Source: Thalassobaculum sp. OXR-137 | GTDB lineage: Bacteria; Pseudomonadota; Alphaproteobacteria; Thalassobaculales; Thalassobaculaceae | Assembly (NCBI RefSeq): GCF_034377285.1 | Contig: NZ_CP139715.1 | Location: forward strand, 558,001 to 622,000 | Direction of reading: 5' to 3' | DNA: 64,000 nucleotides | Shown: positions 1 through 64,000 of the stretch, one piece after another | Numbering within the stretch: position 1 is the first letter of the stretch | Layout of the letters: each line of letters starts with the position of its first letter | The notes under the pieces: model-generated | What the model was told of the DNA's origin: nothing | What the model saw: the letters and a program-made list of their open reading frames with translations, nothing else | Databases searched by the model: none | Program-made: the position numbers and the translations under genes

Positions 1-788
1 TGCCGGTGATGATCGGTGCGGCCTTCCTGTCCATCGGCTACGGCGTGCTGGCGGGCCTGGCCCTGCGGCGCACCTCCGGCACCGACCCGGCAACCGCCTT
101 CTTCTCCAGCGTGCCGGGCGGGGTGGTGGAGATGTCGGTGCTGGCCGAACAGCATAAGGGCGACACCGCGTCGGTCTCGCTCGCCCAGTCCCTGCGCATC
201 CTGCTGGTGGTCATCACGATCCCGCCGATCGTCACCCTCCTCGGCCTCACCGGCTCCGACCCGTTCGAACTGGTCGTGCTGCCGTTCGATCCCCTGGGTC
301 TGATCGTCCTGCTGGCCGGCTGTGCCGCGCTCGGCTGGCTCGGCGCCCGGCGCAAGATCGCCAATGCCTGGTTCCTGGGGCCGATGCTGGTCGCCCTGGC
401 GGTGTCCATTTCCGGCACCGTGCTGTCCGGGGTGCCGACGGAACTGATCAACTTCGCCCAGGTGGTGATGGGGGCAACCCTCGGCCTGCGGTATCAGCGC
501 GACCGGGTCATCGCCCTGCGCCGGTTTCTGGCGCCGGCCTTTTTGTCGACGGTGATCCTGGTCGGCCTGAACGTCGCCACCGGCGTAGCCATCGGCCTGG
601 CGGTCGGCCTGCCGCCGGTGACCATGGCGCTGGCGATCTCGCCCGGCGGCATGGCCGAGATGAGCATCACCGCCAAGATCCTGCATCTGGGCGTGCCGAT
701 CGTCGTCGCCTTCCACGTGGTGCGGATCTTCCTGGTGATCGGCTTCACCGGCCAGGTCTACAAGCGGGTCTTCCTGCCGCGGGCTTAG
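1..788 (+). CDS. AbrB-family membrane protein (5' end outside window)
   Basis: Integral membrane protein of the AbrB/COG3180 type (PF05145), a family of duplicated membrane domains named after E. coli AbrB; the transported substrate is not known. The visible 260 or so residues hold most of the two-repeat fold. The segment around 30-50 reads FFSSVPGGVVEMSVLAEQ and the matching segment near 205-225 reads ISPGGMAEMSITAK, the PGG-x-x-EMS signature found once per repeat. Hydrophobic stretches alternate with short loops throughout. The reading frame is open to the first base of the window, and the GTG at base 6 is only an internal codon, so the gene is truncated by the window edge and not broken. 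It ends 80 bp before the PrpD-like gene; a functional link is not evident. Confidence 0.85.
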   Translation, partial: PVMIGAAFLSIGYGVLAGLALRRTSGTDPATAFFSSVPGGVVEMSVLAEQHKGDTASVSLAQSLRILLVVITIPPIVTLLGLTGSDPFELVVLPFDPLGLIVLLAGCAALGWLGARRKIANAWFLGPMLVALAVSISGTVLSGVPTELINFAQVVMGATLGLRYQRDRVIALRRFLAPAFLSTVILVGLNVATGVAIGLAVGLPPVTMALAISPGGMAEMSITAKILHLGVPIVVAFHVVRIFLVIGFTGQVYKRVFLPRA

Positions 789-868
789 CGAAGTTAGCGG
801 TTTGACGCGCCCCGGCCCCCCTCCTACCTTTCCTCCCAACAAACAAATACCGCTCCTGGGAGGAGACG

Positions 869-2293
869 ATGACAGGTCAGGACACCCTCGACGTCACCCG
901 TACGCTCGGCGACTTCGCCGCCGGCCTCACGCTTTCCGACATTCCGCAGGACGTGGCCGACCGGGCGAAGACGCTGATCCTCGACACCATGGGCATCGCC
1001 GTGCGCGCCCAGCACGAAGCCCCGTCGACCCCCGCCCTGATCGCCGCCGCCCGCGCGCTGGGCTATGCCAACGGCAGTTCCCGGGTGATCGGCAGCGCCG
1101 ATGGCTGGACCCCGCCGGGGGCCGCGTGGCTGAACGGCGCGCTCGCCCACAGTCTGGATTTCGACGACACCCATGCCGGCGGCTCGATCCATCCGTCGGC
1201 CCCCATCGTACCGGCCGCCTTCGCCGCGGCCGAGATGTCCGGCTGCGACGGCGCGACGGTCCTGGCCGCGATCATCGCCGGCTACGAGGTGCAGATCCGC
1301 CTGTCGCTGGCCCTCAACCCGATCGACCACTACAACCGCGGCTACCACCCGACCGCAACCTGCGGCGTGTTCGGCGCGGCCGCCGCGGCCGGGCGCTGCC
1401 TGGGCCTGTCGGGCGCGCAGATCGCCAGCGCCTTCGGCATCGCGCTCAGCCAGTCCGCCGGCAGTCTCGAATTCCTCGCCGAGGGCTCCTGGAGCAAGCT
1501 GTTCCAGGTCGGCTGGGCGGCCCAGAGCGGCCTGGTCGCCGCCCGTCTCGCCGCCGAGGACTTCAAGGCGCCGCAGCGCGGCATCGACGGCACGCGTGGC
1601 TTCCTCGCCCTCTACGCCCCGAACGCCACCCCGGCCAAGGCGTCAGCCGGCCTCGGCAGCGTGTGGGAGACCCTGAACGTCGCCGTGAAGCCCTACCCGT
1701 CCTGCCGCTACAGCCACGCGCCGATGGACGCGGTGATGGAACTGCGCGCGGCCAACGACATCAAGGCGGAGGAGGTCACCGCCATCCGCATCGGCCTGCC
1801 GGCCAACGGCATGACCATCATCGGCGGCCCGATCGAGATGAAGCGCAAGCCGGTCACCGTGGTCGACGGCCAGTTCTCCATGCCGTTCCTCGCCGCCGCC
1901 TCCCTGCGTCTCGGCGGGTTCGGCTGGGACGACTACAAGACCCATCTCACCGACAAGACCACCCTGGATCTGACCGACAAGGTCTCCTGCGAGCTCGACG
2001 CCCGCTGCGACGCCGCCTTCCCCGCCAATATGGCCGGGGCCGCCACCATCGAGACCACCCGCGGCACCTTCGAGACCTTCGTGGAGGTGCCCAAGGGCGA
2101 GCCGGACAACTGGCCGAGCGAGGCGGAGCACCGGGCCAAGTTCGACGCCCTGGTCGGCCCCTGCCTGCCTGCGGAGCGGGCGGCCGCCCTGGCCGAGGCG
2201 ATCCTGACGCTGGACCGCCAGACGGCGATCGGCCCCGTGCTGGAGTTGTCCCGTCCGGCCCCGCAGCCCCTGCGCGCGGCGGGTGAGGAATGA
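869..2293 (+). CDS. MmgE/PrpD family protein
   Basis: A 474-residue member of the MmgE/PrpD family, whose characterised members include 2-methylcitrate dehydratase and cis-aconitate decarboxylase. The N-terminal helical domain (about 1-270) carries family hallmarks such as LDTMGIAVRA and HSLDFDDTHAGGSIHPSAPI, and the C-terminal domain starts near the YPSCRYSHAPMDAV segment (about 273-286), matching the substrate pocket region. Length is normal. The start is fixed by a strong GGGAGGAG ribosome site ending 3 bases before the ATG. Its stop overlaps the start of the MaoC-like gene by 4 bases and an acyl-CoA dehydrogenase follows, so the product probably acts on an acid or acyl-CoA in a short catabolic route. 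Presence of prpB/prpC nearby was not seen, so a methylcitrate-cycle role is not supported. Confidence 0.88.
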   Translation: MTGQDTLDVTRTLGDFAAGLTLSDIPQDVADRAKTLILDTMGIAVRAQHEAPSTPALIAAARALGYANGSSRVIGSADGWTPPGAAWLNGALAHSLDFDDTHAGGSIHPSAPIVPAAFAAAEMSGCDGATVLAAIIAGYEVQIRLSLALNPIDHYNRGYHPTATCGVFGAAAAAGRCLGLSGAQIASAFGIALSQSAGSLEFLAEGSWSKLFQVGWAAQSGLVAARLAAEDFKAPQRGIDGTRGFLALYAPNATPAKASAGLGSVWETLNVAVKPYPSCRYSHAPMDAVMELRAANDIKAEEVTAIRIGLPANGMTIIGGPIEMKRKPVTVVDGQFSMPFLAAASLRLGGFGWDDYKTHLTDKTTLDLTDKVSCELDARCDAAFPANMAGAATIETTRGTFETFVEVPKGEPDNWPSEAEHRAKFDALVGPCLPAERAAALAEAILTLDRQTAIGPVLELSRPAPQPLRAAGEE

Positions 2294-2760
2294 CCGCAAG
2301 CAAGGACGGCGACGGCCGGTACTACGACGACTTCACCGTCGGCGAGGTCTACGAGCACTGGCCGGGCCGGACCATCAACGAGACCGACAACACCTGGTTC
2401 ACCCTGCTGACCATGAACACCCACCCGGCGCATTTCGATACCGAGTATGCGGCGGGCACCGAGTTCGGGAAGCTGCTGGTGAATTCCTGCCTGACCCTGT
2501 CCATCGTCACCGGCATGACGGTGCGCGACACCTCCCAGCGGGCGATCGCCAATCTGGGCTGGACCGACATCAAGATGCCGGCTCCGGTCTTCGTCGGCGA
2601 CACGCTCTACGCCAGCTCGGAGATCCTGAAGAAGCGGGAGTCGAAGTCGCGCCCGCATCAGGGGATCGTCCGCTTCGCCACCACCGGCCGCAAGCAGGAC
2701 GGCACCGTGGTGATGACCTACGAGCGCACCATCCTGGTGCCGAAGCGCCCCGCCTCCTAA
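2290..2760 (+). CDS. MaoC-like acyl-CoA (de)hydratase
   Basis: A 156-residue single hot-dog domain of the MaoC dehydratase type, predicted to add or remove water on an enoyl- or hydroxyacyl-CoA. The catalytic region reads TMNTHPAHFDTEYAAGTEFG near residues 36-55. Compared with the usual D-x-N-P-x-H dyad of R-specific enoyl-CoA hydratases, the His is kept but the Asp position is Asn, and the later HG pair reads NS (LLVNSCLTLS). From memory this resembles the mesaconyl-CoA hydratase-like branch, not the R-hydratases; that assignment is inference. The ATG overlaps the preceding stop (ATGA), so translation is probably coupled to the PrpD-like gene. Confidence 0.85.
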   Translation: MTASKDGDGRYYDDFTVGEVYEHWPGRTINETDNTWFTLLTMNTHPAHFDTEYAAGTEFGKLLVNSCLTLSIVTGMTVRDTSQRAIANLGWTDIKMPAPVFVGDTLYASSEILKKRESKSRPHQGIVRFATTGRKQDGTVVMTYERTILVPKRPAS

Positions 2761-2785
2761 GCCATTTCAGATTGAGGATACCGCC

Positions 2786-3952
2786 ATGGCGGCTGCCCAT
2801 GACCAGACCGAGCTGGACGAACAGGAAGCCCTGATCCTCAACGCGGTGGACCGCTTTTTGGAGCGCGACGTGCGCCCCGTCGCCCACGAGCTGGAGGCCC
2901 GCGACGAGTGGCCGGCCGAGATCGTGGAGAAGATGAAGGACCTCGGCCTGTTCGGCGCCACCATCGGCGAGGAGTACGGCGGACTGGGCCTGTCGGCGGC
3001 GACCTATTCCAAGATCGTGGAGCGGGTCTCGGCGGTGTGGATGTCGGTCTCCGGCATCTTCAACAGCCACCTGATCATGGCCCAGGCGGTCGAGCGCGCC
3101 GGCACCGAGGAGCAGAAGCGCAAGTGGCTGCCGAAATTCGCCAGCGGCGAGCTGCGCGGCGGCATCGCCTTGACCGAGCCGGATGCCGGCACCGACCTTC
3201 AGGGTATCCGCACCACCGCCCGCAAGGACGGCAACGGCTACCGGGTGAACGGGACCAAGACCTGGATCTCGAACTCGGTGAAGGGCCATGTCCTGGCGGT
3301 GCTGGTGAAGACCGATCCCCAGGCCGAGCCGCGGCACAAGGGCATGTCCCTGATGCTGATCGAGAAGGGCGAGGGCGTGTCCGTCTCCAAACTGGAGAAG
3401 CTCGGCTACAAGGGCATCGATTCCGGCGAGCTGGTCTATGACGACTGCTTCGTGCCGGCCGACAACCTGATCGGCGGCGAGGAAGGCCGCGGGCTGCAGC
3501 AGATCCTCGGCGGGCTGGAGCTCGGCCGCATCAACGTGGCGGCGCGCGGCGTCGGCATCGCCAGGGCCTGTCTGGAGGAGAGCGTGCGCTACGCCCAGCA
3601 GCGCAAGACCTTCGGCAAGCCGATCGCCGAGCACCAGGCGATCCAGTTCAAGCTGGCCGACATGGCGACCCAGGCCGAGGCCGCCCGCCTTCTGGTCGAG
3701 CAGGCCGCCAAGGCCTATGACCGCGGCGAGCGCTGCGACCTGGAGGCCGGCATGGCCAAGCTGTTCGCCACCGAGGCCGCCGTGCACAACTCGCTGGAAG
3801 CCATGCGCCTGCACGGCGCCTACGGCTATTCCAAGGAGTTCAACATCGAGCGCTACTACCGCGACGCCCCGCTGCTGGCCATCGGCGAGGGCACGAACGA
3901 GCTGCAGCGGATCATCATCGCCAAGCAGTTGGTCGCGCGCTCGCCTGCCTGA
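2786..3952 (+). CDS. acyl-CoA dehydrogenase
   Basis: FAD-dependent acyl-CoA dehydrogenase of 388 residues, the normal length. It oxidises an acyl-CoA to the 2-enoyl-CoA and passes electrons to ETF. Visible family signatures are GGIALTEPDAGTDL (about residues 127-140), the FAD-contact region around VNGTKTWISNS, the helical C-terminal domain with RKTFGKPIAEHQAIQFKLADM, and the C-terminal IGEGTNELQR in which the first Glu is the usual catalytic base position. It lies 25 bp after the MaoC-like gene and completes a PrpD - MaoC - ACAD set on one strand. Substrate class is not readable from sequence alone. Confidence 0.92.
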   Translation: MAAAHDQTELDEQEALILNAVDRFLERDVRPVAHELEARDEWPAEIVEKMKDLGLFGATIGEEYGGLGLSAATYSKIVERVSAVWMSVSGIFNSHLIMAQAVERAGTEEQKRKWLPKFASGELRGGIALTEPDAGTDLQGIRTTARKDGNGYRVNGTKTWISNSVKGHVLAVLVKTDPQAEPRHKGMSLMLIEKGEGVSVSKLEKLGYKGIDSGELVYDDCFVPADNLIGGEEGRGLQQILGGLELGRINVAARGVGIARACLEESVRYAQQRKTFGKPIAEHQAIQFKLADMATQAEAARLLVEQAAKAYDRGERCDLEAGMAKLFATEAAVHNSLEAMRLHGAYGYSKEFNIERYYRDAPLLAIGEGTNELQRIIIAKQLVARSPA

Positions 3953-4144
3953 AGTCCCCGGTCCGGCAGGACATAAGGACGCATCCTTCGGGACATTAAT
4001 AAAAATTTGATTATTATTGTGTTTTTTACGCAATGGCTGCAATCGGGAGTCAGGGCGATCGCGGGTATCGGGATCGGCCAGTCCGGCCGGCAGTGAAGGA
4101 TCGATTTCCGCCGCCGATCGCGGCGGCCAAATGGGGCGGGGCAG
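3953..4144 (+). promoter_or_regulatory. AT-rich intergenic gap before histidine kinase
   Basis: The gap of 192 bp holds an unusually AT-rich island at about 3996-4030 (A/T runs ending in a run of six T) in an otherwise GC-rich region. It follows the acyl-CoA dehydrogenase stop and precedes the kinase gene by about 115 bp. No convincing stem sits directly before the T run, so it is not called a terminator; it is the most promoter-like segment available for the kinase. No small gene was seen. Confidence 0.3.
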
Positions 4145-5692
4145 ATGATCGAAGCCTCCGAGACCGAAGACGGAGCGGTCGAGCCGAACGCGTGGTCCAA
4201 GCGCGCGCCGACCCTCGCCTACGCGGTCGGTCTGACCCTGGTGGCGGTAATCGCCACGGTGATCTGGTTCACCACCATCTTCATGGCCTCGACTCAGGAT
4301 CAGCTCGCCGCCGAGATCAACGTCGCCGGCCGCCAGCGCATGCTGACCCAGAAGACCGCCCTTCTGACCGCCTCCCTGCCCTCCGCCGCCACCCAGGCCG
4401 ACCGCGCCGATCTGATCGCCGAGATCGCGGCCTGCACCGATCTGCTGGAACGCGCCCACCGGATCATGCTCAGCCGGGATGCGACACTCCTCCCGGCCAC
4501 CGCCGCCGAAGGGGCGGATTGCCTGCCCGGCAGGCTGGAGCCGCTGCCCGGGGGCGAGATGTCGCCCGACCTCGCCGCCGCCTATTTCGAGGACCCGCGG
4601 CCGGTCGATCCGCTGCTCACCCGCTACATCGAGTTGCTGCGCAGCCTGATCTCCCTGCCGTCCCAGGCCGACAGACGGGTGGAGACGCTCCGCGCGGAAA
4701 TCTTCGAGATCGCCCATACCGACCTGCCCCGCCGGCTCGACCGGGTCGCCCAGATCATCCAGCGCGAAGGCGAGGGGCATCTGCGCACCCTGGTGGTCAC
4801 CAAGACCCTGATGTGGGTGGCGACCCTGGTCCTGCTGGTGCTGGAGGTGCTGTTCATCTTCCGTCCGATGGTGCGGCATATCGAGCGGACCATTCTGTCC
4901 ATCCGCACCATGACCTTCTCCCTGGCCGAGCGGCGCCGTGCGGAACAGGAGCTGCGGCTCGCCAACGACGCCAAGACCCGATTCCTGGCGCAGATGAGCC
5001 ACGAGTTGCGCACGCCGCTGAACGCCATCATCGGCTACGCCCAGATGCTGGTTTCGGCGGACAGCCTTGGGATATCGCAGGCCAAGCGCCACGAATACGC
5101 CGGCGACATCCGGGCATCGGGCGAACACCTGCTGGATCTGGTCACCGACCTGCTCGACCTGTCGCGGATCGAGACCGACACCGTCGTGGTCAACCGGGAC
5201 ATCGTCGATATCGGCCGGGTCATCGGCGGCGTGATGGCGATGATGCGCGCCAAGAGCCTCGACCGGGATCAGCACATCACCGTCACCCGGCCGGACATCC
5301 CGGTTTCCGCCCGCATCGACGAGCGTCTTCTGCGCCAGGCGCTGATCAATCTGGTCGACAACGCCTTGAAATACGGACGCGACGGCGGCCGCGTCCACAT
5401 CTCCTTCGGCCAGCCCGAGCAGGACGACGTGGAGATCGTGGTCGAGGATGACGGGATCGGTTTCGACATGCGCGACCTGCCCATGCTGATGGAACCCTTC
5501 GCCCGGGCCGACACCGATCCCGCCGTGGCCCCCGACGGATTCGGCCTCGGCCTGCCGATCGCCCGCCGGCTCATCGAACTGCAGGACGGCACTCTCACGC
5601 TTCGGAGCACGCCCGGCCGCGGCACCCGGGCCCGCATCCGGATCCCGTCGGTGGAACGGCCGTACCGGCCCGCCGCCGAGACCGAAGCCTGA
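4145..5692 (+). CDS. membrane histidine kinase with PilJ-like sensor domain
   Basis: Sensor kinase of 515 residues. A first transmembrane helix lies at about 20-45, followed by a periplasmic segment containing NVAGRQRMLTQK (about 59-70), the hallmark of the PilJ / type IV pili methyl-accepting N-terminal domain also found in nitrate/nitrite sensors. A second transmembrane helix is at about 218-240. The HisKA box MSHELRTPLN places the phosphoacceptor at His286. The ATPase domain has an N box (LINLVDNALKYG), a G1 box (VEDDGIGFD) and a G2 box (GFGLGLPIARRL). No response regulator is adjacent, so its partner is unknown. It is flanked by a metabolic operon upstream and a convergent gene 12 bp downstream. 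Confidence 0.9.
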   Translation: MIEASETEDGAVEPNAWSKRAPTLAYAVGLTLVAVIATVIWFTTIFMASTQDQLAAEINVAGRQRMLTQKTALLTASLPSAATQADRADLIAEIAACTDLLERAHRIMLSRDATLLPATAAEGADCLPGRLEPLPGGEMSPDLAAAYFEDPRPVDPLLTRYIELLRSLISLPSQADRRVETLRAEIFEIAHTDLPRRLDRVAQIIQREGEGHLRTLVVTKTLMWVATLVLLVLEVLFIFRPMVRHIERTILSIRTMTFSLAERRRAEQELRLANDAKTRFLAQMSHELRTPLNAIIGYAQMLVSADSLGISQAKRHEYAGDIRASGEHLLDLVTDLLDLSRIETDTVVVNRDIVDIGRVIGGVMAMMRAKSLDRDQHITVTRPDIPVSARIDERLLRQALINLVDNALKYGRDGGRVHISFGQPEQDDVEIVVEDDGIGFDMRDLPMLMEPFARADTDPAVAPDGFGLGLPIARRLIELQDGTLTLRSTPGRGTRARIRIPSVERPYRPAAETEA

Positions 5693-5704
5693 CCCTCCTC
5701 CGGT

Positions 5705-6142
5705 TCAGCGGTGGGCCGCCGGAACCCAGTCGGCCGCCTGCCGGTTCCAGAACCGGTTCGGGTTGTCCTCGTCCAGACCGCGCACGTGCCGCGACCGCAA
5801 GGCCGGGGCGAGCAGGATGACCGGCTCCTCGTAGGGATGGGCGCCATAGACCGCCTCCATCACCGCGACCACATCCGCCGTGCCGGGCAGGAAACAGGTC
5901 ACCCGCAGGCAGGGCACGGTCACCGTGTCGGCGGTCGCCGCGTTGCGGCCCGTCCCCAGGGAGCGGAACTGCTGCTCGCCGGCGGCGCTGCGGAATGCAA
6001 CCCGGTCGTAGTCTCCCCAGGTGAGCGGCACGACGGCGAGCACCGCCTCCATGACCGCATCGGCCCGTTCCTGCGGCACTTCCACCGTGAGGGTGTATCC
6101 GGTCTCCGTGGTGAACCGGTTGGTTTCAAGCTGCGGGAACAT
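5705..6142 (-). CDS. small protein resembling the CutA-like insert domain of Nif3/YqfO
   Basis: A 145-residue protein. The segment CFLPGTADVVAVMEAVYGAHPYEEPVI contains AHPYEEP, the motif of the CutA-like ferredoxin-fold domain inserted in Nif3/YqfO proteins, and here this domain appears as a stand-alone protein. The N-terminus (LTVEVPQERADAVMEAVLAVVP) reads like the first half of the same alpha/beta fold. Its start lies inside the last 17 bases of the ArsR-type gene on the same strand, so the two are almost certainly co-translated. The biochemical role of these stand-alone proteins is not established; a regulator partner is suggested only by context. Confidence 0.7.
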   Translation of the reverse strand: MFPQLETNRFTTETGYTLTVEVPQERADAVMEAVLAVVPLTWGDYDRVAFRSAAGEQQFRSLGTGRNAATADTVTVPCLRVTCFLPGTADVVAVMEAVYGAHPYEEPVILLAPALRSRHVRGLDEDNPNRFWNRQAADWVPAAHR

Positions 6143-6821
6143 GGTCGATATCCTCTCGTGTCAGTCCGAAATGGGTGTGGAGGGCGGCATATCCGGGCTC
6201 GGTAACCGTCAGCACGCGCGGCGCGCCGCGGCTGAGCCAACCGCTGCGCAGGGCATGGTCCATCAGGGCGGCGCCCAGAGGTCCGGACAGGTGCGGACGG
6301 CGCTCGGTCCAGTCCAGGCAGAGCCGCACCGGCTCCGGCCCGGCCCGGGGCATGGACAGGCCGAGGGACGCGAAGAAGGCCGGCCGCGCGAGGGTGACGC
6401 TCTCGCCCTCGAGGACGATCGCTCCCCGGGCGACAAGGGCATCAAGCAACAGGACGCCGAGCCGGCCGGCGATATGGCTGTAGCAGCTCCGGGCAACCAG
6501 CAGGTCGGCATTGCCGGGACTGCGGCGGGCACGATGCAGGTAGGGTTGCGGCGTGAGCCCGCCGAGCCGCTCCAGCAGGTTGGCCGCTTCGGCCGAGGCG
6601 AGCCGGTGGTAGACCGACCGGCCGGACCGCATCGACACCGTCAGCCCCGCCTCGGCGAGCTGGCGCAGATGGGCGGTCGCCGTCGGCTCCGATACCCCGG
6701 CCGCCAGGGCCAGTTCCTTGTTGGTGAAGGCCCGGCCGTCCATCAGCGCGCAGAGCATGCGGGCCCGGCTTTCGTTGGCCAGCGCGGCGCCGATCAGCTC
6801 GAATTTGGCGGACAGGGTCAT
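6126..6821 (-). CDS. ArsR-type winged-helix transcriptional regulator
   Basis: A 231-residue regulator. The first 90 residues form an ArsR-like winged helix: LANESRARMLCALMDGRAFTNKELALAAGVSEPTATAHLRQL is a helix-turn-helix with the recognition helix near residues 45-62, and RSGRSVYHRL is the wing. The rest (about 100-231) is an unusual C-terminal half with RSCYSHIAGRLGVLLLDAL, a conserved CY-x-H-x-AG-x-LGV segment that I have seen in a long ArsR subgroup. No CXC metal site of classical ArsR is visible. It overlaps the small Nif3-like gene downstream. Ligand unknown. Confidence 0.82.
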   Translation of the reverse strand: MTLSAKFELIGAALANESRARMLCALMDGRAFTNKELALAAGVSEPTATAHLRQLAEAGLTVSMRSGRSVYHRLASAEAANLLERLGGLTPQPYLHRARRSPGNADLLVARSCYSHIAGRLGVLLLDALVARGAIVLEGESVTLARPAFFASLGLSMPRAGPEPVRLCLDWTERRPHLSGPLGAALMDHALRSGWLSRGAPRVLTVTEPGYAALHTHFGLTREDIDHVPAA

Positions 6822-6887
6822 GGGCCGATCATGACGCCCGACGGCGACAAGACAATGTCGAACGCTTCGGGATCTGCCTAAGGATGC

Positions 6888-8138
6888 CTAGAACAGCCCG
6901 GACAGCCGGCGGCCGATCTCGACGGCGAGCACGGCGAGGCTGACCAGCGCGCCGATCACCGGCAGCCAGATCGGCAGGTTCGGCGCCTCCGCCGGGGCGG
7001 AGCCGCGCCGCTTCAGGCGCCAAAGTGCCAGATTGCACAGGGCGAAGACCGCGAGCGTCACCAGCGAGGTGGTGCCGGCCAGGGTGGCGATCGGGAACAG
7101 CAGGGCCAGCGTCAGGATCGCCGCCACCACGAGCACCGTCGCCACCGCCGGCGTGCGGGTGGTCGCATGCACCCGGCCGAGGAACTCCGGCAGGGAGCCC
7201 TGGCGCGACAGGCCGAACAGCACCCGCGAGGCCATGACCATCTGAACCAGCACCCCGTTCACCGTCGCCAGCACCGCGATCGCGCCCAGCAGGCGGGCGT
7301 CCCCGCCTGCGGCTGCGTAGACCAGGGCGAGCGGGGCCGGCGATCCGGCCAGTTCCACCAGCGGCAGGACGGCAAGCGCGGTGACCGATACCGCCAGGTA
7401 CAGGCTGCCGGCGATGACCAGCGTCGCGACGATGGCGATCGGCATGGCCCGGGCCGGATCCTTCACCTCCTCGGCAACGTTGACGATGTCCTCGAAGCCG
7501 ATGAAGGCATAGAAGGCGAGCACCGCCCCGGCGAAGACGCCGACCACCGGAAACGGCGTGCGCGGAACCAGGATCTCCGCCACCGGCAGTCCCCCCTCGC
7601 CGCCCGTCGCGATCCCGGAGCCGACCACCAGCATCAGCCCGCCGATCTCCACCAGGGTGAGCGCCCCCGCCGCCAGGGTCGATTCCGTGATGCCCCAGAT
7701 CGCCAGCCCGCCCAGGGTCGCGCAGAGCACGACGATCGCCAGCGCTTCCGGGATCGCGATGAGCGTCCGCAGGTACCCGACGCCGCCGACCACCACGCTG
7801 GCCGCGGAGATGATCCCGGCCGCCGCCACCATCAGACCGACGATCAGGGACAGCCCCTCCGAGGCGAAGGCCTCGCGCACGTACAGCGCCTCGCCGGCAC
7901 TCTTGGGCATGCGGGCCGACAGTTCGGTGAAGGACAGCGCCGTCGCCCCGGCCAGCAGGGCGGCCAACAGGAAGGTGAACGGCGTCCAGGCCCCGGCCCG
8001 GGCCGCGACCTCGCCGATCAGCACATAGATGCCGGCACCGATGGTGGTGCCGACACCGTACAGCGTCAGCAGACCCGGGCCGAGGCGACGGGCGAGTTCG
8101 GGTTCGGGTTCGGGCAAAAGTTTAGGGTCAGCGGTCAT
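6888..8138 (-). CDS. APC-family amino acid permease
   Basis: A 416-residue amino acid/polyamine/organocation transporter with about 12 hydrophobic segments. The N-terminal LGPGLLTLYGVGTTIGAGIYVLIG is the unwound first helix with the GAGIY motif; the FYAFIGFEDIVNVAEEVKDPARAMP segment near the middle is the family signature after helix 6. The start is set at the ATG beginning MTADPKLLPEPEPE, because the frame upstream is Arg/Cys-rich shadow sequence. It is followed 66 bp later by the ArsR-type gene on the same strand. Substrate cannot be read; length matches short APC members. Confidence 0.88.
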   Translation of the reverse strand: MTADPKLLPEPEPELARRLGPGLLTLYGVGTTIGAGIYVLIGEVAARAGAWTPFTFLLAALLAGATALSFTELSARMPKSAGEALYVREAFASEGLSLIVGLMVAAAGIISAASVVVGGVGYLRTLIAIPEALAIVVLCATLGGLAIWGITESTLAAGALTLVEIGGLMLVVGSGIATGGEGGLPVAEILVPRTPFPVVGVFAGAVLAFYAFIGFEDIVNVAEEVKDPARAMPIAIVATLVIAGSLYLAVSVTALAVLPLVELAGSPAPLALVYAAAGGDARLLGAIAVLATVNGVLVQMVMASRVLFGLSRQGSLPEFLGRVHATTRTPAVATVLVVAAILTLALLFPIATLAGTTSLVTLAVFALCNLALWRLKRRGSAPAEAPNLPIWLPVIGALVSLAVLAVEIGRRLSGLF

Positions 8139-8181
8139 GGCACGAGCATACCGGGTTCCGGCCGCCCGGCCTTGCGCCAGA

Positions 8182-8493
8182 TCAAACCTCCGCGGAAGGC
8201 GCCTGCGGTGCGGCCGAGGGCAGGGCCAGACGGATGACGCCCTTGGCGGTGCGGATGTCCACCGGCTTGCCCTTGCGCAGCACCTGGATCGCGCCGCGGT
8301 CCTGCAGGGAAGCCGCCGCCGCGCGGACGGACCGCAGCAACGGCCGCCAGGCCGATGTCTCGTTCGGATTGCCACCGGCGGCGCGCGCCACCTCGTCCGG
8401 GCTGATCGACTTGCCGGATCCGGCCGCGGCGCACCGATCCAGGATCAGCGCCTCGAGCGGGTCAACGGTTGCTTCGTTGGGTTCACTTGCCAT
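8182..8493 (-). CDS. DUF3253 domain protein
   Basis: A 103-residue protein that matches the DUF3253 family along its length: LEALILDRCAAAGSGKSISPDEVARAAGG followed by WRPLLRSVRAAAASLQDRGAIQVLRKGKPVD and a terminal IRLAL. The pattern looks like a small winged-helix fold, though no function has been assigned to the family to my knowledge. The start is taken at ATG 8493, with MASEPNEATVDP as N-terminus; the longer frame upstream is a shadow of the divergent NnrU gene, only 39 bp away. It lies 43 bp upstream of the permease on the same strand. Confidence 0.8.
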   Translation of the reverse strand: MASEPNEATVDPLEALILDRCAAAGSGKSISPDEVARAAGGNPNETSAWRPLLRSVRAAAASLQDRGAIQVLRKGKPVDIRTAKGVIRLALPSAAPQAPSAEV

Positions 8494-8532
8494 ATAGCCA
8501 GCATAGTCCGACAGGCGGGAAGGACCAGAAGA

Positions 8533-9228
8533 ATGCTGGGCACGATCGACGCGGTCATCATCGGCGTGCTCGTCTTCACCGGAGGGCACTTCCTGCTGTC
8601 CTCGGCGCCGATCCGCGACCGGGCGATCGACGCCATCGGAGAAGAGAAGTTCCGGGGCCTGTATTCGCTGGTCATGCTGGGCGGCCTGGTCTGGCTGATC
8701 CTCGCCTTCCGCGACGCACCCTACATGGAGATCTGGGTGCCGGGCGCGGCGACCAAGTGGGTCCCCAACATCCTGGTGCCGATCGCCTGCATCCTGCTCG
8801 TGTCCGGCATCACCACGCGCAGCCCGACCTCGGTCGGCGGCGAGGCCATGCTGGCGGAGCCGACCACCTTCAAGGGCATCCTGACGATCACCCGCCACCC
8901 GTTCCTGTGGGGCACCGGCCTGTGGTCGCTCGGCCACCTGGCGACCAACGGCGATCTCGCCTCGATTCTCCTGTTCGGCGGCATCGCGGTCCTGTCCTTC
9001 GCCGGCATGCCCGCCCTGGACGCCAAGATCCGCCGCAAGGTGGACAGCGCCTGGGGGCCGGTGGCGATGACCACCTCGATCCTGCCGTTCCTCGCCGTCC
9101 TCCAGGGCCGCACCCGCCTCGACCTCGCCGGCATCGGCTGGTGGCGCCTGGGGCTCGGCGTGCTGGTCTGGGTCCTGCTCTACGGCGCCCATCCGTATTA
9201 CGCCGGGGTCTGGCCGCATCCGGGTTGA
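8533..9228 (+). CDS. nnrU: NnrU family integral membrane protein
   Basis: A 231-residue membrane protein with five to six hydrophobic helices. The opening FTGGHFLLSSAPIRDRAIDAIGEEKFRGLYSLVMLGGLVWLILAFRDAP region and the later LTITRHPFLWGTGLWSLGHLATNGDLASILLFGG are hallmark NnrU segments, including the His-Pro pair. NnrU was named from nitrogen-oxide metabolism clusters, but many genomes carry it without denitrification genes and none is seen here. The start at ATG 8533 gives the family length and leaves a 39 bp divergent gap with the DUF3253 gene. Confidence 0.9.
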   Translation: MLGTIDAVIIGVLVFTGGHFLLSSAPIRDRAIDAIGEEKFRGLYSLVMLGGLVWLILAFRDAPYMEIWVPGAATKWVPNILVPIACILLVSGITTRSPTSVGGEAMLAEPTTFKGILTITRHPFLWGTGLWSLGHLATNGDLASILLFGGIAVLSFAGMPALDAKIRRKVDSAWGPVAMTTSILPFLAVLQGRTRLDLAGIGWWRLGLGVLVWVLLYGAHPYYAGVWPHPG

Positions 9229-9305
9229 GGCCAGAAGCCGCCTCGTCAGACGCGTCTTCCTGCTGCTAGGCTCGGTGACTTTCCCACCGGCACAGGCGGC
9301 GCGTC

Positions 9306-10382
9306 ATGCCCTCCACTACCCCTCCCATCTTCGACGGCCATAACGACGTCCTGCTGCGCCTGCACCGCAAGGAGTCCTCCGACGCGGCGACCCAGTTCGT
9401 GAAGGGCGACAACCGCGGCCACCTCGACCTGCCGCGCATGCAGAAGGGCGGGTTCGGCGGCGGCTTCTTCGCCGTGTTCGTGCCGTCGCCCCGGGATCCC
9501 GACGCGGCCGACAACTTCACCGACTCCATGCAGGGCGACAGCTACGACCTGCCGCTGCCCGCCGAACTCGATATCGGCTACGCCCAGCCCATCGCTCTGG
9601 AGATGATGGGCCTGCTGTTCCAGATCGAGAAGGAGAGCGAGGGCGCCTTCACCGTCTGCCGCACCGCCGCCGAGATCCGCGCGGCCCTGGAGCGCGGATC
9701 GGTCGCCGCCATCCTGCATATCGAGGGTGCGGAGACCATCGACCCCGAGTTCCGCTCGCTGGAACTGCTGTACCAGGCGGGCCTGCGCTCCATCGGACCG
9801 GTATGGAGCCGGCCGACCGCCTTCGCCCACGGGGTGCCGTTCCGCTTCCCCGGCAATCCCGATACCGGTCCGGGACTGACCGATCTCGGCAAGGAGCTGA
9901 TCCGGCGCTGCAATCAGATGCGGGTGATGATCGACCTCTCCCACCTGAACGAGGCCGGGTTCTGGGACGTGGCCAAGCTCAGCGATGCGCCGCTGGTCGC
10001 CACCCATTCCAACGCCCACGCGCTCAGCGCCAGTACACGCAACCTGACCGACAGGCAGCTCGCCGCGATCCGCGAGAGCGACGGCATGGTCGGCGTCAAC
10101 TTCGCCACCTGCTTCCTGCGCGCGGACGGGCAGATGAACGCCCAGACCGGGCTCGACGTGATGATGCGCCACTTCGATCACCTGATCGAGCATGTGGGCG
10201 AGGACCGGGTCGGCTTCGGCTCCGATTTCGACGGAGCGACGATCCCGGGCGATATCGGCGACGTGGCCGGGCTGCCGGTCATGCGTCAGGCGATGCGCGA
10301 CCATGGCGTCGATGACGCGCTGATGGAAAAACTGTGCTGGGGCAACTGGGTCCGAGTGCTGGAGAAGACCTGGGGCGCCTGA
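9306..10382 (+). CDS. membrane dipeptidase, peptidase family M19
   Basis: A 358-residue zinc-dependent dipeptidase of the renal dipeptidase (M19) TIM-barrel family. Metal ligands can be followed: FDGHNDVL (His and Asp, residues 9-16), the Glu in LHIEGAET (about 138-145), the His of VATHSNAHALS and of DLSHLNE, and Asp in VGFGSDFDGA near 300. No signal peptide is visible, so it is probably cytoplasmic. Such enzymes cleave dipeptides, often with D-residues, or related amides. An OYE-type oxidoreductase follows 37 bp later on the same strand and may share its transcript. Confidence 0.92.
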   Translation: MPSTTPPIFDGHNDVLLRLHRKESSDAATQFVKGDNRGHLDLPRMQKGGFGGGFFAVFVPSPRDPDAADNFTDSMQGDSYDLPLPAELDIGYAQPIALEMMGLLFQIEKESEGAFTVCRTAAEIRAALERGSVAAILHIEGAETIDPEFRSLELLYQAGLRSIGPVWSRPTAFAHGVPFRFPGNPDTGPGLTDLGKELIRRCNQMRVMIDLSHLNEAGFWDVAKLSDAPLVATHSNAHALSASTRNLTDRQLAAIRESDGMVGVNFATCFLRADGQMNAQTGLDVMMRHFDHLIEHVGEDRVGFGSDFDGATIPGDIGDVAGLPVMRQAMRDHGVDDALMEKLCWGNWVRVLEKTWGA

Positions 10383-10419
10383 TCGCGGGTCGTCACCGGG
10401 CACATCGAAGGGAGACCCT

Positions 10420-11589
10420 ATGGCGACCGAGACCCCGCTCTTGTTCCAGCCGCTGACGATCCGCGGCGTGACTTTGCCGAACCGCGTAGTGCTGTCACCG
10501 CTCTGCATGTATTCGGCCCGGGACGGCGTGGCGAACGACTGGCACTTCTCGCATCTGAGCGCCTTCGCCCGCGGCGGCACCGGCCTGGTCTTCACCGAGG
10601 CGACCGCCGTGCGTCCGGAGGGCCGGATCACCCATGGCTGCTGCGGGCTGTGGACCGACGCCCAGGCCGAGGCCTATGCGCCGATCGCCAAGTTCATCTC
10701 CGGGACCGGCATGATCCCGGCGGTGCAGCTCGCCCATGCCGGCCGCAAGGCCTCGGTGGCGGAGCCCTGGACCGGCGGCAAGCCGCTCGGCCCGGACTCC
10801 CCCAGCAAGGCCGAGCCGTGGCAGACCGTCGGCCCGTCGGCCCTGCCGGTAGGCGATGACTGGCCGACGCCGCATCCGCTGTCCAATGCGGAGATCGGCG
10901 ATATCGTGGACGCCTTCGCCGCCTCCGCCAGGCGCTCGCTCGCCGCAGGCTTCAAGGTGGCGGAGATCCATGCCGCCCACGGCTATCTGCTGCACAGTTT
11001 CCTGTCGCCGCTGACCAACCGGCGCAACGATTCCTACGGCGGCGACCGGGCCGGTCGGATGCGCTTCCTGCTGGAAGTCGCCGAGGCCGTGCGGGCGGTC
11101 TGGCCGGAGGAGCTGCCGCTGTTCTGCCGGATCTCCGCCATCGACGGCCCGCAGGAGGGCTGGTCGATCGAGGATTCCGTGGCGCTGGCAACCGAATTGG
11201 CGGCGCGGGGCGTGGACGTGGTCGACTGCTCGTCGGGCGGCATCGCCGGACCGCCGGCCTATCGCGCTGACTATGCCGGCAAGCCCCTGGAGCGCGCGCC
11301 GCGCGGACCCGGCTTCCAGGTCCCCTTCGCCGAACGGCTGCGGAACGAGGCCGGGGTGAAGACCATGGCGGTCGGCGTCATCACCGAAGCGGCGCAGGCG
11401 GAGGAGATCCTGCAGGAGGGCCGCGCCGACCTGATCGGGATCGGCCGGGAGCTGATGTACAACCCGTTCTGGGCGCTCCATGCGGCGGAAGCGCTGGGAG
11501 CGGACCCGGAGTGCGCGCTCTGGGAGACGCAATACGGCTGGGCGATGGTCCGTCGTTCGGAGATCGCGGCCAGCGGCGGGAAGCGGTAG
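10420..11589 (+). CDS. NADH:flavin oxidoreductase, Old Yellow Enzyme family (YqjM-like)
   Basis: FMN-dependent ene-reductase type TIM barrel, 389 residues. The N-terminus LFQPLTIRGVTLPNRVVLSPLCMYSA has the Cys in the position that tunes the flavin in YqjM-class enzymes. VQLAHAGRKAS, the substrate-binding EIHAAHGYLLHSFLSPLTNRRNDSYGG (about residues 182-208) and the terminal LIGIGRELMYNPFWALHAA phosphate-binding region are all present. It would reduce activated alkenes or similar xenobiotics with NAD(P)H. GAAGGGAGACC lies just before the ATG. Downstream it converges on the GFA gene with a 14 bp gap. Confidence 0.92.
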   Translation: MATETPLLFQPLTIRGVTLPNRVVLSPLCMYSARDGVANDWHFSHLSAFARGGTGLVFTEATAVRPEGRITHGCCGLWTDAQAEAYAPIAKFISGTGMIPAVQLAHAGRKASVAEPWTGGKPLGPDSPSKAEPWQTVGPSALPVGDDWPTPHPLSNAEIGDIVDAFAASARRSLAAGFKVAEIHAAHGYLLHSFLSPLTNRRNDSYGGDRAGRMRFLLEVAEAVRAVWPEELPLFCRISAIDGPQEGWSIEDSVALATELAARGVDVVDCSSGGIAGPPAYRADYAGKPLERAPRGPGFQVPFAERLRNEAGVKTMAVGVITEAAQAEEILQEGRADLIGIGRELMYNPFWALHAAEALGADPECALWETQYGWAMVRRSEIAASGGKR

Positions 11590-11603
11590 GGCCCGCCGAG
11601 GGA

Positions 11604-12011
11604 TCAGCCCGGCACCCCCTCAATCCCCGCGACATTTTCCAATCGGTCGTCCCAGTCCGCCCGGCTGGCGAGGCAGATATGGGCGTCCGGTTGCCTGGAG
11701 ATCGCCCCGTCGATGCAGCCGGCGGGGATCATCAGAAGATCCCCCTCGACTTGGACGCTGGGGACGGCGGACCCGCATGTCACACAGAAACTCTTCTGGT
11801 GCCGCGTTTCCGGGACGCGGTAGGTCCGGACGTTCTCACGACCTGAAAGCCAATCGATCGCCGCGGCCGCGGTAAACAGATTGGCTGCATGCGCGGACCC
11901 GGTGTCCTTTCGGCAGCGCGAGCAGTGACACAGATAGAACCCCTGAATCTCGCCCACGACTTCAAAGCGCACGGCGCCGCACAGACAGGAACCAACCATT
12001 GTCCGGGTCAT
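11604..12011 (-). CDS. GFA-family zinc protein (glutathione-dependent formaldehyde-activating type)
   Basis: A 135-residue protein of the Gfa/CENP-V fold. Zinc ligands are visible as GSCLCGAVRFEV (Cys9, Cys11), YLCHCSRCRKDTGS (three Cys) and FCVTCGSAVP (CxxC). Gfa of Paracoccus was described as accelerating formaldehyde-glutathione adduct formation, but most family members have no assigned substrate, and no glutathione-formaldehyde dehydrogenase is nearby. It is transcribed convergently with the OYE gene. The start could also be the Met at residue 5. Confidence 0.85.
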   Translation of the reverse strand: MTRTMVGSCLCGAVRFEVVGEIQGFYLCHCSRCRKDTGSAHAANLFTAAAAIDWLSGRENVRTYRVPETRHQKSFCVTCGSAVPSVQVEGDLLMIPAGCIDGAISRQPDAHICLASRADWDDRLENVAGIEGVPG

Positions 12012-12065
12012 CTAAGGGATCCTTCCGGCTGTTCGGCGTAGGGCTGGATCATGCGACGGGATCGA

Positions 12066-12204
12066 CCCTTCGACACGCCCCGGCCTCGGGCCGAGGCTGC
12101 TCAGGGCGAGGTCGAATTTTATCCGGAACAAACTTTGACCTCGCCCTGAGCAGCCCCCTGTCCCGGATTTAATCCGGGATTGATCCAGGGGGCGTGTCGA
12201 AGGG
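12066..12204. repeat. large nested palindrome, family 1 (copy 1)
   Basis: A 139 bp nested inverted repeat fills most of the gap between two gene ends. The outer arms (12066-12081 and 12189-12204) are 16 bp and perfectly complementary; the inner arms (12095-12113 and 12137-12155) are 19 bp and perfect, with GGCTGCTCAGGGCGAGGTC on the left. A second small palindrome (TCCCGGAT...ATCCGGGA, 12161-12179) sits in the right flank. The same outer and inner arms recur near 59906-60005. It could act as a bidirectional terminator or RNA-stabilising hairpin; no protein is encoded. Confidence 0.88.
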
Positions 12205-12216
12205 CCGGGGGCCGCG

Positions 12217-12978
12217 TTACTCCACGTAGATCATCTTCTTCGTCATGCCGCCGTCGATCACCAGGTTCTGACCGGTGATGAAGCCCGCCCGGTCGTCGAG
12301 CAGGTAGAGCACCGCCTCGGCGATGTCCTCGGGCGTGCCGACGCGGCCCACAGGGTGCTGCTCCCGGTCGGCGTCGCTATGCGCCGGATCGCGGCGCGTC
12401 GACGCCTTCTGCCAGGGGCCGGTCTCGATCCAGCCGGGCGAGATCGCGTTGACCCGGATCGCCGGGCCGTCGCGGTCGTCGCGGGTACCGAGCGACATGG
12501 CGAGCGCGTGGGTCACCGCCACCACTCCGCCCTTGGCGGCGGAATAGGCTTCGGTGTCCGGCTCGCTCATCAGGGCACGGGAAGAGGCGATGTTCACAAT
12601 CGCCCCGCCACCGGCCGCCCGGAGATGCTTCGCCCCGTGCTTGGCCGTGGCGAGAATGCTGACCAGGCTCACGTCCAGCACCTTGCGCACGGCGTCCAGG
12701 TCGAGGCTCTCGACCGGGCCGTTGGCGTTGATGCCGGCGTTGTTGACGATGGCGTCAAGCCGGCCGAAGCGCTCGACAGTGTGGGCGATGGCGTCGGCCA
12801 CCACCGCCTCGTCGCCGACATCGCCGGCGACGGTCAGGATCCCATCGGGTAGCTCGGCCAGGGCCTCGACGTCGGTATCGATCGCCGCGACCCGGAAGCC
12901 GGCGGCGGACAGGGCCAGCACGGTCGCCCGGCCGATGCCCTGGGCACCGGCGGTGACGAGCGCGACCCTGTCGGCCAT
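12217..12978 (-). CDS. short-chain dehydrogenase/reductase (SDR)
   Basis: Classical SDR of 253 residues. The Rossmann motif is VTAGAQGIGRATV (the TGxxxGxG motif here reads TAGAQGIG), NNAGINANG follows near residue 81, and the catalytic residues are Ser in NIASSRA and the Y-x-x-x-K of EAYSAAKGG. The C-terminal IDGGMTKKM is typical. It would reduce or oxidise a hydroxyl/keto group with NAD(P); the substrate is unknown. It starts 7 bp after argG on the same strand and is probably cotranscribed with it. Confidence 0.9.
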   Translation of the reverse strand: MADRVALVTAGAQGIGRATVLALSAAGFRVAAIDTDVEALAELPDGILTVAGDVGDEAVVADAIAHTVERFGRLDAIVNNAGINANGPVESLDLDAVRKVLDVSLVSILATAKHGAKHLRAAGGGAIVNIASSRALMSEPDTEAYSAAKGGVVAVTHALAMSLGTRDDRDGPAIRVNAISPGWIETGPWQKASTRRDPAHSDADREQHPVGRVGTPEDIAEAVLYLLDDRAGFITGQNLVIDGGMTKKMIYVE

Positions 12979-12985
12979 GGCGGTC

Positions 12986-14206
12986 TTAGCCCTGCAGCAT
13001 CTTCTTCAGACGCAGGCGCAGGGCGTTCAGCTTGATGAAGCCGGCCGCGTCCTTGTGGTCGTAATCGGCCACCGCGCTCTCCTCGAAGGTCACCCAGTCG
13101 GCGGAGAACAGGCTCTTCTCGGCCTTGCGGGCGACGACCATGGCATTGCCCTTGTAGAGCTTCATGGTCACGGTGCCGGTCACCGCCTGCTGGCTGAAGT
13201 CGATGGCCGTCTGGAGCATCTCGCGCTCCGGGGCGAACCAGAAGCCGTTGTAGATGAGCTTGGCGTAGCGCGGCATCAGCTCGTCCTTGAGATGGCCCAT
13301 CTCGCGGTCGAGAGTGATGCTCTCGATGGCCCGATGAGCGACATGCATGATGGTGCCGCCCGGGGTCTCGTACAGGCCGCGGTTCTTCATGCCGACGAAG
13401 CGGTTCTCCACCAGGTCGAGACGGCCGATGCCGTTGGCGCGGCCGAGCTCGTTCAGCTTGGTCAGGATGGTGGCCGGACTGAGCGCCTCGCCGTCGATGG
13501 AGACGGGGTCGCCCTTCTCGAAGCCGATCTCCACGAAGGTCGGCTTATCCGGCGCCTCTTCCGGGGCGATGGTGTTGGACCAGATGTAGTCGGCCGCCTG
13601 GACCGCCGGATCCTCCAGCACCTTACCTTCCGAGGAGACGTGCAGCATGTTGGCGTCGACGGAGAACGGCGCCTCGCCGCGCTTGTCCTTCGGCACCGGG
13701 ATCTGGTGCTTCTCGGCGTAGTCGATCAGCGCGGTGCGCGAGCCGAGGTCCCATTCACGCCACGGAGCGATGATCTTGATGTCCGGCTGCAGCGCGTAAT
13801 AGCTCAGCTCGAAACGGACCTGGTCGTTGCCCTTGCCGGTGGCGCCATGGCAGACGGCATCGGCGCCGGTCTCCTGGGCGATCTCGATCTGCCGCTTGGC
13901 GATGAGCGGCCGGGCGATGGAGGTGCCCAGCAGGTAGGTGCCCTCGTAGACCGTGTTGGCGCGGAACATCGGGAACACGAAGTCGCGCACGAACTCCTCG
14001 CGCAGGTCCTCGATGAAGATTTCCTTGATGCCGAGCAGCTTGGCCTTCTCGCGCGCCGGCTCGAGATCCTCGCCCTGGCCGAGATCGGCGGTGAAGGTCA
14101 CGACCTCGCATCGGTAGGTGTCCTGGAGCCAGCGCAGGATGATGGAGGTGTCCAGGCCACCGGAATAGGCGAGGACGACTTTCTTCACGGACTCGGTATC
14201 GGACAT
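12986..14206 (-). CDS. argG: argininosuccinate synthase
   Basis: Joins citrulline and aspartate with ATP to give argininosuccinate in arginine synthesis. At 406 residues it has the standard length of the enzyme. The ATP-pyrophosphatase P-loop AYSGGLDTS is at residues 12-20, and [13 protein letters not shown], the citrulline/aspartate-binding [16 protein letters not shown] and the MGMKNRG-like [14 protein letters not shown] segment are present. The start at ATG 14206 (MSDTESVKK) is chosen because upstream codons are Arg-rich non-coding sequence. The SDR gene follows at 7 bp. argH is not in the window. Confidence 0.97.
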
Positions 14207-14343
14207 TGGCTTGCTCGAGGCTCCCTTTCGGCGCGCGGCGCCACCAAGACGACGCGCGACATTCCTGCGCGGCGTTGTAAGGGGGCCGCTCAGACTCGGC
14301 AAGGGGGTGGGCCGGAAACCCGTCGGAAATTACCGCCGGGACG

Positions 14344-16326
14344 TCAGTCCCGCGGCAGCCGGACCGTGACGCTGGTGCCCGCACCCGGCAGGCTGTCCAC
14401 CGTCAGGCGGCCGCCATGGAGCCCGACAAGCGCGCTGCTGAGGGCGAGGCCGAGGCCGGTGCCCTGTCCGCCGGCGGACTTGGCCTGCTCGAACGGCCGC
14501 AGCAGCCGCGGAACCTCATTCGGGTCGATGCCCGGACCGGTGTCGCGCACGGTCATCTGCACCGCCCCCGGCTCCACGACCGTGACGAGTTCCACATAAC
14601 CGTGGGCCGGGGTGAACTTGATGGCGTTGGCCAGCAGGTTGATCAGCACCTGTTTGACCGCCCGCGGGTCGATCCGCAGGATCAGCGACGGGTCCACCGG
14701 GCCGATGTCGAGATGCAGCTCGGCCTCCGCAGCCCGGCCGCGCACCATCCGCGCCGCACGGTCCACCACGTCGCTCAGGGCGACGTCCTCCAGCACCAGG
14801 CTGTACTTGCCCGCTTCCACCTTGGACATGTCGAGGATGTCGTTGATCAGGCTGAGCAGATGATTGCCGCTGGCATGGATGTCTTCGGCGTAGTCGCGGT
14901 AGCGCTCGGCGCCGAGGGGGCCGAAGGCCTCCAGCTTCAGGATCTCCGAGAAACCGAGGATCGCGTTCAGCGGCGTCCGCAGCTCGTGACTCATATTGGC
15001 GAGGAACCGCGACTTGGTCCTGTTGGCGGTCTCGGCCCGCTCCTTCTCCACGGTGAGCTGCTCGGTCACCACCGCCAGGTCGGCCGCATGGCGCTCGGCC
15101 TCGGCCCGGGCTGAATCGAGCTCGGCGACCCGGGCCCGCAGCACCGCCTCCTTCGCCTTCAGCTCGGTGATCGTGGTGCCGGCGATCACGATCCAGCCGT
15201 CCGGCGTCCGCGTCTCACTCATCAGACTGACCGAGCCGTCCTTGTACCGGCGCTCGAACTGGAGCTCGCGATGACGGAGGGCGTGCAGCGCCATGCGCTC
15301 CTCCAGGTCGATCTCCCGTCCGTCATACAGGGTGACCACATCGTCACGGGCCGCGTTGATGCTGGCGCACGCCTCGAAGGTCATGCCGGACTGGAGGGCG
15401 TCTTCCCCGGCCACGCGGGCGAAGGCCTGGTTCCAGACCACCAGACGATCCTCCGGATCGAAGATGCCGATCCGGACGTTGATCGATTCGAGCGCCCTGT
15501 GAAGGACTTCGCGCTGACGGATGATCTCGGTGACTTCCGACCCGACGCTGACCAGGCCGCCATCGCGGGTCACCCGTTCGCGCAGGCGGAAGGTCCGCCC
15601 GTCGGCGAGCGCCATCTCGTAGGAATCGTCGGAAGCCGAGATCCGGTTCTCAAGGCGCCATCGGGCATAGCCCTGGCTCGCCGGGACAGTCTCGGAGCGT
15701 CCGGCGACGGCCATCAGATCCTCGATTCCGCGCCCGATGACTGAGTCGACTTCCTGCAGGCCGAAAATGTCGATCCAGGCCTCGTTGCACAGCACGAGCC
15801 TTTCCTGCTGGTCGAACAGGGCGAAGGGATCCGGGCTGGCGACAAAACTGTCCACCAGACGGGCTTCCGCCACCTCGGCCCGCCGCTCAGCCTCCCTGAG
15901 GCGGGTGGAAATGTCCGCCCGCGGGACCGCGTCGCTCCAGGTCATCAGAATACCGGCGCGATGCGGGGCGAAGCGCGCGCGCAACGTGTGATAGGCGGGG
16001 GCGGCGGTGGCGTCGAAGGCGCAGTCCACCGGGCGGCCGTCGCGCAGAACGCACTGCGCAAGTTGCAGGGGATCGCGGCCGACCCAGCCGGACAGCCGCC
16101 GCACCAGGCTCTTGCCGATAAGGTCCTTCGCGGCGAGGCCGAGCAGGGACAGGGCGCCGGGTGTCGCGTCCGCGCACAGGAAATCGACAATTTCGCAGGT
16201 CGTCGAGTGCACCGGCACCAGCAGCAGCGCACCGAGGAATGCCGCATCCAGCGTGTCGGCGGCGGATGCGAGGGCACCGCCTTGTATGTCTATCGGCTTA
16301 TTCAGGATCGCCAACTCAACCGACAT
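14344..16326 (-). CDS. PAS-domain histidine kinase (tandem copy 1)
   Basis: Sensor kinase of 660 residues from the chosen ATG 16326. No clear transmembrane helix is seen, so it is likely cytoplasmic. Two or three PAS-like modules precede a coiled coil rich in Arg/Glu (about 385-440). MSHELRTPLN gives His447, followed by ILGFSEILK and AEDIHASGNHLLSLINDILDMSKVEAGK. The ATPase domain has LINLLANAIKF, RDTGPGID and GTGLGLALS. The frame stays open to 16443 and would then overlap the neighbour, but the later ATG fits the equal length of its paralogue. No response regulator is adjacent. Confidence 0.87.
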   Translation of the reverse strand: MSVELAILNKPIDIQGGALASAADTLDAAFLGALLLVPVHSTTCEIVDFLCADATPGALSLLGLAAKDLIGKSLVRRLSGWVGRDPLQLAQCVLRDGRPVDCAFDATAAPAYHTLRARFAPHRAGILMTWSDAVPRADISTRLREAERRAEVAEARLVDSFVASPDPFALFDQQERLVLCNEAWIDIFGLQEVDSVIGRGIEDLMAVAGRSETVPASQGYARWRLENRISASDDSYEMALADGRTFRLRERVTRDGGLVSVGSEVTEIIRQREVLHRALESINVRIGIFDPEDRLVVWNQAFARVAGEDALQSGMTFEACASINAARDDVVTLYDGREIDLEERMALHALRHRELQFERRYKDGSVSLMSETRTPDGWIVIAGTTITELKAKEAVLRARVAELDSARAEAERHAADLAVVTEQLTVEKERAETANRTKSRFLANMSHELRTPLNAILGFSEILKLEAFGPLGAERYRDYAEDIHASGNHLLSLINDILDMSKVEAGKYSLVLEDVALSDVVDRAARMVRGRAAEAELHLDIGPVDPSLILRIDPRAVKQVLINLLANAIKFTPAHGYVELVTVVEPGAVQMTVRDTGPGIDPNEVPRLLRPFEQAKSAGGQGTGLGLALSSALVGLHGGRLTVDSLPGAGTSVTVRLPRD

Positions 16327-16397
16327 GGGGGACTGAACCGCAACGTTGGAGTGCGCTCCCGCGATATTCGGCCACGGCCGGTTAATAATCCCTGAAC

Positions 16398-18380
16398 TCA
16401 GGGACACGCGTCGGACCGCCCGCCCGGCGTCGGCGGCAGCCACAGGGTCACCGCGGTCCCTTCCCCGACGACGCTGTGGATCGAGAGCGTGCCGCCATGG
16501 GCCTCGACCAGCGCCTTCGACAGGGAGAGCCCCAGGCCCGTCCCCTCCTGCCCCCGCCTGGTCATGTCCGACATCTGCTCGAAGGGTTGCAGCAGCCGCT
16601 GCACATGCTCGGCCGGGATCCCGGTACCGGTATCCTCCACCTCCAAGATGAAGCCGCGATCGTCGCTGCGCACCCGGATCGCGATCTGACCGCCGGCCGA
16701 GGTGAAGCGGATCGCGTTGGCCAGCAGGTTGATCAGCACCTGCTTGATCGCCCGCCGGTCGAAATCCCAGACCACGGCGACCGACGGCAGGTCGAGCACC
16801 AGGCTCAGCCCGGCCTCCGCCATGCGGCCCTTGATCATCCGGCGGACCTCGTAGATCAGGTCGTCCACCGCGTTCGTGGTGATCGCCGGCTCGAACTTGC
16901 CGGCCTCGATCTTCGCCATGTCGAGCACGTCGTTGATCAGGCTGAGCAGGTGATGGCCGCTGGAATGGATGTCCTCGGCATAGCCGCGGTAACGGTCGTG
17001 CCCGACCGGGCCGAAGGTCTCGTTCTTCAGGATTTCCGAAAAGCCGATGATGGCGTTGAGCGGGGTGCGCAGCTCGTGGCTCATATTGGCGAGGAACTGC
17101 GACTTGCTGCGGCTTGCCGCCTCGGCCCGCTCCTTTTCCGCATGCAGAAGCTCCGCCATGGCGGTCGCCCGGGCCGCATGGTGTTCGGCCTCCTGGCGGG
17201 CCCGGCCGAGATCCTCGACCCGGTATTCCAGAGCGAGCTGGTGCCCCTTAAGCGCCGTGATGTCGTGCCCGATCAGGACGCGGCCGGCCTCGTGGGTGAC
17301 GTCCTCGTGCACCCTCAGGGTCCGGCCGGTCTCCGCCACGAGCTCGAATTCGTAGCGCTGACCGAAGACCGGCGTGCGGGACACCAGGTCCTCCGCCTTC
17401 AGCGGGGTGCCGCTGCGCGATTTCATGGTCACGCTGGCGCGGGCGATGGCGCCTGCGACCGCCGTGTAGGGCATGCCCTGGGTCAAGGCGAGGCCCGACG
17501 CCAGATCGGCGAGCCGGCTGTTCCAGGCCGTCAGCCGCTGGTCGGCGTCGAACAGGGCGAAGGCCTGGCCGATCGCCTCGAAAGCCTCGCCGATGCGCCG
17601 CCGGCTACGCTCGGCGTCGGTGACGTCGCGGGCGGTGAAGATGCGTTCGCCGGCAGCGGTGGTCTGGTAGCGGGTGCGCACGATACGCCCGGTCTTCAGG
17701 TGCACGATACCGGTGTCGCCAGACTCTTTATGGCGCTGGGCGAACCAGTGATTGCTCCAGGCTTCCTTGCTGGGAAATCCGGTCGCCACGTGGTCCACGA
17801 CCTCCGCCCGCGACGTCACGATCTCCCAGGCGGTCTTCCCGACGACGTCGCTCAGCGACCCGATGGCCAGGGTTTCCAGCCACCGGTCATTGGCCACGAC
17901 GACCCGGTCCTGATTGTCATAGACCACCACAAGATCGTCGCCACGGTCGAGCCACGCCCGGAACCGGCCCTCGGCGATCGCAATGCGCCTCTCCGTCTCC
18001 GGCTGCGGATCCGGCTGCGGAGCCGACAGATACCAGGCGACATGGTCGCCCAGGGGCACGATCTTCACGGAGACGATGGAGGCCTGGCCGTCCGGTCCCT
18101 GAATGGCGATCCCGGCGGACCGGGCGGCGCCGTCGGCCAGAACCTCCAGGGTATGGGAAAGCGCCGAGCGGCTGTCGCCCGAGAGCAGCCCTTCGGCCGA
18201 GCGGCCGACCAGCCCCAACCCGTCGCTCGCCAGCAGGGAGCGGGCGGCTTCGTTCGCGGCCACGCAGATCAGAACCCGCTGCCGCGCCGACAGAATGACG
18301 ACGGCCTGGTCCAGCGGCGCGATCAGCGCCTGCAGGACGTCGATGGCCTGATCGTCACTCAATTGCGACGGCGACTGCAC
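16398..18380 (-). CDS. PAS-domain histidine kinase (tandem copy 2)
   Basis: Second 660-residue cytoplasmic PAS kinase, 71 bp upstream of its paralogue and on the same strand. The start is GTG 18380, with AGGA eight bases before it. PAS-type segments (AWLDRGDDLVVVYDNQDRVVVANDRW and FALFDADQRLTAWNSRL) precede the coiled coil and MSHELRTPLN with His435, then AEDIHSSGHHLLSLINDVLDMAKIEAGK. The ATPase domain has LINLLANAIRF, EDTGTGIP and GTGLGLSLSKAL. The kinase cores of the two neighbours are clearly homologous, pointing to gene duplication with sensor divergence. Signal and partner are unknown. Confidence 0.88.
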   Translation of the reverse strand: MQSPSQLSDDQAIDVLQALIAPLDQAVVILSARQRVLICVAANEAARSLLASDGLGLVGRSAEGLLSGDSRSALSHTLEVLADGAARSAGIAIQGPDGQASIVSVKIVPLGDHVAWYLSAPQPDPQPETERRIAIAEGRFRAWLDRGDDLVVVYDNQDRVVVANDRWLETLAIGSLSDVVGKTAWEIVTSRAEVVDHVATGFPSKEAWSNHWFAQRHKESGDTGIVHLKTGRIVRTRYQTTAAGERIFTARDVTDAERSRRRIGEAFEAIGQAFALFDADQRLTAWNSRLADLASGLALTQGMPYTAVAGAIARASVTMKSRSGTPLKAEDLVSRTPVFGQRYEFELVAETGRTLRVHEDVTHEAGRVLIGHDITALKGHQLALEYRVEDLGRARQEAEHHAARATAMAELLHAEKERAEAASRSKSQFLANMSHELRTPLNAIIGFSEILKNETFGPVGHDRYRGYAEDIHSSGHHLLSLINDVLDMAKIEAGKFEPAITTNAVDDLIYEVRRMIKGRMAEAGLSLVLDLPSVAVVWDFDRRAIKQVLINLLANAIRFTSAGGQIAIRVRSDDRGFILEVEDTGTGIPAEHVQRLLQPFEQMSDMTRRGQEGTGLGLSLSKALVEAHGGTLSIHSVVGEGTAVTLWLPPTPGGRSDACP

Positions 18381-18406
18381 AATAAGTCCTACCGTATGAA
18401 AATTCG

Positions 18407-18430
18407 CCCTGTCACCACGACGCGACAGGG
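18407..18430. repeat. 7 bp inverted repeat upstream of kinase copy 2
   Basis: CCCTGTC (18407-18413) and GACAGGG (18424-18430) are perfect complements separated by 10 bases. They lie 27 bp upstream of the kinase start, in the 124 bp gap behind the ABC permease gene. It could be a regulator operator or a leader hairpin; nothing in the sequence decides between them. Confidence 0.35.
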
Positions 18431-18504
18431 TGCGGCCGGGAAAGCTAAGAACCCGTTAAGGAAACGCCGTCGGCACCGTTTTTTGTCGCGCTCGAACCCG
18501 GCGG

Positions 18505-21030
18505 CTACTCGTTGCGCAGCATCGGGGCGGGACGCTGGCCCAGGGCCCGCCAGGTGCCGACGAAACCGAAGGAGATCGTGATCCCCATCGCCAGCAGGGC
18601 GGTCAGGGCGAGCACGCCGGGCGGCAGCACGAAATCGCTGCGCATCACTTCCACGACGACCGCCGCTGCGGCGACGGTGCCGACCAGGGAGGCGATGGCG
18701 GCGGTGGCCAGCCCGAGCAGACCGTATTCCAGCAGATAGGTCTTCACGATCCGGCCTCGCGTGGCGCCGAGCACCTTGAGGATGACCGCGTCCCGGACCC
18801 GCCGCGCATGGCCCGCGGCGATCGCGCCAGCCAGCACCAGGGTGCCGGCGACCAGGGTGACCGCCGCCGTCGCCTGCACCGCGATCGCCACCGCCGTCAA
18901 GATCCGGTTCGCCCCTTCCAGCGCGTCCTTGACCCGGATCGCGGTCACATTCGGCAGCGCGGCGGTGACCGCCCGCTGAACCTCCGCCTCCAGGGCGGGA
19001 TCGTCCATGTAAACCGTGGCGATGATCGAATGGGGAGCGGCCTCCAGGGTGCCCGGCGCGAACACGAAGGTGAAGTTCATCCCGAGCGAGCCCCAGTCGA
19101 TCTTGCGCAGATTGGCGATCTGCACGGTGATCGGCCGGCCCAGAATGTTCAGGGTCAGGCTGTCGCCGACGCCCACGCCGAAGCCCTTGGCGATGTTGGC
19201 GTCGAACGAGACCAGGGGCGGTCCCGCATAGTCCTGCGGCCACCAGTCGCCCTCCACCACCTCGGAATGCTCGGGGGGTGCTGCGGAATAGGTCAGACCG
19301 CGATCGCCGCGCAGGGCCCAGGATGTGTCCGGGTCGACCGAGCCCTCGTCCGCCGGCACGCCGTTGATCTCGGTGATGCGACCCCGGACCATCGGCGTGG
19401 TCTCGATGTGCCCGACCCCGTCGATGGCGGAGACGGTCTCAAGGAACTGCTCCTTCTGATGCGGCTGGATATCGATGAAGAAATACGCCGGCGCCACGTC
19501 CGGGATCCGTTCGTCCACCTGTCGGGACAGGTTGGCCTGGATCAGCGCGATGGTCACCAGCACGGTCAGGCCCAGCCCAAGGGCCAGGACCACGCCGGGG
19601 GTCGGCGCGCCCGGACGGTACAGGTTGGCCAGGGCCATCCGCAGTTCGGGATCCCGCGGGCGCCCGGCCTTGCGGGCCAGGGTCATGATCACCCAGGACG
19701 CCGCCAGGAACAGCAGGATGGCGCCGATCGACCCGACGATGAACCAGGCGGCGAGCTTGGGGTCCGTCGCGGTCGCGATCGCCAAGCCCACCAGCAGGGC
19801 GACGGCGGCCGCCAGGGCGATCAGATAGGGCAGGCGCGGCCGGCCGCCGAGGGGCGAAATGGCGGAGCGGAAAAGCTGTGCCGCCTTCACGTCGCAGGCC
19901 CGGCCGAGGGACCAGAGCGAAAAGGCCACCGCCGTCAGCATCCCGAACAGCGCCGCAAGCGCAAGCGGCGCAGGATACAGCGCCACCGGCACGTCGAAGG
20001 GCAGCAGCGGGGCCGCCAGCTTGGCGGCGGCAATCGGCGCCAGCGCCCCGACCAGCAGGCCGATGACGGTACCCGCCGCCGCCAGGACGCAGATCACCAG
20101 CAGATAGGTGCGGAACACCAGGGCACTCGGTGCGCCGAGGCATTTCAGCGTCGCCACCGTTTCGGTCTTGCCGTCGAGATAGCTGCGCACCGCCATGGCG
20201 ACGCCGACACCGCCGACCAGCAGCGCGGTCATGCCCACCAGGGTCAGGAACAGGGTCACGCGGGTGACGAAATTGTCGTAGCCGGGGGTCGCGTTCTCCA
20301 GCGAACTGGTCCGCCAGCCGGCATCCGGAAACCGCTGCTCGAGATCCTCGAGCCAGGCTTTGCGGTCGGTGCTGGGCGGCAGAACGATCCGATAGTAGTG
20401 GCGCACCATGGAACCGACCTGAACCAGTCCGGTCTCGTCCACCGCGGCCTCGGAGATCATCAGCCGGGGGCCGAAGCTGGCGAAGTTGACCAGCCGGTCC
20501 GGCTCGCCGGTGATCAGCGCCCGCAGCTCCAGGGTCGCCTCGCCCAGCCGCAGCCGGTCGCCGACCGAGATGTTCAGCCGCTCCGCCAGGCTGGCATCGG
20601 CCACCGCCCCGAACACGCCGTCGCGTCGGGCAAGCGCCTCCTCGAGACCCGCGCCGCGATCCAGCTTCAACGTCCCGACGAGCGGATACAGGCCGTCCAC
20701 CGCCTTCAGCTCGACCAGCGAGCTGTCGTCCCCCGACTCCGAACGGGCCATGGCGCGCATCGACACCACGGTGGATACCCTGCCGGACTGTTCGAGATAG
20801 GACAGTGCCTCCGGCTCGGCCGGCCGGTGCACCATGCGCAGGGCGACATCGCCGCCCAGGATGCGCCGGGCATCGCCCTCCAGGCCCGACATCATGGCCG
20901 AGGATACCGACCCGACCGCGGCGATCGCCGCGACGCCGAGGGCAAGGCAGGCCAGGAAAATGCGGAATCCCTTCAGGCCGGTGCGCAACTCGCGGCGGGC
21001 GAGGCGCAGGGCGAGCGGTCCGGTGCGCAT
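18505..21030 (-). CDS. ABC transporter permease, YbbP/FtsX-MacB type
   Basis: A large 841-residue permease with two FtsX-like domains. The N-terminal LARRELRTGLKGFRIFLACLALGVAAIAAVGSV helix is followed by a long periplasmic domain, then helix groups near 255-480 and 720-835. This is the architecture of E. coli YbbP, which with YbbA is encoded next to tesA. The transport role of YbbAP is not firmly established; members have been linked to lipid or hydrophobic substrate handling. It starts 3 bp after the stop of the ATPase gene, and an esterase is divergent from the pair, as in E. coli. Confidence 0.9.
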   Translation of the reverse strand: MRTGPLALRLARRELRTGLKGFRIFLACLALGVAAIAAVGSVSSAMMSGLEGDARRILGGDVALRMVHRPAEPEALSYLEQSGRVSTVVSMRAMARSESGDDSSLVELKAVDGLYPLVGTLKLDRGAGLEEALARRDGVFGAVADASLAERLNISVGDRLRLGEATLELRALITGEPDRLVNFASFGPRLMISEAAVDETGLVQVGSMVRHYYRIVLPPSTDRKAWLEDLEQRFPDAGWRTSSLENATPGYDNFVTRVTLFLTLVGMTALLVGGVGVAMAVRSYLDGKTETVATLKCLGAPSALVFRTYLLVICVLAAAGTVIGLLVGALAPIAAAKLAAPLLPFDVPVALYPAPLALAALFGMLTAVAFSLWSLGRACDVKAAQLFRSAISPLGGRPRLPYLIALAAAVALLVGLAIATATDPKLAAWFIVGSIGAILLFLAASWVIMTLARKAGRPRDPELRMALANLYRPGAPTPGVVLALGLGLTVLVTIALIQANLSRQVDERIPDVAPAYFFIDIQPHQKEQFLETVSAIDGVGHIETTPMVRGRITEINGVPADEGSVDPDTSWALRGDRGLTYSAAPPEHSEVVEGDWWPQDYAGPPLVSFDANIAKGFGVGVGDSLTLNILGRPITVQIANLRKIDWGSLGMNFTFVFAPGTLEAAPHSIIATVYMDDPALEAEVQRAVTAALPNVTAIRVKDALEGANRILTAVAIAVQATAAVTLVAGTLVLAGAIAAGHARRVRDAVILKVLGATRGRIVKTYLLEYGLLGLATAAIASLVGTVAAAAVVVEVMRSDFVLPPGVLALTALLAMGITISFGFVGTWRALGQRPAPMLRNE

Positions 21031-21033
21031 GGT

Positions 21034-21759
21034 CTACTCCGCCGCCTGGTCGGTGCGGTTGCCGTCGATCGCGGTGTCTTCCACCACCTTGCCGTCCGCC
21101 ACCTTCACCGTGCGGGCGCATCGCGCGGCGAGATCCATGTCATGGGTGATCAGCAACAGGGTCGTGCCGTCGTCGCGGGCGAGGCCGAACAGTAGGTCAA
21201 TGATCTGGTCGCCGGTCGTGCCGTCCAGGTTGCCCGTCGGCTCGTCGGCCAGAAGCAGGCGCGGCTTGGCGACCATGGCGCGGGCGATGGCGACGCGCTG
21301 CTGCTCGCCGCCGGAAAGCTGCTCGGGATAGTGCTCGACCCGGTGGGACAGGCCGACCCGGTTCAGCGCGTCGGCGGCCGCCTCGAACGCGTCGTCGCGC
21401 CCGGCCAACTCCAGCGGCACGGCGACGTTCTCCAGCGCCGTCATGGTCGGCACCAGCCGGAACGCCTGGAAGACGATCCCGACATTGTCGCGGCGAAACC
21501 GCGCCAGGGTGTCCTCGTCAAGGCCGACGAGTTCGGTCCCGGCGACCTGCACGCTGCCGGAACTCGGGTTCTCCAGCCCGGCGGTCACCATCATCAGGGT
21601 GGACTTGCCCGCCCCCGAGGGACCGACGATCCCGACGGTTTCGCCGGCGGCGACGGACAGGTCGATTCCGCGCAGGACATTGACCTCGCCGGCTCCACTT
21701 CTCAGGTTCAGGGTGACGCCCCTGAGGCGGACGATCGGGTCACCGGAAGATGAGGTCAT
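21034..21759 (-). CDS. ABC transporter ATP-binding protein, YbbA/LolD type
   Basis: A 241-residue ATPase with all ABC motifs: Walker A GPSGAGKST (about 47-55), Q-loop in NVGIVFQAFRL, signature LSGGEQQRVAIARAM, Walker B RLLLADEPTGNLD and switch His in LLLITHDMDL. The EPTGNLD wording is typical of MacB/LolD/YbbA extrusion systems. The start is ATG 21759 (MTSSSGDPIV); upstream frame is not protein-like. It feeds ATP hydrolysis to the YbbP-like permease encoded 3 bp downstream. Confidence 0.93.
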   Translation of the reverse strand: MTSSSGDPIVRLRGVTLNLRSGAGEVNVLRGIDLSVAAGETVGIVGPSGAGKSTLMMVTAGLENPSSGSVQVAGTELVGLDEDTLARFRRDNVGIVFQAFRLVPTMTALENVAVPLELAGRDDAFEAAADALNRVGLSHRVEHYPEQLSGGEQQRVAIARAMVAKPRLLLADEPTGNLDGTTGDQIIDLLFGLARDDGTTLLLITHDMDLAARCARTVKVADGKVVEDTAIDGNRTDQAAE

Positions 21760-21832
21760 CGTGTCGCTATCCCACACTGGTCCAAGGCCGGGCGTCGCAA
21801 CGCCGTCCCCACGAGCCCGATATGGTCCTGCC

Positions 21833-22477
21833 GTGAGGCGGATCAATGCGGTTCTGCGGTTCGCCGCAGGTATTGCGATCCTGTCGCTCACCCTCGCCGG
21901 GCCGGCCGCCGCCGAGACGATCCGCATCCTCGGCTTCGGGGATTCGCTGATGGCCGGCTACGGGCTGGCGGACGAGGATGCCTTCCCGACCCGGCTGCAA
22001 GCGGCCCTGCAGGCGGCCGGACATGACGTGATCGTGATCAACGCCGGCGTGTCGGGCGACACCACGGCCGGCGGCGCCGCCCGCCTGGCCTGGTCCCTGT
22101 CGGAGGCGCCGGACGCCGCGATCGTCGAACTCGGCGCCAATGACGGGCTGCGCGGCATACCGACGGCGGACACGCGGCAGAACCTGGACGCCATCCTGAC
22201 GGCGCTGGGCGAGAACGACATTCCGGTGCTGTTCGCCGGCATGTACGCCCCGCCGAACATGGGCAAGGAATACGGCGCCGATTTCGCCGCCGTCTTCGAG
22301 GATCTGGCGGCGCAGCACGAGGTGATCTTCTACCCGTTCTTCCTGGACGGGGTTGCGGGCGACCTCGCACTCAACCAGGCCGACGGCATCCACCCCAACC
22401 GGGCGGGGGTGGATATCCTGGTGGAGCGGATCCTGCCCTATGCGGAGAAGCTGGTCGTCCGGGCCAAGGGGGAGTGA
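21833..22477 (+). CDS. tesA: secreted GDSL esterase (TesA/arylesterase family)
   Basis: SGNH hydrolase of 214 residues from a GTG start at 21833. Residues 1-27 form a signal peptide ending in GPAAAE. Block I is GFGDSLMAGYGL with the nucleophilic Ser, block II the conserved Gly in VSGDTTAGG, block III GANDGLRG, and block V DGIHPNRAG with the catalytic Asp and His. E. coli TesA has thioesterase, protease and lysophospholipase activity in the periplasm. The gene is divergent from the YbbA-like ATPase with a 73 bp gap, the same arrangement as in E. coli, which supports the name. An ATG start is not available in frame near the signal peptide. Confidence 0.88.
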   Translation: MRRINAVLRFAAGIAILSLTLAGPAAAETIRILGFGDSLMAGYGLADEDAFPTRLQAALQAAGHDVIVINAGVSGDTTAGGAARLAWSLSEAPDAAIVELGANDGLRGIPTADTRQNLDAILTALGENDIPVLFAGMYAPPNMGKEYGADFAAVFEDLAAQHEVIFYPFFLDGVAGDLALNQADGIHPNRAGVDILVERILPYAEKLVVRAKGE

Positions 22478-22500
22478 GGCACTCCGTCGCCAAGAGAAAC

Positions 22501-22613
22501 GCACTCCCCGGATTTATTCCGGGGTAACCCGTCCGCTCGCTCCGCCGTCTCCAATTTTGGCGGGTACTTGGAAGCGGCCGCACCGATCGCCCCGGAATAA
22601 ATCCGGGGAGTGC
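22501..22613. repeat. 24 bp perfect inverted repeat between converging gene ends
   Basis: Arms at 22501-22524 and 22590-22613 are perfectly complementary over 24 bp; each arm is itself a small hairpin (CCCCGGATTTATTCCGGGG). The element fills the 190 bp gap between the esterase and DAHP synthase stop codons. It resembles the other intergenic palindromes of this window in design but not in sequence. It could terminate transcription from both sides. Confidence 0.85.
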
Positions 22614-22667
22614 GGCGGGTGGGGCCGGGGAGTGCGGTGGGTTGGACAGAGGTAAGGCAAAGCCCCC

Positions 22668-23810
22668 TCACCCCCGCCGCCGCGCTTCGACCGCATCCGC
22701 CAGCCGGTCGAGCACGCCGAGGCTGGTCTGCCAGTCGATGCAGCCGTCGGTGATGCTGCGGCCATAGACCAGCGGCTCGCCCGGAATCTGGTCCTGACGA
22801 CCCGCCTCCAGGAAGCTCTCCACCATCACGCCCGTGATCCGGTGCTCGCCGGCGGCGATCTGCGATGCGACCGCGTCGATCACCTTGGGCTGGTTTTCCG
22901 GCTTCTTGGCGCTGTTGGCGTGGCTGGCATCGATCATCACCTGCGGACGCACGCCCGCCTTCTCGGCCTGGGCGCAGACCGCGTCCACGCTCGCCGCGTC
23001 GAAGTTCGTGCCCGACCGCCCGCCGCGCAGGATGACGTGGCAGTCCGGATTGCCCGCCGTCTCGGCGATGGCCGCCCGTCCCTCCTTGGTCACCGCCAGA
23101 AAGTGGTGCGGCTGGGAGGCCGCCTGGACCGCGTCCAGGGCGACGGTCACGCTGCCGTCGGTCCCGTTCTTGAACCCGACGGGGCAGGACAGGCCGGAGG
23201 CGAGCTCGCGGTGGATCTGGCTCTCCGTCGTGCGCGCGCCGATGGCGCCCCAGGAGACGAGGTCGGCGAAGTATTGCGGCGTGGTGGTGTCCAGGAACTC
23301 GCAACCCGCCGGCAGGCCCATCTCGTTGATCCGCTGCAGCAGGTCGCGGGCGCGGCGCAGGCCGGTCTCGATGGCGAAGCTGCCGTCCAGATGCGGATCG
23401 TTGATCATCCCCTTCCAGCCGACCGTGGTGCGCGGCTTCTCGAAATAGACCCGCATCACGATCTCCAGCGTGTCGCGGTGACGCCGGCGCTGCACCGCGA
23501 GCCGGGCGGCGTAGTCGAGCGCCGCCTTGGGGTCGTGCACGGAGCAGGGCCCGATCACCACCACCAGCCGGTCGTCGCGGCCGTGCAGGATGTCGGCGAT
23601 CGCGGCGCGGGCGGTCTGCACCCGGCGGATGATCTCGGGCTCGCGCGGGTTCTCGGCGATCACCGCTTCCGGCGCGCTGAGCGGGGTGATCGATGCGATC
23701 CGCAGATCGTCGGACCGGCTCAGCGGATCGAGGGCAAGCGGATCGGCATCGGGCACGTCGGAGACACGGGGGTCGGTTTTCGTCTCGGTCTTTATGGGTG
23801 CGATGTTCAC
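22668..23810 (-). CDS. aroG: 3-deoxy-7-phosphoheptulonate synthase (DAHP synthase, class I)
   Basis: Condenses phosphoenolpyruvate with erythrose 4-phosphate, the first step of the shikimate pathway. At 380 residues it is an AroF/G/H-type (class I alpha) enzyme. Signatures are VVIGPCSVHDPKAALDYA (about 84-101), the KPRTTVGWKGMINDPHLDGS PEP/E4P site, VGFKNGTDG, ILRGG and the metal-binding DASHAN. The start is a GTG (23810) with AGGAGGA upstream. The gene stands alone on its strand, downstream of an aromatic-rich leader peptide and terminator, so its expression is probably set by attenuation. Which aromatic acid inhibits the enzyme cannot be read. Confidence 0.93.
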   Translation of the reverse strand: MNIAPIKTETKTDPRVSDVPDADPLALDPLSRSDDLRIASITPLSAPEAVIAENPREPEIIRRVQTARAAIADILHGRDDRLVVVIGPCSVHDPKAALDYAARLAVQRRRHRDTLEIVMRVYFEKPRTTVGWKGMINDPHLDGSFAIETGLRRARDLLQRINEMGLPAGCEFLDTTTPQYFADLVSWGAIGARTTESQIHRELASGLSCPVGFKNGTDGSVTVALDAVQAASQPHHFLAVTKEGRAAIAETAGNPDCHVILRGGRSGTNFDAASVDAVCAQAEKAGVRPQVMIDASHANSAKKPENQPKVIDAVASQIAAGEHRITGVMVESFLEAGRQDQIPGEPLVYGRSITDGCIDWQTSLGVLDRLADAVEARRRG

Positions 23811-23846
23811 GGTGAAGTCCTCCTGTGGAGGCCCGCCGACGACATC

Positions 23847-23877
23847 AAAAAAGCCGCCGGGAGAGGGCCGGCGGCTT
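23847..23877 (-). terminator. attenuator terminator before DAHP synthase
   Basis: On the minus strand a 10 bp perfect stem (AAGCCGCCGG with CCGGCGGCTT, arms 23868-23877 and 23851-23860) with a 7-base loop is followed by a run of T (23852 down to 23847): a canonical intrinsic terminator. It lies between the leader peptide stop and the DAHP synthase start, 36 bp before the GTG, so it can only act to stop transcription before the gene. Confidence 0.9.
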
Positions 23878-23905
23878 GTGGGATGATTGCTGCGCTTGGT
23901 CTGTT

Positions 23906-23986
23906 CTAGGTCGCGCGCACCCCTGCCTCCGCCGGCTGCGGATAGCTGCTAAAATAAAACCAGAAGCCGGCGAATGCGTGGGTCAT
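23906..23986 (-). CDS. aromatic leader peptide for attenuation
   Basis: A 26-codon open frame whose middle reads FAGFWFYFSSY (residues 5-15): four Phe, one Trp and two Tyr among 26 residues, five of them consecutive. It starts at ATG 23986 and stops at TAG 23906, 28 bp before the terminator stem. No Shine-Dalgarno sequence precedes the ATG, but a promoter-like -10 ends only 7 bases before it, so the transcript may begin at the AUG. The peptide is expected to be a sensor of charged Phe, Trp and Tyr tRNA and not to act as a protein. Confidence 0.85.
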   Translation of the reverse strand: MTHAFAGFWFYFSSYPQPAEAGVRAT

Positions 23987-23993
23987 GGCGCGG

Positions 23994-24022
23994 AGCGTAG
24001 TCCCGCGATTTCTCCCTGTCAC
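23994..24022 (-). promoter_or_regulatory. promoter candidate for leader peptide and DAHP synthase
   Basis: On the minus strand GTGACA (24022-24017) and TACGCT (23999-23994) are separated by 17 bases. The -10 ends 7 bases before the leader ATG, which would place the transcription start at or one base before the A of the AUG. Match to consensus is moderate; the geometry and the absence of a ribosome site make it attractive. Confidence 0.5.
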
Positions 24023-24130
24023 CCCGTTTTGTCGCCAAGGCGACAGGTGCCGCGAATATTGTCGGACCGGCTCCGGGCGGCTATCAACCCCGCCAACGCT
24101 TTCCCGATGCCTTTCCCGCGAGGATTCCGC

Positions 24131-25174
24131 ATGCAATACCGCCCGCTCGGCCGGACCGGCCTGAACGTCAGCCTGATCTGTCTCGGCACCATGACCTACG
24201 GCAAACAGAACACCGAGGCCGAGGGCCATGCCCAGATGGACCTGGCGCTGGACCGCGGGATCAACTTCTTCGACACCGCCGAGATGTATGCCGTCCCGCC
24301 CACGGCGGAGACCTACGGCAAGACCGAGGAGGTCATCGGCACCTGGTTCGCCGCCCGCGGGAACCGGGACAAGGTGATCCTGGCGACCAAGGCGGTCGGC
24401 CCGGGCGAGCGCTTCAAGCATGTCCGCGACGGGTCGCCGAAATTCGACGCCAAGAACCTGACCCAGGCGGTGGACGACAGCCTGAAGCGGCTGCGCACGG
24501 ACTACATCGACCTCTATCAGCTCCACTGGCCGGAGCGCTCGGTGAACTCCTTCGGCAAGCTCGGCTACGTCCATAACGACGACGAGGTGACCACGCCGAT
24601 CGCCGAGCAGCTCTTCACCCTGGCTACGCTCGTGAAGGCCGGCAAGATCCGCCACATCGGCCTGTCGAACGAGACCCCCTGGGGCATGATGACCTTCGCC
24701 CGGCTCGCCGACGAGCACGGCCTGCCGCGGGTGGCCTCGGTGCAGAACCCCTACAGCCTGCTGAACCGCTCCTTCGAGGTCGGCTGCGCGGAGGTGGCGA
24801 TCCGCGAGGATATCGGCCTGCTCGCCTATTCGCCGCTCGCCTCGGGCTGGCTGACCGGCAAGTACCAGGGCGGGGCGCGGCCCGAGGGCGCGCGCATGAC
24901 CCTGTTCCCGGACAATTTCAGCCGCTATTCCAACGACGCCGCCCAGGCGGCCAATGCGGAGTATGTGCAGATCGCCCGGGACAACGGCCTCGACCCGGCG
25001 CAGATGGCGCTGGCCTATGTGAACACCCGGCGCTTCATGACCGCCAACATCATCGGCGCCACCAAGATGGACCAGCTCGAGGCGAATATCGCCAGCCTGG
25101 ACGTCACCCTCTCAGAGGCGGTGCTCGAGGCGATCGAGGACGTGCAGCGCCGCATCTCCAATCCGGGCCCGTAA
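24131..25174 (+). CDS. tas: NADP(H)-dependent aldo/keto reductase, Tas type
   Basis: A 347-residue aldo/keto reductase matching E. coli Tas in length and order of motifs: MQYRPLGRTGLNVSLICLGTMTYGKQNTEAE, FFDTAEMYAVPPTAETYGKTEEVIG with catalytic Asp and Tyr, ILATKAVG with Lys, and LYQLHWPERSVNSFG with the active His. The conserved tail FMTANIIGATKMDQLEANIASLD binds the cofactor. The start is the ATG at 24131, because the longer frame runs through the attenuator region of the other strand. E. coli tas was found as a suppressor of tyrosine starvation; whether that matters beside a DAHP synthase is speculation. Confidence 0.9.
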   Translation: MQYRPLGRTGLNVSLICLGTMTYGKQNTEAEGHAQMDLALDRGINFFDTAEMYAVPPTAETYGKTEEVIGTWFAARGNRDKVILATKAVGPGERFKHVRDGSPKFDAKNLTQAVDDSLKRLRTDYIDLYQLHWPERSVNSFGKLGYVHNDDEVTTPIAEQLFTLATLVKAGKIRHIGLSNETPWGMMTFARLADEHGLPRVASVQNPYSLLNRSFEVGCAEVAIREDIGLLAYSPLASGWLTGKYQGGARPEGARMTLFPDNFSRYSNDAAQAANAEYVQIARDNGLDPAQMALAYVNTRRFMTANIIGATKMDQLEANIASLDVTLSEAVLEAIEDVQRRISNPGP

Positions 25175-25191
25175 GGCCCCATATCCCGGCC

Positions 25192-25815
25192 ATGCCCCGC
25201 CTGTTCGTCGCCCTCGATCTTCCCGAAACCGTCAAGGACGCGCTCGGCGACCTGCAGGTGGGCCTGCCCGAAGCCCGCTGGCACGATATCGACGACTTCC
25301 ACCTGACCCTGCGCTTCATCGGCGAGGTGGATCCCGCCACCGAAACCGAGCTGGTCGAAACCCTCGACCTGCTGGACGGCCCGGCCGTCGCCGTGATTCC
25401 GCGCGGCTACGGCCATTTCGAGCGCAAGGGCAAGCCGGCGGTGCTCTACGTCGCCGCCGAGCCGACACAAGAACTCGCCGCCCTGCAGCGCCGGGTGGAA
25501 AGCCTGGTCCGCGGCTGCGGCGTCTCCCCCGACCCGCGCCGTTTCACCCCGCACATCACCCTCGCGCGCTTCCCCAGGAGCATCGAGGCGGACCGGGTCG
25601 GCCGCTGGCTGGAGACCGCGCCGACGCCGCAGATCCCGCCCTTCACCGTCGATGCGGTGACCCTCTACCGCAGCCGCCGCCAGCCGGAGGGCGCGCGCTA
25701 CGAGCCGCTGCACCGCTTCCCGCTGGACAGCCTGCCGGACGAGGACAGCACCGGCTGGGCCGGATATCCGCACGGCGATGACGGGGACTCGGACGGGGAC
25801 GGTGAAGCCTGTTAG
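25192..25815 (+). CDS. thpR: RNA 2',3'-cyclic phosphodiesterase (2H family)
   Basis: A 207-residue member of the 2H phosphoesterase family, formerly called 2'-5' RNA ligase. The two catalytic H-x-T motifs are FHLTLRFIG (residues 42-50) and PHITLARF (about 121-128). The first residues PRLFVALDLPE are the usual N-terminus. It opens cyclic phosphates on RNA ends, although the natural substrate is uncertain. It follows the Tas-like gene by 17 bp and precedes a sirtuin gene by 33 bp, which suggests cotranscription only. The C-terminus ends in an Asp/Gly-rich acidic tail. Confidence 0.92.
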   Translation: MPRLFVALDLPETVKDALGDLQVGLPEARWHDIDDFHLTLRFIGEVDPATETELVETLDLLDGPAVAVIPRGYGHFERKGKPAVLYVAAEPTQELAALQRRVESLVRGCGVSPDPRRFTPHITLARFPRSIEADRVGRWLETAPTPQIPPFTVDAVTLYRSRRQPEGARYEPLHRFPLDSLPDEDSTGWAGYPHGDDGDSDGDGEAC

Positions 25816-25848
25816 GCTGCCGCCGTCTGCCCCCTGACGGAGTTCCGC

Positions 25849-26586
25849 ATGCCCCTGCCCGCCCCCCTGACGCCCGACGCCCCCATCGTCATCCTGACGG
25901 GAGCCGGGATTTCCAAGGAGTCCGGGCTCGACACCTTCCGCGATGCCGACGGCATCTGGTCGCGCGTCCGCATCGAGGACGTGGCCACGCCGGAGGCCTT
26001 CGCCCGCGACCCGGAGACGGTTCAGGGCTTCTACAACGCCCGGCGCCAGAGCCTGCTGAACCCGACCGTGCAGCCGAACGCCGCCCACGCAGCGCTTGCC
26101 CGGCTGGAACGGGAATGGGCCGGCCCGGTGCTGCTGGTCACCCAGAACATCGACGACCTGCACGAGCGCGCCGGCTCCGCCAACCTGATCCACATGCATG
26201 GCGAGATGCTGAAGGCGCTGTGCCAGATCTGCGACGCCAGCAGCCCGTGGCGCGAGGACCTGTCGGACGAGGCGATCTGCCCGCGCTGCGGCAGCGCCGG
26301 CGGGCTGCGGCCCGACGTGGTCTGGTTCGGCGAGATGCCCTACGAGATGGAGCGGATCTTCGCCGCCCTGGCGCGCTGTGCGCTGTTCGTGTCGATCGGC
26401 ACCTCGGGCAACGTCTACCCCGCCGCCGGCTTCGTGCAGGAGGCCCGCCAGGTGGCCGGCGCCCATACGGTGGAGCTGAACCTGGAACCGTCCTCCGGCG
26501 TCACCGCCTTCGCCGAAGCCCGGCACGGCCCGGCAACCGAGATCGTGCCGGCCTATGTGGCGGAACTGCTGGCGCTGGCGGGGTGA
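25849..26586 (+). CDS. cobB: NAD-dependent protein deacylase (sirtuin, CobB type)
   Basis: Sirtuin of 245 residues that removes acyl groups from lysine using NAD. GAGISKESGLDTFRDADGIW (about 18-37) binds NAD, TQNIDDLHERAG and IHMHGEM carry the Asn, Asp and catalytic His, and zinc is held by CQIC and CPRC. The Y-x-x-R in GFYNARRQ is the pair that binds succinyl or malonyl carboxylates in CobB and SIRT5, so desuccinylase activity is likely. IGTSGNVYPAAGF is the conserved C-terminal NAD site. The gene ends just before a large palindrome. Confidence 0.94.
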   Translation: MPLPAPLTPDAPIVILTGAGISKESGLDTFRDADGIWSRVRIEDVATPEAFARDPETVQGFYNARRQSLLNPTVQPNAAHAALARLEREWAGPVLLVTQNIDDLHERAGSANLIHMHGEMLKALCQICDASSPWREDLSDEAICPRCGSAGGLRPDVVWFGEMPYEMERIFAALARCALFVSIGTSGNVYPAAGFVQEARQVAGAHTVELNLEPSSGVTAFAEARHGPATEIVPAYVAELLALAG

Positions 26587-26613
26587 GTGAGAGCAACACC
26601 TACATCCCAATCC

Positions 26614-26703
26614 CGACTTCCTGTCCCGGATCTGATCCGGGATTGATCCAGGACCACGCCTCGAACGCCGGTCACACGGTCCTGGATCAAGTCCAGGAAG
26701 TCG
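26614..26703. repeat. nested palindrome, family 2 (copy 1)
   Basis: Outer arms CGACTTCCTG (26614-26623) and CAGGAAGTCG (26694-26703), inner arms TTGATCCAGGACC (26643-26655) and GGTCCTGGATCAA (26678-26690), all perfect. A small TCCCGGAT/ATCCGGGA hairpin lies in the left flank. It occupies the gap between the convergent sirtuin and YggU genes. The same arms occur at 41809-41910. Confidence 0.87.
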
Positions 26704-26737
26704 ATTTTAGAGGGGAAAGAGGAGTAAGGTACCGCCC

Positions 26738-27070
26738 TTACCCGATCAGCGCTTCGAGCCGCGCCCGGAGCGCTGCCGGATCGGGATCGGCGATCTCCAG
26801 CACCTTGCGCCGGTCGGTCGCGCCGCGCACCACCTCCAGCGCGGATTTCGGAAGCTTCCAGCGCTTGGCGAGCAGGGCGACGATCGCCTTGTTCGCCTTG
26901 CCGTCCTCGGGCACCGCGGTCACGGAGACCTGCAGCCAGCCCTCGCCGGTCTCGTCCGCCACGACGGCGCCGAGGCGATCCGCCGACGCCTTGGGCGTGG
27001 CGCGCACCCGCAGCACCAAGCGGTCGGGCTGAAGGGAGAACGGCGACAGGGCGGCGGGGTCCTTGCCCAT
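26738..27070 (-). CDS. DUF167 / YggU family protein
   Basis: A 110-residue YggU-like protein. LVLRVRATPKASADRLGAV and the central LQVSVTAVPEDGKANKAIVALLAKRWKLPKSALEVVRGATDRRKVLEI match the DUF167 core, in particular P-x-DGKAN. The structure of the family is known but the function is not. It follows YggT on the same strand by 28 bp, a pairing seen in many proteobacteria. Length and start are as usual for the family. Confidence 0.92.
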   Translation of the reverse strand: MGKDPAALSPFSLQPDRLVLRVRATPKASADRLGAVVADETGEGWLQVSVTAVPEDGKANKAIVALLAKRWKLPKSALEVVRGATDRRKVLEIADPDPAALRARLEALIG

Positions 27071-27098
27071 GCGGATCGCGGTCCCGGCGGCGCGGCGG

Positions 27099-27383
27099 TC
27101 AGAGCCCGCTGGCGACCTCGTTCAGCAGGCGGACGGAGAACTGGAGCAGCAGCACCAGGATCACCGGCGAGATGTCGATGCCGCCGAGATCGGGCAGGAT
27201 GTTGCGGATCGGCCGCAGCATCGGCTCGAAGATTCGCGACAGGAAGTTCATCACCACCTGGACGACCTGGTTGTAGGCGTTGAGCACGCCGAACTTCACC
27301 AGGAGATCGATCACGATGTAGATGAACAGGGCGATCGTCAGATAGTGGACGACCGCGCCGATCAGCCAGATTACCGAGTTCAT
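27099..27383 (-). CDS. YggT family membrane protein
   Basis: A 94-residue membrane protein with two hydrophobic helices (about 8-30 and 68-88) and the YggT signature NQVVQVVMNFLSRIFEPMLRPIRNILPDLGGIDISPVI between them. YggT proteins have been linked to osmotic stress tolerance and cell-division positioning in different bacteria; no direct activity is established. The gene is upstream of the DUF167 gene on the same strand, so the two are likely one operon. Confidence 0.92.
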   Translation of the reverse strand: MNSVIWLIGAVVHYLTIALFIYIVIDLLVKFGVLNAYNQVVQVVMNFLSRIFEPMLRPIRNILPDLGGIDISPVILVLLLQFSVRLLNEVASGL

Positions 27384-27564
27384 TGCCGCAAACCGCTGTT
27401 GTTCCGGCCCCGAAGGTAGCGATGCGACCGCCCCGGAACAAGGCCGGTGGCGACACGCCCGCCGCCCGCCCTCCGCGCAGACGGCACGCGACCCGCGATC
27501 GCCCCGGAAAACCGCGCCGATCGGGGCGGGCGGAGCGCAGAGAAACGGCGGTGCAATCTCGTCC

Positions 27565-27593
27565 TTGAACTGTGCGAGGGAAGTTTATATGTT
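27565..27593 (+). promoter_or_regulatory. promoter candidate for tRNA-Ala
   Basis: TTGAAC (27565-27570) and TATGTT (27588-27593) lie 17 bases apart, about 45 bp before the tRNA-Ala gene and in a locally AT-rich stretch. The 254 bp gap between YggT and the tRNA holds no other feature I can support. Confidence 0.55.
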
Positions 27594-27637
27594 CCGCGCA
27601 CTCTGAACGGGGGGCACGGCCCTCCGTCCCAGTCGGT

Positions 27638-27713
<76 letters not shown>

Positions 27714-27752
27714 AAATCCTCCAGACACCCCATCTCAATCCCCGACCCCCTG

Positions 27753-28448
27753 TCAGTCTGCACCCGAGTGGTCCGCAGCACGCCCGTCCGTCCGCGCCGC
27801 CCAGGCCGCGATTCCGAGGCCCAGGGCGACCGGCAGGAACGCCCAGGCCTGGACGACCCCGAGCGTGGCGAGGGTTGCCCAGCTCGCGGCGCACCACAGG
27901 GCCGGGACGATCGCCAAAGCCAGGGCGCGCCAGCCCCGGCCCGCGGCGACCAGCGCGCCCAGGGTCACGATCGCGGTCGGATCGGGGGTCAGGGCGAAGA
28001 TCTCCACGCCGGCGACCCCGCGACCGCCGACAAGCGCCGTCAGCGGCAGTCCGACCAGCCCGTAGAGGCACAGCGCAAGACCCACCCATCGCCGCTCGCG
28101 GCCGGGCCGCGCTTCCAGGCTGCGCGTCGGGATGCCGAGGACGGCCAGCAGGGCCGCCTGGGCGAGGAAGACGGGGATCAGGTCGGCTGCCAGCCAGTTG
28201 ATCTCGCCGTAGCGCGGCAGGAAGGTCATCCCGACCACCGCCCAGGCCAGCGCCAGGATCGCCGCCAGAACGGGACCCGAAAGGCCGAAGCGCCGGACAA
28301 GTAGCACCGGGACGGCGAGCCCCGCCAGAACCGCCGGCACCTGCGCCGGCCAGAGCGCGGCATTGTGCAGCTCGAACAGCCGCCAATAGACCCGCTCGGA
28401 GAACAAGAGAAAATCCTGCGGGCTGTAGGTCAGCCAGGTCTCCATCAC
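27753..28448 (-). CDS. DUF6064 family membrane protein
   Basis: A 231-residue protein of about seven hydrophobic helices. The N-terminus METWLTYSPQDFLLFSERVYWRLFELHNAALWPAQ resembles the DUF6064 family, whose function is unknown. Its ATG overlaps the stop of the Tat-exported aldo/keto reductase by 4 bases, so the two are co-translated. It may form a membrane partner, but nothing in the sequence shows electron-transfer ligands. Confidence 0.75.
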   Translation of the reverse strand: MMETWLTYSPQDFLLFSERVYWRLFELHNAALWPAQVPAVLAGLAVPVLLVRRFGLSGPVLAAILALAWAVVGMTFLPRYGEINWLAADLIPVFLAQAALLAVLGIPTRSLEARPGRERRWVGLALCLYGLVGLPLTALVGGRGVAGVEIFALTPDPTAIVTLGALVAAGRGWRALALAIVPALWCAASWATLATLGVVQAWAFLPVALGLGIAAWAARTDGRAADHSGAD

Positions 28449-29401
28449 AGGTCTTGGATGTGCCGGGCGATGCGGCCGCGCAGGTCGGCATCCGGCAGCG
28501 GTCCGGCGGCCGCCCGCACGTTCTCGCTCGCATGGCCGGGTCGGGTCGTGGCCGGAATCGGGATCGTCGCCGCCGGGTGGGACAGAATGAACTTCAGCAC
28601 GAGCTGGGCCCAGGTCTCCGCCCCCAGCGCACCCGCCCAGTCCGGCAGCGGTTCGCCCTCAAGCCTCTGGGTCAGCGCGCCGCGCCGGAACGGCCGGTTC
28701 ACCAGCACCGCGATCCCCCGCTCCCGCGCCAGGGGGAGCAGGCGCCGCTCGGCCTCCCGATCCACCGGATTGTAGGTCAACTGAACGAAATCCAGCTCGT
28801 GGGCGACCATGATCTCCTCGAACAGGTCGTGGCGGCGGCCGTGGGAGGTGGTGATGCCGACATGGCGCACCGCGCCCTCGGCCTTCAGGGCGGCCAGGGT
28901 CTCCAGATGGGCCTCCCATCCCACCAGATTATGCACCTGGACGAGATCGAACCGGGGCACCCGCCAGAGGTCCCGCGACTGGGCGATCTGCGACCGGCCC
29001 TCGTCGGTATCGCCGGTCCAGACCTTGTCGGCGGAGAACGCCTCGCCGCTGCGGCCGAGCCGATCCAGCCCGGCCCCGATCACCGCCTGGGCCGAGCCGT
29101 ACATGGGCGAGGAGTCGATCACCGCACCGCCGGCATCGAGGAACGCCGCCATGACCGCCGCGCATTCGGCACGCAGGACGGGATCGTCGCCCACGTTGAA
29201 GGTGATCCAGCTCCCCAGCCCGACGGCGGGCAGGCTCTCCCCGGTGGAGGGGAGCGTGCGGGCGAGGACCGGCCCGGCGGCCGCCCGGGCGGGCCGGGTA
29301 CCGAGGCCGCCCGTCAGGCCGGCGAGCGCAAGGGCGGCTCCGCCGGAGGCGAGCACCCGGCGGCGGGACGGATCGGCTGGAAAGCGTGTCGTATCGGTCA
29401 T
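28445..29401 (-). CDS. Tat-exported aldo/keto reductase
   Basis: A 318-residue aldo/keto reductase with a twin-arginine signal: SRRRVLASGGAALALAGLTGGLG then RPARAAA as the cleavage region (residues 11-43). The mature part has VIDSSPMYGSAQAVIG with Asp and Tyr, FSADKVWTG with Lys, and DLVQVHNLVGWE with His, so the catalytic tetrad is complete. The enzyme family uses NAD(P)H, which is not normally free in the periplasm, so export with bound cofactor is implied. The start at ATG 29401 gives the full signal; the much longer frame upstream is a shadow of the TRAP genes. It is coupled to a DUF6064 membrane protein. Confidence 0.88.
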   Translation of the reverse strand: MTDTTRFPADPSRRRVLASGGAALALAGLTGGLGTRPARAAAGPVLARTLPSTGESLPAVGLGSWITFNVGDDPVLRAECAAVMAAFLDAGGAVIDSSPMYGSAQAVIGAGLDRLGRSGEAFSADKVWTGDTDEGRSQIAQSRDLWRVPRFDLVQVHNLVGWEAHLETLAALKAEGAVRHVGITTSHGRRHDLFEEIMVAHELDFVQLTYNPVDREAERRLLPLARERGIAVLVNRPFRRGALTQRLEGEPLPDWAGALGAETWAQLVLKFILSHPAATIPIPATTRPGHASENVRAAAGPLPDADLRGRIARHIQDL

Positions 29402-29488
29402 GCAGGGATACTTGGACCGCGTTCCGGGCGGGACAAGGCCACCCGGCGGCCCTACCGACCCGCAACCATGACAGTGCCCGGAAGCGGA

Positions 29489-29518
29489 TTGACTCGCCCG
29501 CCCGCCGATAATTAATAT
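29489..29518 (+). promoter_or_regulatory. promoter candidate for TRAP operon
   Basis: TTGACT (29489-29494) and TAATAT (29513-29518) are 18 bases apart. They sit in a sharply AT-rich segment 55 bp before the solute-binding protein gene, between divergent transcription units. This is the best promoter match to sigma-70 consensus that I found in the window. Confidence 0.6.
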
Positions 29519-29523
29519 TTTAG

Positions 29524-29539
29524 TGTTAAAAAAATAACA
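29524..29539. promoter_or_regulatory. possible operator TGTTA-N6-TAACA
   Basis: A perfect 5 bp inverted repeat, TGTTA and TAACA spaced by six A, lies just downstream of the promoter candidate, about where transcription would start. A GntR/FCD regulator is encoded at the end of the same operon and could bind here, but the half-sites are short and A/T-rich, so chance cannot be excluded. Confidence 0.3.
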
Positions 29540-29572
29540 AATGGCCTCTGCGGCCATAGTCGGAGGAACGTC

Positions 29573-30583
29573 ATGAGAAACGCGACAGAACGAGTGCGCC
29601 TGCTTCCCGCCGTGACGGCGCTGGCGATTGGCATGGTGACCGGGGCGACCCTCGGCGGATGGTCCGCACCCGCCGGGGCCGAGACGGTGCTGCGCATCGG
29701 CACGGTGCTGGCGCCGACCGACCCGATGGGTCAGGGGCTGGAGAAGTTCAAGACGGACGTGGAGGCGGCGACCAAGGGCGAGGTCGTGATCGACGTGTTC
29801 CACAACTCCCAGCTCGGCGACACAACCGAAATGCTCGACCAGGCCCGGGCCGGCGCCAATGTGGGCACCGTCACGGACGTGGCCCGGCTGTCCAGCTTCG
29901 TGCCGTCGCTGGCGATCATGTCCGCCCCCTTCCTGTTCGACACCTACGATCAGGCCGACACGTTCGCCCTGTCGAAGGACTATCTGGGCTGGGGCGACGA
30001 GCTGGCGGAGAAGGCCGGGCTCGTGATGCTGGCCTCCAACTGGTACCAGGGCGCGCGCCATGCCCTGACCCAGGTGCCGGTCGCCGGCCCGTCCGACCTC
30101 AACGGCCTGAAGATGCGCACCATCGGTGCCCCGGTCTGGATCGAGACGATCCGCGCCATGGGGGCGGAGCCGACCCCGATGGCCTGGGGCGAGGTCTATT
30201 CCGCCCTGCAGCTCGGCACGCTGGACGCGGCCGAGGCGCAGCCGACCGCGATCTGGGGCGCCAAGCTCTACGAGGTGATCAAGCACGTCACCAAGACCGG
30301 CCATATCCAGCTCGTCACCGCCCTGGTGGTGGGGGCGGAGACCTGGAACCAGATCTCGCCGGAGAACCAGAAGATCGTCCGCGACCTGGCGGTGGAGAAC
30401 GGCCGCTACGCCTCCGGCCTGACCATCGAGCTGGGCGAGAAGGCGCTGAAGGACGTCGCCGCCGCCGGCGTGACCGTGAGCGAGGTCGATCTGGCGCCGT
30501 TCAAGGACGCGGTGAAGCCGGTCTACGGCATGCTCAAGCTGGAGAAGGAAAAGGCGATCGTCGACGGCATCCTCGGCCGCTGA
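29573..30583 (+). CDS. TRAP transporter solute-binding protein (DctP type)
   Basis: Periplasmic binding protein of 336 residues. Residues 1-37 are a signal peptide ending PAGAE. The fold signatures LRIGTVLAPTDPMGQGLEKFKTDVEA, VFHNSQLGD and the ligand-clamping GLKMRTIGAPVW are present; the Arg in KMRT is the residue that normally salt-bridges a substrate carboxylate, so the ligand is probably an organic acid. EVYSALQLGTLDAAEAQP is the conserved hinge region. It heads an operon with the two TRAP permeases, a GntR regulator and a BKACE enzyme. Confidence 0.93.
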   Translation: MRNATERVRLLPAVTALAIGMVTGATLGGWSAPAGAETVLRIGTVLAPTDPMGQGLEKFKTDVEAATKGEVVIDVFHNSQLGDTTEMLDQARAGANVGTVTDVARLSSFVPSLAIMSAPFLFDTYDQADTFALSKDYLGWGDELAEKAGLVMLASNWYQGARHALTQVPVAGPSDLNGLKMRTIGAPVWIETIRAMGAEPTPMAWGEVYSALQLGTLDAAEAQPTAIWGAKLYEVIKHVTKTGHIQLVTALVVGAETWNQISPENQKIVRDLAVENGRYASGLTIELGEKALKDVAAAGVTVSEVDLAPFKDAVKPVYGMLKLEKEKAIVDGILGR

Positions 30584-30634
30584 TCCGTCCTCACAATCCC
30601 GGCGCGGGCCGAGTCCCGGAAGCGAGAGCCTTGC

Positions 30635-31105
30635 ATGTTGCGTACCCTGGAATCCGCCTGCGCCGTGGCCCTGCTGGCGGGGATCGTCGTCCTCGTCGGC
30701 ATCGCCGCCGTGGCCCGTAGCCTGGGCAGTCCGATCATCTGGTCCGTCGAGATCGCCCAGCTTCTGTTCGTCTGGCTCTGCATGCTGGCCGCCGACCTGG
30801 CCATGCAGCAGCGCCGGCATTTCGGCCTGTCGCTGCTGCCCGACAGTCTCGGCCCGCGCAGCCGCCATGTGCTGGAGGCGGCCAACCTGCTGATCGTCAT
30901 CGGCCTGCTGATGTTCCTGTGGGTCTATGCCTGGCGCAACATGATCCTGATGCACCCCAGGCTGATCGGCGCCACCCAGATGAACGGCTCGCTGATCCAC
31001 GCCTCCATGGTGGTCGGGCTGCTGCTGCTCCTACGCACCTCAATGGTGCAGTTCGTCTCCCATCTGAAAAAGACCGCCCCTATCGGAAAGACCGACCCAT
31101 GCTGA
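30635..31105 (+). CDS. TRAP transporter small permease (DctQ type)
   Basis: A 156-residue membrane protein with four hydrophobic helices, as expected for DctQ. The SPIIWSVEIAQLLFVWLCMLAADLAMQQRRHFGLSLLPD segment contains the conserved E-x-x-x-x-L-x-V-W pattern and the RRHFG motif. It pairs with the large permease, whose start overlaps its stop by 7 bases, and lies 51 bp after the binding protein gene. Confidence 0.92.
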   Translation: MLRTLESACAVALLAGIVVLVGIAAVARSLGSPIIWSVEIAQLLFVWLCMLAADLAMQQRRHFGLSLLPDSLGPRSRHVLEAANLLIVIGLLMFLWVYAWRNMILMHPRLIGATQMNGSLIHASMVVGLLLLLRTSMVQFVSHLKKTAPIGKTDPC

Positions 31106-32379
31106 TGCTGGTGGCCGCCCTGTTCGCGGTGTTTCTGATCGGCGGAATTCCGGTCGCCTTCGCCCTGGCGCTGGCGTCGATCCCGGTCTTCGTCCTGACA
31201 GGCACCATGCCGCCGACGGTCGCCATCCAGAAGATGGTGACCGCCACCCAGAGCTTCCCGCTTCTGGCGGTGCCGTTCTTCATCCTGGCCGGCAACCTGA
31301 TGAACGCGACGGGGATCACCGAGCGGCTGGTGCGGTTCTCCCGCCTGCTCACCGGCTGGATGGCCGGCGGCCTGGCCCAGATCTCCATCATGCTGAGCCT
31401 GATGATGGGCGGCGTGTCCGGCTCGGCGGTGGCGGATGCGTCGATGGAGGCGCGGCTGCTCGGCCCGAGCATGATCAAACAGGGATATTCGAAGGCCTCC
31501 ACCGCCGCGATCCTGGCCTTCGGCTCGATCATCACCGCCACCATCCCGCCCAGCATCGGGCTGATCCTGTTCGGCTATATCAACGAGGTGTCGATCGGCC
31601 GGCTGTTCCTGGGCGGCGTCATTCCCGGCATCGTGCTCACCGCCGTGCTGATGGGCACCACCTGGATCGTGGCCAAGCGCCGGGGCTACGGCGCCGACCT
31701 GCCCAGCATCCCGTCGGCCCGCGAGATCGGCGCCGGGTTCCTCGACAGCCTCTGGGCGCTGATGTTTCCGGTGGTGCTGGTGGTGGGCTTCCGCTTCGGC
31801 ATCTTCACCGCAACCGAGGCCGGCGTGTTTCTGGTGTTCTACGCCCTGATCGTCGGCTTCGGCATCTACCGCGAGCTGACCCTGGCGAAGCTGCTGGAGG
31901 CGGCGCGGGAGACGGTGTCCGACCTCGGCATGATCATGCTGCTGATCATGACGGCGGCGGTGCTCGGCTACGCCATGACCATCGAGCGCGCGCCCCAGGA
32001 CATCGCCACCTTCGTGACCACCCTCACCGAGGACCCGCTGTCGATCCTGCTGCTGGTCATGGCGCTGCTGGTGATCAGCGGCATGTTCCTGGAAGGCGCG
32101 GCGAACATCCTGCTGGTGACCCCCATCGTGATGCCGGTGCTGATCCAGGCCGGCTACGACCCGGTGCATATGGGCGTGCTGATCGTCTCGCTGATCAATT
32201 TCGGGGGCCTGACCCCGCCGGTCGGGGTTATCATGTTCACGGTCTGCGGCATTCTCGACTGCAAGACCGGCGCGTTCACCCGGGCCTCGCTGCCCTTCTT
32301 CGCCGCCATGCTGGTGTTTTTCGCGCTGCTGGTGGCCTTTTCCGGATTAACCGTGTGGCTTCCCTCTCACCTCATGTAG
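31099..32379 (+). CDS. TRAP transporter large permease (DctM type)
   Basis: A 426-residue DctM-type permease with about 11-12 transmembrane helices; it couples substrate uptake to a sodium or proton gradient. Family blocks include GIPVAFALALASIPVFVLTG, PLLAVPFFILAGNLMNATGI, GGVSGSAVADASMEARLLGP and the C-terminal NFGGLTPPVGVIMFTVCGI. The ATG at 31099 overlaps the small permease stop; the longer open frame is a shadow. It is followed 18 bp later by the GntR gene, consistent with one transcript. Confidence 0.95.
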   Translation: MLMLVAALFAVFLIGGIPVAFALALASIPVFVLTGTMPPTVAIQKMVTATQSFPLLAVPFFILAGNLMNATGITERLVRFSRLLTGWMAGGLAQISIMLSLMMGGVSGSAVADASMEARLLGPSMIKQGYSKASTAAILAFGSIITATIPPSIGLILFGYINEVSIGRLFLGGVIPGIVLTAVLMGTTWIVAKRRGYGADLPSIPSAREIGAGFLDSLWALMFPVVLVVGFRFGIFTATEAGVFLVFYALIVGFGIYRELTLAKLLEAARETVSDLGMIMLLIMTAAVLGYAMTIERAPQDIATFVTTLTEDPLSILLLVMALLVISGMFLEGAANILLVTPIVMPVLIQAGYDPVHMGVLIVSLINFGGLTPPVGVIMFTVCGILDCKTGAFTRASLPFFAAMLVFFALLVAFSGLTVWLPSHLM

Positions 32380-32397
32380 GTCGCCCACCCGTCTGCC

Positions 32398-33141
32398 ATG
32401 GAGCCCAAGGTCGGATCGATGACGAAGAATCCCTTCTCGACCGCCGATAACACCCTGTCGGAGCCCGCCTTGCGGGGCGGCGGACGCGTCCCGACCTCGT
32501 CCCGGGTGTATCGCGAGCTGCGGGAGCGGATCATCGCCCTGGACATCCCGCCGGACGCCATCCTGGTGCGCAGCGATCTCGCCGAGCGGTTCGACGTCAG
32601 CCAGTCTCCCGTGCGCGAGGCGATCCTGCGGCTGGAACAGGACGGTCTGGTGATCTCCTATCCGCAGTCCCGCACGGTGGTGACCCGGATCGACCCGGCC
32701 CGGGTGCGCGAGGAGCATTTCCTGCGCACCGCGGTCGAATGCGAGGTGGTGCGCCGCCTGGCGGAGGCCGGCGACCCCGAGGCGCTGAAGAAGGCGCGCG
32801 GCTTCCTGAAGATGCAGGAGGCGCTGGTGGACGACATGGACCAGGTCGACCTGTTCAAGCAGCTCGACGAGGCGTTCCACGAGGCGCTGTTCTCCGGCGT
32901 CAACCAGCCGAACCTGCACCGGCACATCCAGGCCCGGTGCGGGCATCTGGCGCGGCTGCGCACCCTGGATCTGCCCAGCCCGGGCAAGACGGCGCAGGTG
33001 CTGGCCGCCCATCGCTCGGTGATGGACGCGATCGAGGCGGGCGACGGCGATCTGTCGGTGCGGACCATGCGCGAACACCTCTCCGGCTCGCTGCGCCGCA
33101 TGCCGCAGATCGTGGAGGAGCATCTGGAGCTGTTCTGTTAG
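32398..33141 (+). CDS. GntR-family regulator, FCD (FadR) subgroup
   Basis: A 247-residue regulator. The winged helix is at about 38-100, with LAERFDVSQSPVREAILRLEQDGLV as helix-turn-helix and recognition helix. The FCD effector domain (about 105-240) is all-helical, with metal-ligand His in DEAFHEALF, AAHRSVMDAI and MREHLSG. FCD regulators usually sense small organic acids. The ATG at 32419 (MTKNPFST) is an alternative start. Its place at the end of the TRAP genes and before BKACE suggests local control of the operon. Confidence 0.9.
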   Translation: MEPKVGSMTKNPFSTADNTLSEPALRGGGRVPTSSRVYRELRERIIALDIPPDAILVRSDLAERFDVSQSPVREAILRLEQDGLVISYPQSRTVVTRIDPARVREEHFLRTAVECEVVRRLAEAGDPEALKKARGFLKMQEALVDDMDQVDLFKQLDEAFHEALFSGVNQPNLHRHIQARCGHLARLRTLDLPSPGKTAQVLAAHRSVMDAIEAGDGDLSVRTMREHLSGSLRRMPQIVEEHLELFC

Positions 33142-33201
33142 GGACAGAGAGCGGACCGCCATGCATCCTTCTCGAAAACCAGAAACGAAAAGGATCGGGC
33201 A

Positions 33202-34110
33202 ATGGGATTTCGGTCGACGGTACCTGCTTTCGGAAAGAAGCTGATCATCGAAGCCCGCGTGAACGAGTACATGGCGCGGGATGTGAATCCGAACGTCCCC
33301 TTCACCCCGGACGAGATCGCCGAGGCGGCGGTCGCCTGTCGTGAGGCCGGTGCCGCCATCTGCCACTACCACGCCCGGAACGCGGACGGATCGCCCAACC
33401 ACGACCCGGACACCTATTTCGAGACGATCCGCAAGATCCGCGAGGCCACCGACATTCTCATCCACCCGACCCTTGGTCAGGTGACATTGAAGTCCTCCGA
33501 TGAGGCGCGGCTGCAGCACATCGTGAAGGCGGCGCAGGACCCGGCTTTGAAGCCCGATTTCGCTCCGATCGACATCGGCTCGACCAACGTGGACGTTTAC
33601 GATCCGGTCGCTCGCAAGATGAAGACGGACGAGCTGGCCTATATCAACACGCCGAAGACCTGCGCCTATTTCGCCGGGCGCATGCGCGAGATCGGCGTCA
33701 AACCGGTCTTCGTCTCCTGGACGGTTCCCTTCACGCGGATGTTCGAAGCCTTCCTCGAGATGGACCTGGCCGACCAGCCGGCCTATCTCCTCTTCGCGCT
33801 CTCGGATTCGGGCTATCTCGGCGGTCATCCCGGGACCATCCGCGGCCTGATGGCCCATCTGGAGTTCCTGCCCGGCGGTTTCCGCTACGAGTGGTCCGTC
33901 AACAACAAGGTCGGCAACCTGTTCGGACCGGCGGCCCTTGCGCTGGAACTGGGTGGCCATGTGGCCATCGGGCTGGGCGATTACCCCTATCCCGAGCTCG
34001 GGACGCCGACCAATGCCGAGGTCGTGACGCGCCTCGTCCAGATGGCCGAATCCTTCGGACGCGAACCCGCCACCCCGACCGAAGCCCGCGCCATGCTGGG
34101 CATGACCTGA
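33202..34110 (+). CDS. BKACE-family beta-keto acid cleavage enzyme (Kce-like)
   Basis: A 302-residue TIM-barrel enzyme of the family founded by 3-keto-5-aminohexanoate cleavage enzyme, which splits a beta-keto acid with acetyl-CoA into acetoacetate and a new acyl-CoA. The metal-binding ICHYHARNADG (about 53-63) gives the two His ligands. In Kce the third ligand is a Glu in a V-G-L-E-D segment; here that segment reads HVAIGLGDYPYPELG, with Gly in place of Glu, so either another residue holds the metal or this is a distinct subgroup. GHPGTIRGLMAHLEFLP is typical of the family. Context: last gene of the TRAP operon, then a tRNA-Ser. Confidence 0.87.
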   Translation: MGFRSTVPAFGKKLIIEARVNEYMARDVNPNVPFTPDEIAEAAVACREAGAAICHYHARNADGSPNHDPDTYFETIRKIREATDILIHPTLGQVTLKSSDEARLQHIVKAAQDPALKPDFAPIDIGSTNVDVYDPVARKMKTDELAYINTPKTCAYFAGRMREIGVKPVFVSWTVPFTRMFEAFLEMDLADQPAYLLFALSDSGYLGGHPGTIRGLMAHLEFLPGGFRYEWSVNNKVGNLFGPAALALELGGHVAIGLGDYPYPELGTPTNAEVVTRLVQMAESFGREPATPTEARAMLGMT

Positions 34111-34168
34111 GCCGCCTCCCGTTGTCCGGGGCCGCACGGAAAGCATTTCAGATTTTCAAAAGGAATTT

Positions 34169-34257
34169 GGCGGAGGGAGCGGGATTCGAACCCGCGAGAG
34201 ACTTTCGCCCCTACACACTTTCCAGGCGTGCGCCTTCAACCACTCGGCCACCCCTCC
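34169..34257 (-). tRNA. tRNA-Ser (anticodon GGA)
   Basis: Class II tRNA of 89 bases with encoded CCA. The acceptor GGAGGGG pairs with TCCCTCC, the anticodon loop CTGGAAA contains GGA for the UCC/UCU codons, and a long variable arm follows, as expected for serine. The T loop is in CGGGTTCGAATCCCG. It lies 58 bp behind the BKACE gene and points toward it. No integrase or repeated 3' tRNA end was seen nearby. Confidence 0.96.
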
Positions 34258-34269
34258 TGAGGAGGCGGG

Positions 34270-34298
34270 AACGTAATAGAGGTCGCGCTGGTTTGCAA
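34270..34298 (-). promoter_or_regulatory. promoter candidate for tRNA-Ser
   Basis: On the minus strand TTGCAA (34298-34293) and TACGTT (34275-34270) are spaced by 17 bases; the predicted start lies about 6 bases before the mature tRNA. Match is moderate. Confidence 0.35.
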
Positions 34299-34428
34299 CG
34301 CCCTCATGCAGGTCTTCTTTCGCCTGACACCGTAAGGGGTTAAGATCCGCCCTTCTCGGCGCGGGCGCGGCCCCGGGACTGCGGCGAGTCAGGGCGACGG
34401 GCCGCGGCACCAAACGACAGGTGATTCC

Positions 34429-34767
34429 ATGCGTACCCTCCTGCGCTGCCTCGGTTGGATCTTCGCCGGCCTCGCCGCCGCCTTCCTGACCCGGGACCTG
34501 TACCAGCTCGTCGAGCACGGCGCGTTTGCGCCGCTCTCAACCGGCTTCGTCTGGTTCACCCTGCACCCGACCTCCCTGCAGCTCACCGAGGCCGGGATCT
34601 CGCGCCATGTCAGCCAGTTCCTGTGGCATCCGGTGATCTCCACCCTCCTCACCTGGCCGGCCTTCGCGGTGACCGGCGGTCTCGCCGTGCTGTTCTTCCT
34701 CGGCGGCCGCAAACCGGGACGCCCGACAAGCCGGTCACGCTCGGGGGAGTATTTTAAACAAGATTAA
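34429..34767 (+). CDS. small membrane protein of unknown function
   Basis: A 112-residue protein with two hydrophobic helices (about 5-22 and 68-92) separated by an amphipathic segment TLHPTSLQLTEAGISRHVSQFLWHPV, and a short basic tail ending KQD. The codon pattern is like that of its neighbours and the frame is closed by a natural stop, so I take it as real. I do not recognise the family. A G/C-rich 171 bp gap separates it from the tRNA-Ser, and an AT-rich segment follows it. Confidence 0.7.
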   Translation: MRTLLRCLGWIFAGLAAAFLTRDLYQLVEHGAFAPLSTGFVWFTLHPTSLQLTEAGISRHVSQFLWHPVISTLLTWPAFAVTGGLAVLFFLGGRKPGRPTSRSRSGEYFKQD

Positions 34768-34845
34768 ACTTGCTTTAATAAACCGGCGGGGCGATCATCC
34801 TGAGACGACACGGCCTGAATGGGCCGACGCCAGGAGGAGGTCCCC

Positions 34846-36501
34846 ATGTCCGCTGCGATCGACGACCGCCCGACCGACACCGCTCCCGAACCGATCTGGG
34901 TGGAGGCGCTGCCGCTGGCCGACCTGCAGCACCGGGGGCGGGCCCTGGTGAAGCGCGACGGAAAGCAGGTCGCCCTGTTCGACACCGCCGGCGGCGTGCG
35001 CGCCATCGCCAACCGCTGCCCGCACCAGGGCTATCCCCTGTCCGAAGGCACGCTGGCGCAACCGGCAGACGGCGGCGCCTGCACCCTGACCTGCAACCGG
35101 CATAACTGGAAATTCGACCTGGAGACCGGCGCGGTGGTCGGCGGCGGCGACGCGGTCCGCGTGTTTCCCTGCGAGATCCGCGACGACACCGTCTGGATCG
35201 ACATTGCCGACCCGCCGGCCGCCGAGCGGGTGGCCCGCGCACTGACAGGCCTGCGCGAGGGGCTGCGCGACCCGAGCGCCGACCGCATCGCCCGCGAACT
35301 CGCGCGGATCGAGGCGGCGGGCTGCGACCCCCGGCTCGGCGTGCGCGCGGCGATCCGCTGGACCCACGAGCGCTTCCAGTGGGGCATGACCCACGCCCAT
35401 GCGGCGCTGGCCGATTGGCTGGCCCTGGCCGACGACCAGGACGACCCGGTCGACCGGCTGGTCTGCATCACCGAGATCGTCGCCCATCTGGCCGAGGACA
35501 GCCTGCGCGGCGAGGCCCATCCCTATGCCGGCGGCGCCGAGCCGTGGGACGAGGACGCCTTCGTCGCCGCTGTGGAGGCGGAGGACGAGGCAGCGGCCCT
35601 GCGCCTGGCCCGGGGCGGGCTGGCCGAGGGCGGCTGGGCGCGGATCGATCGCGGCCTGTGCCGGGCGGCCCTGGCCCACTACCAGGATTTCGGCCACTCG
35701 GCGATCTATGTGGAGAAGACCCGCGAGGCAGTGCACCGCCTGGACGCCGCCAATGACGGTGCCGCCGACGGCGACGGCGGCCCGGTCGCCGAGCCGTTGA
35801 TGCTGCTGCTGGTGCGCGCGCTGGTGACCGCCCGGCGCGAGGATCTGATCCCGGAGTTCAAGGCCTACCGCCCCGCGCGCGAGGCCTGGACCGGTCGTGG
35901 CCGCGCCCCGGTGAAGCCCGCCGATCTGTGCCGGGTGTCGGTCGCCAAGGCGCTGGAGCGGGTCTCGGCCGGCAGTGCCGATCCGCAGCGCTGCTACGAC
36001 GCGCTGATGGCAGCGGCGGCCTGGCAGCTCCTGCATGCCGATCCCCTCTACGCCACCCGCGACGCCCAGCCGGTCAGCCAGAATGTCGGCCGGCTCGATT
36101 TCAGCCACGCCATCACCTTCGCCAATGCCGGCCGGCGGATGATGGGGCGGCATCCGGATCTCGCCCCCGACGTGCTGCTGCAGACCGCCTGCTTCCTCGG
36201 CCGCAATGCCGGCTATGTGGACCCGGCCTATCCGGCGGAGCGCTGGCGGGTGACGTCGCCGCGCGCCTTCGTCGAGGGCTGCGCCGAGGCGGTAATCGAC
36301 CACGGCAACCCGGAGTTCATCGTCTCGGCCCATCTGGTGAAGATGACCTGCGCCGTGCGCGAGGAGATCGACGCATCGCCGCATGCCTCCTGGGTTCCGG
36401 ATCTGGCGGCCGCCCTCAACCGGTTCCTCAACGAGCCGTTCAAGCGCAAGCTCACCCGGCGGGTCGCCTATCAGGCGCGCGAGACGGTGAAAGGCGAATA
36501 A
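34846..36501 (+). CDS. Rieske [2Fe-2S] domain fused to large uncharacterised domain
   Basis: A 551-residue protein. Residues 17-125 form a Rieske domain: NRCPHQG supplies Cys58 and His60, and CNRHNWKF supplies Cys83 and His86, a spacing of 22 residues, somewhat longer than usual. The remaining 420 residues are helical, without a recognisable catalytic motif, but rich in conserved-looking His segments: QWGMTHAHAA, QDFGHSAIY, DFSHAITFANA and VSAHLVKM. They might bind a metal. No reductase is adjacent. The start is chosen by the AGGAGGAGG ribosome site; an upstream in-frame ATG (34819) lacks one. Confidence 0.82.
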   Translation: MSAAIDDRPTDTAPEPIWVEALPLADLQHRGRALVKRDGKQVALFDTAGGVRAIANRCPHQGYPLSEGTLAQPADGGACTLTCNRHNWKFDLETGAVVGGGDAVRVFPCEIRDDTVWIDIADPPAAERVARALTGLREGLRDPSADRIARELARIEAAGCDPRLGVRAAIRWTHERFQWGMTHAHAALADWLALADDQDDPVDRLVCITEIVAHLAEDSLRGEAHPYAGGAEPWDEDAFVAAVEAEDEAAALRLARGGLAEGGWARIDRGLCRAALAHYQDFGHSAIYVEKTREAVHRLDAANDGAADGDGGPVAEPLMLLLVRALVTARREDLIPEFKAYRPAREAWTGRGRAPVKPADLCRVSVAKALERVSAGSADPQRCYDALMAAAAWQLLHADPLYATRDAQPVSQNVGRLDFSHAITFANAGRRMMGRHPDLAPDVLLQTACFLGRNAGYVDPAYPAERWRVTSPRAFVEGCAEAVIDHGNPEFIVSAHLVKMTCAVREEIDASPHASWVPDLAAALNRFLNEPFKRKLTRRVAYQARETVKGE

Positions 36502-36590
36502 CGCCGGATCGGCACGGCGACAGATAGGGAGTGGCCGGGGGCGGCTGTCCTCGGCCATGATGCGGCCCTAACCAGCGCGCCGAGGCCCAG

Positions 36591-37430
36591 ATGACCGAGA
36601 AGAAGACCGTCGCAGATCTGATCGAGGACCGGTTCGGGCTGCCGACACAGGACGGGCGCGACATGCCGGCCGAGGGCGAGATCGCCGCGATCCTGAGCCA
36701 CCGCAGCCATCGCCGCTACAAGGACACGCCGGTGCCGGACGAGCTGCTGCGCATCGCCCTGGCCGGCGCGTTTTCCGCCCCGGCCAAGTCGGACCTGCAG
36801 CAATGCTCGGTCATCGTGGTCAAGGACCCGGAGATCCGCCGGGCGCTGAACGAGCAGATCAACGATCCCTGGGTCACCGCCGCGCCGTCCCTGCTGGTGT
36901 TCTGCGGCGACAACCGGCGCATCCACAAGATCGCCGAGGCCAAGGGCACGCCCTATCCGAACGACCATCTCGACGCGGTCATGAACGCCACCGGCGATGC
37001 CGCCATCGTCATGGCGACCTTCATCCGCGCCGCCGAGGCGCTGGGCCTCGGCTGCTGCCCGATCAGCGTGATCCGCAACAAGATCGAGGCGGCGTCAGAG
37101 GTCCTCGGTCTGCCGGACTACGTCTTCCCCTTCGTCGGCATGGGGCTGGGCTTCCCGGAGCGCGAGGGCTGGGTCAGCCTGCGCCTGCCGCAGAGCGTGA
37201 CGGTGCATACCGACCGCTACGACGACAGCGACGCGCTGGACGAGATCGCCGCCTACGACCGGCGCCGGGACGCGAAGTTCTCCACCCCGAAGGAGAAATA
37301 CCGGATGGTGGAGGAGTTCGGCGCCCCGGACTTCTACGGCTGGTCCGACGACAAGGCCCGGCAATACGCCGTGCCCCAGCGCAAGAACCTGGCGGCGTTC
37401 CTGAAGTCGAAGAAGTTCAACCTGGATTGA
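36591..37430 (+). CDS. nitroreductase-family FMN oxidoreductase
   Basis: A 279-residue nitroreductase fold. The N-terminal SHRSHRRYKDTPVPDELLRIAL is the FMN phosphate-binding Arg-rich motif, APAKSDLQQCSVIVV follows, and LGLGCCPISVIRNKIEAASEVLGLPDYVFPFVGMGLG is the C-terminal FMN and dimer region. The long C-terminal extension (about 200-279) is like the NfsA/Frp branch. Substrates of the family are nitroaromatics, quinones or flavins. It ends before a large palindrome that separates it from the convergent AhpD-like gene. Confidence 0.88.
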   Translation: MTEKKTVADLIEDRFGLPTQDGRDMPAEGEIAAILSHRSHRRYKDTPVPDELLRIALAGAFSAPAKSDLQQCSVIVVKDPEIRRALNEQINDPWVTAAPSLLVFCGDNRRIHKIAEAKGTPYPNDHLDAVMNATGDAAIVMATFIRAAEALGLGCCPISVIRNKIEAASEVLGLPDYVFPFVGMGLGFPEREGWVSLRLPQSVTVHTDRYDDSDALDEIAAYDRRRDAKFSTPKEKYRMVEEFGAPDFYGWSDDKARQYAVPQRKNLAAFLKSKKFNLD

Positions 37431-37435
37431 ATATC

Positions 37436-37515
37436 AACCGTCATCCCGAACTTGTTTCGGGACCTTCACTCGGTCATCTGCCGGCAGGTCCCGAAACGAG
37501 TTCGGGATGACCGTT
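37436..37515. repeat. 30 bp inverted repeat between convergent genes
   Basis: Arms at 37436-37465 and 37486-37515 are complementary at 28 of 30 positions. Each carries the core GTCATCCCGAAC...TTTCGGGACCT. It lies between the nitroreductase and AhpD-like stops. The GTCATCCC / GGGATGAC ends also occur at 56077-56330 and 60019-60048, which suggests a third dispersed family. Confidence 0.85.
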
Positions 37516-37538
37516 GTGGGTGAGAGAGGGCTACCCCC

Positions 37539-37964
37539 TCACCCCTGGTCCGACCACGGCCGCAGGAACACGTCGTCCACCGGGATCTTGTAGGCCTCGG
37601 CAAGCGCGTTGGTCTGGTTGAACATACCGACCACTGCGAGCAGTTCGCCATACTCCGCGTCGGTCATGCCGAGCTTGCGGGCCGCACCGGTGTGGCTGCG
37701 GGTGCAGTAGTCGCAGCCGTTGGTGACGGAGACCGCGACGGCGATCATCTCCTTGAACTTCGGGTCGAGCGCGCCCGGCGCCATGACCTCCTTCAGCCCG
37801 TACCACAGCCGCTTCAGGGTCGGCGGATGGGAGGCGAAGACCTTCCAGGCATTCGGCACGAAGCCGATGCCTTTGGTCGCCATGATGTCGTCGAACACCG
37901 CGCGGACCTCGTCCGACGCGTTCTCGTATTCGACCATGACGACGGTGGCGGGTTCGGTGGACAT
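37539..37964 (-). CDS. carboxymuconolactone decarboxylase-family protein (AhpD-like)
   Basis: A 141-residue helical protein with the AhpD-type redox site: VTNGCDYCTRSHTGAARKLG has CxxC followed by His, and a Glu lies upstream in FKEMIAV. It probably reduces hydroperoxides or disulfides. The start at ATG 37964 follows a GGGAGGAG site; a longer frame extends upstream without coding character. It is 68 bp downstream of ada on the same strand. Confidence 0.88.
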   Translation of the reverse strand: MSTEPATVVMVEYENASDEVRAVFDDIMATKGIGFVPNAWKVFASHPPTLKRLWYGLKEVMAPGALDPKFKEMIAVAVSVTNGCDYCTRSHTGAARKLGMTDAEYGELLAVVGMFNQTNALAEAYKIPVDDVFLRPWSDQG

Positions 37965-38032
37965 GGGCGGCTCCTCCCTGGGGTTGTTTTTCCCAGTGGG
38001 GCAGAACCGCCCGCCCCGCGTCAACGGATGCT

Positions 38033-39121
38033 CTAAGCCTTCTCCGCCTCGCGCGCCTCGGTGTCGATCAGCCTGCGCTTGCGCTCCAGGCCCCAGCGGT
38101 AGCCGCGCAGGGTGCCGTCGGTGCCGACCGCCCGATGGCAGGGCACGATCAGCGACACCGGGTTGTTGGCACAAGCACTGCCCACCGCCCGGATCGCCTT
38201 GGGCCGGCCGATCTGGGCCGCCAGTTCCGCATAGGTCCGGGTCTCGCCCATGGGAATGTCGGTGAGCGCCTGCCAGACCTGACGCTGGAAGGCCGTACCG
38301 CGGATGTCGAGCGGCAGATCCGCATGGGGCTCGCGCCCCTCCAGCATCCCGGCGACCTCGCCCAGGGTCTCGCCCAGCCCGCCCGGATCGGCGGCCAGGG
38401 TGGCGTTGGGGAAGTCGCCGCGCAGCTCCTCCACCAGGGCCTCGTCCGTATCGCCGATGCCGACGAAGCAGATCCCCGTCTTGGTCGCCCCGACGATGAC
38501 GCGCCCCAGAGACGTATCGGCGAAGGCATAGGCGATCACCGCCCCCTCGCCGCCCTTGCCGTAGCTTGCCGGTGTCATGCCCAACTGCGCCCCCGCCTTT
38601 TCGTAGAGCCGGCTGGAGGAGCCGTAGCCGGCACCGTACAGCGCCATGGCGACCCCCTCGCCGGATTTAAGGTTCTGTTTCAGCTTACCGAGCCGGCGCG
38701 CGTCCCAGTACTGGCGCGGGCTGATGCCCATCACCGCCTTGAAACTGCGCTGCAGATGGAACGGGCTGAGCCCCGCCGCGGCCCCCAGAGCCTCCAGGCT
38801 CGGGCACTCGTCCTCGGCGCTCTCGATCGCCCGGCAAGCGGCCCGCACCGCGTCCAGGCGCGGGTCCGGGGCGGCGGACTCGTCCGGCTTGCAGCGGCGG
38901 CAGGCCCGGTAGCCGGCGGTCCGCGCCTGCTCCGGCGTCCGGTAAAAGCTCACGTTCTCGCGCTTCGGCGTGCGCGACGGGCAGTAGGGCCGGCAGTAAA
39001 CGCCGGTCGTGCGCACCGCCACGATGAAGGCGCCGTCGAAGGATTTATCGCGGGCGACAACGACCTTATACCGGGCGTCGTCGTCCATCGGTGTGCGAAC
39101 CTCAGCCGTCATCGCAGTCAT
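38033..39121 (-). CDS. ada: bifunctional Ada: DNA methyl-phosphotriester repair, regulator and O6-methylguanine methyltransferase
   Basis: A 362-residue complete Ada. The N-terminal Ada zinc domain (about 15-85) has the four Cys in YCRPYCPSR and CRRCK; the AraC helix-turn-helix is at about 95-175 (LEALGAAAGLSPFHLQRSFKAVMGISPRQYW); and the methyltransferase domain ends in LIVPCHRAVG with the acceptor Cys. It repairs alkylated bases and phosphates and, once methylated, activates its own and other repair genes. The start has GGAG seven bases upstream. No alkB or alkA is adjacent; an AhpD-like gene follows. Confidence 0.95.
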   Translation of the reverse strand: MTAMTAEVRTPMDDDARYKVVVARDKSFDGAFIVAVRTTGVYCRPYCPSRTPKRENVSFYRTPEQARTAGYRACRRCKPDESAAPDPRLDAVRAACRAIESAEDECPSLEALGAAAGLSPFHLQRSFKAVMGISPRQYWDARRLGKLKQNLKSGEGVAMALYGAGYGSSSRLYEKAGAQLGMTPASYGKGGEGAVIAYAFADTSLGRVIVGATKTGICFVGIGDTDEALVEELRGDFPNATLAADPGGLGETLGEVAGMLEGREPHADLPLDIRGTAFQRQVWQALTDIPMGETRTYAELAAQIGRPKAIRAVGSACANNPVSLIVPCHRAVGTDGTLRGYRWGLERKRRLIDTEAREAEKA

Positions 39122-39208
39122 CTCGGATCTCCATCGCTCGTGATGATCCTACCCTGAACCGACGGCCGAGGCCCCTCCATCCGCTTCTTGCGGAGAAGAT
39201 CAGACCCC

Positions 39209-40276
39209 TCAGTTCACCGAGAAATCGGCCTTGTCCATCCCGGCCTCGACTCCGGCCTCGGTCATCTCCGCCCAGGTGTTGTCGTCGATCGGGATGCCGT
39301 TGGCGGTGCGTTCGGCCGAGGTCTCCCGTTCCGGATCGCCGGGGAAGCGGATCTTGTCGTGGCCGACCGCCACCTTGGCGGTGGAGACGTGACCGACGAG
39401 CTGGTCGATCTCCGACTTGAACGGGATGTCGGCGCCGAAGCCGGCCGGGTCCATCACGATGGTCAGCATGTTGTTGCAGATCGTGTTCTGGCTCATCAGC
39501 TCCTCGCGGGCCGTGCCGCCGCCGGTCAGGCCGGCCGCCAGGATCTCGCAGATCATGGCGAGGCCGTAGCCCTTGTGCTGGCCGAAGGAGAGCATGGCGC
39601 CGAACGGCTCCTCGAAGATCACGGTCGGATCGTCGGTCGGCTTGCCGTCCGGACCGACCAGCGCATCGGCCGGAGTCTTCTTGCCGGCGTAATAGGCGAC
39701 GCGGACCTTGCCCTGGGCGACGCGGGAGGTCGCCATGTCGAGCACGATCATCGGGTGGTCGTCAGTGGCCGGGATCGCCGTGCAATATGGGTTGGTCGAG
39801 TACTTCGCCTCGTAGCCGCCCCAGGGCGACACGTAGGGCCGGTGGCCGGTGGTGTTGACGTAGTGGATCGAAATCAGCCCGGCCTTGGCCGCCATCTCGC
39901 CCCAGGCGCCGATCCGGCCCATGTGGTGAGTCTTGCGCAGGCCCATGATGCACACGCCGGTCTTCTTCGCCCGGTCGATCGCCATCTCCATCGCCTCGCG
40001 GCAGACGGTCTGGCCGTAGCCCATATTGCCGTCGAGCAGCAGATAGGCGCCGTTGTCGGTGACCACGGACGGCCGGGCGCCCGGGTTCATGGTGCCGGCG
40101 AGCGCATGCTTCATGTAGCGCGGGGCGAGGCCGACGCCGTGGCTGTCATGGCCCATCAGGTTGGCCGTCACCAGGTTCTCGGCGATGGTGCGGGCTTCCT
40201 CAGGCGAGCTCTTCGCCCCCTGCATCATGGCGGCGACGATATCGGTCAGGCGCTCGTGTCCGATGGTGATCGGCAT
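39209..40276 (-). CDS. Ldh-family malate/lactate/ureidoglycolate dehydrogenase
   Basis: A 355-residue NAD(P)-dependent oxidoreductase of the YlbC/AllD/malate dehydrogenase type 2 family. Signatures are MGHDSHGVGLAPRYMKH (about 41-57) with the catalytic His, the LRKTHHMGRIGAWGEMAA block, TNPYCTAIPA and KGYGLAMICEILA. Substrate could be malate, lactate or another 2-hydroxy acid; this cannot be decided from the sequence. It is divergent from dapF with a 100 bp gap and ends 87 bp before the start of ada on the same strand. Confidence 0.9.
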   Translation of the reverse strand: MPITIGHERLTDIVAAMMQGAKSSPEEARTIAENLVTANLMGHDSHGVGLAPRYMKHALAGTMNPGARPSVVTDNGAYLLLDGNMGYGQTVCREAMEMAIDRAKKTGVCIMGLRKTHHMGRIGAWGEMAAKAGLISIHYVNTTGHRPYVSPWGGYEAKYSTNPYCTAIPATDDHPMIVLDMATSRVAQGKVRVAYYAGKKTPADALVGPDGKPTDDPTVIFEEPFGAMLSFGQHKGYGLAMICEILAAGLTGGGTAREELMSQNTICNNMLTIVMDPAGFGADIPFKSEIDQLVGHVSTAKVAVGHDKIRFPGDPERETSAERTANGIPIDDNTWAEMTEAGVEAGMDKADFSVN

Positions 40277-40339
40277 CTCACTCCCTCGTGTTCTTTGTTT
40301 GATTGGTTGGACGATGTTGGACGGCTGTTCAAGGTACGC

Positions 40340-40369
40340 TTGCAGCCGAGCCTACACCGTCTCTATATG
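40340..40369 (+). promoter_or_regulatory. promoter candidate for dapF
   Basis: TTGCAG (40340-40345) and TATATG (40364-40369) are 18 bases apart. The -10 ends 7 bases before the dapF ATG, so if used the transcript would be leaderless or nearly so. There is only a weak AGG in front of the ATG. Confidence 0.4.
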
Positions 40370-40376
40370 AGGCGTC

Positions 40377-41234
40377 ATGAGCACGAATTTGCCCTTCCTG
40401 AAGATGCACGGCCTCGGCAACGACTTCGTCGTCGTCGACGGACGCAAGGCCGACGCCGCCCTGAGCGTGGCGCAGTACCGTGCGGTGGGCGACCGCCGCC
40501 GCGGGGTTGGCTACGACCAGTTCCTCACCATCCTACCGCCGAAGAACGGCGGGCTGGCCTATATGGCGATCCACAACCCGGACGGCTCCCAGGCCCAGGC
40601 CTGCGGCAACGGCACGCGCTGTGTGGCCTCCCTGCTGATGGACGAGGCCGGGGCGGAGGAGATCGTGCTGGAGACCGTGGTCGGCGGGCTGATCTGCAAG
40701 CGCGCCGCCGATGGGCGGGTGACCGTCGACATGGGCAAGGCCAACCTCGCCTGGAACGAGATCCCGATCGCCGGGGAGACCGACACGCTGGACGTAACCA
40801 TACCGGGGGCCGAAGCTTATGGGCCGGCGACCATGGTCAACATGGGCAACCCGCATGCGGTGTTCTTTGTCGAAGATGTCGAGGCGCTCGACCTCGCCCG
40901 CATCGGCCCGCCGATCGAGACCAACCCGATCTTCCCCGAACGCGCCAATATCGAGTTCGTCAGCGTGCTGGCACCTGATTCCGAGGGGGGCGATCGCCTC
41001 CGCATGCGGGTGTGGGAGCGCGGCGCCGGCATCACCCAGGCCTGCGGCTCGGGCGCCTGCGCCACGGTGGTCGCCGCCGCCCGGCGCGGCATGATCCCCG
41101 GCCGCTCCGCCAGCGTCGTGCTGGACGGCGGCGTGCTGGACATTACCTGGCGCGAGGACGGCCATGTGGAGATGACGGGACCGGTGGCGACCAGCTTCTC
41201 CGGCACACTCGACCTCTCGTCCCTGGGATCCTGA
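40377..41234 (+). CDS. dapF: diaminopimelate epimerase
   Basis: A 285-residue enzyme that converts LL- to meso-diaminopimelate for lysine and peptidoglycan synthesis. The N-terminal KMHGLGNDFVVVDGR is the family signature, the first catalytic Cys is in PDGSQAQACGNGTRCV (about 70-85) and the second in GAGITQACGSGACA (about 217-230). It begins the dapF - mtaB - ftsY neighbourhood, here interrupted by two genes. Confidence 0.97.
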   Translation: MSTNLPFLKMHGLGNDFVVVDGRKADAALSVAQYRAVGDRRRGVGYDQFLTILPPKNGGLAYMAIHNPDGSQAQACGNGTRCVASLLMDEAGAEEIVLETVVGGLICKRAADGRVTVDMGKANLAWNEIPIAGETDTLDVTIPGAEAYGPATMVNMGNPHAVFFVEDVEALDLARIGPPIETNPIFPERANIEFVSVLAPDSEGGDRLRMRVWERGAGITQACGSGACATVVAAARRGMIPGRSASVVLDGGVLDITWREDGHVEMTGPVATSFSGTLDLSSLGS

Positions 41235-41244
41235 GGAGCGCGCG

Positions 41245-41778
41245 ATGAGCCTCGTGGTGCTCGGCCGTCCGGCCATGGCCGCGGCCGACCGGGCCTGGAT
41301 CGACGCCCTGCGGGGCCGCCACCGCGGCGCGATCTTCCAGGAGGGGCTCGGCGCCCATGTCACCCTGGTGTTCCCGACCGACGCCACCGACCCGACCAGC
41401 GCCACCAGCCATCTGGCGACCGTGGCCGGCGAGACGGCGCCGATCGACCTCAACTTCCGTGCGGCGATGCCCTGGCTCGACAAGTTTTCCGACGAGACCT
41501 ACGTCTACCTGGTGCCCGATGCCGGCAACGGCGCGCTGATCCGGCTGCACGACTACCTGTATAGCGGGCCCTTCGCCGAGGTGCTGCGCCTCGACCTGCC
41601 CTATGTGCCGCACATCACCCTGGGTCGCTTCGGCGAGGCCAAGCTGGCCAAGGCCCTGGTCGACGACCTGAACGCCCAGGACATCGAGATTCGCGCCCGG
41701 CTCGACACGGTGGAACTGTTCCGCCTGAGCGAGGGCGAGGCGCCGAGACGGCTCGCCGAGGTGGCGCTCAGGGGGTAG
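41245..41778 (+). CDS. 2H phosphoesterase superfamily protein (2'-5' RNA ligase-like)
   Basis: A 177-residue protein with the two 2H motifs, AHVTLVFP (residues 37-44) and PHITLGRF (about 126-133), at the expected spacing, so a cyclic-phosphodiesterase fold is likely. It differs from the ThpR paralogue at 25192 and lacks its N-terminal signature. It follows dapF by 11 bp and is probably cotranscribed. The substrate is not known; members act on RNA ends or nucleotide cyclic phosphates. Confidence 0.82.
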   Translation: MSLVVLGRPAMAAADRAWIDALRGRHRGAIFQEGLGAHVTLVFPTDATDPTSATSHLATVAGETAPIDLNFRAAMPWLDKFSDETYVYLVPDAGNGALIRLHDYLYSGPFAEVLRLDLPYVPHITLGRFGEAKLAKALVDDLNAQDIEIRARLDTVELFRLSEGEAPRRLAEVALRG

Positions 41779-41808
41779 GGCGCTCCGCTCTCCCCTCTCT
41801 CCCCACCA

Positions 41809-41910
41809 CCGACTTCCTGGACGATCCCGCAGGGTCGATCCAGGACCGTGGCACGCCCAAGGGTATGGGCTCGGTCCTGGATCAGCCCTTCGGGCAGTCC
41901 AGGAAGTCGG
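41809..41910. repeat. nested palindrome, family 2 (copy 2)
   Basis: Outer arms CCGACTTCCTGGAC (41809-41822) and GTCCAGGAAGTCGG (41897-41910), inner arms GATCCAGGACCG (41837-41848) and CGGTCCTGGATC (41872-41883), all perfect. It separates the convergent 2H phosphoesterase and tartrate-dehydrogenase-like genes. The arms match those at 26614-26703. Confidence 0.87.
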
Positions 41911-41934
41911 GTAGAATAGAGAGAAGAGCGCGCC

Positions 41935-43008
41935 CTATATATTCGACGCGCGGATCGCCTCGCAGACGGCGTCGGTCACCTGCTGGGTCGTCGCCGTGCC
42001 GCCGATATCCGGGGTGATGATCCCCTCCTCGGTCACCTTCTCCACCGCCTCCATCAGCCGGGCCGCCGCCTTGGGCTCGCCCAGGTGCTCCAGCATCTGC
42101 GCCGCCGTCCAGAAGGTGGCCACCGGGTTGGCGATGCCCTTGCCGGTGATGTCGAAGGCCGAGCCGTGGATCGGCTCGAACATCGAGGGATACCGCCGCT
42201 CCGGATCGATATTCGCCGTCGGCGCCACCCCGAGGCTGCCGGCCAGCGCGCCCGCCAGGTCGGACAGGATGTCGGCATGCAGGTTGGTGGCGACGATGGT
42301 GTCCAGGCTCTTCGGTTTCAGGGTCATGCGCACGGTCATGGCGTCGACCAGCATCTTGTCCCAGGTGACGTCCGGGAATTCCTGCGCCACCTCGGCGGCG
42401 ATCTCGTCCCACATCACCATGCCGAAGCGCTGGGCGTTCGACTTGGTCACCACGGTCAGCAGCTTGCGCGGCCGCGACTGGGCCAGCTTGAAGGCGTAGC
42501 GCATGATCCGGGTCACGCCGACACGGGTGAAGATCGCCACCTCGGTACCGACCTCCTCGGGCATGCCGCGGTGGGTGCGGCCACCGTTGCCGGCGTATTC
42601 GCCCTCGGAATTCTCGCGCACGATCACCCAGTCCAGGTCGCCCGGCCCGACGCCAGCCAGCGGCGAGGTGATGCCCTGCAGGATCTTGGTCGGCCGCACA
42701 TTGGCGTATTGATCGAAGCCCTGGCAGATCGGCAGGCGCAGGCCCCAGAGCGTGATGTGGTCCGGCACGTCGGGCGCTCCGACCGCGCCGAAGAAGATCG
42801 CGTCGAACGGCTTGAGCTGGTCGCGCCCGTCCTCCGGCATCATCACGCCGTGCCTCTTGTAGTAGTCGGAGCCCCAGTCGAAATGCTCGACCTCCAGCTT
42901 GAACGACCCGTCGCGCCGCTCCAGCGCTTCCAGCGCCTGCAGGCCGGCGGCGATCACTTCCGGGCCGATACCGTCGGCCGGAATGGCCGCGATCTTGTAG
43001 GTCTTCAT
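41935..43008 (-). CDS. tartrate/D-malate dehydrogenase-like isocitrate/isopropylmalate dehydrogenase family protein
   Basis: A 357-residue decarboxylating dehydrogenase. IAAIPADGIGPEVI is the N-terminus, VIVRENSEGEYAGNGG (about 128-143) the substrate loop, KSNAQRFG the Lys region, and DAMTVRMTLKPKSLDTIVATNLHADILSDLAGALAGSLG the metal/NAD region. GNGGRTHRG and CQGFDQYANVRP fit the tartrate dehydrogenase / D-malate branch better than LeuB. It sits on the minus strand between the 2H gene and mtaB, interrupting an otherwise plus-strand cluster. Confidence 0.88.
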   Translation of the reverse strand: MKTYKIAAIPADGIGPEVIAAGLQALEALERRDGSFKLEVEHFDWGSDYYKRHGVMMPEDGRDQLKPFDAIFFGAVGAPDVPDHITLWGLRLPICQGFDQYANVRPTKILQGITSPLAGVGPGDLDWVIVRENSEGEYAGNGGRTHRGMPEEVGTEVAIFTRVGVTRIMRYAFKLAQSRPRKLLTVVTKSNAQRFGMVMWDEIAAEVAQEFPDVTWDKMLVDAMTVRMTLKPKSLDTIVATNLHADILSDLAGALAGSLGVAPTANIDPERRYPSMFEPIHGSAFDITGKGIANPVATFWTAAQMLEHLGEPKAAARLMEAVEKVTEEGIITPDIGGTATTQQVTDAVCEAIRASNI

Positions 43009-43134
43009 GGGGCTTCCTCACGCATCGACGTTCTGTTTATCGGCGCAATGTAGGGGAGCAGGGCGGCAATCCACAATCGCCCGATCATGCCCGGAGTCTT
43101 GCATTCCGCCCCCCGTGCAGGCATCTACCGCCCT

Positions 43135-44430
43135 ATGGCGCATCAGGCTGACACCGCGACAGCTCCCTCTCACCGGGTCGAGACCTTCGGCTGCCGGCTG
43201 AACGCGCACGAGTCCGACCTGATCCAGGGCCACCTGGCGGCGTCCGGTGCCGGCGACACCATCGTGGTCAATACCTGCGCCGTCACCTCGGAAGCCGAGC
43301 GCCAGTCGCGCCAGGCGATCCGCCGGCTGATCCGCGAGAACCCGAACGCCCAGGTGGTCGTCACCGGCTGCGCCGCACAGATCGACCCGGACCGCTACGC
43401 CGCCATCCCCGGCGTCGCCCGCGTGGTCGGCAACGAGGAGAAGCTGCGGCCGGAGACCTGGAACGCGCCGGCCACCGACGACGCGCCGAGGATCCTGGTC
43501 AACGACATCATGAGCGTGCGCGAGACCGCCGCCCATCTGGTCACCGAGGCCCAGGGGCGCGAGCGCGCCATCGTCCAGGTCCAGCAGGGCTGCGACCACC
43601 GCTGCACCTTCTGCGTAATCCCCTTCGGCCGCGGCAACAGCCGCTCGGTGCCCATGGGCGTGATCGTCGAGCAGGTCCGCACCCTGGTCGCGTCCGGCTA
43701 TCGCGAGATGGTGCTGAGCGGGGTCGATATCACCTCCTATGGCGGCGACCTGCCCGGCAAGCCGTCGCTCGGCCAGATGGTGCGCCGCCTGCTCGCCCTG
43801 GTGCCGGAGCTGCCGAGGCTGCGCCTGTCCTCGGTCGATCCGGTGGAGCTGGACGACGATATCTGGCGGCTGCTGGAGAGCGAGCCGCGGTTCATGCCGC
43901 ATCTGCATCTGAGCCTGCAGGCGGGTGACGACATGGTGCTGAAGCGCATGAAGCGCCGCCATCTGCGCGACGACGCGATCCGGGTGGTCGAGCGCGCCCG
44001 CGCCCTGCGCCCGGACGTGGCCTTCGGCGCCGACGTGATCGCCGGCTTCCCGACCGAGAGCGACGAGATGCACGCCAACACGGCCGCCCTGCTGCGCGAT
44101 CTCGGGCTGCAGTACCTGCACATCTTCCCCTATTCCCCGCGTCCCGGCACCCCGGCCGCCCGCATGCCCCAGGTCCATGGCGATGCCCGCAAGGCGCGCG
44201 CGGCCGAGCTGCGGGCCATCGGCGCCGACAACCTGGCGCGCTGGCTCGACACCCGCATCGGCACGGCGGAGCGGGTGCTGGTCGAGCGCGACGGCATGGG
44301 CCATGGCGAGAGCTTCGCCGAGATCCGGGTCGCCGGCGGTGCGGCGGCGGGCGAGATCGTCGAGGTCACCGTCACCGGCCGCGACGGCACCGTCCTGATC
44401 GGCGAGCGGACAGCCCGGGCCGCCGCATGA
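43135..44430 (+). CDS. mtaB: tRNA t6A37 methylthiotransferase MtaB
   Basis: Radical-SAM enzyme that adds a methylthio group to t6A37 in tRNA. About 431 residues from ATG 43135 (an ATG at 43087 would add 16). The N-terminal UPF0004 domain has VETFGCRLNAHES, NTCAVTSEAE and VVVTGCAAQ, giving the three Cys of the auxiliary cluster; the radical-SAM motif is QQGCDHRCTFCVIP (CxxxCxxC). A TRAM-like domain is at the C-terminus. It lies 26 bp before ftsY. No good ribosome site marks either start. Confidence 0.94.
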   Translation: MAHQADTATAPSHRVETFGCRLNAHESDLIQGHLAASGAGDTIVVNTCAVTSEAERQSRQAIRRLIRENPNAQVVVTGCAAQIDPDRYAAIPGVARVVGNEEKLRPETWNAPATDDAPRILVNDIMSVRETAAHLVTEAQGRERAIVQVQQGCDHRCTFCVIPFGRGNSRSVPMGVIVEQVRTLVASGYREMVLSGVDITSYGGDLPGKPSLGQMVRRLLALVPELPRLRLSSVDPVELDDDIWRLLESEPRFMPHLHLSLQAGDDMVLKRMKRRHLRDDAIRVVERARALRPDVAFGADVIAGFPTESDEMHANTAALLRDLGLQYLHIFPYSPRPGTPAARMPQVHGDARKARAAELRAIGADNLARWLDTRIGTAERVLVERDGMGHGESFAEIRVAGGAAAGEIVEVTVTGRDGTVLIGERTARAAA

Positions 44431-44455
44431 GCTGCCAGATAAAGAGCCCCTCCGC

Positions 44456-45403
44456 ATGACCGATACCGAGACCGACGGCACCCCGAAAAAGGGCTGGTTC
44501 GCCCGCCTGCGCGAGGGCCTGTCCAAGTCGTCCAAGCGGCTTGTGGACGGCATCGGCGGGCTGTTCACCAAGCGCAAGCTGGACGACGCCACGCTGGAAG
44601 AGCTGGAGGAGTTGCTGATCACCGCCGATCTCGGGGTCGAGACGGCGATGAAGCTGACCGGCAACCTGGCCCGCGAGAAATTTGACAAGGAAGTCACCGG
44701 CGACGAGGTCCGCGCCGCCTTCGCCGAGGACATCGCCGAGATCCTGGGCCCGGTCGCCAAGCCGCTGGACCCGGTCGGGCACAAGCCCTTCGTGGTGCTG
44801 ATGGTCGGCGTCAACGGGTCGGGCAAGACCACGACCATCGGCAAGCTGGCGCATCAATGGACCCGCGAGGGCAAGTCGGTGATGCTGGCCGCCGGCGACA
44901 CCTTCCGCGCCGCCGCCATCGAACAGCTCAAGGTCTGGGGCGAGCGGGCGAAGGTCCCGGTGATCGAGAAGCCGCACGGCTCCGAAGCCGCCGCCCTGGC
45001 CTTCGACGCCCTGGCCGCCGCCAAGGCCGCCGGCACCGACGTGCTGATGATCGACACCGCCGGCCGCCTGCAGAACAAGACCCTGCTGATGGACGAGCTC
45101 GCCAAGGTGGTCCGGGTGATCAAGAAGCAGGATCCTACCGCCCCCCACGCCACCGTCCTGGTGCTGGACGGCACGGTCGGCCAGAACGCCCATGCCCAGG
45201 TGAAGGCGTTCAAGGAGATGGTCGACATCACCGGCCTGGTGGTCACCAAGCTGGACGGCTCGGCCCGCGGCGGCGTGGTCGTCGCCCTGGCCCAGAGCGT
45301 CGGCCTGCCGGTGCACGCGGTCGGCGTCGGCGAAGGGGCCGACGACCTGCGCCCGTTCGAGGCCCGCGCCTTCGCCAATTCGCTGATGGGGATCGAGGGG
45401 TAA
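44456..45403 (+). CDS. ftsY: signal recognition particle receptor FtsY
   Basis: A 315-residue SRP GTPase that docks ribosome-SRP complexes at the membrane. A short basic N-terminus KKGWFARLREGLSKSSKRL replaces the long acidic domain of E. coli, as in many Alphaproteobacteria. G1 is GVNGSGKTTTIGKLA (about 119-133), then DTFRAAAIEQL, DTAGRL, TKLDGSARGG and the GVGEGADDLRPF C-terminal block. It follows mtaB closely. Confidence 0.97.
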   Translation: MTDTETDGTPKKGWFARLREGLSKSSKRLVDGIGGLFTKRKLDDATLEELEELLITADLGVETAMKLTGNLAREKFDKEVTGDEVRAAFAEDIAEILGPVAKPLDPVGHKPFVVLMVGVNGSGKTTTIGKLAHQWTREGKSVMLAAGDTFRAAAIEQLKVWGERAKVPVIEKPHGSEAAALAFDALAAAKAAGTDVLMIDTAGRLQNKTLLMDELAKVVRVIKKQDPTAPHATVLVLDGTVGQNAHAQVKAFKEMVDITGLVVTKLDGSARGGVVVALAQSVGLPVHAVGVGEGADDLRPFEARAFANSLMGIEG

Positions 45404-45458
45404 GGTCCTCCTCGGCGCGCCCCTGTCCTCGCGGCCGGTCTGCGGCTAGACTGCGCCC

Positions 45459-46049
45459 ATGAACAAGGCATTCGTAAAAGAAGAAGATGGCGGGCTCGAC
45501 GATTGGGACGAGACCGATGAGGTGCATGACGACGCCGAGGAGGCGCTCGATGCGCAGTTGGGCCGCAACCTCATCACGCCGAAAGGGCTGGAGGCGCTGA
45601 GGGCCGAGCTGAAGCATCTGCGCAGCGTTGAGCGGCCGAAGGTGGTGGAGGTCGTGTCCTGGGCCGCCGGCAACGGCGACCGCTCGGAGAACGGCGACTA
45701 CATCTACGGCAAGAAGCGCCTGCGCGAGATCGACCGCCGCATGCGCTACCTGTCCAAGCGGATCGACACCGCCGAACCAGTCGACCCGGCACTGCAGACC
45801 CATCTGGACCGGGTGTTCTTCGGCGCGACCGTGACCTATGCCGAGCTACACGACGACGGCTCGGAGACCGAGCACACGATCCGCATCGTCGGCGTCGACG
45901 AAGCCGATACCGACAAGGGCGATGTGAGCTGGATCTCGCCGATCGCCAAGGCGCTGATGAAGGCGGAGGTCGGTGATGCCGTCACCGTCTACGCGCCCCA
46001 GGGCCCCAAGGAGCTCGAGGTCGTCGCCGTCCGCTACGATACGGACTGA
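45459..46049 (+). CDS. greB: transcription elongation factor GreB
   Basis: A 196-residue GreA/GreB-type factor that stimulates RNA cleavage in backtracked RNA polymerase. The N-terminal coiled coil (about 40-105) contains ITPKGLEALRAELKHL, and at its tip the acidic GNGDRSENGDYIYGKKRLREIDRRM with the GreB-type YIYGK. The C-terminal domain ends VYAPQGPKELEVVAVRYD. The 35-residue acidic N-terminal extension is longer than in E. coli. Confidence 0.92.
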   Translation: MNKAFVKEEDGGLDDWDETDEVHDDAEEALDAQLGRNLITPKGLEALRAELKHLRSVERPKVVEVVSWAAGNGDRSENGDYIYGKKRLREIDRRMRYLSKRIDTAEPVDPALQTHLDRVFFGATVTYAELHDDGSETEHTIRIVGVDEADTDKGDVSWISPIAKALMKAEVGDAVTVYAPQGPKELEVVAVRYDTD

Positions 46050-46054
46050 TCCCG

Positions 46055-46615
46055 ATGGCGGTGAGGCGTCAGCGACGACGGCACGTCGGCGCACTGGCCC
46101 TGGTCCTGGCGGCTGGGCTCTGGCTGTCGAGTGTCTCGCAGGCCTCCGCACAGACACAAGCGACCGCCGATACCGGCATGTCCGAGGTCTGGGAGCGGAA
46201 CCTCTACAAGACCCTCACCTACGAGGTGATGGCCAACGGGTTCGACATCGTCCTCTACGGCGCGATGCTGGGCGGGACCGTGGCGGCCGCCCCGGCCTTC
46301 ATCCTCACCAACGCCGCCCTGTCGACCGTGGCGTATTATACCCACGAGACGGCCTGGGATCTGGGTTTCAGCGATCCGCAGCCGCTCGGCGGCTGGACCC
46401 TTCCGGCCCGCGCGACGAGCTTTCGGGTCGTCAGCTCGGCAAAAAACTACGGGCTCGGATTGCTGTTCACCGCCGATCCGGCCACGGCAGCCGGGTTCAC
46501 CGCGGTCAGCGCGGTGGGGGATCTTTCCATCTATCTGATCAACGATCTCGCCTGGTCTCTGTATTGGCCGATCAACGCGGCACCGGAACCGCACACCGTG
46601 GAGATCGCCTATTAG
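46055..46615 (+). CDS. membrane protein with two DUF2061-like repeats
   Basis: A 186-residue protein with a signal/anchor (residues 1-33, ending SQASAQ). It contains two copies of a DUF2061-like two-helix unit. Copy 1 (about 48-103) is KTLTYEVMANGFDIVLYG and ends NAALSTVAYYTHETAWDLGF; copy 2 (about 117-172) is RATSFRVVSSAKNYGLGLL and ends VGDLSIYLINDLAWSLYW. The first has the Y-Y-x-H-E-x-x-W ending of the family, the second a degenerate one. Function of DUF2061 is unknown. It starts 6 bp after greB. Confidence 0.75.
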   Translation: MAVRRQRRRHVGALALVLAAGLWLSSVSQASAQTQATADTGMSEVWERNLYKTLTYEVMANGFDIVLYGAMLGGTVAAAPAFILTNAALSTVAYYTHETAWDLGFSDPQPLGGWTLPARATSFRVVSSAKNYGLGLLFTADPATAAGFTAVSAVGDLSIYLINDLAWSLYWPINAAPEPHTVEIAY

Positions 46616-46641
46616 GCCGCATTCCCGGACCCGGTCGCGCT

Positions 46642-47352
46642 CTAGCTCCCCGGCTGCATGATCAGCATTGTGATCACGTCCTTGCGGTCCATCGAGATGG
46701 TCCACAGGAAATCCGCGTGCTCGTGCTCGGAGAGGAACTGGTTGATCTGCTGTCCCTTCTCGGAGCGGGTGGCGTTCAGGAATTTCAGCGTGAGCAGCGG
46801 ACCGGCCGCCACCAGGCTGGGGACGATGATATCCTGCTGGTTCTGGAGTTCCTTGTGGAGCGCCGCGGAATAGCGGGATTTGTCGATCTTGCCGTCGCGC
46901 AACTCGCCGATGATCTCGGTCAGGGTGGCGCCGGCCAGAGCGGTGCGCTTCTCCTCCGGGCTGGCCGGAACATTGGGCGGTGCCAGAACCAGGAGCGTGA
47001 CCACGCCGGCGGCATCCTGCGAGATGGTCCACACGAAACTAGTGTTTTCGTGCTCGGCCAGGAACCGGTGCACCCGCTGGTCCGGGGCGGGTTGGGTAGA
47101 GTCCATGAAGGTCACGGATTTGAGCGGCCCCGCCGCCGTCAGGGTCGGCACGATGAAGTCGCGCTGCCGCTTGATCTCCGCCCGAAGCGGATCGGAATAG
47201 CGTTGGTCGACCACCTGATTGCCCGCCAGCTCCCCGATGATCTCCTTCAGGGTCGCCTGAACCACCTCCGGCGCCCCCTGGGCTGCCTTCGCCGGAGATA
47301 TCGGCTGCTGGATCGCAAGGAACAGGGCAGTCAGCAGGACGAATTTCAGCAT
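46642..47352 (-). CDS. secreted protein with duplicated unknown domain
   Basis: A 236-residue protein with a signal peptide (1-23, ending PAKA). It consists of two similar units of about 95 residues. Unit 1 (about 32-125) has LKEIIGELAGNQVVDQRYSD, RDFIVPTLTAAGPLKSVTFM, and HENTSFVWTISQDAAGVVTLL. Unit 2 (about 138-232) has LTEIIGELRDGKIDKSRYSA, QDIIVPSLVAAGPLLTLKFL, and HEHADFLWTISMDRKDVITML. I do not recognise the family. It is convergent with the DUF2061 gene (26 bp) and divergent from the PRISE gene. Confidence 0.8.
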   Translation of the reverse strand: MLKFVLLTALFLAIQQPISPAKAAQGAPEVVQATLKEIIGELAGNQVVDQRYSDPLRAEIKRQRDFIVPTLTAAGPLKSVTFMDSTQPAPDQRVHRFLAEHENTSFVWTISQDAAGVVTLLVLAPPNVPASPEEKRTALAGATLTEIIGELRDGKIDKSRYSAALHKELQNQQDIIVPSLVAAGPLLTLKFLNATRSEKGQQINQFLSEHEHADFLWTISMDRKDVITMLIMQPGS

Positions 47353-47516
47353 CGTCGGGACGTCACGCAGCCTACAGGACGGGCGGAGGCGCGGATGGTG
47401 TCACGATTCAGACCCCCGCTCCACGCATTCCTATCGGGTATAACTCCGTGCATTGACCCTGGTTGCCTGCCGCGGCCACCATGCCGGCCAATTAGAAAGA
47501 CAAATTCAGGGAGTGG

Positions 47517-48575
47517 ATGATGGCGGATCGGAAGAAGGCGGTGGTGGTCGGCGCGCTCGGCGTGATCGGCCGCAAACTGATCGAGGATCTGGGACGACGC
47601 GGCGGCTGGGAGATCGTCGGCCTGTCGCGGCGCGCGCCCGATTTCGACAGCCCCGCCTCCTACATCTCCGTCGATCTGCTCGACCGGGCCGACGCGGAAG
47701 CCAAGCTCGGCGCCCTCACCGACGTCACCCATGTCTTCTACTGCGCCTTCCAGGCCCGCCCGACCTGGGCGGAGCATTCCGCACCGAACCTCGCGATGCT
47801 GGTCAACGCGGTGGAGCCGATCGAGAAGGCATCGCCGGGGCTGGAGCATGTCCACCTGATCGAGGGCAACAAGTGGTACGGCTCCCATCTCGGGCCGTTC
47901 AAGACGCCCGCCCGCGAGACCGACCCGCCGCACATGCTGCCGAACTTCTACTACGACCAGGAAATGTGGCTGCGCGCGGCCCAGAAGGGCAAGACGTGGA
48001 CCTGGACCGCCCTGCGGCCCCAGACCGTCTGCGGCTTCGCGCTCGGCAACCCGATGAACATCACCACCTGCATCGCGGTCTACGCCACGATCTCCAAGGA
48101 GCTGGGCCTGCCCCTGCGCTTCCCGGGCAAGCCGGGGGCCTACGAGGCGGTCTATCAGGTCTGCGACAACCAGCACCTGGCCAACGCCATGGTCTGGTGC
48201 GGCACCGATCCGAACGCGGCGAACAACGTGTTCAACATCACCAATGGCGACTTCTTCCGCTGGAAGAATGTGTGGGGCCAGTTCGCGCGGTTCTTTGACA
48301 TGGAGGTCGGAGATCTGCAAACCATCTCCCTGACCGATTTCATGGCCGACAAGGGACCGCTGTGGGACAGCATCGTCGAGAAGTACGGGCTTCAGAAGAT
48401 CCCCTACAAGGATGTGGCCGCCTGGCCCTTCGCCGACTACGTCTTCGGCACCGACTGGGACGTGATGACCGACACGCTGAAACTGCGCCTGCACGGCTTC
48501 CACGACTGCCTGCGCACCGACGAGATGTTCCTGCGCATCTTCCAGGAGTTCCGCGACATGAAGGTGGTGCCCTGA
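47517..48575 (+). CDS. PRISE-type NAD(P)H-dependent enone reductase / SDR
   Basis: A 352-residue extended SDR. The Rossmann motif is VVVGALGVIGRKLIEDL. The residues LIEGNKWYGSHLGPF and NFYYDQE match the active-site Lys and Tyr motifs of PRISE proteins (progesterone 5-beta-reductase, iridoid synthase), which reduce activated double bonds with NADPH. TWTALRPQTVCGFALGNPMN and VFNITNGDFFRWKNVW are also typical. A GGGAG lies before the ATG. The CAP-domain gene starts at its stop codon. The natural substrate in bacteria is unknown. Confidence 0.85.
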   Translation: MMADRKKAVVVGALGVIGRKLIEDLGRRGGWEIVGLSRRAPDFDSPASYISVDLLDRADAEAKLGALTDVTHVFYCAFQARPTWAEHSAPNLAMLVNAVEPIEKASPGLEHVHLIEGNKWYGSHLGPFKTPARETDPPHMLPNFYYDQEMWLRAAQKGKTWTWTALRPQTVCGFALGNPMNITTCIAVYATISKELGLPLRFPGKPGAYEAVYQVCDNQHLANAMVWCGTDPNAANNVFNITNGDFFRWKNVWGQFARFFDMEVGDLQTISLTDFMADKGPLWDSIVEKYGLQKIPYKDVAAWPFADYVFGTDWDVMTDTLKLRLHGFHDCLRTDEMFLRIFQEFRDMKVVP

Positions 48576-49462
48576 GCGGTCTGCGATCCCTCTGCGCCGC
48601 CGCCGTCGCCCTGCTGATGACGGTGGCGGCCCTGCCCGCCCTGGCCGACGCGCGGGCCGAACTGATCGGCGCCCTGAACCAGGATCGGCTGAGCCGGGGC
48701 CTGCCGGCGCTGGTGGAGGCGCCCGCCCTGATGCAGGCGGCCGAGGCCCATGTGGGCGACATGGTCCAGCGCGGCTATGTCGATGTGCGGGCTCCCGACG
48801 GCACGGATGCCGGCATCTGGCTGCAGCGCGCTGGGGTGGAGACACCCGTCTTCAGCGCCGTCGCCGTCAGCAACCTGCCGGAGCACTGGAGCCTGGCCAA
48901 GGCAGTCCTGCGCACCCAGTCCATGGCCGACGTGCTGGCGGCACCGGGCAGGGTGCAGATCGGTGTCGGCTTCCACGAGGACATGTTCCGCCTGGCCAAT
49001 GGCGGGCTGACGGCGGAGGCCTGGTCGATCATCGTCGCCCAGGACACCCCCGCCCCGGTGCCGGATGCCGAGGCCGAACTGCTGCGCCAGATCAATGCCG
49101 CGCGCGCCCGCAAGGGGATCGGCCCGGTGCGGATCAACGACAAGCTCATGCGCGCCGCCGAGATGCAGGCCGAGGACATGGCCGCAAACAGCTATATCGG
49201 CCATGGCAGCCCCGGCGGCCCGTCCCTGATCGACCGGGTCAAGGCGGTGGGCTACGACTTCGACTGGGCGGCGGAGAACACGGCGGCCGGCCAGGGCTCG
49301 GCACAGTTGGCGGTGGAGGCCTGGGACTCCAGCCCCGGCCACGCCAAGACCCTCTACGGCATCGAATTCGACGAGATCGGCATCGCCTACCGCTACGGCC
49401 CGATCAAGAAGGGCGCGCTGGTCCTGCCCCATCTCTGGGTCGCGGTTTTCGGCAAGCGGTGA
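48572..49462 (+). CDS. secreted protein with two CAP (SCP/PR-1) domains
   Basis: About 296 residues if started at CTG 48572, whose bases overlap the PRISE stop in a CTGA arrangement. This start gives a full signal peptide, LRSLCAAAVALLMTVAALPALADA; the first in-frame ATG (48617) would leave a shortened signal without a basic end. Domain 1 (about 28-160) is a degenerate CAP unit. Domain 2 (about 168-296) is canonical with AENTAAGQGSA, SSPGHAKTLY and LWVAVFGKR. Function in bacteria is not known; it is exported. Confidence 0.82.
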   Translation: MSGLRSLCAAAVALLMTVAALPALADARAELIGALNQDRLSRGLPALVEAPALMQAAEAHVGDMVQRGYVDVRAPDGTDAGIWLQRAGVETPVFSAVAVSNLPEHWSLAKAVLRTQSMADVLAAPGRVQIGVGFHEDMFRLANGGLTAEAWSIIVAQDTPAPVPDAEAELLRQINAARARKGIGPVRINDKLMRAAEMQAEDMAANSYIGHGSPGGPSLIDRVKAVGYDFDWAAENTAAGQGSAQLAVEAWDSSPGHAKTLYGIEFDEIGIAYRYGPIKKGALVLPHLWVAVFGKR

Positions 49463-49519
49463 CGGCGTGACAGGCGGGCGGCAGGGTCGTAGCCTTGGCG
49501 TTCCATTCTGGAGGTTCCC

Positions 49520-49933
49520 ATGACCGATAGCCCCCTCGCCCTCGCCGGTCTCGACCATGTGGTGCTGCGCGCCCGCGACATCGACGCGATGCTCTCCTTC
49601 TACCGCGACGTGCTCGGCCTGAAGGTGGCCAAGCACAACGAACCGCTGGGACTGTGGCATCTGGATGCCGGCGGCTCGATGATCGACCTGGTGGACGTGA
49701 ACGGCACCCTGGGCCAGGCCGGCGGCCCGGCCCCGGACGGCGCGCCGAACGTCGATCACGTGGCGATCAAGCTGGCGACCTTCGACGAGGCGGCGATCCG
49801 CGATTATCTGGTCTCCAAGGGCGTGGCGCCGGAGGAGACCAAGGTGCGGTTCGGCGCGCGCGGCGACGGCCCGTCGATCTACATGAAAGACCCCGACGGC
49901 AACGGGGTGGAGCTGACCGGCGTGTCGGCATGA
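49520..49933 (+). CDS. VOC-family (glyoxalase/dioxygenase fold) protein
   Basis: A 137-residue protein with two beta-alpha-beta-beta-beta units. LDHVVLRARDIDAMLSFYRDVLGLKV gives the first metal His, VDHVAIKLATFDEAAI the second, and IYMKDPDGNGVELTG the Glu. It could be a lyase, isomerase or dioxygenase. It is 12 bp upstream of an enolase-superfamily gene, and both probably belong to one degradation operon. Confidence 0.88.
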   Translation: MTDSPLALAGLDHVVLRARDIDAMLSFYRDVLGLKVAKHNEPLGLWHLDAGGSMIDLVDVNGTLGQAGGPAPDGAPNVDHVAIKLATFDEAAIRDYLVSKGVAPEETKVRFGARGDGPSIYMKDPDGNGVELTGVSA

Positions 49934-49945
49934 GGGAGGAACACC

Positions 49946-51142
49946 GTGAAGGTCACCGGCATCGAGACCATCCGCCTGGATGAATTCCCGAACCTGCTCT
50001 GGGTTCATGTCGAAACCGACGAAGGCCTGAAGGGGCTGGGCGAAACCTTCTACGGCGCCCAGTCGGCCGAGGCCCATGTCCACGCCATCATCGCCCCCTA
50101 CCTGCTGGGCCAGGACCCGCTGCAGATCGAGCGGCATCACGCCAACCTGATCGGCTATGTCGGCTTCACCGGCGCCGGCGCCGAGCAGCGCGGCCGCTCC
50201 GCCGTCGACATCGCGCTGTGGGATCTCTGGGGCAAGGCGTCGGGCCAGCCGATCCACCAGCTTCTCGGCGGCGCCAGCCGCGACGACATCCGCGTCTACA
50301 ACACCTGCGCCGGCTATCAGTACGTCCGCCAGAAGCCGGTCCAGGGCACGCAGAATTTCGGCCTCGGCGGCGCCGAGGGGCCCTATGAGGATCTGGATGC
50401 CTTCCTGAACAACGCCGACGAGCTCGCCCAGTCGCTTCTGGAGATGGGCATCGACGCCATGAAGATCTGGCCGTTCGACTACGCCGCCGAGGCGAGCCAG
50501 GGCCAGTACATCTCGGCCTCCGACCTGAAGAAGGGGCTGGAGCCGTTCGAGAAGATCCGGGCCGCCGTCGGCGACCGCATGGACATCATGTGCGAGCTGC
50601 ACTCCATGTGGAACCGGCCGAGCGCGGTGAAGATCGCCCGCGCCCTGGAGGAGATCGGTCCGCTCTGGGTCGAGGATCCGGTGTTCATGGACCACCTGGG
50701 CAGCCTTGGCGAGGTCGCCCGCTCCACCACCTCGCCGATCGCCGTCGGCGAGACCCGGGGCGGGAAGGCCGACTTCCGCTATCTGGTGGAGCTCGACGCC
50801 CTGAGCGTCATCATCGCCGACCTGACCTGGTGCGGCGGGCTGACCGAGGGGCGCAAGATCTCCACACTCTGCGATGCCTGGCACGTGCCGGTGGCGTTCC
50901 ACGACTGCACCGGCCCGGTGGCGCTGACCGCCTCCACACATCTGGCGCTGCACACCCGGAACTGCTTCATTCAGGAGATGGTGCGGGCCTTCTATTACGG
51001 CTGGTACGGCGAGCTGGTCACCCAGTTGCCGCCGGTGGAGAAGGGCCGGATCCGCGCACCGGACGGGCCCGGGCTCGGCCTGGAGCTGATCCCGGACATC
51101 GCCAAGCGGCCGGACGCGCAGGTCCGCCGCAGCACCCTCTGA
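49946..51142 (+). CDS. mandelate racemase/muconate lactonizing enzyme-type enolase superfamily protein
   Basis: A 398-residue enolase-superfamily enzyme, likely an acid-sugar dehydratase or racemase. The N-terminal lid reads VTGIETIRLDEFPNLLWVHVETDEGLKGLGE. Barrel residues include Lys in DAMKIWPFD, metal ligands in IMCELHSMW, WVEDPVFMD and AVGETRGG, and His in VAFHDCTGPV. Start is GTG 49946 with GAGGGAGG upstream. The substrate is probably a carboxylate such as an aldonic or aldaric acid. It is convergent with the kinase gene (13 bp). Confidence 0.88.
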   Translation: MKVTGIETIRLDEFPNLLWVHVETDEGLKGLGETFYGAQSAEAHVHAIIAPYLLGQDPLQIERHHANLIGYVGFTGAGAEQRGRSAVDIALWDLWGKASGQPIHQLLGGASRDDIRVYNTCAGYQYVRQKPVQGTQNFGLGGAEGPYEDLDAFLNNADELAQSLLEMGIDAMKIWPFDYAAEASQGQYISASDLKKGLEPFEKIRAAVGDRMDIMCELHSMWNRPSAVKIARALEEIGPLWVEDPVFMDHLGSLGEVARSTTSPIAVGETRGGKADFRYLVELDALSVIIADLTWCGGLTEGRKISTLCDAWHVPVAFHDCTGPVALTASTHLALHTRNCFIQEMVRAFYYGWYGELVTQLPPVEKGRIRAPDGPGLGLELIPDIAKRPDAQVRRSTL

Positions 51143-51155
51143 AACGGAGCCGGCC

Positions 51156-52811
51156 TCAGTCCGAGACCGGAGACCGTCCGGCGGCCACGGACGGCTCGGC
51201 CCGCAGTTCAAGGGTACGTTCCGCCGGGAAAGTCACGGTCACCGTCGTGCCGTCGCCGACCACGCTGTCCAAGGCGATCGCGCCGCGATGGGCTTCGATG
51301 AGATTGCGGGTGATGTAGAGCCCCAGCCCGGTGCCGTCATGGCGCCGGGAATGGGCGTTTTCCAACTGCTCGAACGGCCGGAACACGACCTCGTGTCGAT
51401 CGGCAGGGATGCCGATGCCGGTGTCCGAGACGACAATCCGCACCTGCCCCACCTCGTCCAGCGTCGCCCGCAGGTGCACCTTGCCTCCGGCGGTGGTGAA
51501 CTTGATGGCATTGGACACAAGATTGACGATGATCTGCTTCACGGCTCGGCGGTCGGCATGCAGCCCCAGGCTGGGCTCGCCGGCATCGGTGGTGAGGTCC
51601 ACATCCTTGTCGTCGGCGCGGACCCGCAGCATCCGGGCGCATTCTCCCATGAGCTCGCTGACGCTGAAGGCGGTCTCTTCCAGCTCGAGCCGTCCGGCCT
51701 CTATGCGCGAGACGTCGAGCAGATCGTTGATCAGCGCCAACAGATGCGTGCCGGATTCGTTGATGTGCTCGGCGTAACGCATGTAGGTGTCCATGGCGTC
51801 GCCCAGCACCCGGTTCCGGATGACGTCGGAGAAGCCGATGATGGCGTTCAGCGGCGTGCGCAGCTCGTGGCTCATCACCGCCAGGAACTCCATCTTCGCG
51901 CGGTTGGCGATCTCCGCCTCGGCCACGGCTCGGCGCATGGCGGACTCGCGCTCCTTGGCCTCGCTGATGTCCAGCACGGTCTGCAGCAGCCAGCCGTCGG
52001 ACGTCCGCAACTCGCTGACCTTGAGCCAGCGTTCGCCCCGCATCATCTCATGACTGCTGGGGGCACGTTTGCGCATCTCCAGGCGGTCGGCGATCCACTG
52101 CTCCTCCCGGCCGACGGCATCGGGGATCACACCGCTGTTCACCGACGCCTGCAGGTAGTCCTGGAAATAGACGCCCTCGCGCAGGGTGCTCTCGGCACCG
52201 GTTGCCAGGGTGATATAGGCGCTGTTGTAGAGCCGGAGCCGGTCGTCGCGATCCCAGAACGAAATCCCCTCGGAGCGGGCCTCGATCGCGCTGAGGAACC
52301 GGCGCTGGGTCTCCGAGGCTTCCCGCTCCGCCTCGACCAGAAAGGTGACGTCGCGCCCGACGCCGCGATAGCCCATGAACCGGCCTCCGGCGTCGAAGAC
52401 CGGATCGCCGTCGATCTCCACATAGCGGATCTGATCGTTGGGCAGTTTGAAACGCATGCGCAGGTTGCGGATCGGCGCATGCAGGGCCTGTTGCTGCTCG
52501 TGCACGACGAAGGCGAGGTTATCCAGGGACTCTGGCGCGACCTCGCGTCGGGTCTTGCCCAGGCAGAACGCGGCCGAGAGGCCGAGGATGTCGACCACCG
52601 TGTCGGAGACATAGGTGAACCGGAACTGGTCGTCCTGCTCCCACGTCCAGTCGGAGGACACCGCGATGAAGGACTGCAACCGGTCGACTTCCGCGGCGGA
52701 GGTCCGTTGGGCGGCGGCGAGCGACCTCACACGGCTCCAGAGCCAGGCTGATACGGCAATTGCCCCAACCGCCACGGCCGTGGCGATCCAGAAATCAACT
52801 CCGAAGGTCAA
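51156..52811 (-). CDS. membrane-anchored PAS histidine kinase
   Basis: A 551-residue kinase from a TTG start at 52811, preceded by GGAGG seven bases upstream; the open frame extends to 53006 but has no other good site. One hydrophobic helix (about 7-25) is followed by two PAS modules (about 47-165 and 175-285; FRFTYVSDTVVDILGLSAAF is the first). MSHELRTPLN gives His315; the ATPase domain has IVNLVSNAIKF, SDTGIGIP and GTGLGLYITRNL. No response regulator is adjacent; a chemoreceptor is divergent from it. Confidence 0.85.
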   Translation of the reverse strand: MTFGVDFWIATAVAVGAIAVSAWLWSRVRSLAAAQRTSAAEVDRLQSFIAVSSDWTWEQDDQFRFTYVSDTVVDILGLSAAFCLGKTRREVAPESLDNLAFVVHEQQQALHAPIRNLRMRFKLPNDQIRYVEIDGDPVFDAGGRFMGYRGVGRDVTFLVEAEREASETQRRFLSAIEARSEGISFWDRDDRLRLYNSAYITLATGAESTLREGVYFQDYLQASVNSGVIPDAVGREEQWIADRLEMRKRAPSSHEMMRGERWLKVSELRTSDGWLLQTVLDISEAKERESAMRRAVAEAEIANRAKMEFLAVMSHELRTPLNAIIGFSDVIRNRVLGDAMDTYMRYAEHINESGTHLLALINDLLDVSRIEAGRLELEETAFSVSELMGECARMLRVRADDKDVDLTTDAGEPSLGLHADRRAVKQIIVNLVSNAIKFTTAGGKVHLRATLDEVGQVRIVVSDTGIGIPADRHEVVFRPFEQLENAHSRRHDGTGLGLYITRNLIEAHRGAIALDSVVGDGTTVTVTFPAERTLELRAEPSVAAGRSPVSD

Positions 52812-53185
52812 CCAGCACCCTCCCCGGCGCGTGCACGGCGGCATATCAACGAACGCGATGGTAACCGCCACGACCCTGTGGGCCAATTGCGTCTTTCGCC
52901 CCCGGCCGGATCGGAGGGACATCCGTCCATGCCGGTCACACGGCCGCCCGGGCGAAGATGTCGCCGACACCCGGCGGCCACTTCCCTCGGAAGTGCTCGA
53001 TATCAAAAGGTTCAGGCTGTTGCGAGCCAGGCATCTGCTCGCGGCAACAGCGAACCGAACGATAGCTTCTGCCTATCGAATCGATCAGAGTTTTTAGCCG
53101 TAAATTATAATCCTTTTAACGGCTCGGCACGTATGTGTTCCGCGTCCTCATTCGAGATCGCTTTCACTTATACAGAGTCACCGAC
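52812..53185. promoter_or_regulatory. divergent intergenic region between kinase and chemoreceptor
   Basis: The 374 bp between the two starts hold no gene I can support. The half near the chemoreceptor is AT-rich. It contains an inverted repeat (53017-53027 with 53037-53050; CTGTTGCGAGC against GCTCGCGGCAACAG, 11 paired bases and a 3-base bulge) and a perfect TATAAT at 53106-53111 without a clear -35. The chemoreceptor promoter is probably here. Confidence 0.5.
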
Positions 53186-54871
53186 ATGCGCATCATACAC
53201 CGGATATTTCTCGGCTACGCTGGCGTTCTCCTGCTGATGCTCGGTCTGGCGGTCGTGGCCGTGGTTCAGGTCAATTCGATCAGCGCCAGTCTCGGCATCA
53301 TCAATGACGTCAACAGCGTGAAACAGCGGTATGCCATCAACTTCCGCGGCAGCGTTCATGACCGTGCGATTTCTATCCGAGACGTCGTCCTTTTCGAGAC
53401 AGATGCCGAGCGCGATGCCGCGATCAAGGAGATCAGGCAGCTTGAGGCATTCTACGCCGAGGCGGCAACCGGCATGCAGGAGATCTTCGCTGCGCGGAAC
53501 AACAGCACTGCGGAAGAGCTAGAAATCCTGGCCGCCATCCAGAAGACCGAGGCCGAAACCCTCCCGCTCATTGAGCAGATCATCGGCTTGCGGCGAGATG
53601 GTGACGTCGTCCAGGCGCATGAGATTCTGATGGATGAGGCGCGACCCCTGTTCATTCGGTGGCTGGCGCAGATCAACCAGTTTATCGATCTGCAGGAAGA
53701 GTTTAACAGAGCCGAAGGTACCGAGGTACGCAACACGGCGGACGGCTTCCAGCTCTTCATGTTCGCAGCCTTCTCTATCGCCCTTTTGCTGGCGCTTGCG
53801 CTGGGTGCCTGGGCTGTGGCCGCATTCCGCCCGCTTCGTGCCTCTACCGACGCCATGCGTCGGCTTGCCGCCGGCGATCTATCCGTCGACATCCCAACGA
53901 CCAAGGATCGCCACGAAGTGGGCGACATCATCCGGAGCCTCGAGACCTTCAAATCGTCGGCCGTCGAGAAAGAGCAAATGGGCGTGCGACAGGCCGAACG
54001 CGATCGCCAGGCGGCCGAGGAGAAGCGCGAAGACATGCGCCGCCTTGCAGAGTCGTTCAAGACCAGCGTCGGAACCGTGATCGAAGGCGTGTCCGCCTCA
54101 GCACTGGAGCTGCAGGAGACGGCGAAGACGATGTCGTCCACAGCAGAACAGGCCAACGCGCTCGCTACATCCGTCGGCACCGCATCGGATGACGCATCGA
54201 CCAACGTCCAGACCGTCGCGTCGGCGACCGAAGAACTCTCAGCCTCGATCGGCGAGATCACCCGTCAGATCAGCGACTCCAATTCGATCTCGCGCCGGGC
54301 CGTTGAGACCGCCGAAGCCACCAACACCAAAGTCGCCGCGCTGGCCGAAGGGGCAACCAAGATCGGCAACATCGTCAGCCTGATCCAGGAGATCGCGGAG
54401 CAGACCAACCTGCTGGCCCTGAACGCCACCATCGAAGCGGCCCGTGCCGGCGATGCGGGAAAGGGATTTGCCGTCGTCGCGTCTGAGGTCAAGAACCTCG
54501 CCAACCAGACCGCCAAGGCCACCGACGAAATCTCCGCTCAAGTCACCGCAATGCAAGGATCTACGACGGACACGGTCGCAGCGATCGAGGAGATCACCTC
54601 CGTCATCCGGCAGATAAACGAGAACGCCGGCGGTATTGCCTCCGCTGTCGAACAGCAAAACGCCTCGACACAGGAAATCGCCCGCAACGTTCAGGAAGCG
54701 TCTGCCGCGACCAACAAAGTAACAACCACGATCAGCGACGTCCGCTCCGGCGCAACGAGCACCGGCCAAGCGGCGAAAGAGGTGCTTACCCGCTCAGAAA
54801 CACTGTCGAACCAATCGCAAGCGCTCCGCGTCGAAGTGGACAAGTTCCTGGCCGAGTTGCAAGCAAGCTGA
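53186..54871 (+). CDS. methyl-accepting chemotaxis protein
   Basis: A 561-residue chemoreceptor. A first transmembrane helix (8-30) and a second (about 190-212) bracket a helical periplasmic sensor of the four-helix-bundle type; HAMP follows (about 213-268). The signalling domain has the highly conserved tip [21 protein letters not shown] followed by [15 protein letters not shown]. It should control the flagellar motor through CheA/CheW, which are not in the window. The start is [13 protein letters not shown] just before helix 1. Codons are less GC-rich than in neighbouring genes, which may indicate later acquisition. Confidence 0.93.
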
Positions 54872-54877
54872 TCTGCT

Positions 54878-54915
54878 GGTGCGTCCGGAAGGCCGAAGCC
54901 CCGTCCGGACGCACC
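54878..54915 (+). terminator. terminator-like hairpin after chemoreceptor
   Basis: A 12 bp perfect stem, GGTGCGTCCGGA with TCCGGACGCACC (54878-54889 and 54904-54915), begins 7 bp after the chemoreceptor stop and is followed by a pyrimidine stretch TTCTCCTCC. The T content is low for an intrinsic terminator, but the stem is strong. Confidence 0.7.
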
Positions 54916-55056
54916 TTCTCCTCCGAGCCTGAACGAGAACGCACGTTCGGAAGATATTTCAATAGTGTTTGAAAAATCGTCAGATGCTTCCGGGCCTGTT
55001 GGACAAAGCGAGAACCGTGGTCTAATCGCCGCTCCCGTCCGAACCCGGAGCGTCCC

Positions 55057-56067
55057 ATGCCGGACTACGCCTATTTCGATCTCGGCCCGACCGTCCTGCA
55101 GCACGGGGCGACCGTCCCCAACCTGCGGCTGGCCTACAAGACCTACGGCACCCTGGCGCCGGACCGCTCGAACCTGGTGCTGTATCCGACGTCCTACGGC
55201 GCCCAGCACTACGACACCCAGTGGCTGATCGGCCCGGGGCGGGTTCTGGATCCGACGGACTGGTTCATCGTCATCCCCAACATGTTCACCAACGGGCTGT
55301 CGACCAGCCCGAGCACCCTGCCCGAGCCGTTCGGCCATGGCCGCTTCCCGGTCTTCACCCATTGGGACAACGTCCACGCCCAGAAGCGGCTGGTGCAGGA
55401 GGCGTTCGGGGCCGAGACGGTCGCTCTGATCTATGGCTGGTCGATGGGCGGCCAGCAGGCGCTGCATTGGGGCAGCCTGTTCCCGGACATGGTGGAGCGG
55501 ATCTGCGCCGTGTGCACGAGCGCCAGGACCTCGCCGCACAACAAGGTGTTCCTGGAAGGGGTCCGGGCTACGCTGACCGCCGATCCGGCCTGGGCCGGAA
55601 CCCATTTCCGCGACCGCCCGGTCACCGGCCTGCGGGCCATGGGCCGGGTCTATGCCGGCTGGGCGATGAGTCAGGCCTTCTATCGCGAGGAGATGTGGCG
55701 CGGCGCCGGGTTCAGTTCTCTGGAGGACTGGTTGGTGCGAAGCTGGGAGGGCAACTTCCTGCGGCGCAGCGGCGACGACCTGCTGGCCAGCCTCGACACC
55801 TGGTACCGCTCCGACATCTCCGACAACGAGATCCACAAGGGCGATCTCGCCAAGGCGCTCGGCGCGATCACGGCGAAGAGCATCATCATGCCGTCGACCA
55901 CCGACCTGTATTTCACCGCGCTGGACAGCGAGCGCGAGACGGCGCAGATGCCGAACGCCGAGTTCCGCCCCATTGTCTCCGACTGGGGCCACCGGGCCGG
56001 CAACCCCAACCTCAACCCGGCGGACAAGGCGGTGCTGCGTCAGGCGGTGGCGGACCTGCTCGGCTGA
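55057..56067 (+). CDS. alpha/beta hydrolase, MetX (homoserine O-acetyltransferase)-like
   Basis: A 336-residue alpha/beta hydrolase related to homoserine O-acyltransferases. LVLYPTSYGAQHYDTQWLIGPGRVLDPTDWFIVIPNMFTNG is the N-terminal MetX-like block; the nucleophile is in GWSMGGQQALHWG (Ser about 130), the acid in STTDLYFT and the His in SDWGHRAGNP. It is somewhat shorter than genuine MetX and no methionine gene is adjacent, so it may be a hydrolase with a different acyl substrate. It is separated from the chemoreceptor by a terminator. Confidence 0.8.
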   Translation: MPDYAYFDLGPTVLQHGATVPNLRLAYKTYGTLAPDRSNLVLYPTSYGAQHYDTQWLIGPGRVLDPTDWFIVIPNMFTNGLSTSPSTLPEPFGHGRFPVFTHWDNVHAQKRLVQEAFGAETVALIYGWSMGGQQALHWGSLFPDMVERICAVCTSARTSPHNKVFLEGVRATLTADPAWAGTHFRDRPVTGLRAMGRVYAGWAMSQAFYREEMWRGAGFSSLEDWLVRSWEGNFLRRSGDDLLASLDTWYRSDISDNEIHKGDLAKALGAITAKSIIMPSTTDLYFTALDSERETAQMPNAEFRPIVSDWGHRAGNPNLNPADKAVLRQAVADLLG

Positions 56068-56076
56068 GAAAACGTC

Positions 56077-56330
56077 ACCGTCATCCCGGCTCGTCCCCGG
56101 GCCCGACCCGGGGCGAGGCCGGGACCGAGCCGCTGCGTGGTCGGTAGCTTGATCCTGATGTGCATCAGGATGACGGCAGGGTGGATGGATGACGGTGGGG
56201 TGGGTAGACGACAGAGGGCCGATTCAAAAAATCGTCCGTCGTCCTGATGCAAATCAGAACCATGCCTCAGCCGCCCCCTCGGTCCCGGGCAGCCCCCGGA
56301 TCAGGTCCGGGGTCTCCCGGGATGACGAGC
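56077..56330. repeat. compound palindromic region
   Basis: The 277 bp between the MetX-like and truA stops are filled with inverted repeats: the ends GTCATCCCGG (near 56080) and CCGGGATGAC (near 56318) pair, CCCCGGGCCCGACCCGGGG lies inside the left part, ATCCTGATG and CATCAGGAT (56151-56170) form a small hairpin, and CCCCCGGATCAGGTCCGGGG lies in the right part. The GTCATCCC ends are shared with 37436-37515 and 60019-60048. Confidence 0.7.
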
Positions 56331-56344
56331 TTGAAGGACAAGGC

Positions 56345-57100
56345 TCAGGCGTCGTCCGGATACCCCACTCCCGTCAGATACAGCCCGTCCGCCGGCGCGG
56401 TGGGGCCGGCGGCGGCGCGGTCGCGGGCGGCCAGGGCGTCCGACACCCGGTCCGCCGTCCACTTGCCCTCGCCGACCAGCTTCAGCGTGCCGACCATGTT
56501 GCGCACCTGGTGGTGCAGGAAGGAGCGCGAGCGGGCGATGGCGACGATCCGCTCGGGGCCCGCGCGGTAGATGTCGAGCTGGTCGAGCGTCTTCTCCGCC
56601 GAGGCGGACTGGCACTGGGTGGCGCGGAAGCTGGTGAAATCGTGATGGCCGACCAGCCGCTGGGCCGCCGCGTGCATGGCCTCCACATCCAGCGGCACCG
56701 CAACGTGCCAGACCTTGCCCTGGTCGATGGCCGCCGGTGCGCGGCGGTTCAGGATCTCGTAGCGATAGCGCCGCTCGTTGGCCGAGAAGCGGGCATGGAA
56801 ATCGTCGGCCGCCGCCTCGGCCGCCACCACGGCGATGGGCTCGGGCCGGATCAGGGCGTTGATCGCCTTCATCACCGTGCGGGCGTCGAACTTGTGGCTG
56901 GCCAGTTCGATATGGGCGACCTGGCCGGTGGCGTGCACGCCCTTGTCGGTGCGCCCCGCACCGGCGACTTCCACCCGCTCCTGGGAGAAGCCGAAGACCG
57001 CGTCCTCCAGGCATTCCTGCACGGTGGGCCCGTCGGCCTGGCGCTGCCAGCCGATATAGGGCCGGCCGTCATATTCGATCGTCAGCTTGAAGCGCGGCAC
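56345..57100 (-). CDS. truA: tRNA pseudouridine(38-40) synthase
   Basis: A 251-residue pseudouridine synthase for positions 38-40 of tRNA. The catalytic Asp is in GAGRTDKGVHATGQ (about 49-62), with YDGRPYIGWQRQADGPTVQE at the N-terminus and FLHHQVRNMVGTL near the C-terminus. It is the last gene of def - fmt - truA, 4 bp after fmt. Confidence 0.96.
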   Translation of the reverse strand: MPRFKLTIEYDGRPYIGWQRQADGPTVQECLEDAVFGFSQERVEVAGAGRTDKGVHATGQVAHIELASHKFDARTVMKAINALIRPEPIAVVAAEAAADDFHARFSANERRYRYEILNRRAPAAIDQGKVWHVAVPLDVEAMHAAAQRLVGHHDFTSFRATQCQSASAEKTLDQLDIYRAGPERIVAIARSRSFLHHQVRNMVGTLKLVGEGKWTADRVSDALAARDRAAAGPTAPADGLYLTGVGYPDDA

Positions 57101-57104
57101 CGCG

Positions 57105-58055
57105 TCACCCGGCCAGGACGGTGCCGGGGGGGATCTGGAAGCCGCGCAGGAACGCCTCGACCTCCATCGGCCCCTTGCCCGGCCGCTGCACCCGGGTCGG
57201 CCGGAACGCCCCGTCGGCGCAGGAGATCGTCAGCTCCGGGTCCAGCACCGTTCCGGGCAGGTTGGAGACCGGCCCGATATCGAAGGCCTCGGCCGACAGC
57301 ACCTTGATGCGGGTGCCCCCGTGCTCGAAGAAGGCGCCGGGCCAGGGATCGAAGGCGCGGACCAGCCGCTCCAGCTCCACCGCCGGCCGGTGGAAGTCCA
57401 GCCGGCCCTCGTCGCGCTCCAGCTTCTTGGCGTAGGTCACGCCCTCCTCCGGCTGCGGCGTGCCGGTGAGCGCGCCCTGGGCCAGGGCGGCGACCGCCGG
57501 CACGATCAGATCGGCGCCGAGCAGGCTGAGGTCGTCGTGCAGGCTCTGCCCCGTCGTCTGCGCCGTGATCGGCACCGACCGGCTGAGCAGCATGTCGCCG
57601 GTGTCCAGGCCCACATCCATCTGCATGATGGTGACGCCGGTCTCGGCATCGCCGGCCAGGATCGCGCGCTGGATCGGGGCGGCGCCGCGCCAGCGCGGCA
57701 GCAGGGAGGCGTGGACGTTGATGCAGCCGAGCCGGGGCGCGTCCAGGATCTCCTTGGGCAGGATCAGCCCGTAGGCGGCGACCACGGCGAGGTCGAGATC
57801 GAGCGCCGCGAACTCCGCCTGCTCCTGCGGGCCGCGCAGGCTGCGCGGCGTGCGCACCGGGATGCCGAGCTCGATGGCGGCCTCGTCCACCGGGGTCAGC
57901 CGCTCCTTCTGCCCGCGGCCGGCCGGGCGCGGCGGCTGGGCATAGACGCAGACCACCTCGTGGCCGGCGTCCACCAGGGCGCGCAGGCTGGGAACCGCGA
58001 AATCGGGGCTGCCCATGAAGGCTATCCGGAGGGGAGCGGTGTCCGTGGCTGTCAT
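57105..58055 (-). CDS. fmt: methionyl-tRNA formyltransferase
   Basis: A 316-residue enzyme that formylates initiator Met-t[21 protein letters not shown] is at the N-terminus; the catalytic [23 protein letters not shown] region holds Asn and His, and [13 protein letters not shown] the Asp. A C-terminal OB-like domain (about 210-316) binds tRNA. It follows def by 21 bp, the usual arrangement. Confidence 0.97.
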
Positions 58056-58076
58056 GACAAGCGCGCCATGGCCGGC

Positions 58077-58604
58077 TCAGGCCGCGTCTTCGCGCGCGCG
58101 GGCCTTCTTCGCCTTGACCATCTTCTTCAGGAACATGTTCCGCTTCAACGCGGAGAGATGATCGACGAAGAGGACGCCGTCGATATGGTCGATCTCGTGC
58201 TGCAGGCAGATCGCCAGAAGGCCGTCGGCCTCCAGCTCCTGGCCGGCCCCGTCGCGGTCGAGATAGCGCACCTTGACCGCGACCGGACGCTCCACATCGG
58301 CATAGAGGTCGGGCAGCGACAGGCAGCCCTCCTCATGCGGGGCGGTCTCGTCGGACTTCCACACGATCTCCGGATTGGCGAGGCAGATCGGCGCGCGCGG
58401 CTCGTCCTTCTCGGACACGTCGACGACGATCACCCGCTTGGTCACGCCGATCTGGGGTGCGGCCAGTCCGATGCCGGGAGCCGCGTACATGGTGTCCAGC
58501 ATGTCGTCCATGAGCGTGCGGATCTCGTCGTCCACCGCGGGCACCGGCGTGCACTTGGTTTTCAGAACGGGATCGGGTGCCCAGATGATCGGCCGCTTCG
58601 CCAT
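58077..58604 (-). CDS. def: peptide deformylase
   Basis: A 175-residue metalloenzyme removing the N-formyl group from nascent proteins. The three motifs are GIGLAAPQIG (about 45-54), EGCLSLPD with the metal Cys, and QHEIDHIDGVLF with the HExxH His ligands (about 133-144). The Lys-rich C-terminus is common in Alphaproteobacteria. It heads the def - fmt - truA operon and is divergent from rmuC. Confidence 0.97.
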   Translation of the reverse strand: MAKRPIIWAPDPVLKTKCTPVPAVDDEIRTLMDDMLDTMYAAPGIGLAAPQIGVTKRVIVVDVSEKDEPRAPICLANPEIVWKSDETAPHEEGCLSLPDLYADVERPVAVKVRYLDRDGAGQELEADGLLAICLQHEIDHIDGVLFVDHLSALKRNMFLKKMVKAKKARAREDAA

Positions 58605-58735
58605 GTCGGTATGTCCGGTCGATTCGCCAGTGTCGGAATGCGGTGGAGTTAGGGGAACTGCGCGAAATCGTCAAGAATCCGATGGCTTGCCGACAAGGCG
58701 CTCGCCGGGGGTCGTACCCGTGTTAGCGTGAGAAC

Positions 58736-59905
58736 ATGACAGGAACCGACATTCTCCTCATCGCCCTGATCGCCATCGTTCTCGTGGTGGCGATCCTGCT
58801 GTATCTGCGCTCGAACGCCGGCTCCGGGCTGGCGGAGGTGCTGGCCGAGCGCGACCGGCGCCAGGCCGAACTGACCGAGCGGCTCTCGGCGAGCCAGGAG
58901 CAGCTGTCCGGCCGCCTCACCCAGATCGCCGAGAGCCAGTCGGCGGCCCAGGCGCGCATGGCGGAAGCCCTGCAGGTCCAGGAACGCGAGATCGCCAAGA
59001 AGCTGGAAGAGCGCCTCGCCGACGTCACCAAGCGGATCGGCGAGGGGCTGGAGAAGTCGTCGAAGTCCACCGAGACGACCATGGGCGACCTGAAGGAGCG
59101 GCTCGCCGTCATCGACCGGGCGCAGAAGAACATCACCGAACTGTCCACCCAGGTCGACGGGCTGCAGGCGATCCTGTCGAACAAGCAGGCGCGCGGCGCC
59201 TTCGGCGAGATCCAGCTCAACGATCTGGTCACCCAGGCCCTGCCGCCGAGCGCCTACAGCTTCCAGGCGACGGTGGGCGGTAACCGCCGGGTCGACTGTC
59301 TGCTGACCCTGCCGAACCCGCCGGGCGCCATCGCCATCGACGCCAAGTTCCCGCTGGAGGCCTATCACGTGCTCCAGGCGGCGACGACGGACGAGGAGCG
59401 CATCGTCGCCCGCCGCCGCCTTGCCCAGGAGATCGGCGTGCATGTGCGGGCCATCGCCGAGAAATACATCGTGCCGGGCGAGACGGCGGAATCCGCGCTG
59501 ATGTTCCTGCCCTCGGAAGCGGTCTATGCGGAGCTGCACGCCAACCTGCCCGCCGTGGTGCAGGACGCCTTCCGCCGTCGGGTCTGGATCGTGTCGCCGA
59601 CCACCTTGATGGCGACACTGAACACGGTCCGCGCGGTGCTGAAGGACGCCTCCATGCGCGAACAGGCGCATGTGATCCAGGCCGAGGTCGGCAAGCTGCT
59701 GGACGACGTGACCCGGCTGGACGACCGGGTGAGCAAGCTCGACCGGCATTTCAATCAGGCGACCGACGACATCCGCCAGATCCGCATCTCCACCGACAAG
59801 GTGACGAAGCGGAGCGAACGGATCCAGGAGATCGAACTGGAACAGCCGAGCGCGATCACCGATGCCGCCCCCACGCCGCCGAGGCTGGCGGCGGTGGAGG
59901 ATTGA
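58736..59905 (+). CDS. rmuC: DNA recombination protein RmuC
   Basis: A 389-residue RmuC. A transmembrane helix (about 5-23) is followed by a long coiled coil (30-145). The nuclease-like domain (about 150-310) carries RGAFGEIQLNDLVTQALPP, NRRVDCLLTLPNPPGAIAIDAKFPLEAY with the acidic and Lys residues, and LMFLPSEAVYAEL. RmuC limits inversions at short inverted repeats in E. coli, notable in a genome with many large palindromes. A family 1 palindrome starts at its stop codon. Confidence 0.93.
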   Translation: MTGTDILLIALIAIVLVVAILLYLRSNAGSGLAEVLAERDRRQAELTERLSASQEQLSGRLTQIAESQSAAQARMAEALQVQEREIAKKLEERLADVTKRIGEGLEKSSKSTETTMGDLKERLAVIDRAQKNITELSTQVDGLQAILSNKQARGAFGEIQLNDLVTQALPPSAYSFQATVGGNRRVDCLLTLPNPPGAIAIDAKFPLEAYHVLQAATTDEERIVARRRLAQEIGVHVRAIAEKYIVPGETAESALMFLPSEAVYAELHANLPAVVQDAFRRRVWIVSPTTLMATLNTVRAVLKDASMREQAHVIQAEVGKLLDDVTRLDDRVSKLDRHFNQATDDIRQIRISTDKVTKRSERIQEIELEQPSAITDAAPTPPRLAAVED

Positions 59906-60005
59906 CCCTTCGACACGCCCCTGACGGGGCTGCTCAGGGCGAGGTCAAAAGTTTGAACAGAAACCCCGACCTCGCCCTGAGCAGCCCGGAGGGCGTGTCG
60001 AAGGG
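59906..60005. repeat. large nested palindrome, family 1 (copy 2)
   Basis: Outer arms CCCTTCGACACGCCC and its complement (59906-59920, 59991-60005) and inner 19 bp arms (59928-59946, 59968-59986) are perfect and identical in sequence to those at 12066-12204, while the central loop and spacer differ. It begins directly at the rmuC stop and precedes the convergent pheA gene. Confidence 0.9.
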
Positions 60006-60018
60006 CCGGCCATTTCCC

Positions 60019-60048
60019 CGTCATCCCCAAACTAAGGTCGGGATGACG
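60019..60048. repeat. short GTCATCCC/GGGATGAC inverted repeat
   Basis: CGTCATCCC and GGGATGACG flank an imperfect centre, just downstream of the family 1 palindrome and before the pheA stop. The ends match those of the elements at 37436-37515 and 56077-56330. Confidence 0.65.
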
Positions 60049-60072
60049 AATGGGGGGGTAGGAAAGAGCCCC

Positions 60073-60942
60073 TCAATCCCCCTCGGGCCGGGCTGCGCTG
60101 GCGCGGAAGGGGCTCATCGGGTAGGTGCCGAGGATCCGGACGGCATCCGGCGGGCAGAAGAACTTCAACTCCTCCAGCGCCAGCGCCATGTGGCGCTCCT
60201 CGGGATGGCCCTCGGCGTCGACATAGAATTGCGCCGCCTCGAACGAGCCGCCGACCAGATAGCTCTCCAGCTTGGTCAGGTTGATGCCGTTGGTGGCGAA
60301 GCCGCCCAGCGCCTTGTACAGGGCGGCCGGCACGCTGCGGACCCGGAAGACGATGGTCGTGACCACCTTGTCGGCGGACACCGGCGGCAGCTTCGGCGCC
60401 TTGGACATCACCAGGAAGCGGGTGGTGTTGTGGGCGAAATCCTCCACCGAGTCGGCCAGGATCTCCAGCCCGTAGACCTCGGCGGCAAGCGACGAGGCAA
60501 TGGCGGCAATGGAAGGGTCGTTCCACTCGGCCACGTCCTTGGCCGCCCCGGCATTGTCGGCGTGCTGCATCCGCTTCAGGCCGTATTTCTGGATCAGCTT
60601 GCGGCACTGGGCCAGTCCCTGGGGATGAGCGTGGACCTCCTTCAGCCCCTCCAGGGTCGCGCCCTTGAGGCCGAGCAGCATGTGGTTCACGCGCTGGAAG
60701 TGCTCACCGATGATGAAAAGGCCCGATTCCGGCAGCAGGTGGTGGATGTCGGCCACGCGGCCGGCCACCGAGTTCTCCACCGGCACCATGGCCAGCTCCG
60801 CCGTGCCGTCCTGCACCGCCGACAGCATGTCCTCGAAGCTGTAGCAGGGCATCGGCTCGTGATCGGGCGCGGCCGCCACGCAGGCCAGATGGGAATAGGC
60901 GCCCGGCTGCCCCTGATAGGCGACTTTCGGCTGGTCGGTCAT
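60073..60942 (-). CDS. pheA: prephenate dehydratase
   Basis: A 289-residue monofunctional prephenate dehydratase, which makes phenylpyruvate in phenylalanine synthesis. VAYQGQPGAYSHLACVAA is the N-terminus, VPVENSVAGRVADIHHLL the active-site block, and IAAIASSLAAEVYGLEIL carries the second. The C-terminal ACT domain (about 200-289) has the ESYLVGGSFEAAQFYVDAEGH effector region, so Phe feedback is expected. Start overlaps kdsB stop by 4 bases. It depends on the DAHP synthase encoded at 22668 for precursor supply. Confidence 0.95.
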   Translation of the reverse strand: MTDQPKVAYQGQPGAYSHLACVAAAPDHEPMPCYSFEDMLSAVQDGTAELAMVPVENSVAGRVADIHHLLPESGLFIIGEHFQRVNHMLLGLKGATLEGLKEVHAHPQGLAQCRKLIQKYGLKRMQHADNAGAAKDVAEWNDPSIAAIASSLAAEVYGLEILADSVEDFAHNTTRFLVMSKAPKLPPVSADKVVTTIVFRVRSVPAALYKALGGFATNGINLTKLESYLVGGSFEAAQFYVDAEGHPEERHMALALEELKFFCPPDAVRILGTYPMSPFRASAARPEGD

Positions 60943-61691
60943 GCGGTCTCTCCGGAAGGGGCCAGCAGGGCGCGGGCCTGCTCGAGCTGGCGCTGGGTGT
61001 CGACGCCGAGCGGAATGGTCTCCACCCGGGCCACTTCGATGCGCATGCCGGCCTCCAGCGCGCGGAGCTGCTCGAGGCGCTCGCGGATCTCCAGCGGCGA
61101 CGGCGGCAGGGTCACGAACCGGTCGAGCGCGGCGCGGCGGTAGCTGTACAGGCCGATATGGTGGAACACTTCGCCCTCGCCCCAGGGGATCGGGTGCTTG
61201 GAGAAGTACAGGGCGCGGCCGAACAGCCCGTTCGGCTCCCAGGCGGTGGCGACCTTGTTCACGCCGCTGGCGGGATCGAGGTCCTCCGGCTCGGTGATGG
61301 CGCAGGCGGCCGTGCTCCAGTCGGCATCGGGCATACGGTTAAGCGCCTCGATGGTGGCGCGCACCGTCTTGGTCTCCAGCACGGGCAGGTCGCCCTGGAT
61401 GTTGACGATCACGTCATGTTTGCCGTCCGGATCGATCCTGCCCAGCGCCTGGTGGATCCGGTCGGTCCCCGAGGGCAGCGCCGCATCGGTCATCACCGCG
61501 CGTCCGCCGGCGGCCTCGACGGCGTCGGCGATCGCCTGGTCGCCGGCGGCGACGACGACGGGGCCGGCATCGGCTTCCAGTGCCCGGCGCAGCACCTGCA
61601 CGATCATCGGGACGCCGTGAATATCGGCCAGCGGCTTGTTCGGCAGGCGGGACGAGGCCAAGCGGGCGGGGATCATGAGAATCGGGTTCAT
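60939..61691 (-). CDS. kdsB: 3-deoxy-manno-octulosonate cytidylyltransferase
   Basis: A 250-residue CMP-Kdo synthetase for lipopolysaccharide, showing a Gram-negative cell. PARLASSRLPNKPLADIHG is the CTP-binding N-terminus, DAALPSGTDRIHQAL and VNIQGDLPVLE carry nucleotide and metal contacts, and the HIGLYSYRRAALDRFVTLPPSPLE segment binds Kdo. The start is ATG 61691 because the upstream frame is not protein-like. It is translationally coupled to pheA. Confidence 0.96.
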   Translation of the reverse strand: MNPILMIPARLASSRLPNKPLADIHGVPMIVQVLRRALEADAGPVVVAAGDQAIADAVEAAGGRAVMTDAALPSGTDRIHQALGRIDPDGKHDVIVNIQGDLPVLETKTVRATIEALNRMPDADWSTAACAITEPEDLDPASGVNKVATAWEPNGLFGRALYFSKHPIPWGEGEVFHHIGLYSYRRAALDRFVTLPPSPLEIRERLEQLRALEAGMRIEVARVETIPLGVDTQRQLEQARALLAPSGETA

Positions 61692-61971
61692 GCCGGCCAA
61701 AGGCTCCTGTTTTGCACGCCCGGGAAAGGCCCGGACACGCGTTTGCGGCGATATGCCACGCGAGGCTGCGGTGATACGCCGATCGCGCGGAGTTGCGCAA
61801 GCGCGCGGGGATAAGGTAAGTCGTGTTCCGCGTGACGTGGCAGCAGCCGTCCGGTCGGCCTCATGGTCGACAGAGTCGGACGCTGTCAGTATGGTTGCGC
61901 GCATGGATTTTCGCGGGGCCTCGGCGCGTCAATGCGCGGGCCCGGGTGGGATACGAAGAGGGCTGAACACC
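61692..61971. promoter_or_regulatory. divergent gap between kdsB and cytochrome c gene
   Basis: The 280 bp between two divergent starts should hold promoters for both units. I see no convincing -35/-10 pair, repeat or small gene here; open frames through it are artefacts of high GC content. Confidence 0.35.
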
Positions 61972-62574
61972 ATGGCGACGTCGCTCGAAGGCAACAAGAT
62001 CATCGCAGGCATCCTGTGCGCGGGACTGCTGGCGATGGCGACCGGAAAGATCGCGGACGCGCTGGTCCATCCGAACCACCTGGAAGAGAACGCGTTCAAG
62101 ATCGAGGTCGCCGAGGGCGCCTCGTCGCAGACGGCCGCTGCGGCCGGTCCGGAGCCGGTCGAGCCGGTCCTGGGCCTGCTGGCCAGCGCCGATGTCGCCG
62201 CCGGCGAGGCCCTGACCAAGAAGTGCGCGGCCTGCCACACCTTCGACAATGGCGGCGCGAACAAGGTCGGTCCGAACCTCTACGGCGTGGTGATGGGGCC
62301 GAAGGCGCATCGCGACGACTTCGCCTATTCCGACGCCATGGCGAACTTCTCCGACCCGGCGACCTGGACATACACGTCGCTGAACAAGTTCCTGAACAAG
62401 CCGAAGGACTACATGCCCGGCACGAAGATGAACTTCGCGGGCCTGAAGAAGGCGTCCGAGCGCGCCGACCTGATCGCCTATCTGCGCACCATGGCCGACT
62501 CTCCGGCGCCGCTGCCGTCGGACGAGGAGATCCAGAAGGCCGAGGAAGAGTTCAAGACGGCGACCGGCGGCTGA
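61972..62574 (+). CDS. membrane-anchored cytochrome c (CycM-like)
   Basis: A 200-residue class I cytochrome c. An N-terminal helix (about 9-28) acts as an uncleaved anchor, followed by an Ala/Glu-rich linker. The heme motif is KKCAACHTFDNGGANKVGPNLYGV (CxxCH at about 84-88), and the axial Met lies in MPGTKMNF. This is the CycM/c552 design that passes electrons to an aa3-type oxidase. It is divergent from pheA-kdsB, a conserved alphaproteobacterial arrangement. Confidence 0.93.
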   Translation: MATSLEGNKIIAGILCAGLLAMATGKIADALVHPNHLEENAFKIEVAEGASSQTAAAAGPEPVEPVLGLLASADVAAGEALTKKCAACHTFDNGGANKVGPNLYGVVMGPKAHRDDFAYSDAMANFSDPATWTYTSLNKFLNKPKDYMPGTKMNFAGLKKASERADLIAYLRTMADSPAPLPSDEEIQKAEEEFKTATGG

Positions 62575-62596
62575 CCGGCCGCCCCGGCTCTCCGCC

Positions 62597-63376
62597 ATGA
62601 CCGGGTTCACCCTCGAGGCGGCGGCGGATTTCGCCGCCGAGCTGGCCGACGCCGCCCGGCCGATCATCCGGGACTATTTCCGCACCGGCGTTGTCGTCGA
62701 CATCAAGGCCGACGACAGCCCCGTGACCGTCGCCGACCGCAGCGTCGAGAAGGCCCTGCGCGCGATGATCGAGGCCCGCTTCCCCGATCACGGCATCGCC
62801 GGCGAGGAATTCGGCCCGAAGAATCTGGACGCCGAATACGTCTGGTCCCTCGACCCGATCGACGGCACCAAGGCCTTCATCACCGGACGCCCGACCTTCG
62901 GCACCCTGATCGGCCTGCTGCGGCGGGGCGAGCCGGTTCTCGGCGTGATCGACTGCCCGATCCTGGACGAACGCTGGGTCGGCGGACCGGAAGTGGCGAC
63001 CCTCCTCAACGGCAAGCCGATGATGGAGCCGGTCTCCAAGCCGCTCGACAAGGCGATCCTGACCGCCACCTCGCCGGACATGTTCAACGCCATGGAAGCG
63101 CCCCGCTTCGCCGCGTTGAAGGACGCCTGCGGCCTGACCCTGTTCAGCGGCGACTGCCACAATTTCGGCCTGCTGGCCCTGGGCACCATCGATCTGGTGG
63201 TCGAGTCCAGCCTCAGCGATTACGACTATCTGGCTCCCGCCGCCGTGGTGACCGGCGCGGGCGGCAAGCTGACGGACTGGACCGGCGCGCCGGTCAGCCT
63301 CGGCTCCACGTCGCGCATCGTCGCGGCGCGCAATCCGGCCCTGCACGCCGCCGCCGTCGCCATCCTCTCCTCCTGA
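62597..63376 (+). CDS. hisN: inositol-monophosphatase-family histidinol-phosphatase (HisN-like)
   Basis: A 259-residue Li-sensitive-type phosphatase. VADRSVEKALRAMI and GEEFG carry the Glu, LDPIDGTKAFITGRPTFGTLI (about 91-111) holds the metal Asp residues, and the C-terminal YDYLAPAAVVTGAGGKLTDWTG matches the family tail. The FITGRPTFGTLI wording is typical of histidinol-phosphatases of the HisN branch and not of SuhB. It lies 22 bp after the cytochrome gene. Confidence 0.87.
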   Translation: MTGFTLEAAADFAAELADAARPIIRDYFRTGVVVDIKADDSPVTVADRSVEKALRAMIEARFPDHGIAGEEFGPKNLDAEYVWSLDPIDGTKAFITGRPTFGTLIGLLRRGEPVLGVIDCPILDERWVGGPEVATLLNGKPMMEPVSKPLDKAILTATSPDMFNAMEAPRFAALKDACGLTLFSGDCHNFGLLALGTIDLVVESSLSDYDYLAPAAVVTGAGGKLTDWTGAPVSLGSTSRIVAARNPALHAAAVAILSS

Positions 63377-63491
63377 CCGGCCCGACAATCGACTCGCGGG
63401 CGCTCGACATTATCCGTCGAACTGCCATGTTTCCGCCCAGAGCCTGTTGTTTATGATGGGCGATGCACTGCCTGTCGGGAGAGCCAGATCG

Positions 63492-64000
63492 ATGACGATA
63501 GCCCGTTTCGCCGCCATCCTGGCCGTCGCTACGACGTCCGCCCTCGCTTCGGCCGCCGCCCAGGACTACACGGCCGAGCCGACCCACGCGATCGCGATGC
63601 ACGGGGAGGCCAAATACGGGCCTGATTTCGATCATTTTGACTACGTGAACCCGGACGCGCCGAAGGGCGGAACCCTGACGCTGGAGGATTCCGGCGGCTT
63701 CGACAATTTCAACCCGTATATCCTGCGCGGCACCCCGGCCGGCGGCCTGAGCTATCTCGGATCGAACATGATCTTCGAAGCCCTGTTGGAGCCGAGCGAG
63801 GACGAGCCGTTCACCAAATACGGCCGCCTCGCCGAGACCATCGAGGTGCCTGAGGACCGGTCCTGGATCGCCTTCAACCTGAACCCGAAGGCGCGGTTCC
63901 AGGACGGCAAGCCGGTAACGGCCGAGGATGTGGTCTGGAGCTTCAACACCCTGGTGGAGAAGGGCTCGCCGATCTACGCGTCGTACTGGAGCGATGTGCA
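63492..64000 (+). CDS. ABC transporter solute-binding protein family 5 (3' end outside window)
   Basis: Only the first 169 residues are inside the window and the frame is still open at the edge. A signal peptide (1-24, ending ASAAAQ) is followed by HAIAMHGEAKYGPDFDHFDYVNPDAPKGGTLTLE, a beginning typical of YejA-type peptide/microcin C binding proteins, and VPEDRSWIAFNLNPKARFQDGKPVTAEDVVWSF, the SBP_bac_5 signature. It probably starts an oligopeptide-type ABC operon. The ATG at 63492 has GGGAG in front. Confidence 0.9.
   Translation, partial: MTIARFAAILAVATTSALASAAAQDYTAEPTHAIAMHGEAKYGPDFDHFDYVNPDAPKGGTLTLEDSGGFDNFNPYILRGTPAGGLSYLGSNMIFEALLEPSEDEPFTKYGRLAETIEVPEDRSWIAFNLNPKARFQDGKPVTAEDVVWSFNTLVEKGSPIYASYWSDV

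Follow-up and report, generated by a model that had tools for sequence, protein, structure and literature searches.

What controls the stand-alone gene for a type I (AroFGH) DAHP synthase (DAHPS) in Thalassobaculum sp. OXR-137, and which aromatic amino acids does that control read? In E. coli, as set out in the excerpted text of PMC11802643, type I DAHPS genes are under TyrR/TrpR control by aromatic end products; these are DNA-binding repressors, whereas the locus described here carries the parts of an RNA attenuator. Here, analysing a 64,000-nucleotide stretch of contig NZ_CP139715.1 (the window), we provide in silico support for such a device in the form of an upstream open reading frame (uORF), phase conservation, a control-codon zone, covariation of terminator and antiterminator, and linkage to DAHPS. 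We propose, with a probability of roughly 0.93, that a ribosome-mediated transcription attenuator with a mixed aromatic control zone controls the gene. For many non-enteric Proteobacteria, the leader points to a regulatory rule governing one entry enzyme of the aromatic pathway, the textbook case being enteric TyrR/TrpR. It also offers a natural test of whether one attenuator reads several amino acids, with a rare-TTT bias and a predicted leaderless start as specific experimental handles, and its removal would be an obvious route to pathway deregulation in metabolic engineering.

Architecture of the DAHP synthase leader

The DAHPS gene (380 residues, GTG start, 22668–23810, minus strand) matches TIGR00034 in a profile search at 517 bits against a cut-off of 173.2 (E 1.7e-155), and PF00793 also matches. 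Its Shine–Dalgarno sequence, AGGAGG (23819–23824, minus strand), is read upstream of the GTG at 23810. The gene stands alone, with an aldo-keto reductase gene as its divergent neighbour and a GDSL lipase gene as its convergent neighbour.

Upstream on the same strand lies a uORF of 26 codons, MTHAFAGFWFYFSSYPQPAEAGVRAT and a stop codon (23906–23986), conserved in relatives. The peptide has four Phe, one Trp and two Tyr residues, and the putative control codons, F-W-F-Y-F, are codons 8–12 (23951–23965, minus strand). Of 670 small ORFs counted on the two strands of the window (8–45 amino acids, one per stop codon), no other has five or more F/W/Y per eight codons; seven have four or more. Four arms, all on the minus strand, define the predicted competing structures. 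Arm 1 (TTCGCCGGCT, 23965–23974) would be the partner of arm 2 in the absence of a stalled ribosome; arm 2 (AGCCGGCGGA, 23928–23937) is common to this 1:2 hairpin and to the 2:3 antiterminator; arm 3 (AAGCCGCCGG, 23868–23877) forms the 5′ strand of the terminator stem; and arm 4 (CCGGCGGCTT, 23860–23851) forms its 3′ strand and is followed by a T run ending at 23847 (together 23847–23860). The terminator as a whole (23877–23847, minus strand) comprises a 10-bp GC-rich stem, a 7-nt loop and the T run, while the 8-bp antiterminator rests on the perfect complementarity of GCCGGCGG (23936–23929) and CCGCCGGC (23874–23867). The original prediction had listed an aromatic-rich 26-codon frame of this composition, a 10-bp terminator stem with T run before the DAHPS start and an 8-bp perfect antiterminator pairing, and all three are found at the locus.

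The free leader folds into the 1:2 hairpin and the 3:4 terminator (z −2.11 relative to shuffled sequences, with 4 of 200 shuffles equally good). In a stretch of 801 nt, a simple terminator scan returns two sites where 0.3 would be expected; the second site lies inside the uORF.

Control codons and reading frame of the leader peptide

For comparison we used 86 loci, the best matches to the window DAHPS (80 named and 6 relatives, many of them closely related), in 59 of which a simple script finds the leader. At −30, −27, −24 and −21 nt from the GGCGG of arm 2, an aromatic codon is present in 52, 55, 57 and 58 of the 59 leaders, respectively (88–98%), and the count drops to 0 of 59 at −9 and −6; the anchor is other than an exact GGCGG in five of the 59, and eight off-phase leaders were binned down to a codon. 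Phe occurs in all 59 peptides, Tyr in 58 and Trp in 46; 45 contain all three and 13 lack Trp.

The distance from the uORF ATG to arm 2 ranges from 44 to 71 nt, yet it is 2 mod 3 in 51 of the 59 leaders. From arm 2 to arm 3 there is no preferred phase (21, 20 and 18 leaders in the three classes). Phase is kept between the ATG and arm 2 but not between arms 2 and 3, as expected of a translated frame. Codon choice is also distinctive: TTT accounts for 35 of 51 Phe codons in 23 alphaproteobacterial leaders but for 9 of 136 in the DAHPS sequence at these loci. This bias may reflect a rare codon that sharpens stalling or an AU-rich stretch that keeps the region unpaired. Phase conservation and codon bias together fit translation of the uORF.

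Predicted competing RNA structures

Covariation was assessed in a 38-leader alignment, with 500 shuffles and slid versions as controls. The 3:4 terminator is 96% paired, and in four of its pairs both sides have changed (26 cells), a count that 1 of the 500 shuffles reaches; its covariation score of 0.201 lies above all 500 shuffles (0.098 shuffled, at most 0.110 slid). The 2:3 antiterminator is 83% paired, and its four doubly changed pairs (19 cells) are a count that 94 of the 500 shuffles also reach. Its covariation score is 0.139 against 0.079 shuffled (0 of 500 reaching it) and at most 0.068 slid, a comparison to be read with the caveat that relatedness alone can lift sequences above shuffles without structure. 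A single arm-3 column, in which A or G predominates, covaries both with arm 4 and with arm 2, in each of which the partner is mostly U or C.

The original prediction had proposed that GCCGGC, which forms codons 6–7 of the uORF (GCC GGC), can sequester the leader segment. A strong 1:2 hairpin is predicted for the window and for five leader-bearing family relatives folded or read (L002, L004, L005 and L006 among them), but across the 38-leader set this hairpin is without covariation support, being 67% paired with a doubly-changed-pair count that 375 of 500 shuffles reach. In L005 the arm 1 core GCCGGC is changed to GCCAGC, and arms 2, 3 and 4 are altered to match.

In the free RNA of the window, the arm-2 core pairs upstream with a probability of 0.84. 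When the free RNA is folded up to arm 3 in each of the 59 loci, arm 2 favours upstream pairing in 28 and 2:3 pairing already in 27; the terminating state in many species may therefore rest on a translating ribosome. For the window, masking arm 1 raises the predicted probability of 2:3 pairing from 0.14 to 1.00; across the 59 loci, the mean rises from 0.48 to 0.90 (above 0.5 in 54), given a masking edge assumed to lie 15 nt ahead of the A-site codon, with a stall at −21 stopping just before arm 2.

These comparisons support the attenuation reading as originally proposed. Alphaproteobacteria, Burkholderiales and Xanthomonadales share the uORF, its control codons, the terminator and the antiterminator, the latter two with covariation, and conservation of the aromatic codons and stems in relatives, named beforehand as the check on that reading, is what was found.

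Predicted promoter and a probably leaderless start

Two promoter elements are predicted close to the uORF: a −35 hexamer, TGACAG (24016–24021, minus strand), of which TGAC[AT] is conserved in relatives, and a putative −10 hexamer, TACGCT (23994–23999, minus strand), 7 nt 5′ of the ATG. Among 23 alphaproteobacterial loci with readable upstream sequence, TGAC[AT] occurs 34–37 nt 5′ of the uORF ATG in 20 and a −10-like hexamer at −12/−13 in 16. An AGGA, GGAG or GAGG motif stands at the usual place in 1 of 58 readable leaders, all lineages considered. Because promoter elements lie this close to the ATG and a Shine–Dalgarno motif is nearly absent, the transcript is predicted to begin at the AUG; the uORF is probably leaderless, with the A of the ATG or an adjacent base as the predicted first nucleotide. 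In most leaders of Oxalobacteraceae and Burkholderia the −10-like elements lie 31–45 nt upstream, and these leaders hence need not be leaderless.

A promoter-like site returned by an automatic scan (24087–24058) was set aside, as the conserved pair is the TGACA and −10 beside the ATG. Just 5′ of the predicted promoter there is a perfect 7-bp inverted repeat, TGTCGCC-TT-GGCGACA (24045–24030, minus strand); it was considered as an operator and dropped, no such palindrome being seen at the same place in the relative L002.

Linkage of the leader to type I DAHP synthase

In 61 genomes searched around the window's own, the enzyme is present in six, all of the same genus or family, and the leader in all six. 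A covariance model of the leader, R1, finds it in 63 of the 86 loci; since 38 of those 63 leaders built the model, the independent finds are 25 of 48. R1-positive loci include Bradyrhizobium, Mesorhizobium, Devosia, Methylosinus and Leisingera and extend to Burkholderiales and Xanthomonadales (Xanthomonas, Dyella, Massilia and Burkholderia); plasmid 1 of Paracoccus denitrificans PD1222 carries the leader MSHRMPCTISFYWFRCPQRSRV, at 42.8 bits. Loci of genomes of the window's class are 86–92% identical over 2.6–4.1 kb to Bradyrhizobium and Mesorhizobium loci, and it is on this basis that the class sampled below is taken as Alphaproteobacteria. Among the 23 loci without an R1 match, L059 has just 52 nt of upstream sequence; of the four enterobacterial loci (L067, L075, L076 and L079), none has a leader match. 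On a tree built by a quick method, 8 changes suffice for the leader label, compared with 21.4 in shuffles, with 62 rows labelled leader-bearing and L055 entered as lacking, although R1 later found a leader about 450 nt upstream in L055.

Larger draws of genomes tie leader and gene together in the window's class. Type I DAHPS matches occur in 14 of 385 class genomes, each of which also has a full-length R1 match scoring 40 bits or more; in 13 the leader lies directly upstream of DAHPS, and in G221 leader and gene are at two contig ends. One further class genome, G237, exceeds 40 bits (41.1), at a plain terminator after another gene. Any R1 match at E 0.01 or better is found in 97 of the 385 genomes, and among the matches listed most of those below 40 bits are partial ones that cover the terminator end. 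A search of 398 phylum genomes gives R1 matches at E 1e-5 or better in 57 (R1 E-values are rough), and 49 of these sit 19–136 nt before a DAHPS match, the distance being hand-derived and taken to that match, not to the start codon. Within this draw, which has two genomes in common with the 385-genome class draw, the same 23 genomes of the window's class carry gene and leader (23 of 23). Judged from sequence, the leader arrangement is the rule for type I DAHPS in the genomes of this class that were examined. A point against a general requirement comes from the phylum as a whole: 175 of 224 genomes with a type I DAHPS match (E 1e-60), many with two or three gene copies, have no adjacent leader match, and so the enzyme does not need the leader.

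Relation to known leaders

A known Rfam leader or riboswitch was considered and rejected, as no Rfam family matches at the locus. Rfam 15 returns nothing at the window leader at the gathering cut-off or at E up to 1. Searched at E up to 0.1, RF01859 (Phe_leader) matches none of 12 DAHPS-leader loci, while all three pheA/pheS controls are matched; RF00513 (Trp_leader) has no match at the locus, its two matches in the whole genome, both below cut-off, being elsewhere. RNA annotation will consequently tend to miss the DAHPS leader.

The Phe attenuators recorded in RF01859, those before pheA and pheS (presumably the leaders named pheL and pheM), follow the same logic as the DAHPS leader, but precede genes for chorismate mutase/prephenate dehydratase or Phe-tRNA ligase. 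Eight phylum matches of R1 are not beside a listed DAHPS: two are pheA leaders, five are pheS leaders with one 14-letter peptide, and one is a plain terminator, the downstream gene having been checked for three of the seven Phe leaders. R1 was built from DAHPS leaders only, yet finds Phe attenuators among its weaker matches, which supports the functional reading. The sequence TTTTACTTTAGC is common to many DAHPS leaders and to pheS leaders (L194 and L196–L199), and TA[CT]TTTAGC is found in 24 of 59 DAHPS upstream stretches; the sharing of TTTTACTTTAGC could reflect either common ancestry or a shared stalling constraint. In L193 (genome G762), a pheL-like leader (118–249) precedes an open frame with an N-terminal chorismate mutase/prephenate dehydratase match, and the C-terminal residues 401–555 of this frame (cut by the stretch) match a different DAHP synthase family, which would place a Phe attenuator over an apparent PheA–DAHPS fusion.

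The closest described case is actinobacterial. Corynebacterium glutamicum aroR–aroF, in the excerpts of PMC11802643 and PMC4046766, has a leader peptide with Phe-Tyr-Phe before a DAHPS gene, and a stalled ribosome raises transcription; neither excerpt mentions Trp. Likened by these descriptions, both systems place a short peptide before DAHPS; the leader described here differs in being proteobacterial and in its mixed F/Y/W content. For Shewanella oneidensis, the portion of PMC2659441 available gives predicted RNA motifs upstream of aroF and aroH, tabulated as 'Attenuator sensing tyr-tRNA' with citation of E. coli work, and shows neither a sequence nor a leader peptide; these too, by description, are proteobacterial DAHPS genes with a predicted cis-regulatory RNA. 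Besides C. glutamicum aroF, that excerpted paper is the one proteobacterial DAHPS lead found in the literature searched. Given the Corynebacterium and Shewanella cases, neither the mechanism nor its target gene is without precedent. Within the literature searched (most subscription journals lie outside it), the apparent novelty is a proteobacterial leader family with a mixed F/Y/W control zone that is closely linked to type I DAHPS. DAHPS leader predictions of this type may already be present in Panina 2001, Merino and Yanofsky 2005 and Lopatovskaya 2010. The original prediction had also called a mixed sensor peptide on a stand-alone DAHPS unusual, a description that does not survive: every type I DAHPS genome of the window's class examined has the leader, and the excerpt of PMC11802643 reports the C. 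glutamicum aroF leader.

Proposed mechanism and its signal

We propose that RNA polymerase would begin transcription at the uORF ATG or right beside it and that a ribosome would load on the resulting leaderless AUG, start site and translation both being predicted. When charged tRNA-Phe, tRNA-Tyr or tRNA-Trp is short, the ribosome would stall on codons 8–12, covering arm 1 and freeing arm 2; arms 2 and 3 would then pair, no terminator would form and the synthase would be made. With all of these tRNAs charged, the ribosome would move on, and either the 1:2 hairpin would form or the ribosome would itself cover arm 2, so that 3:4 would terminate transcription with release of a leader RNA about 140 nt long.

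Which tRNAs count is the less settled part. Codon content suggests that several aromatic tRNAs would be sensed at once. In its fullest form, this would be a pan-aromatic OR gate, in which a leaderless peptide with a fixed zone of at least four mixed Phe/Tyr/Trp codons lets a shortage of any of the three tRNAs open the first step, as a module that travels with DAHPS across Alphaproteobacteria, Burkholderiales and Xanthomonadales, shares ancestry with pheM/pheL and has its response sharpened by rare TTT; we hold this composite tentatively, at somewhat worse than even odds. An attenuator with a narrower signal, for which only Phe charging (or Phe and Tyr) matters and the Trp and some of the Tyr codons are passengers, falls only a little short of an even chance. 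It fits the ranking of residues among the peptides (Phe in 59 of 59, Tyr in 58, Trp in 46), the lack of Trp from the six codons up to −21 in 27 of 59 loci, and the last control position, which is Phe in 43 of 59, with 36 of those TTT; R1, moreover, also picks up pheL and pheM leaders. Both Phe and Tyr codons are present in C. glutamicum aroR, yet the response reported in the excerpted PMC11802643 is to Phe and not to Tyr, a hint that more than codon content decides what is sensed. Weighing the other way, 32 of 59 loci have Trp, a rare residue, among those six codons, 19 of 59 have it at −27, and all three products draw on the DAHPS step.

A reading in which the released leader RNA or peptide acts mainly in trans, like S. 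meliloti rnTrpL/peTrpL, with cis attenuation secondary, is improbable. The S. meliloti trpL–trpE(G) attenuator, also alphaproteobacterial, has an RNA whose first bases, according to the excerpt of PMC7298713, are the leader ORF's ATG, as predicted for the DAHPS leader, although it has Trp codons and controls trpE(G). A predicted small RNA beginning with AUG resembles rnTrpL as that excerpt describes it, and peptide endings of the form GxR[SA]x are alike in Alphaproteobacteria and Xanthomonadales; the conserved stretch, however, overlaps or follows arm 2, so that arm-2 RNA pairing can explain much of it, and full-length matches scoring 40 bits or more adjoin DAHPS or Phe genes in nearly all cases. 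An ordinary intrinsic terminator between two genes with a chance small ORF is rejected as highly improbable: GC-rich terminators of such shape are common, and some model match (E 0.01 or better) turns up in 97 of 385 class genomes, those below 40 bits among the matches listed being mostly partial and over the terminator end, but full-length matches track the DAHPS gene, and the position, phase and codon bias of the control codons and the 2:3 covariation contradict it. The cis-acting attenuator remains our preferred reading.

Second DAHP synthase and flanking elements

The claim that the first shikimate step is controlled here would cover the type I enzyme but not the step as a whole: the genome has a second DAHPS, of type II (G000 C1:4689185–4690501), and a scan of about 600 nt upstream of it finds no small ORF with at least three aromatic residues per ten codons. 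The covariance model run on the organism's own genome gives one full-length match, at 105 bits, other full-length matches scoring at most 16 bits among the 150 of 4176 first-look candidates that were scored. As no such leader was found before the type II gene, the attenuator would govern one isozyme only, and the presence of a second DAHPS limits its likely physiological effect.

On the 3′ side of the DAHPS gene, a palindromic repeat, GCACTCCCCGGATTTATTCCGGGG, occurs as an inverted pair about 90 nt apart (22501–22524, plus strand; 22590–22613, minus strand). With at most one mismatch it is found at 97 places in the genome (52 forward and 45 reverse), against none for the reversed control, and looks like a REP/BIME- or MITE-like dispersed element. 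Elsewhere the window contains genes for tRNA-Ala (CGC) at 27638–27713 (plus strand) and tRNA-Ser (GGA) at 34168–34257 (minus strand).
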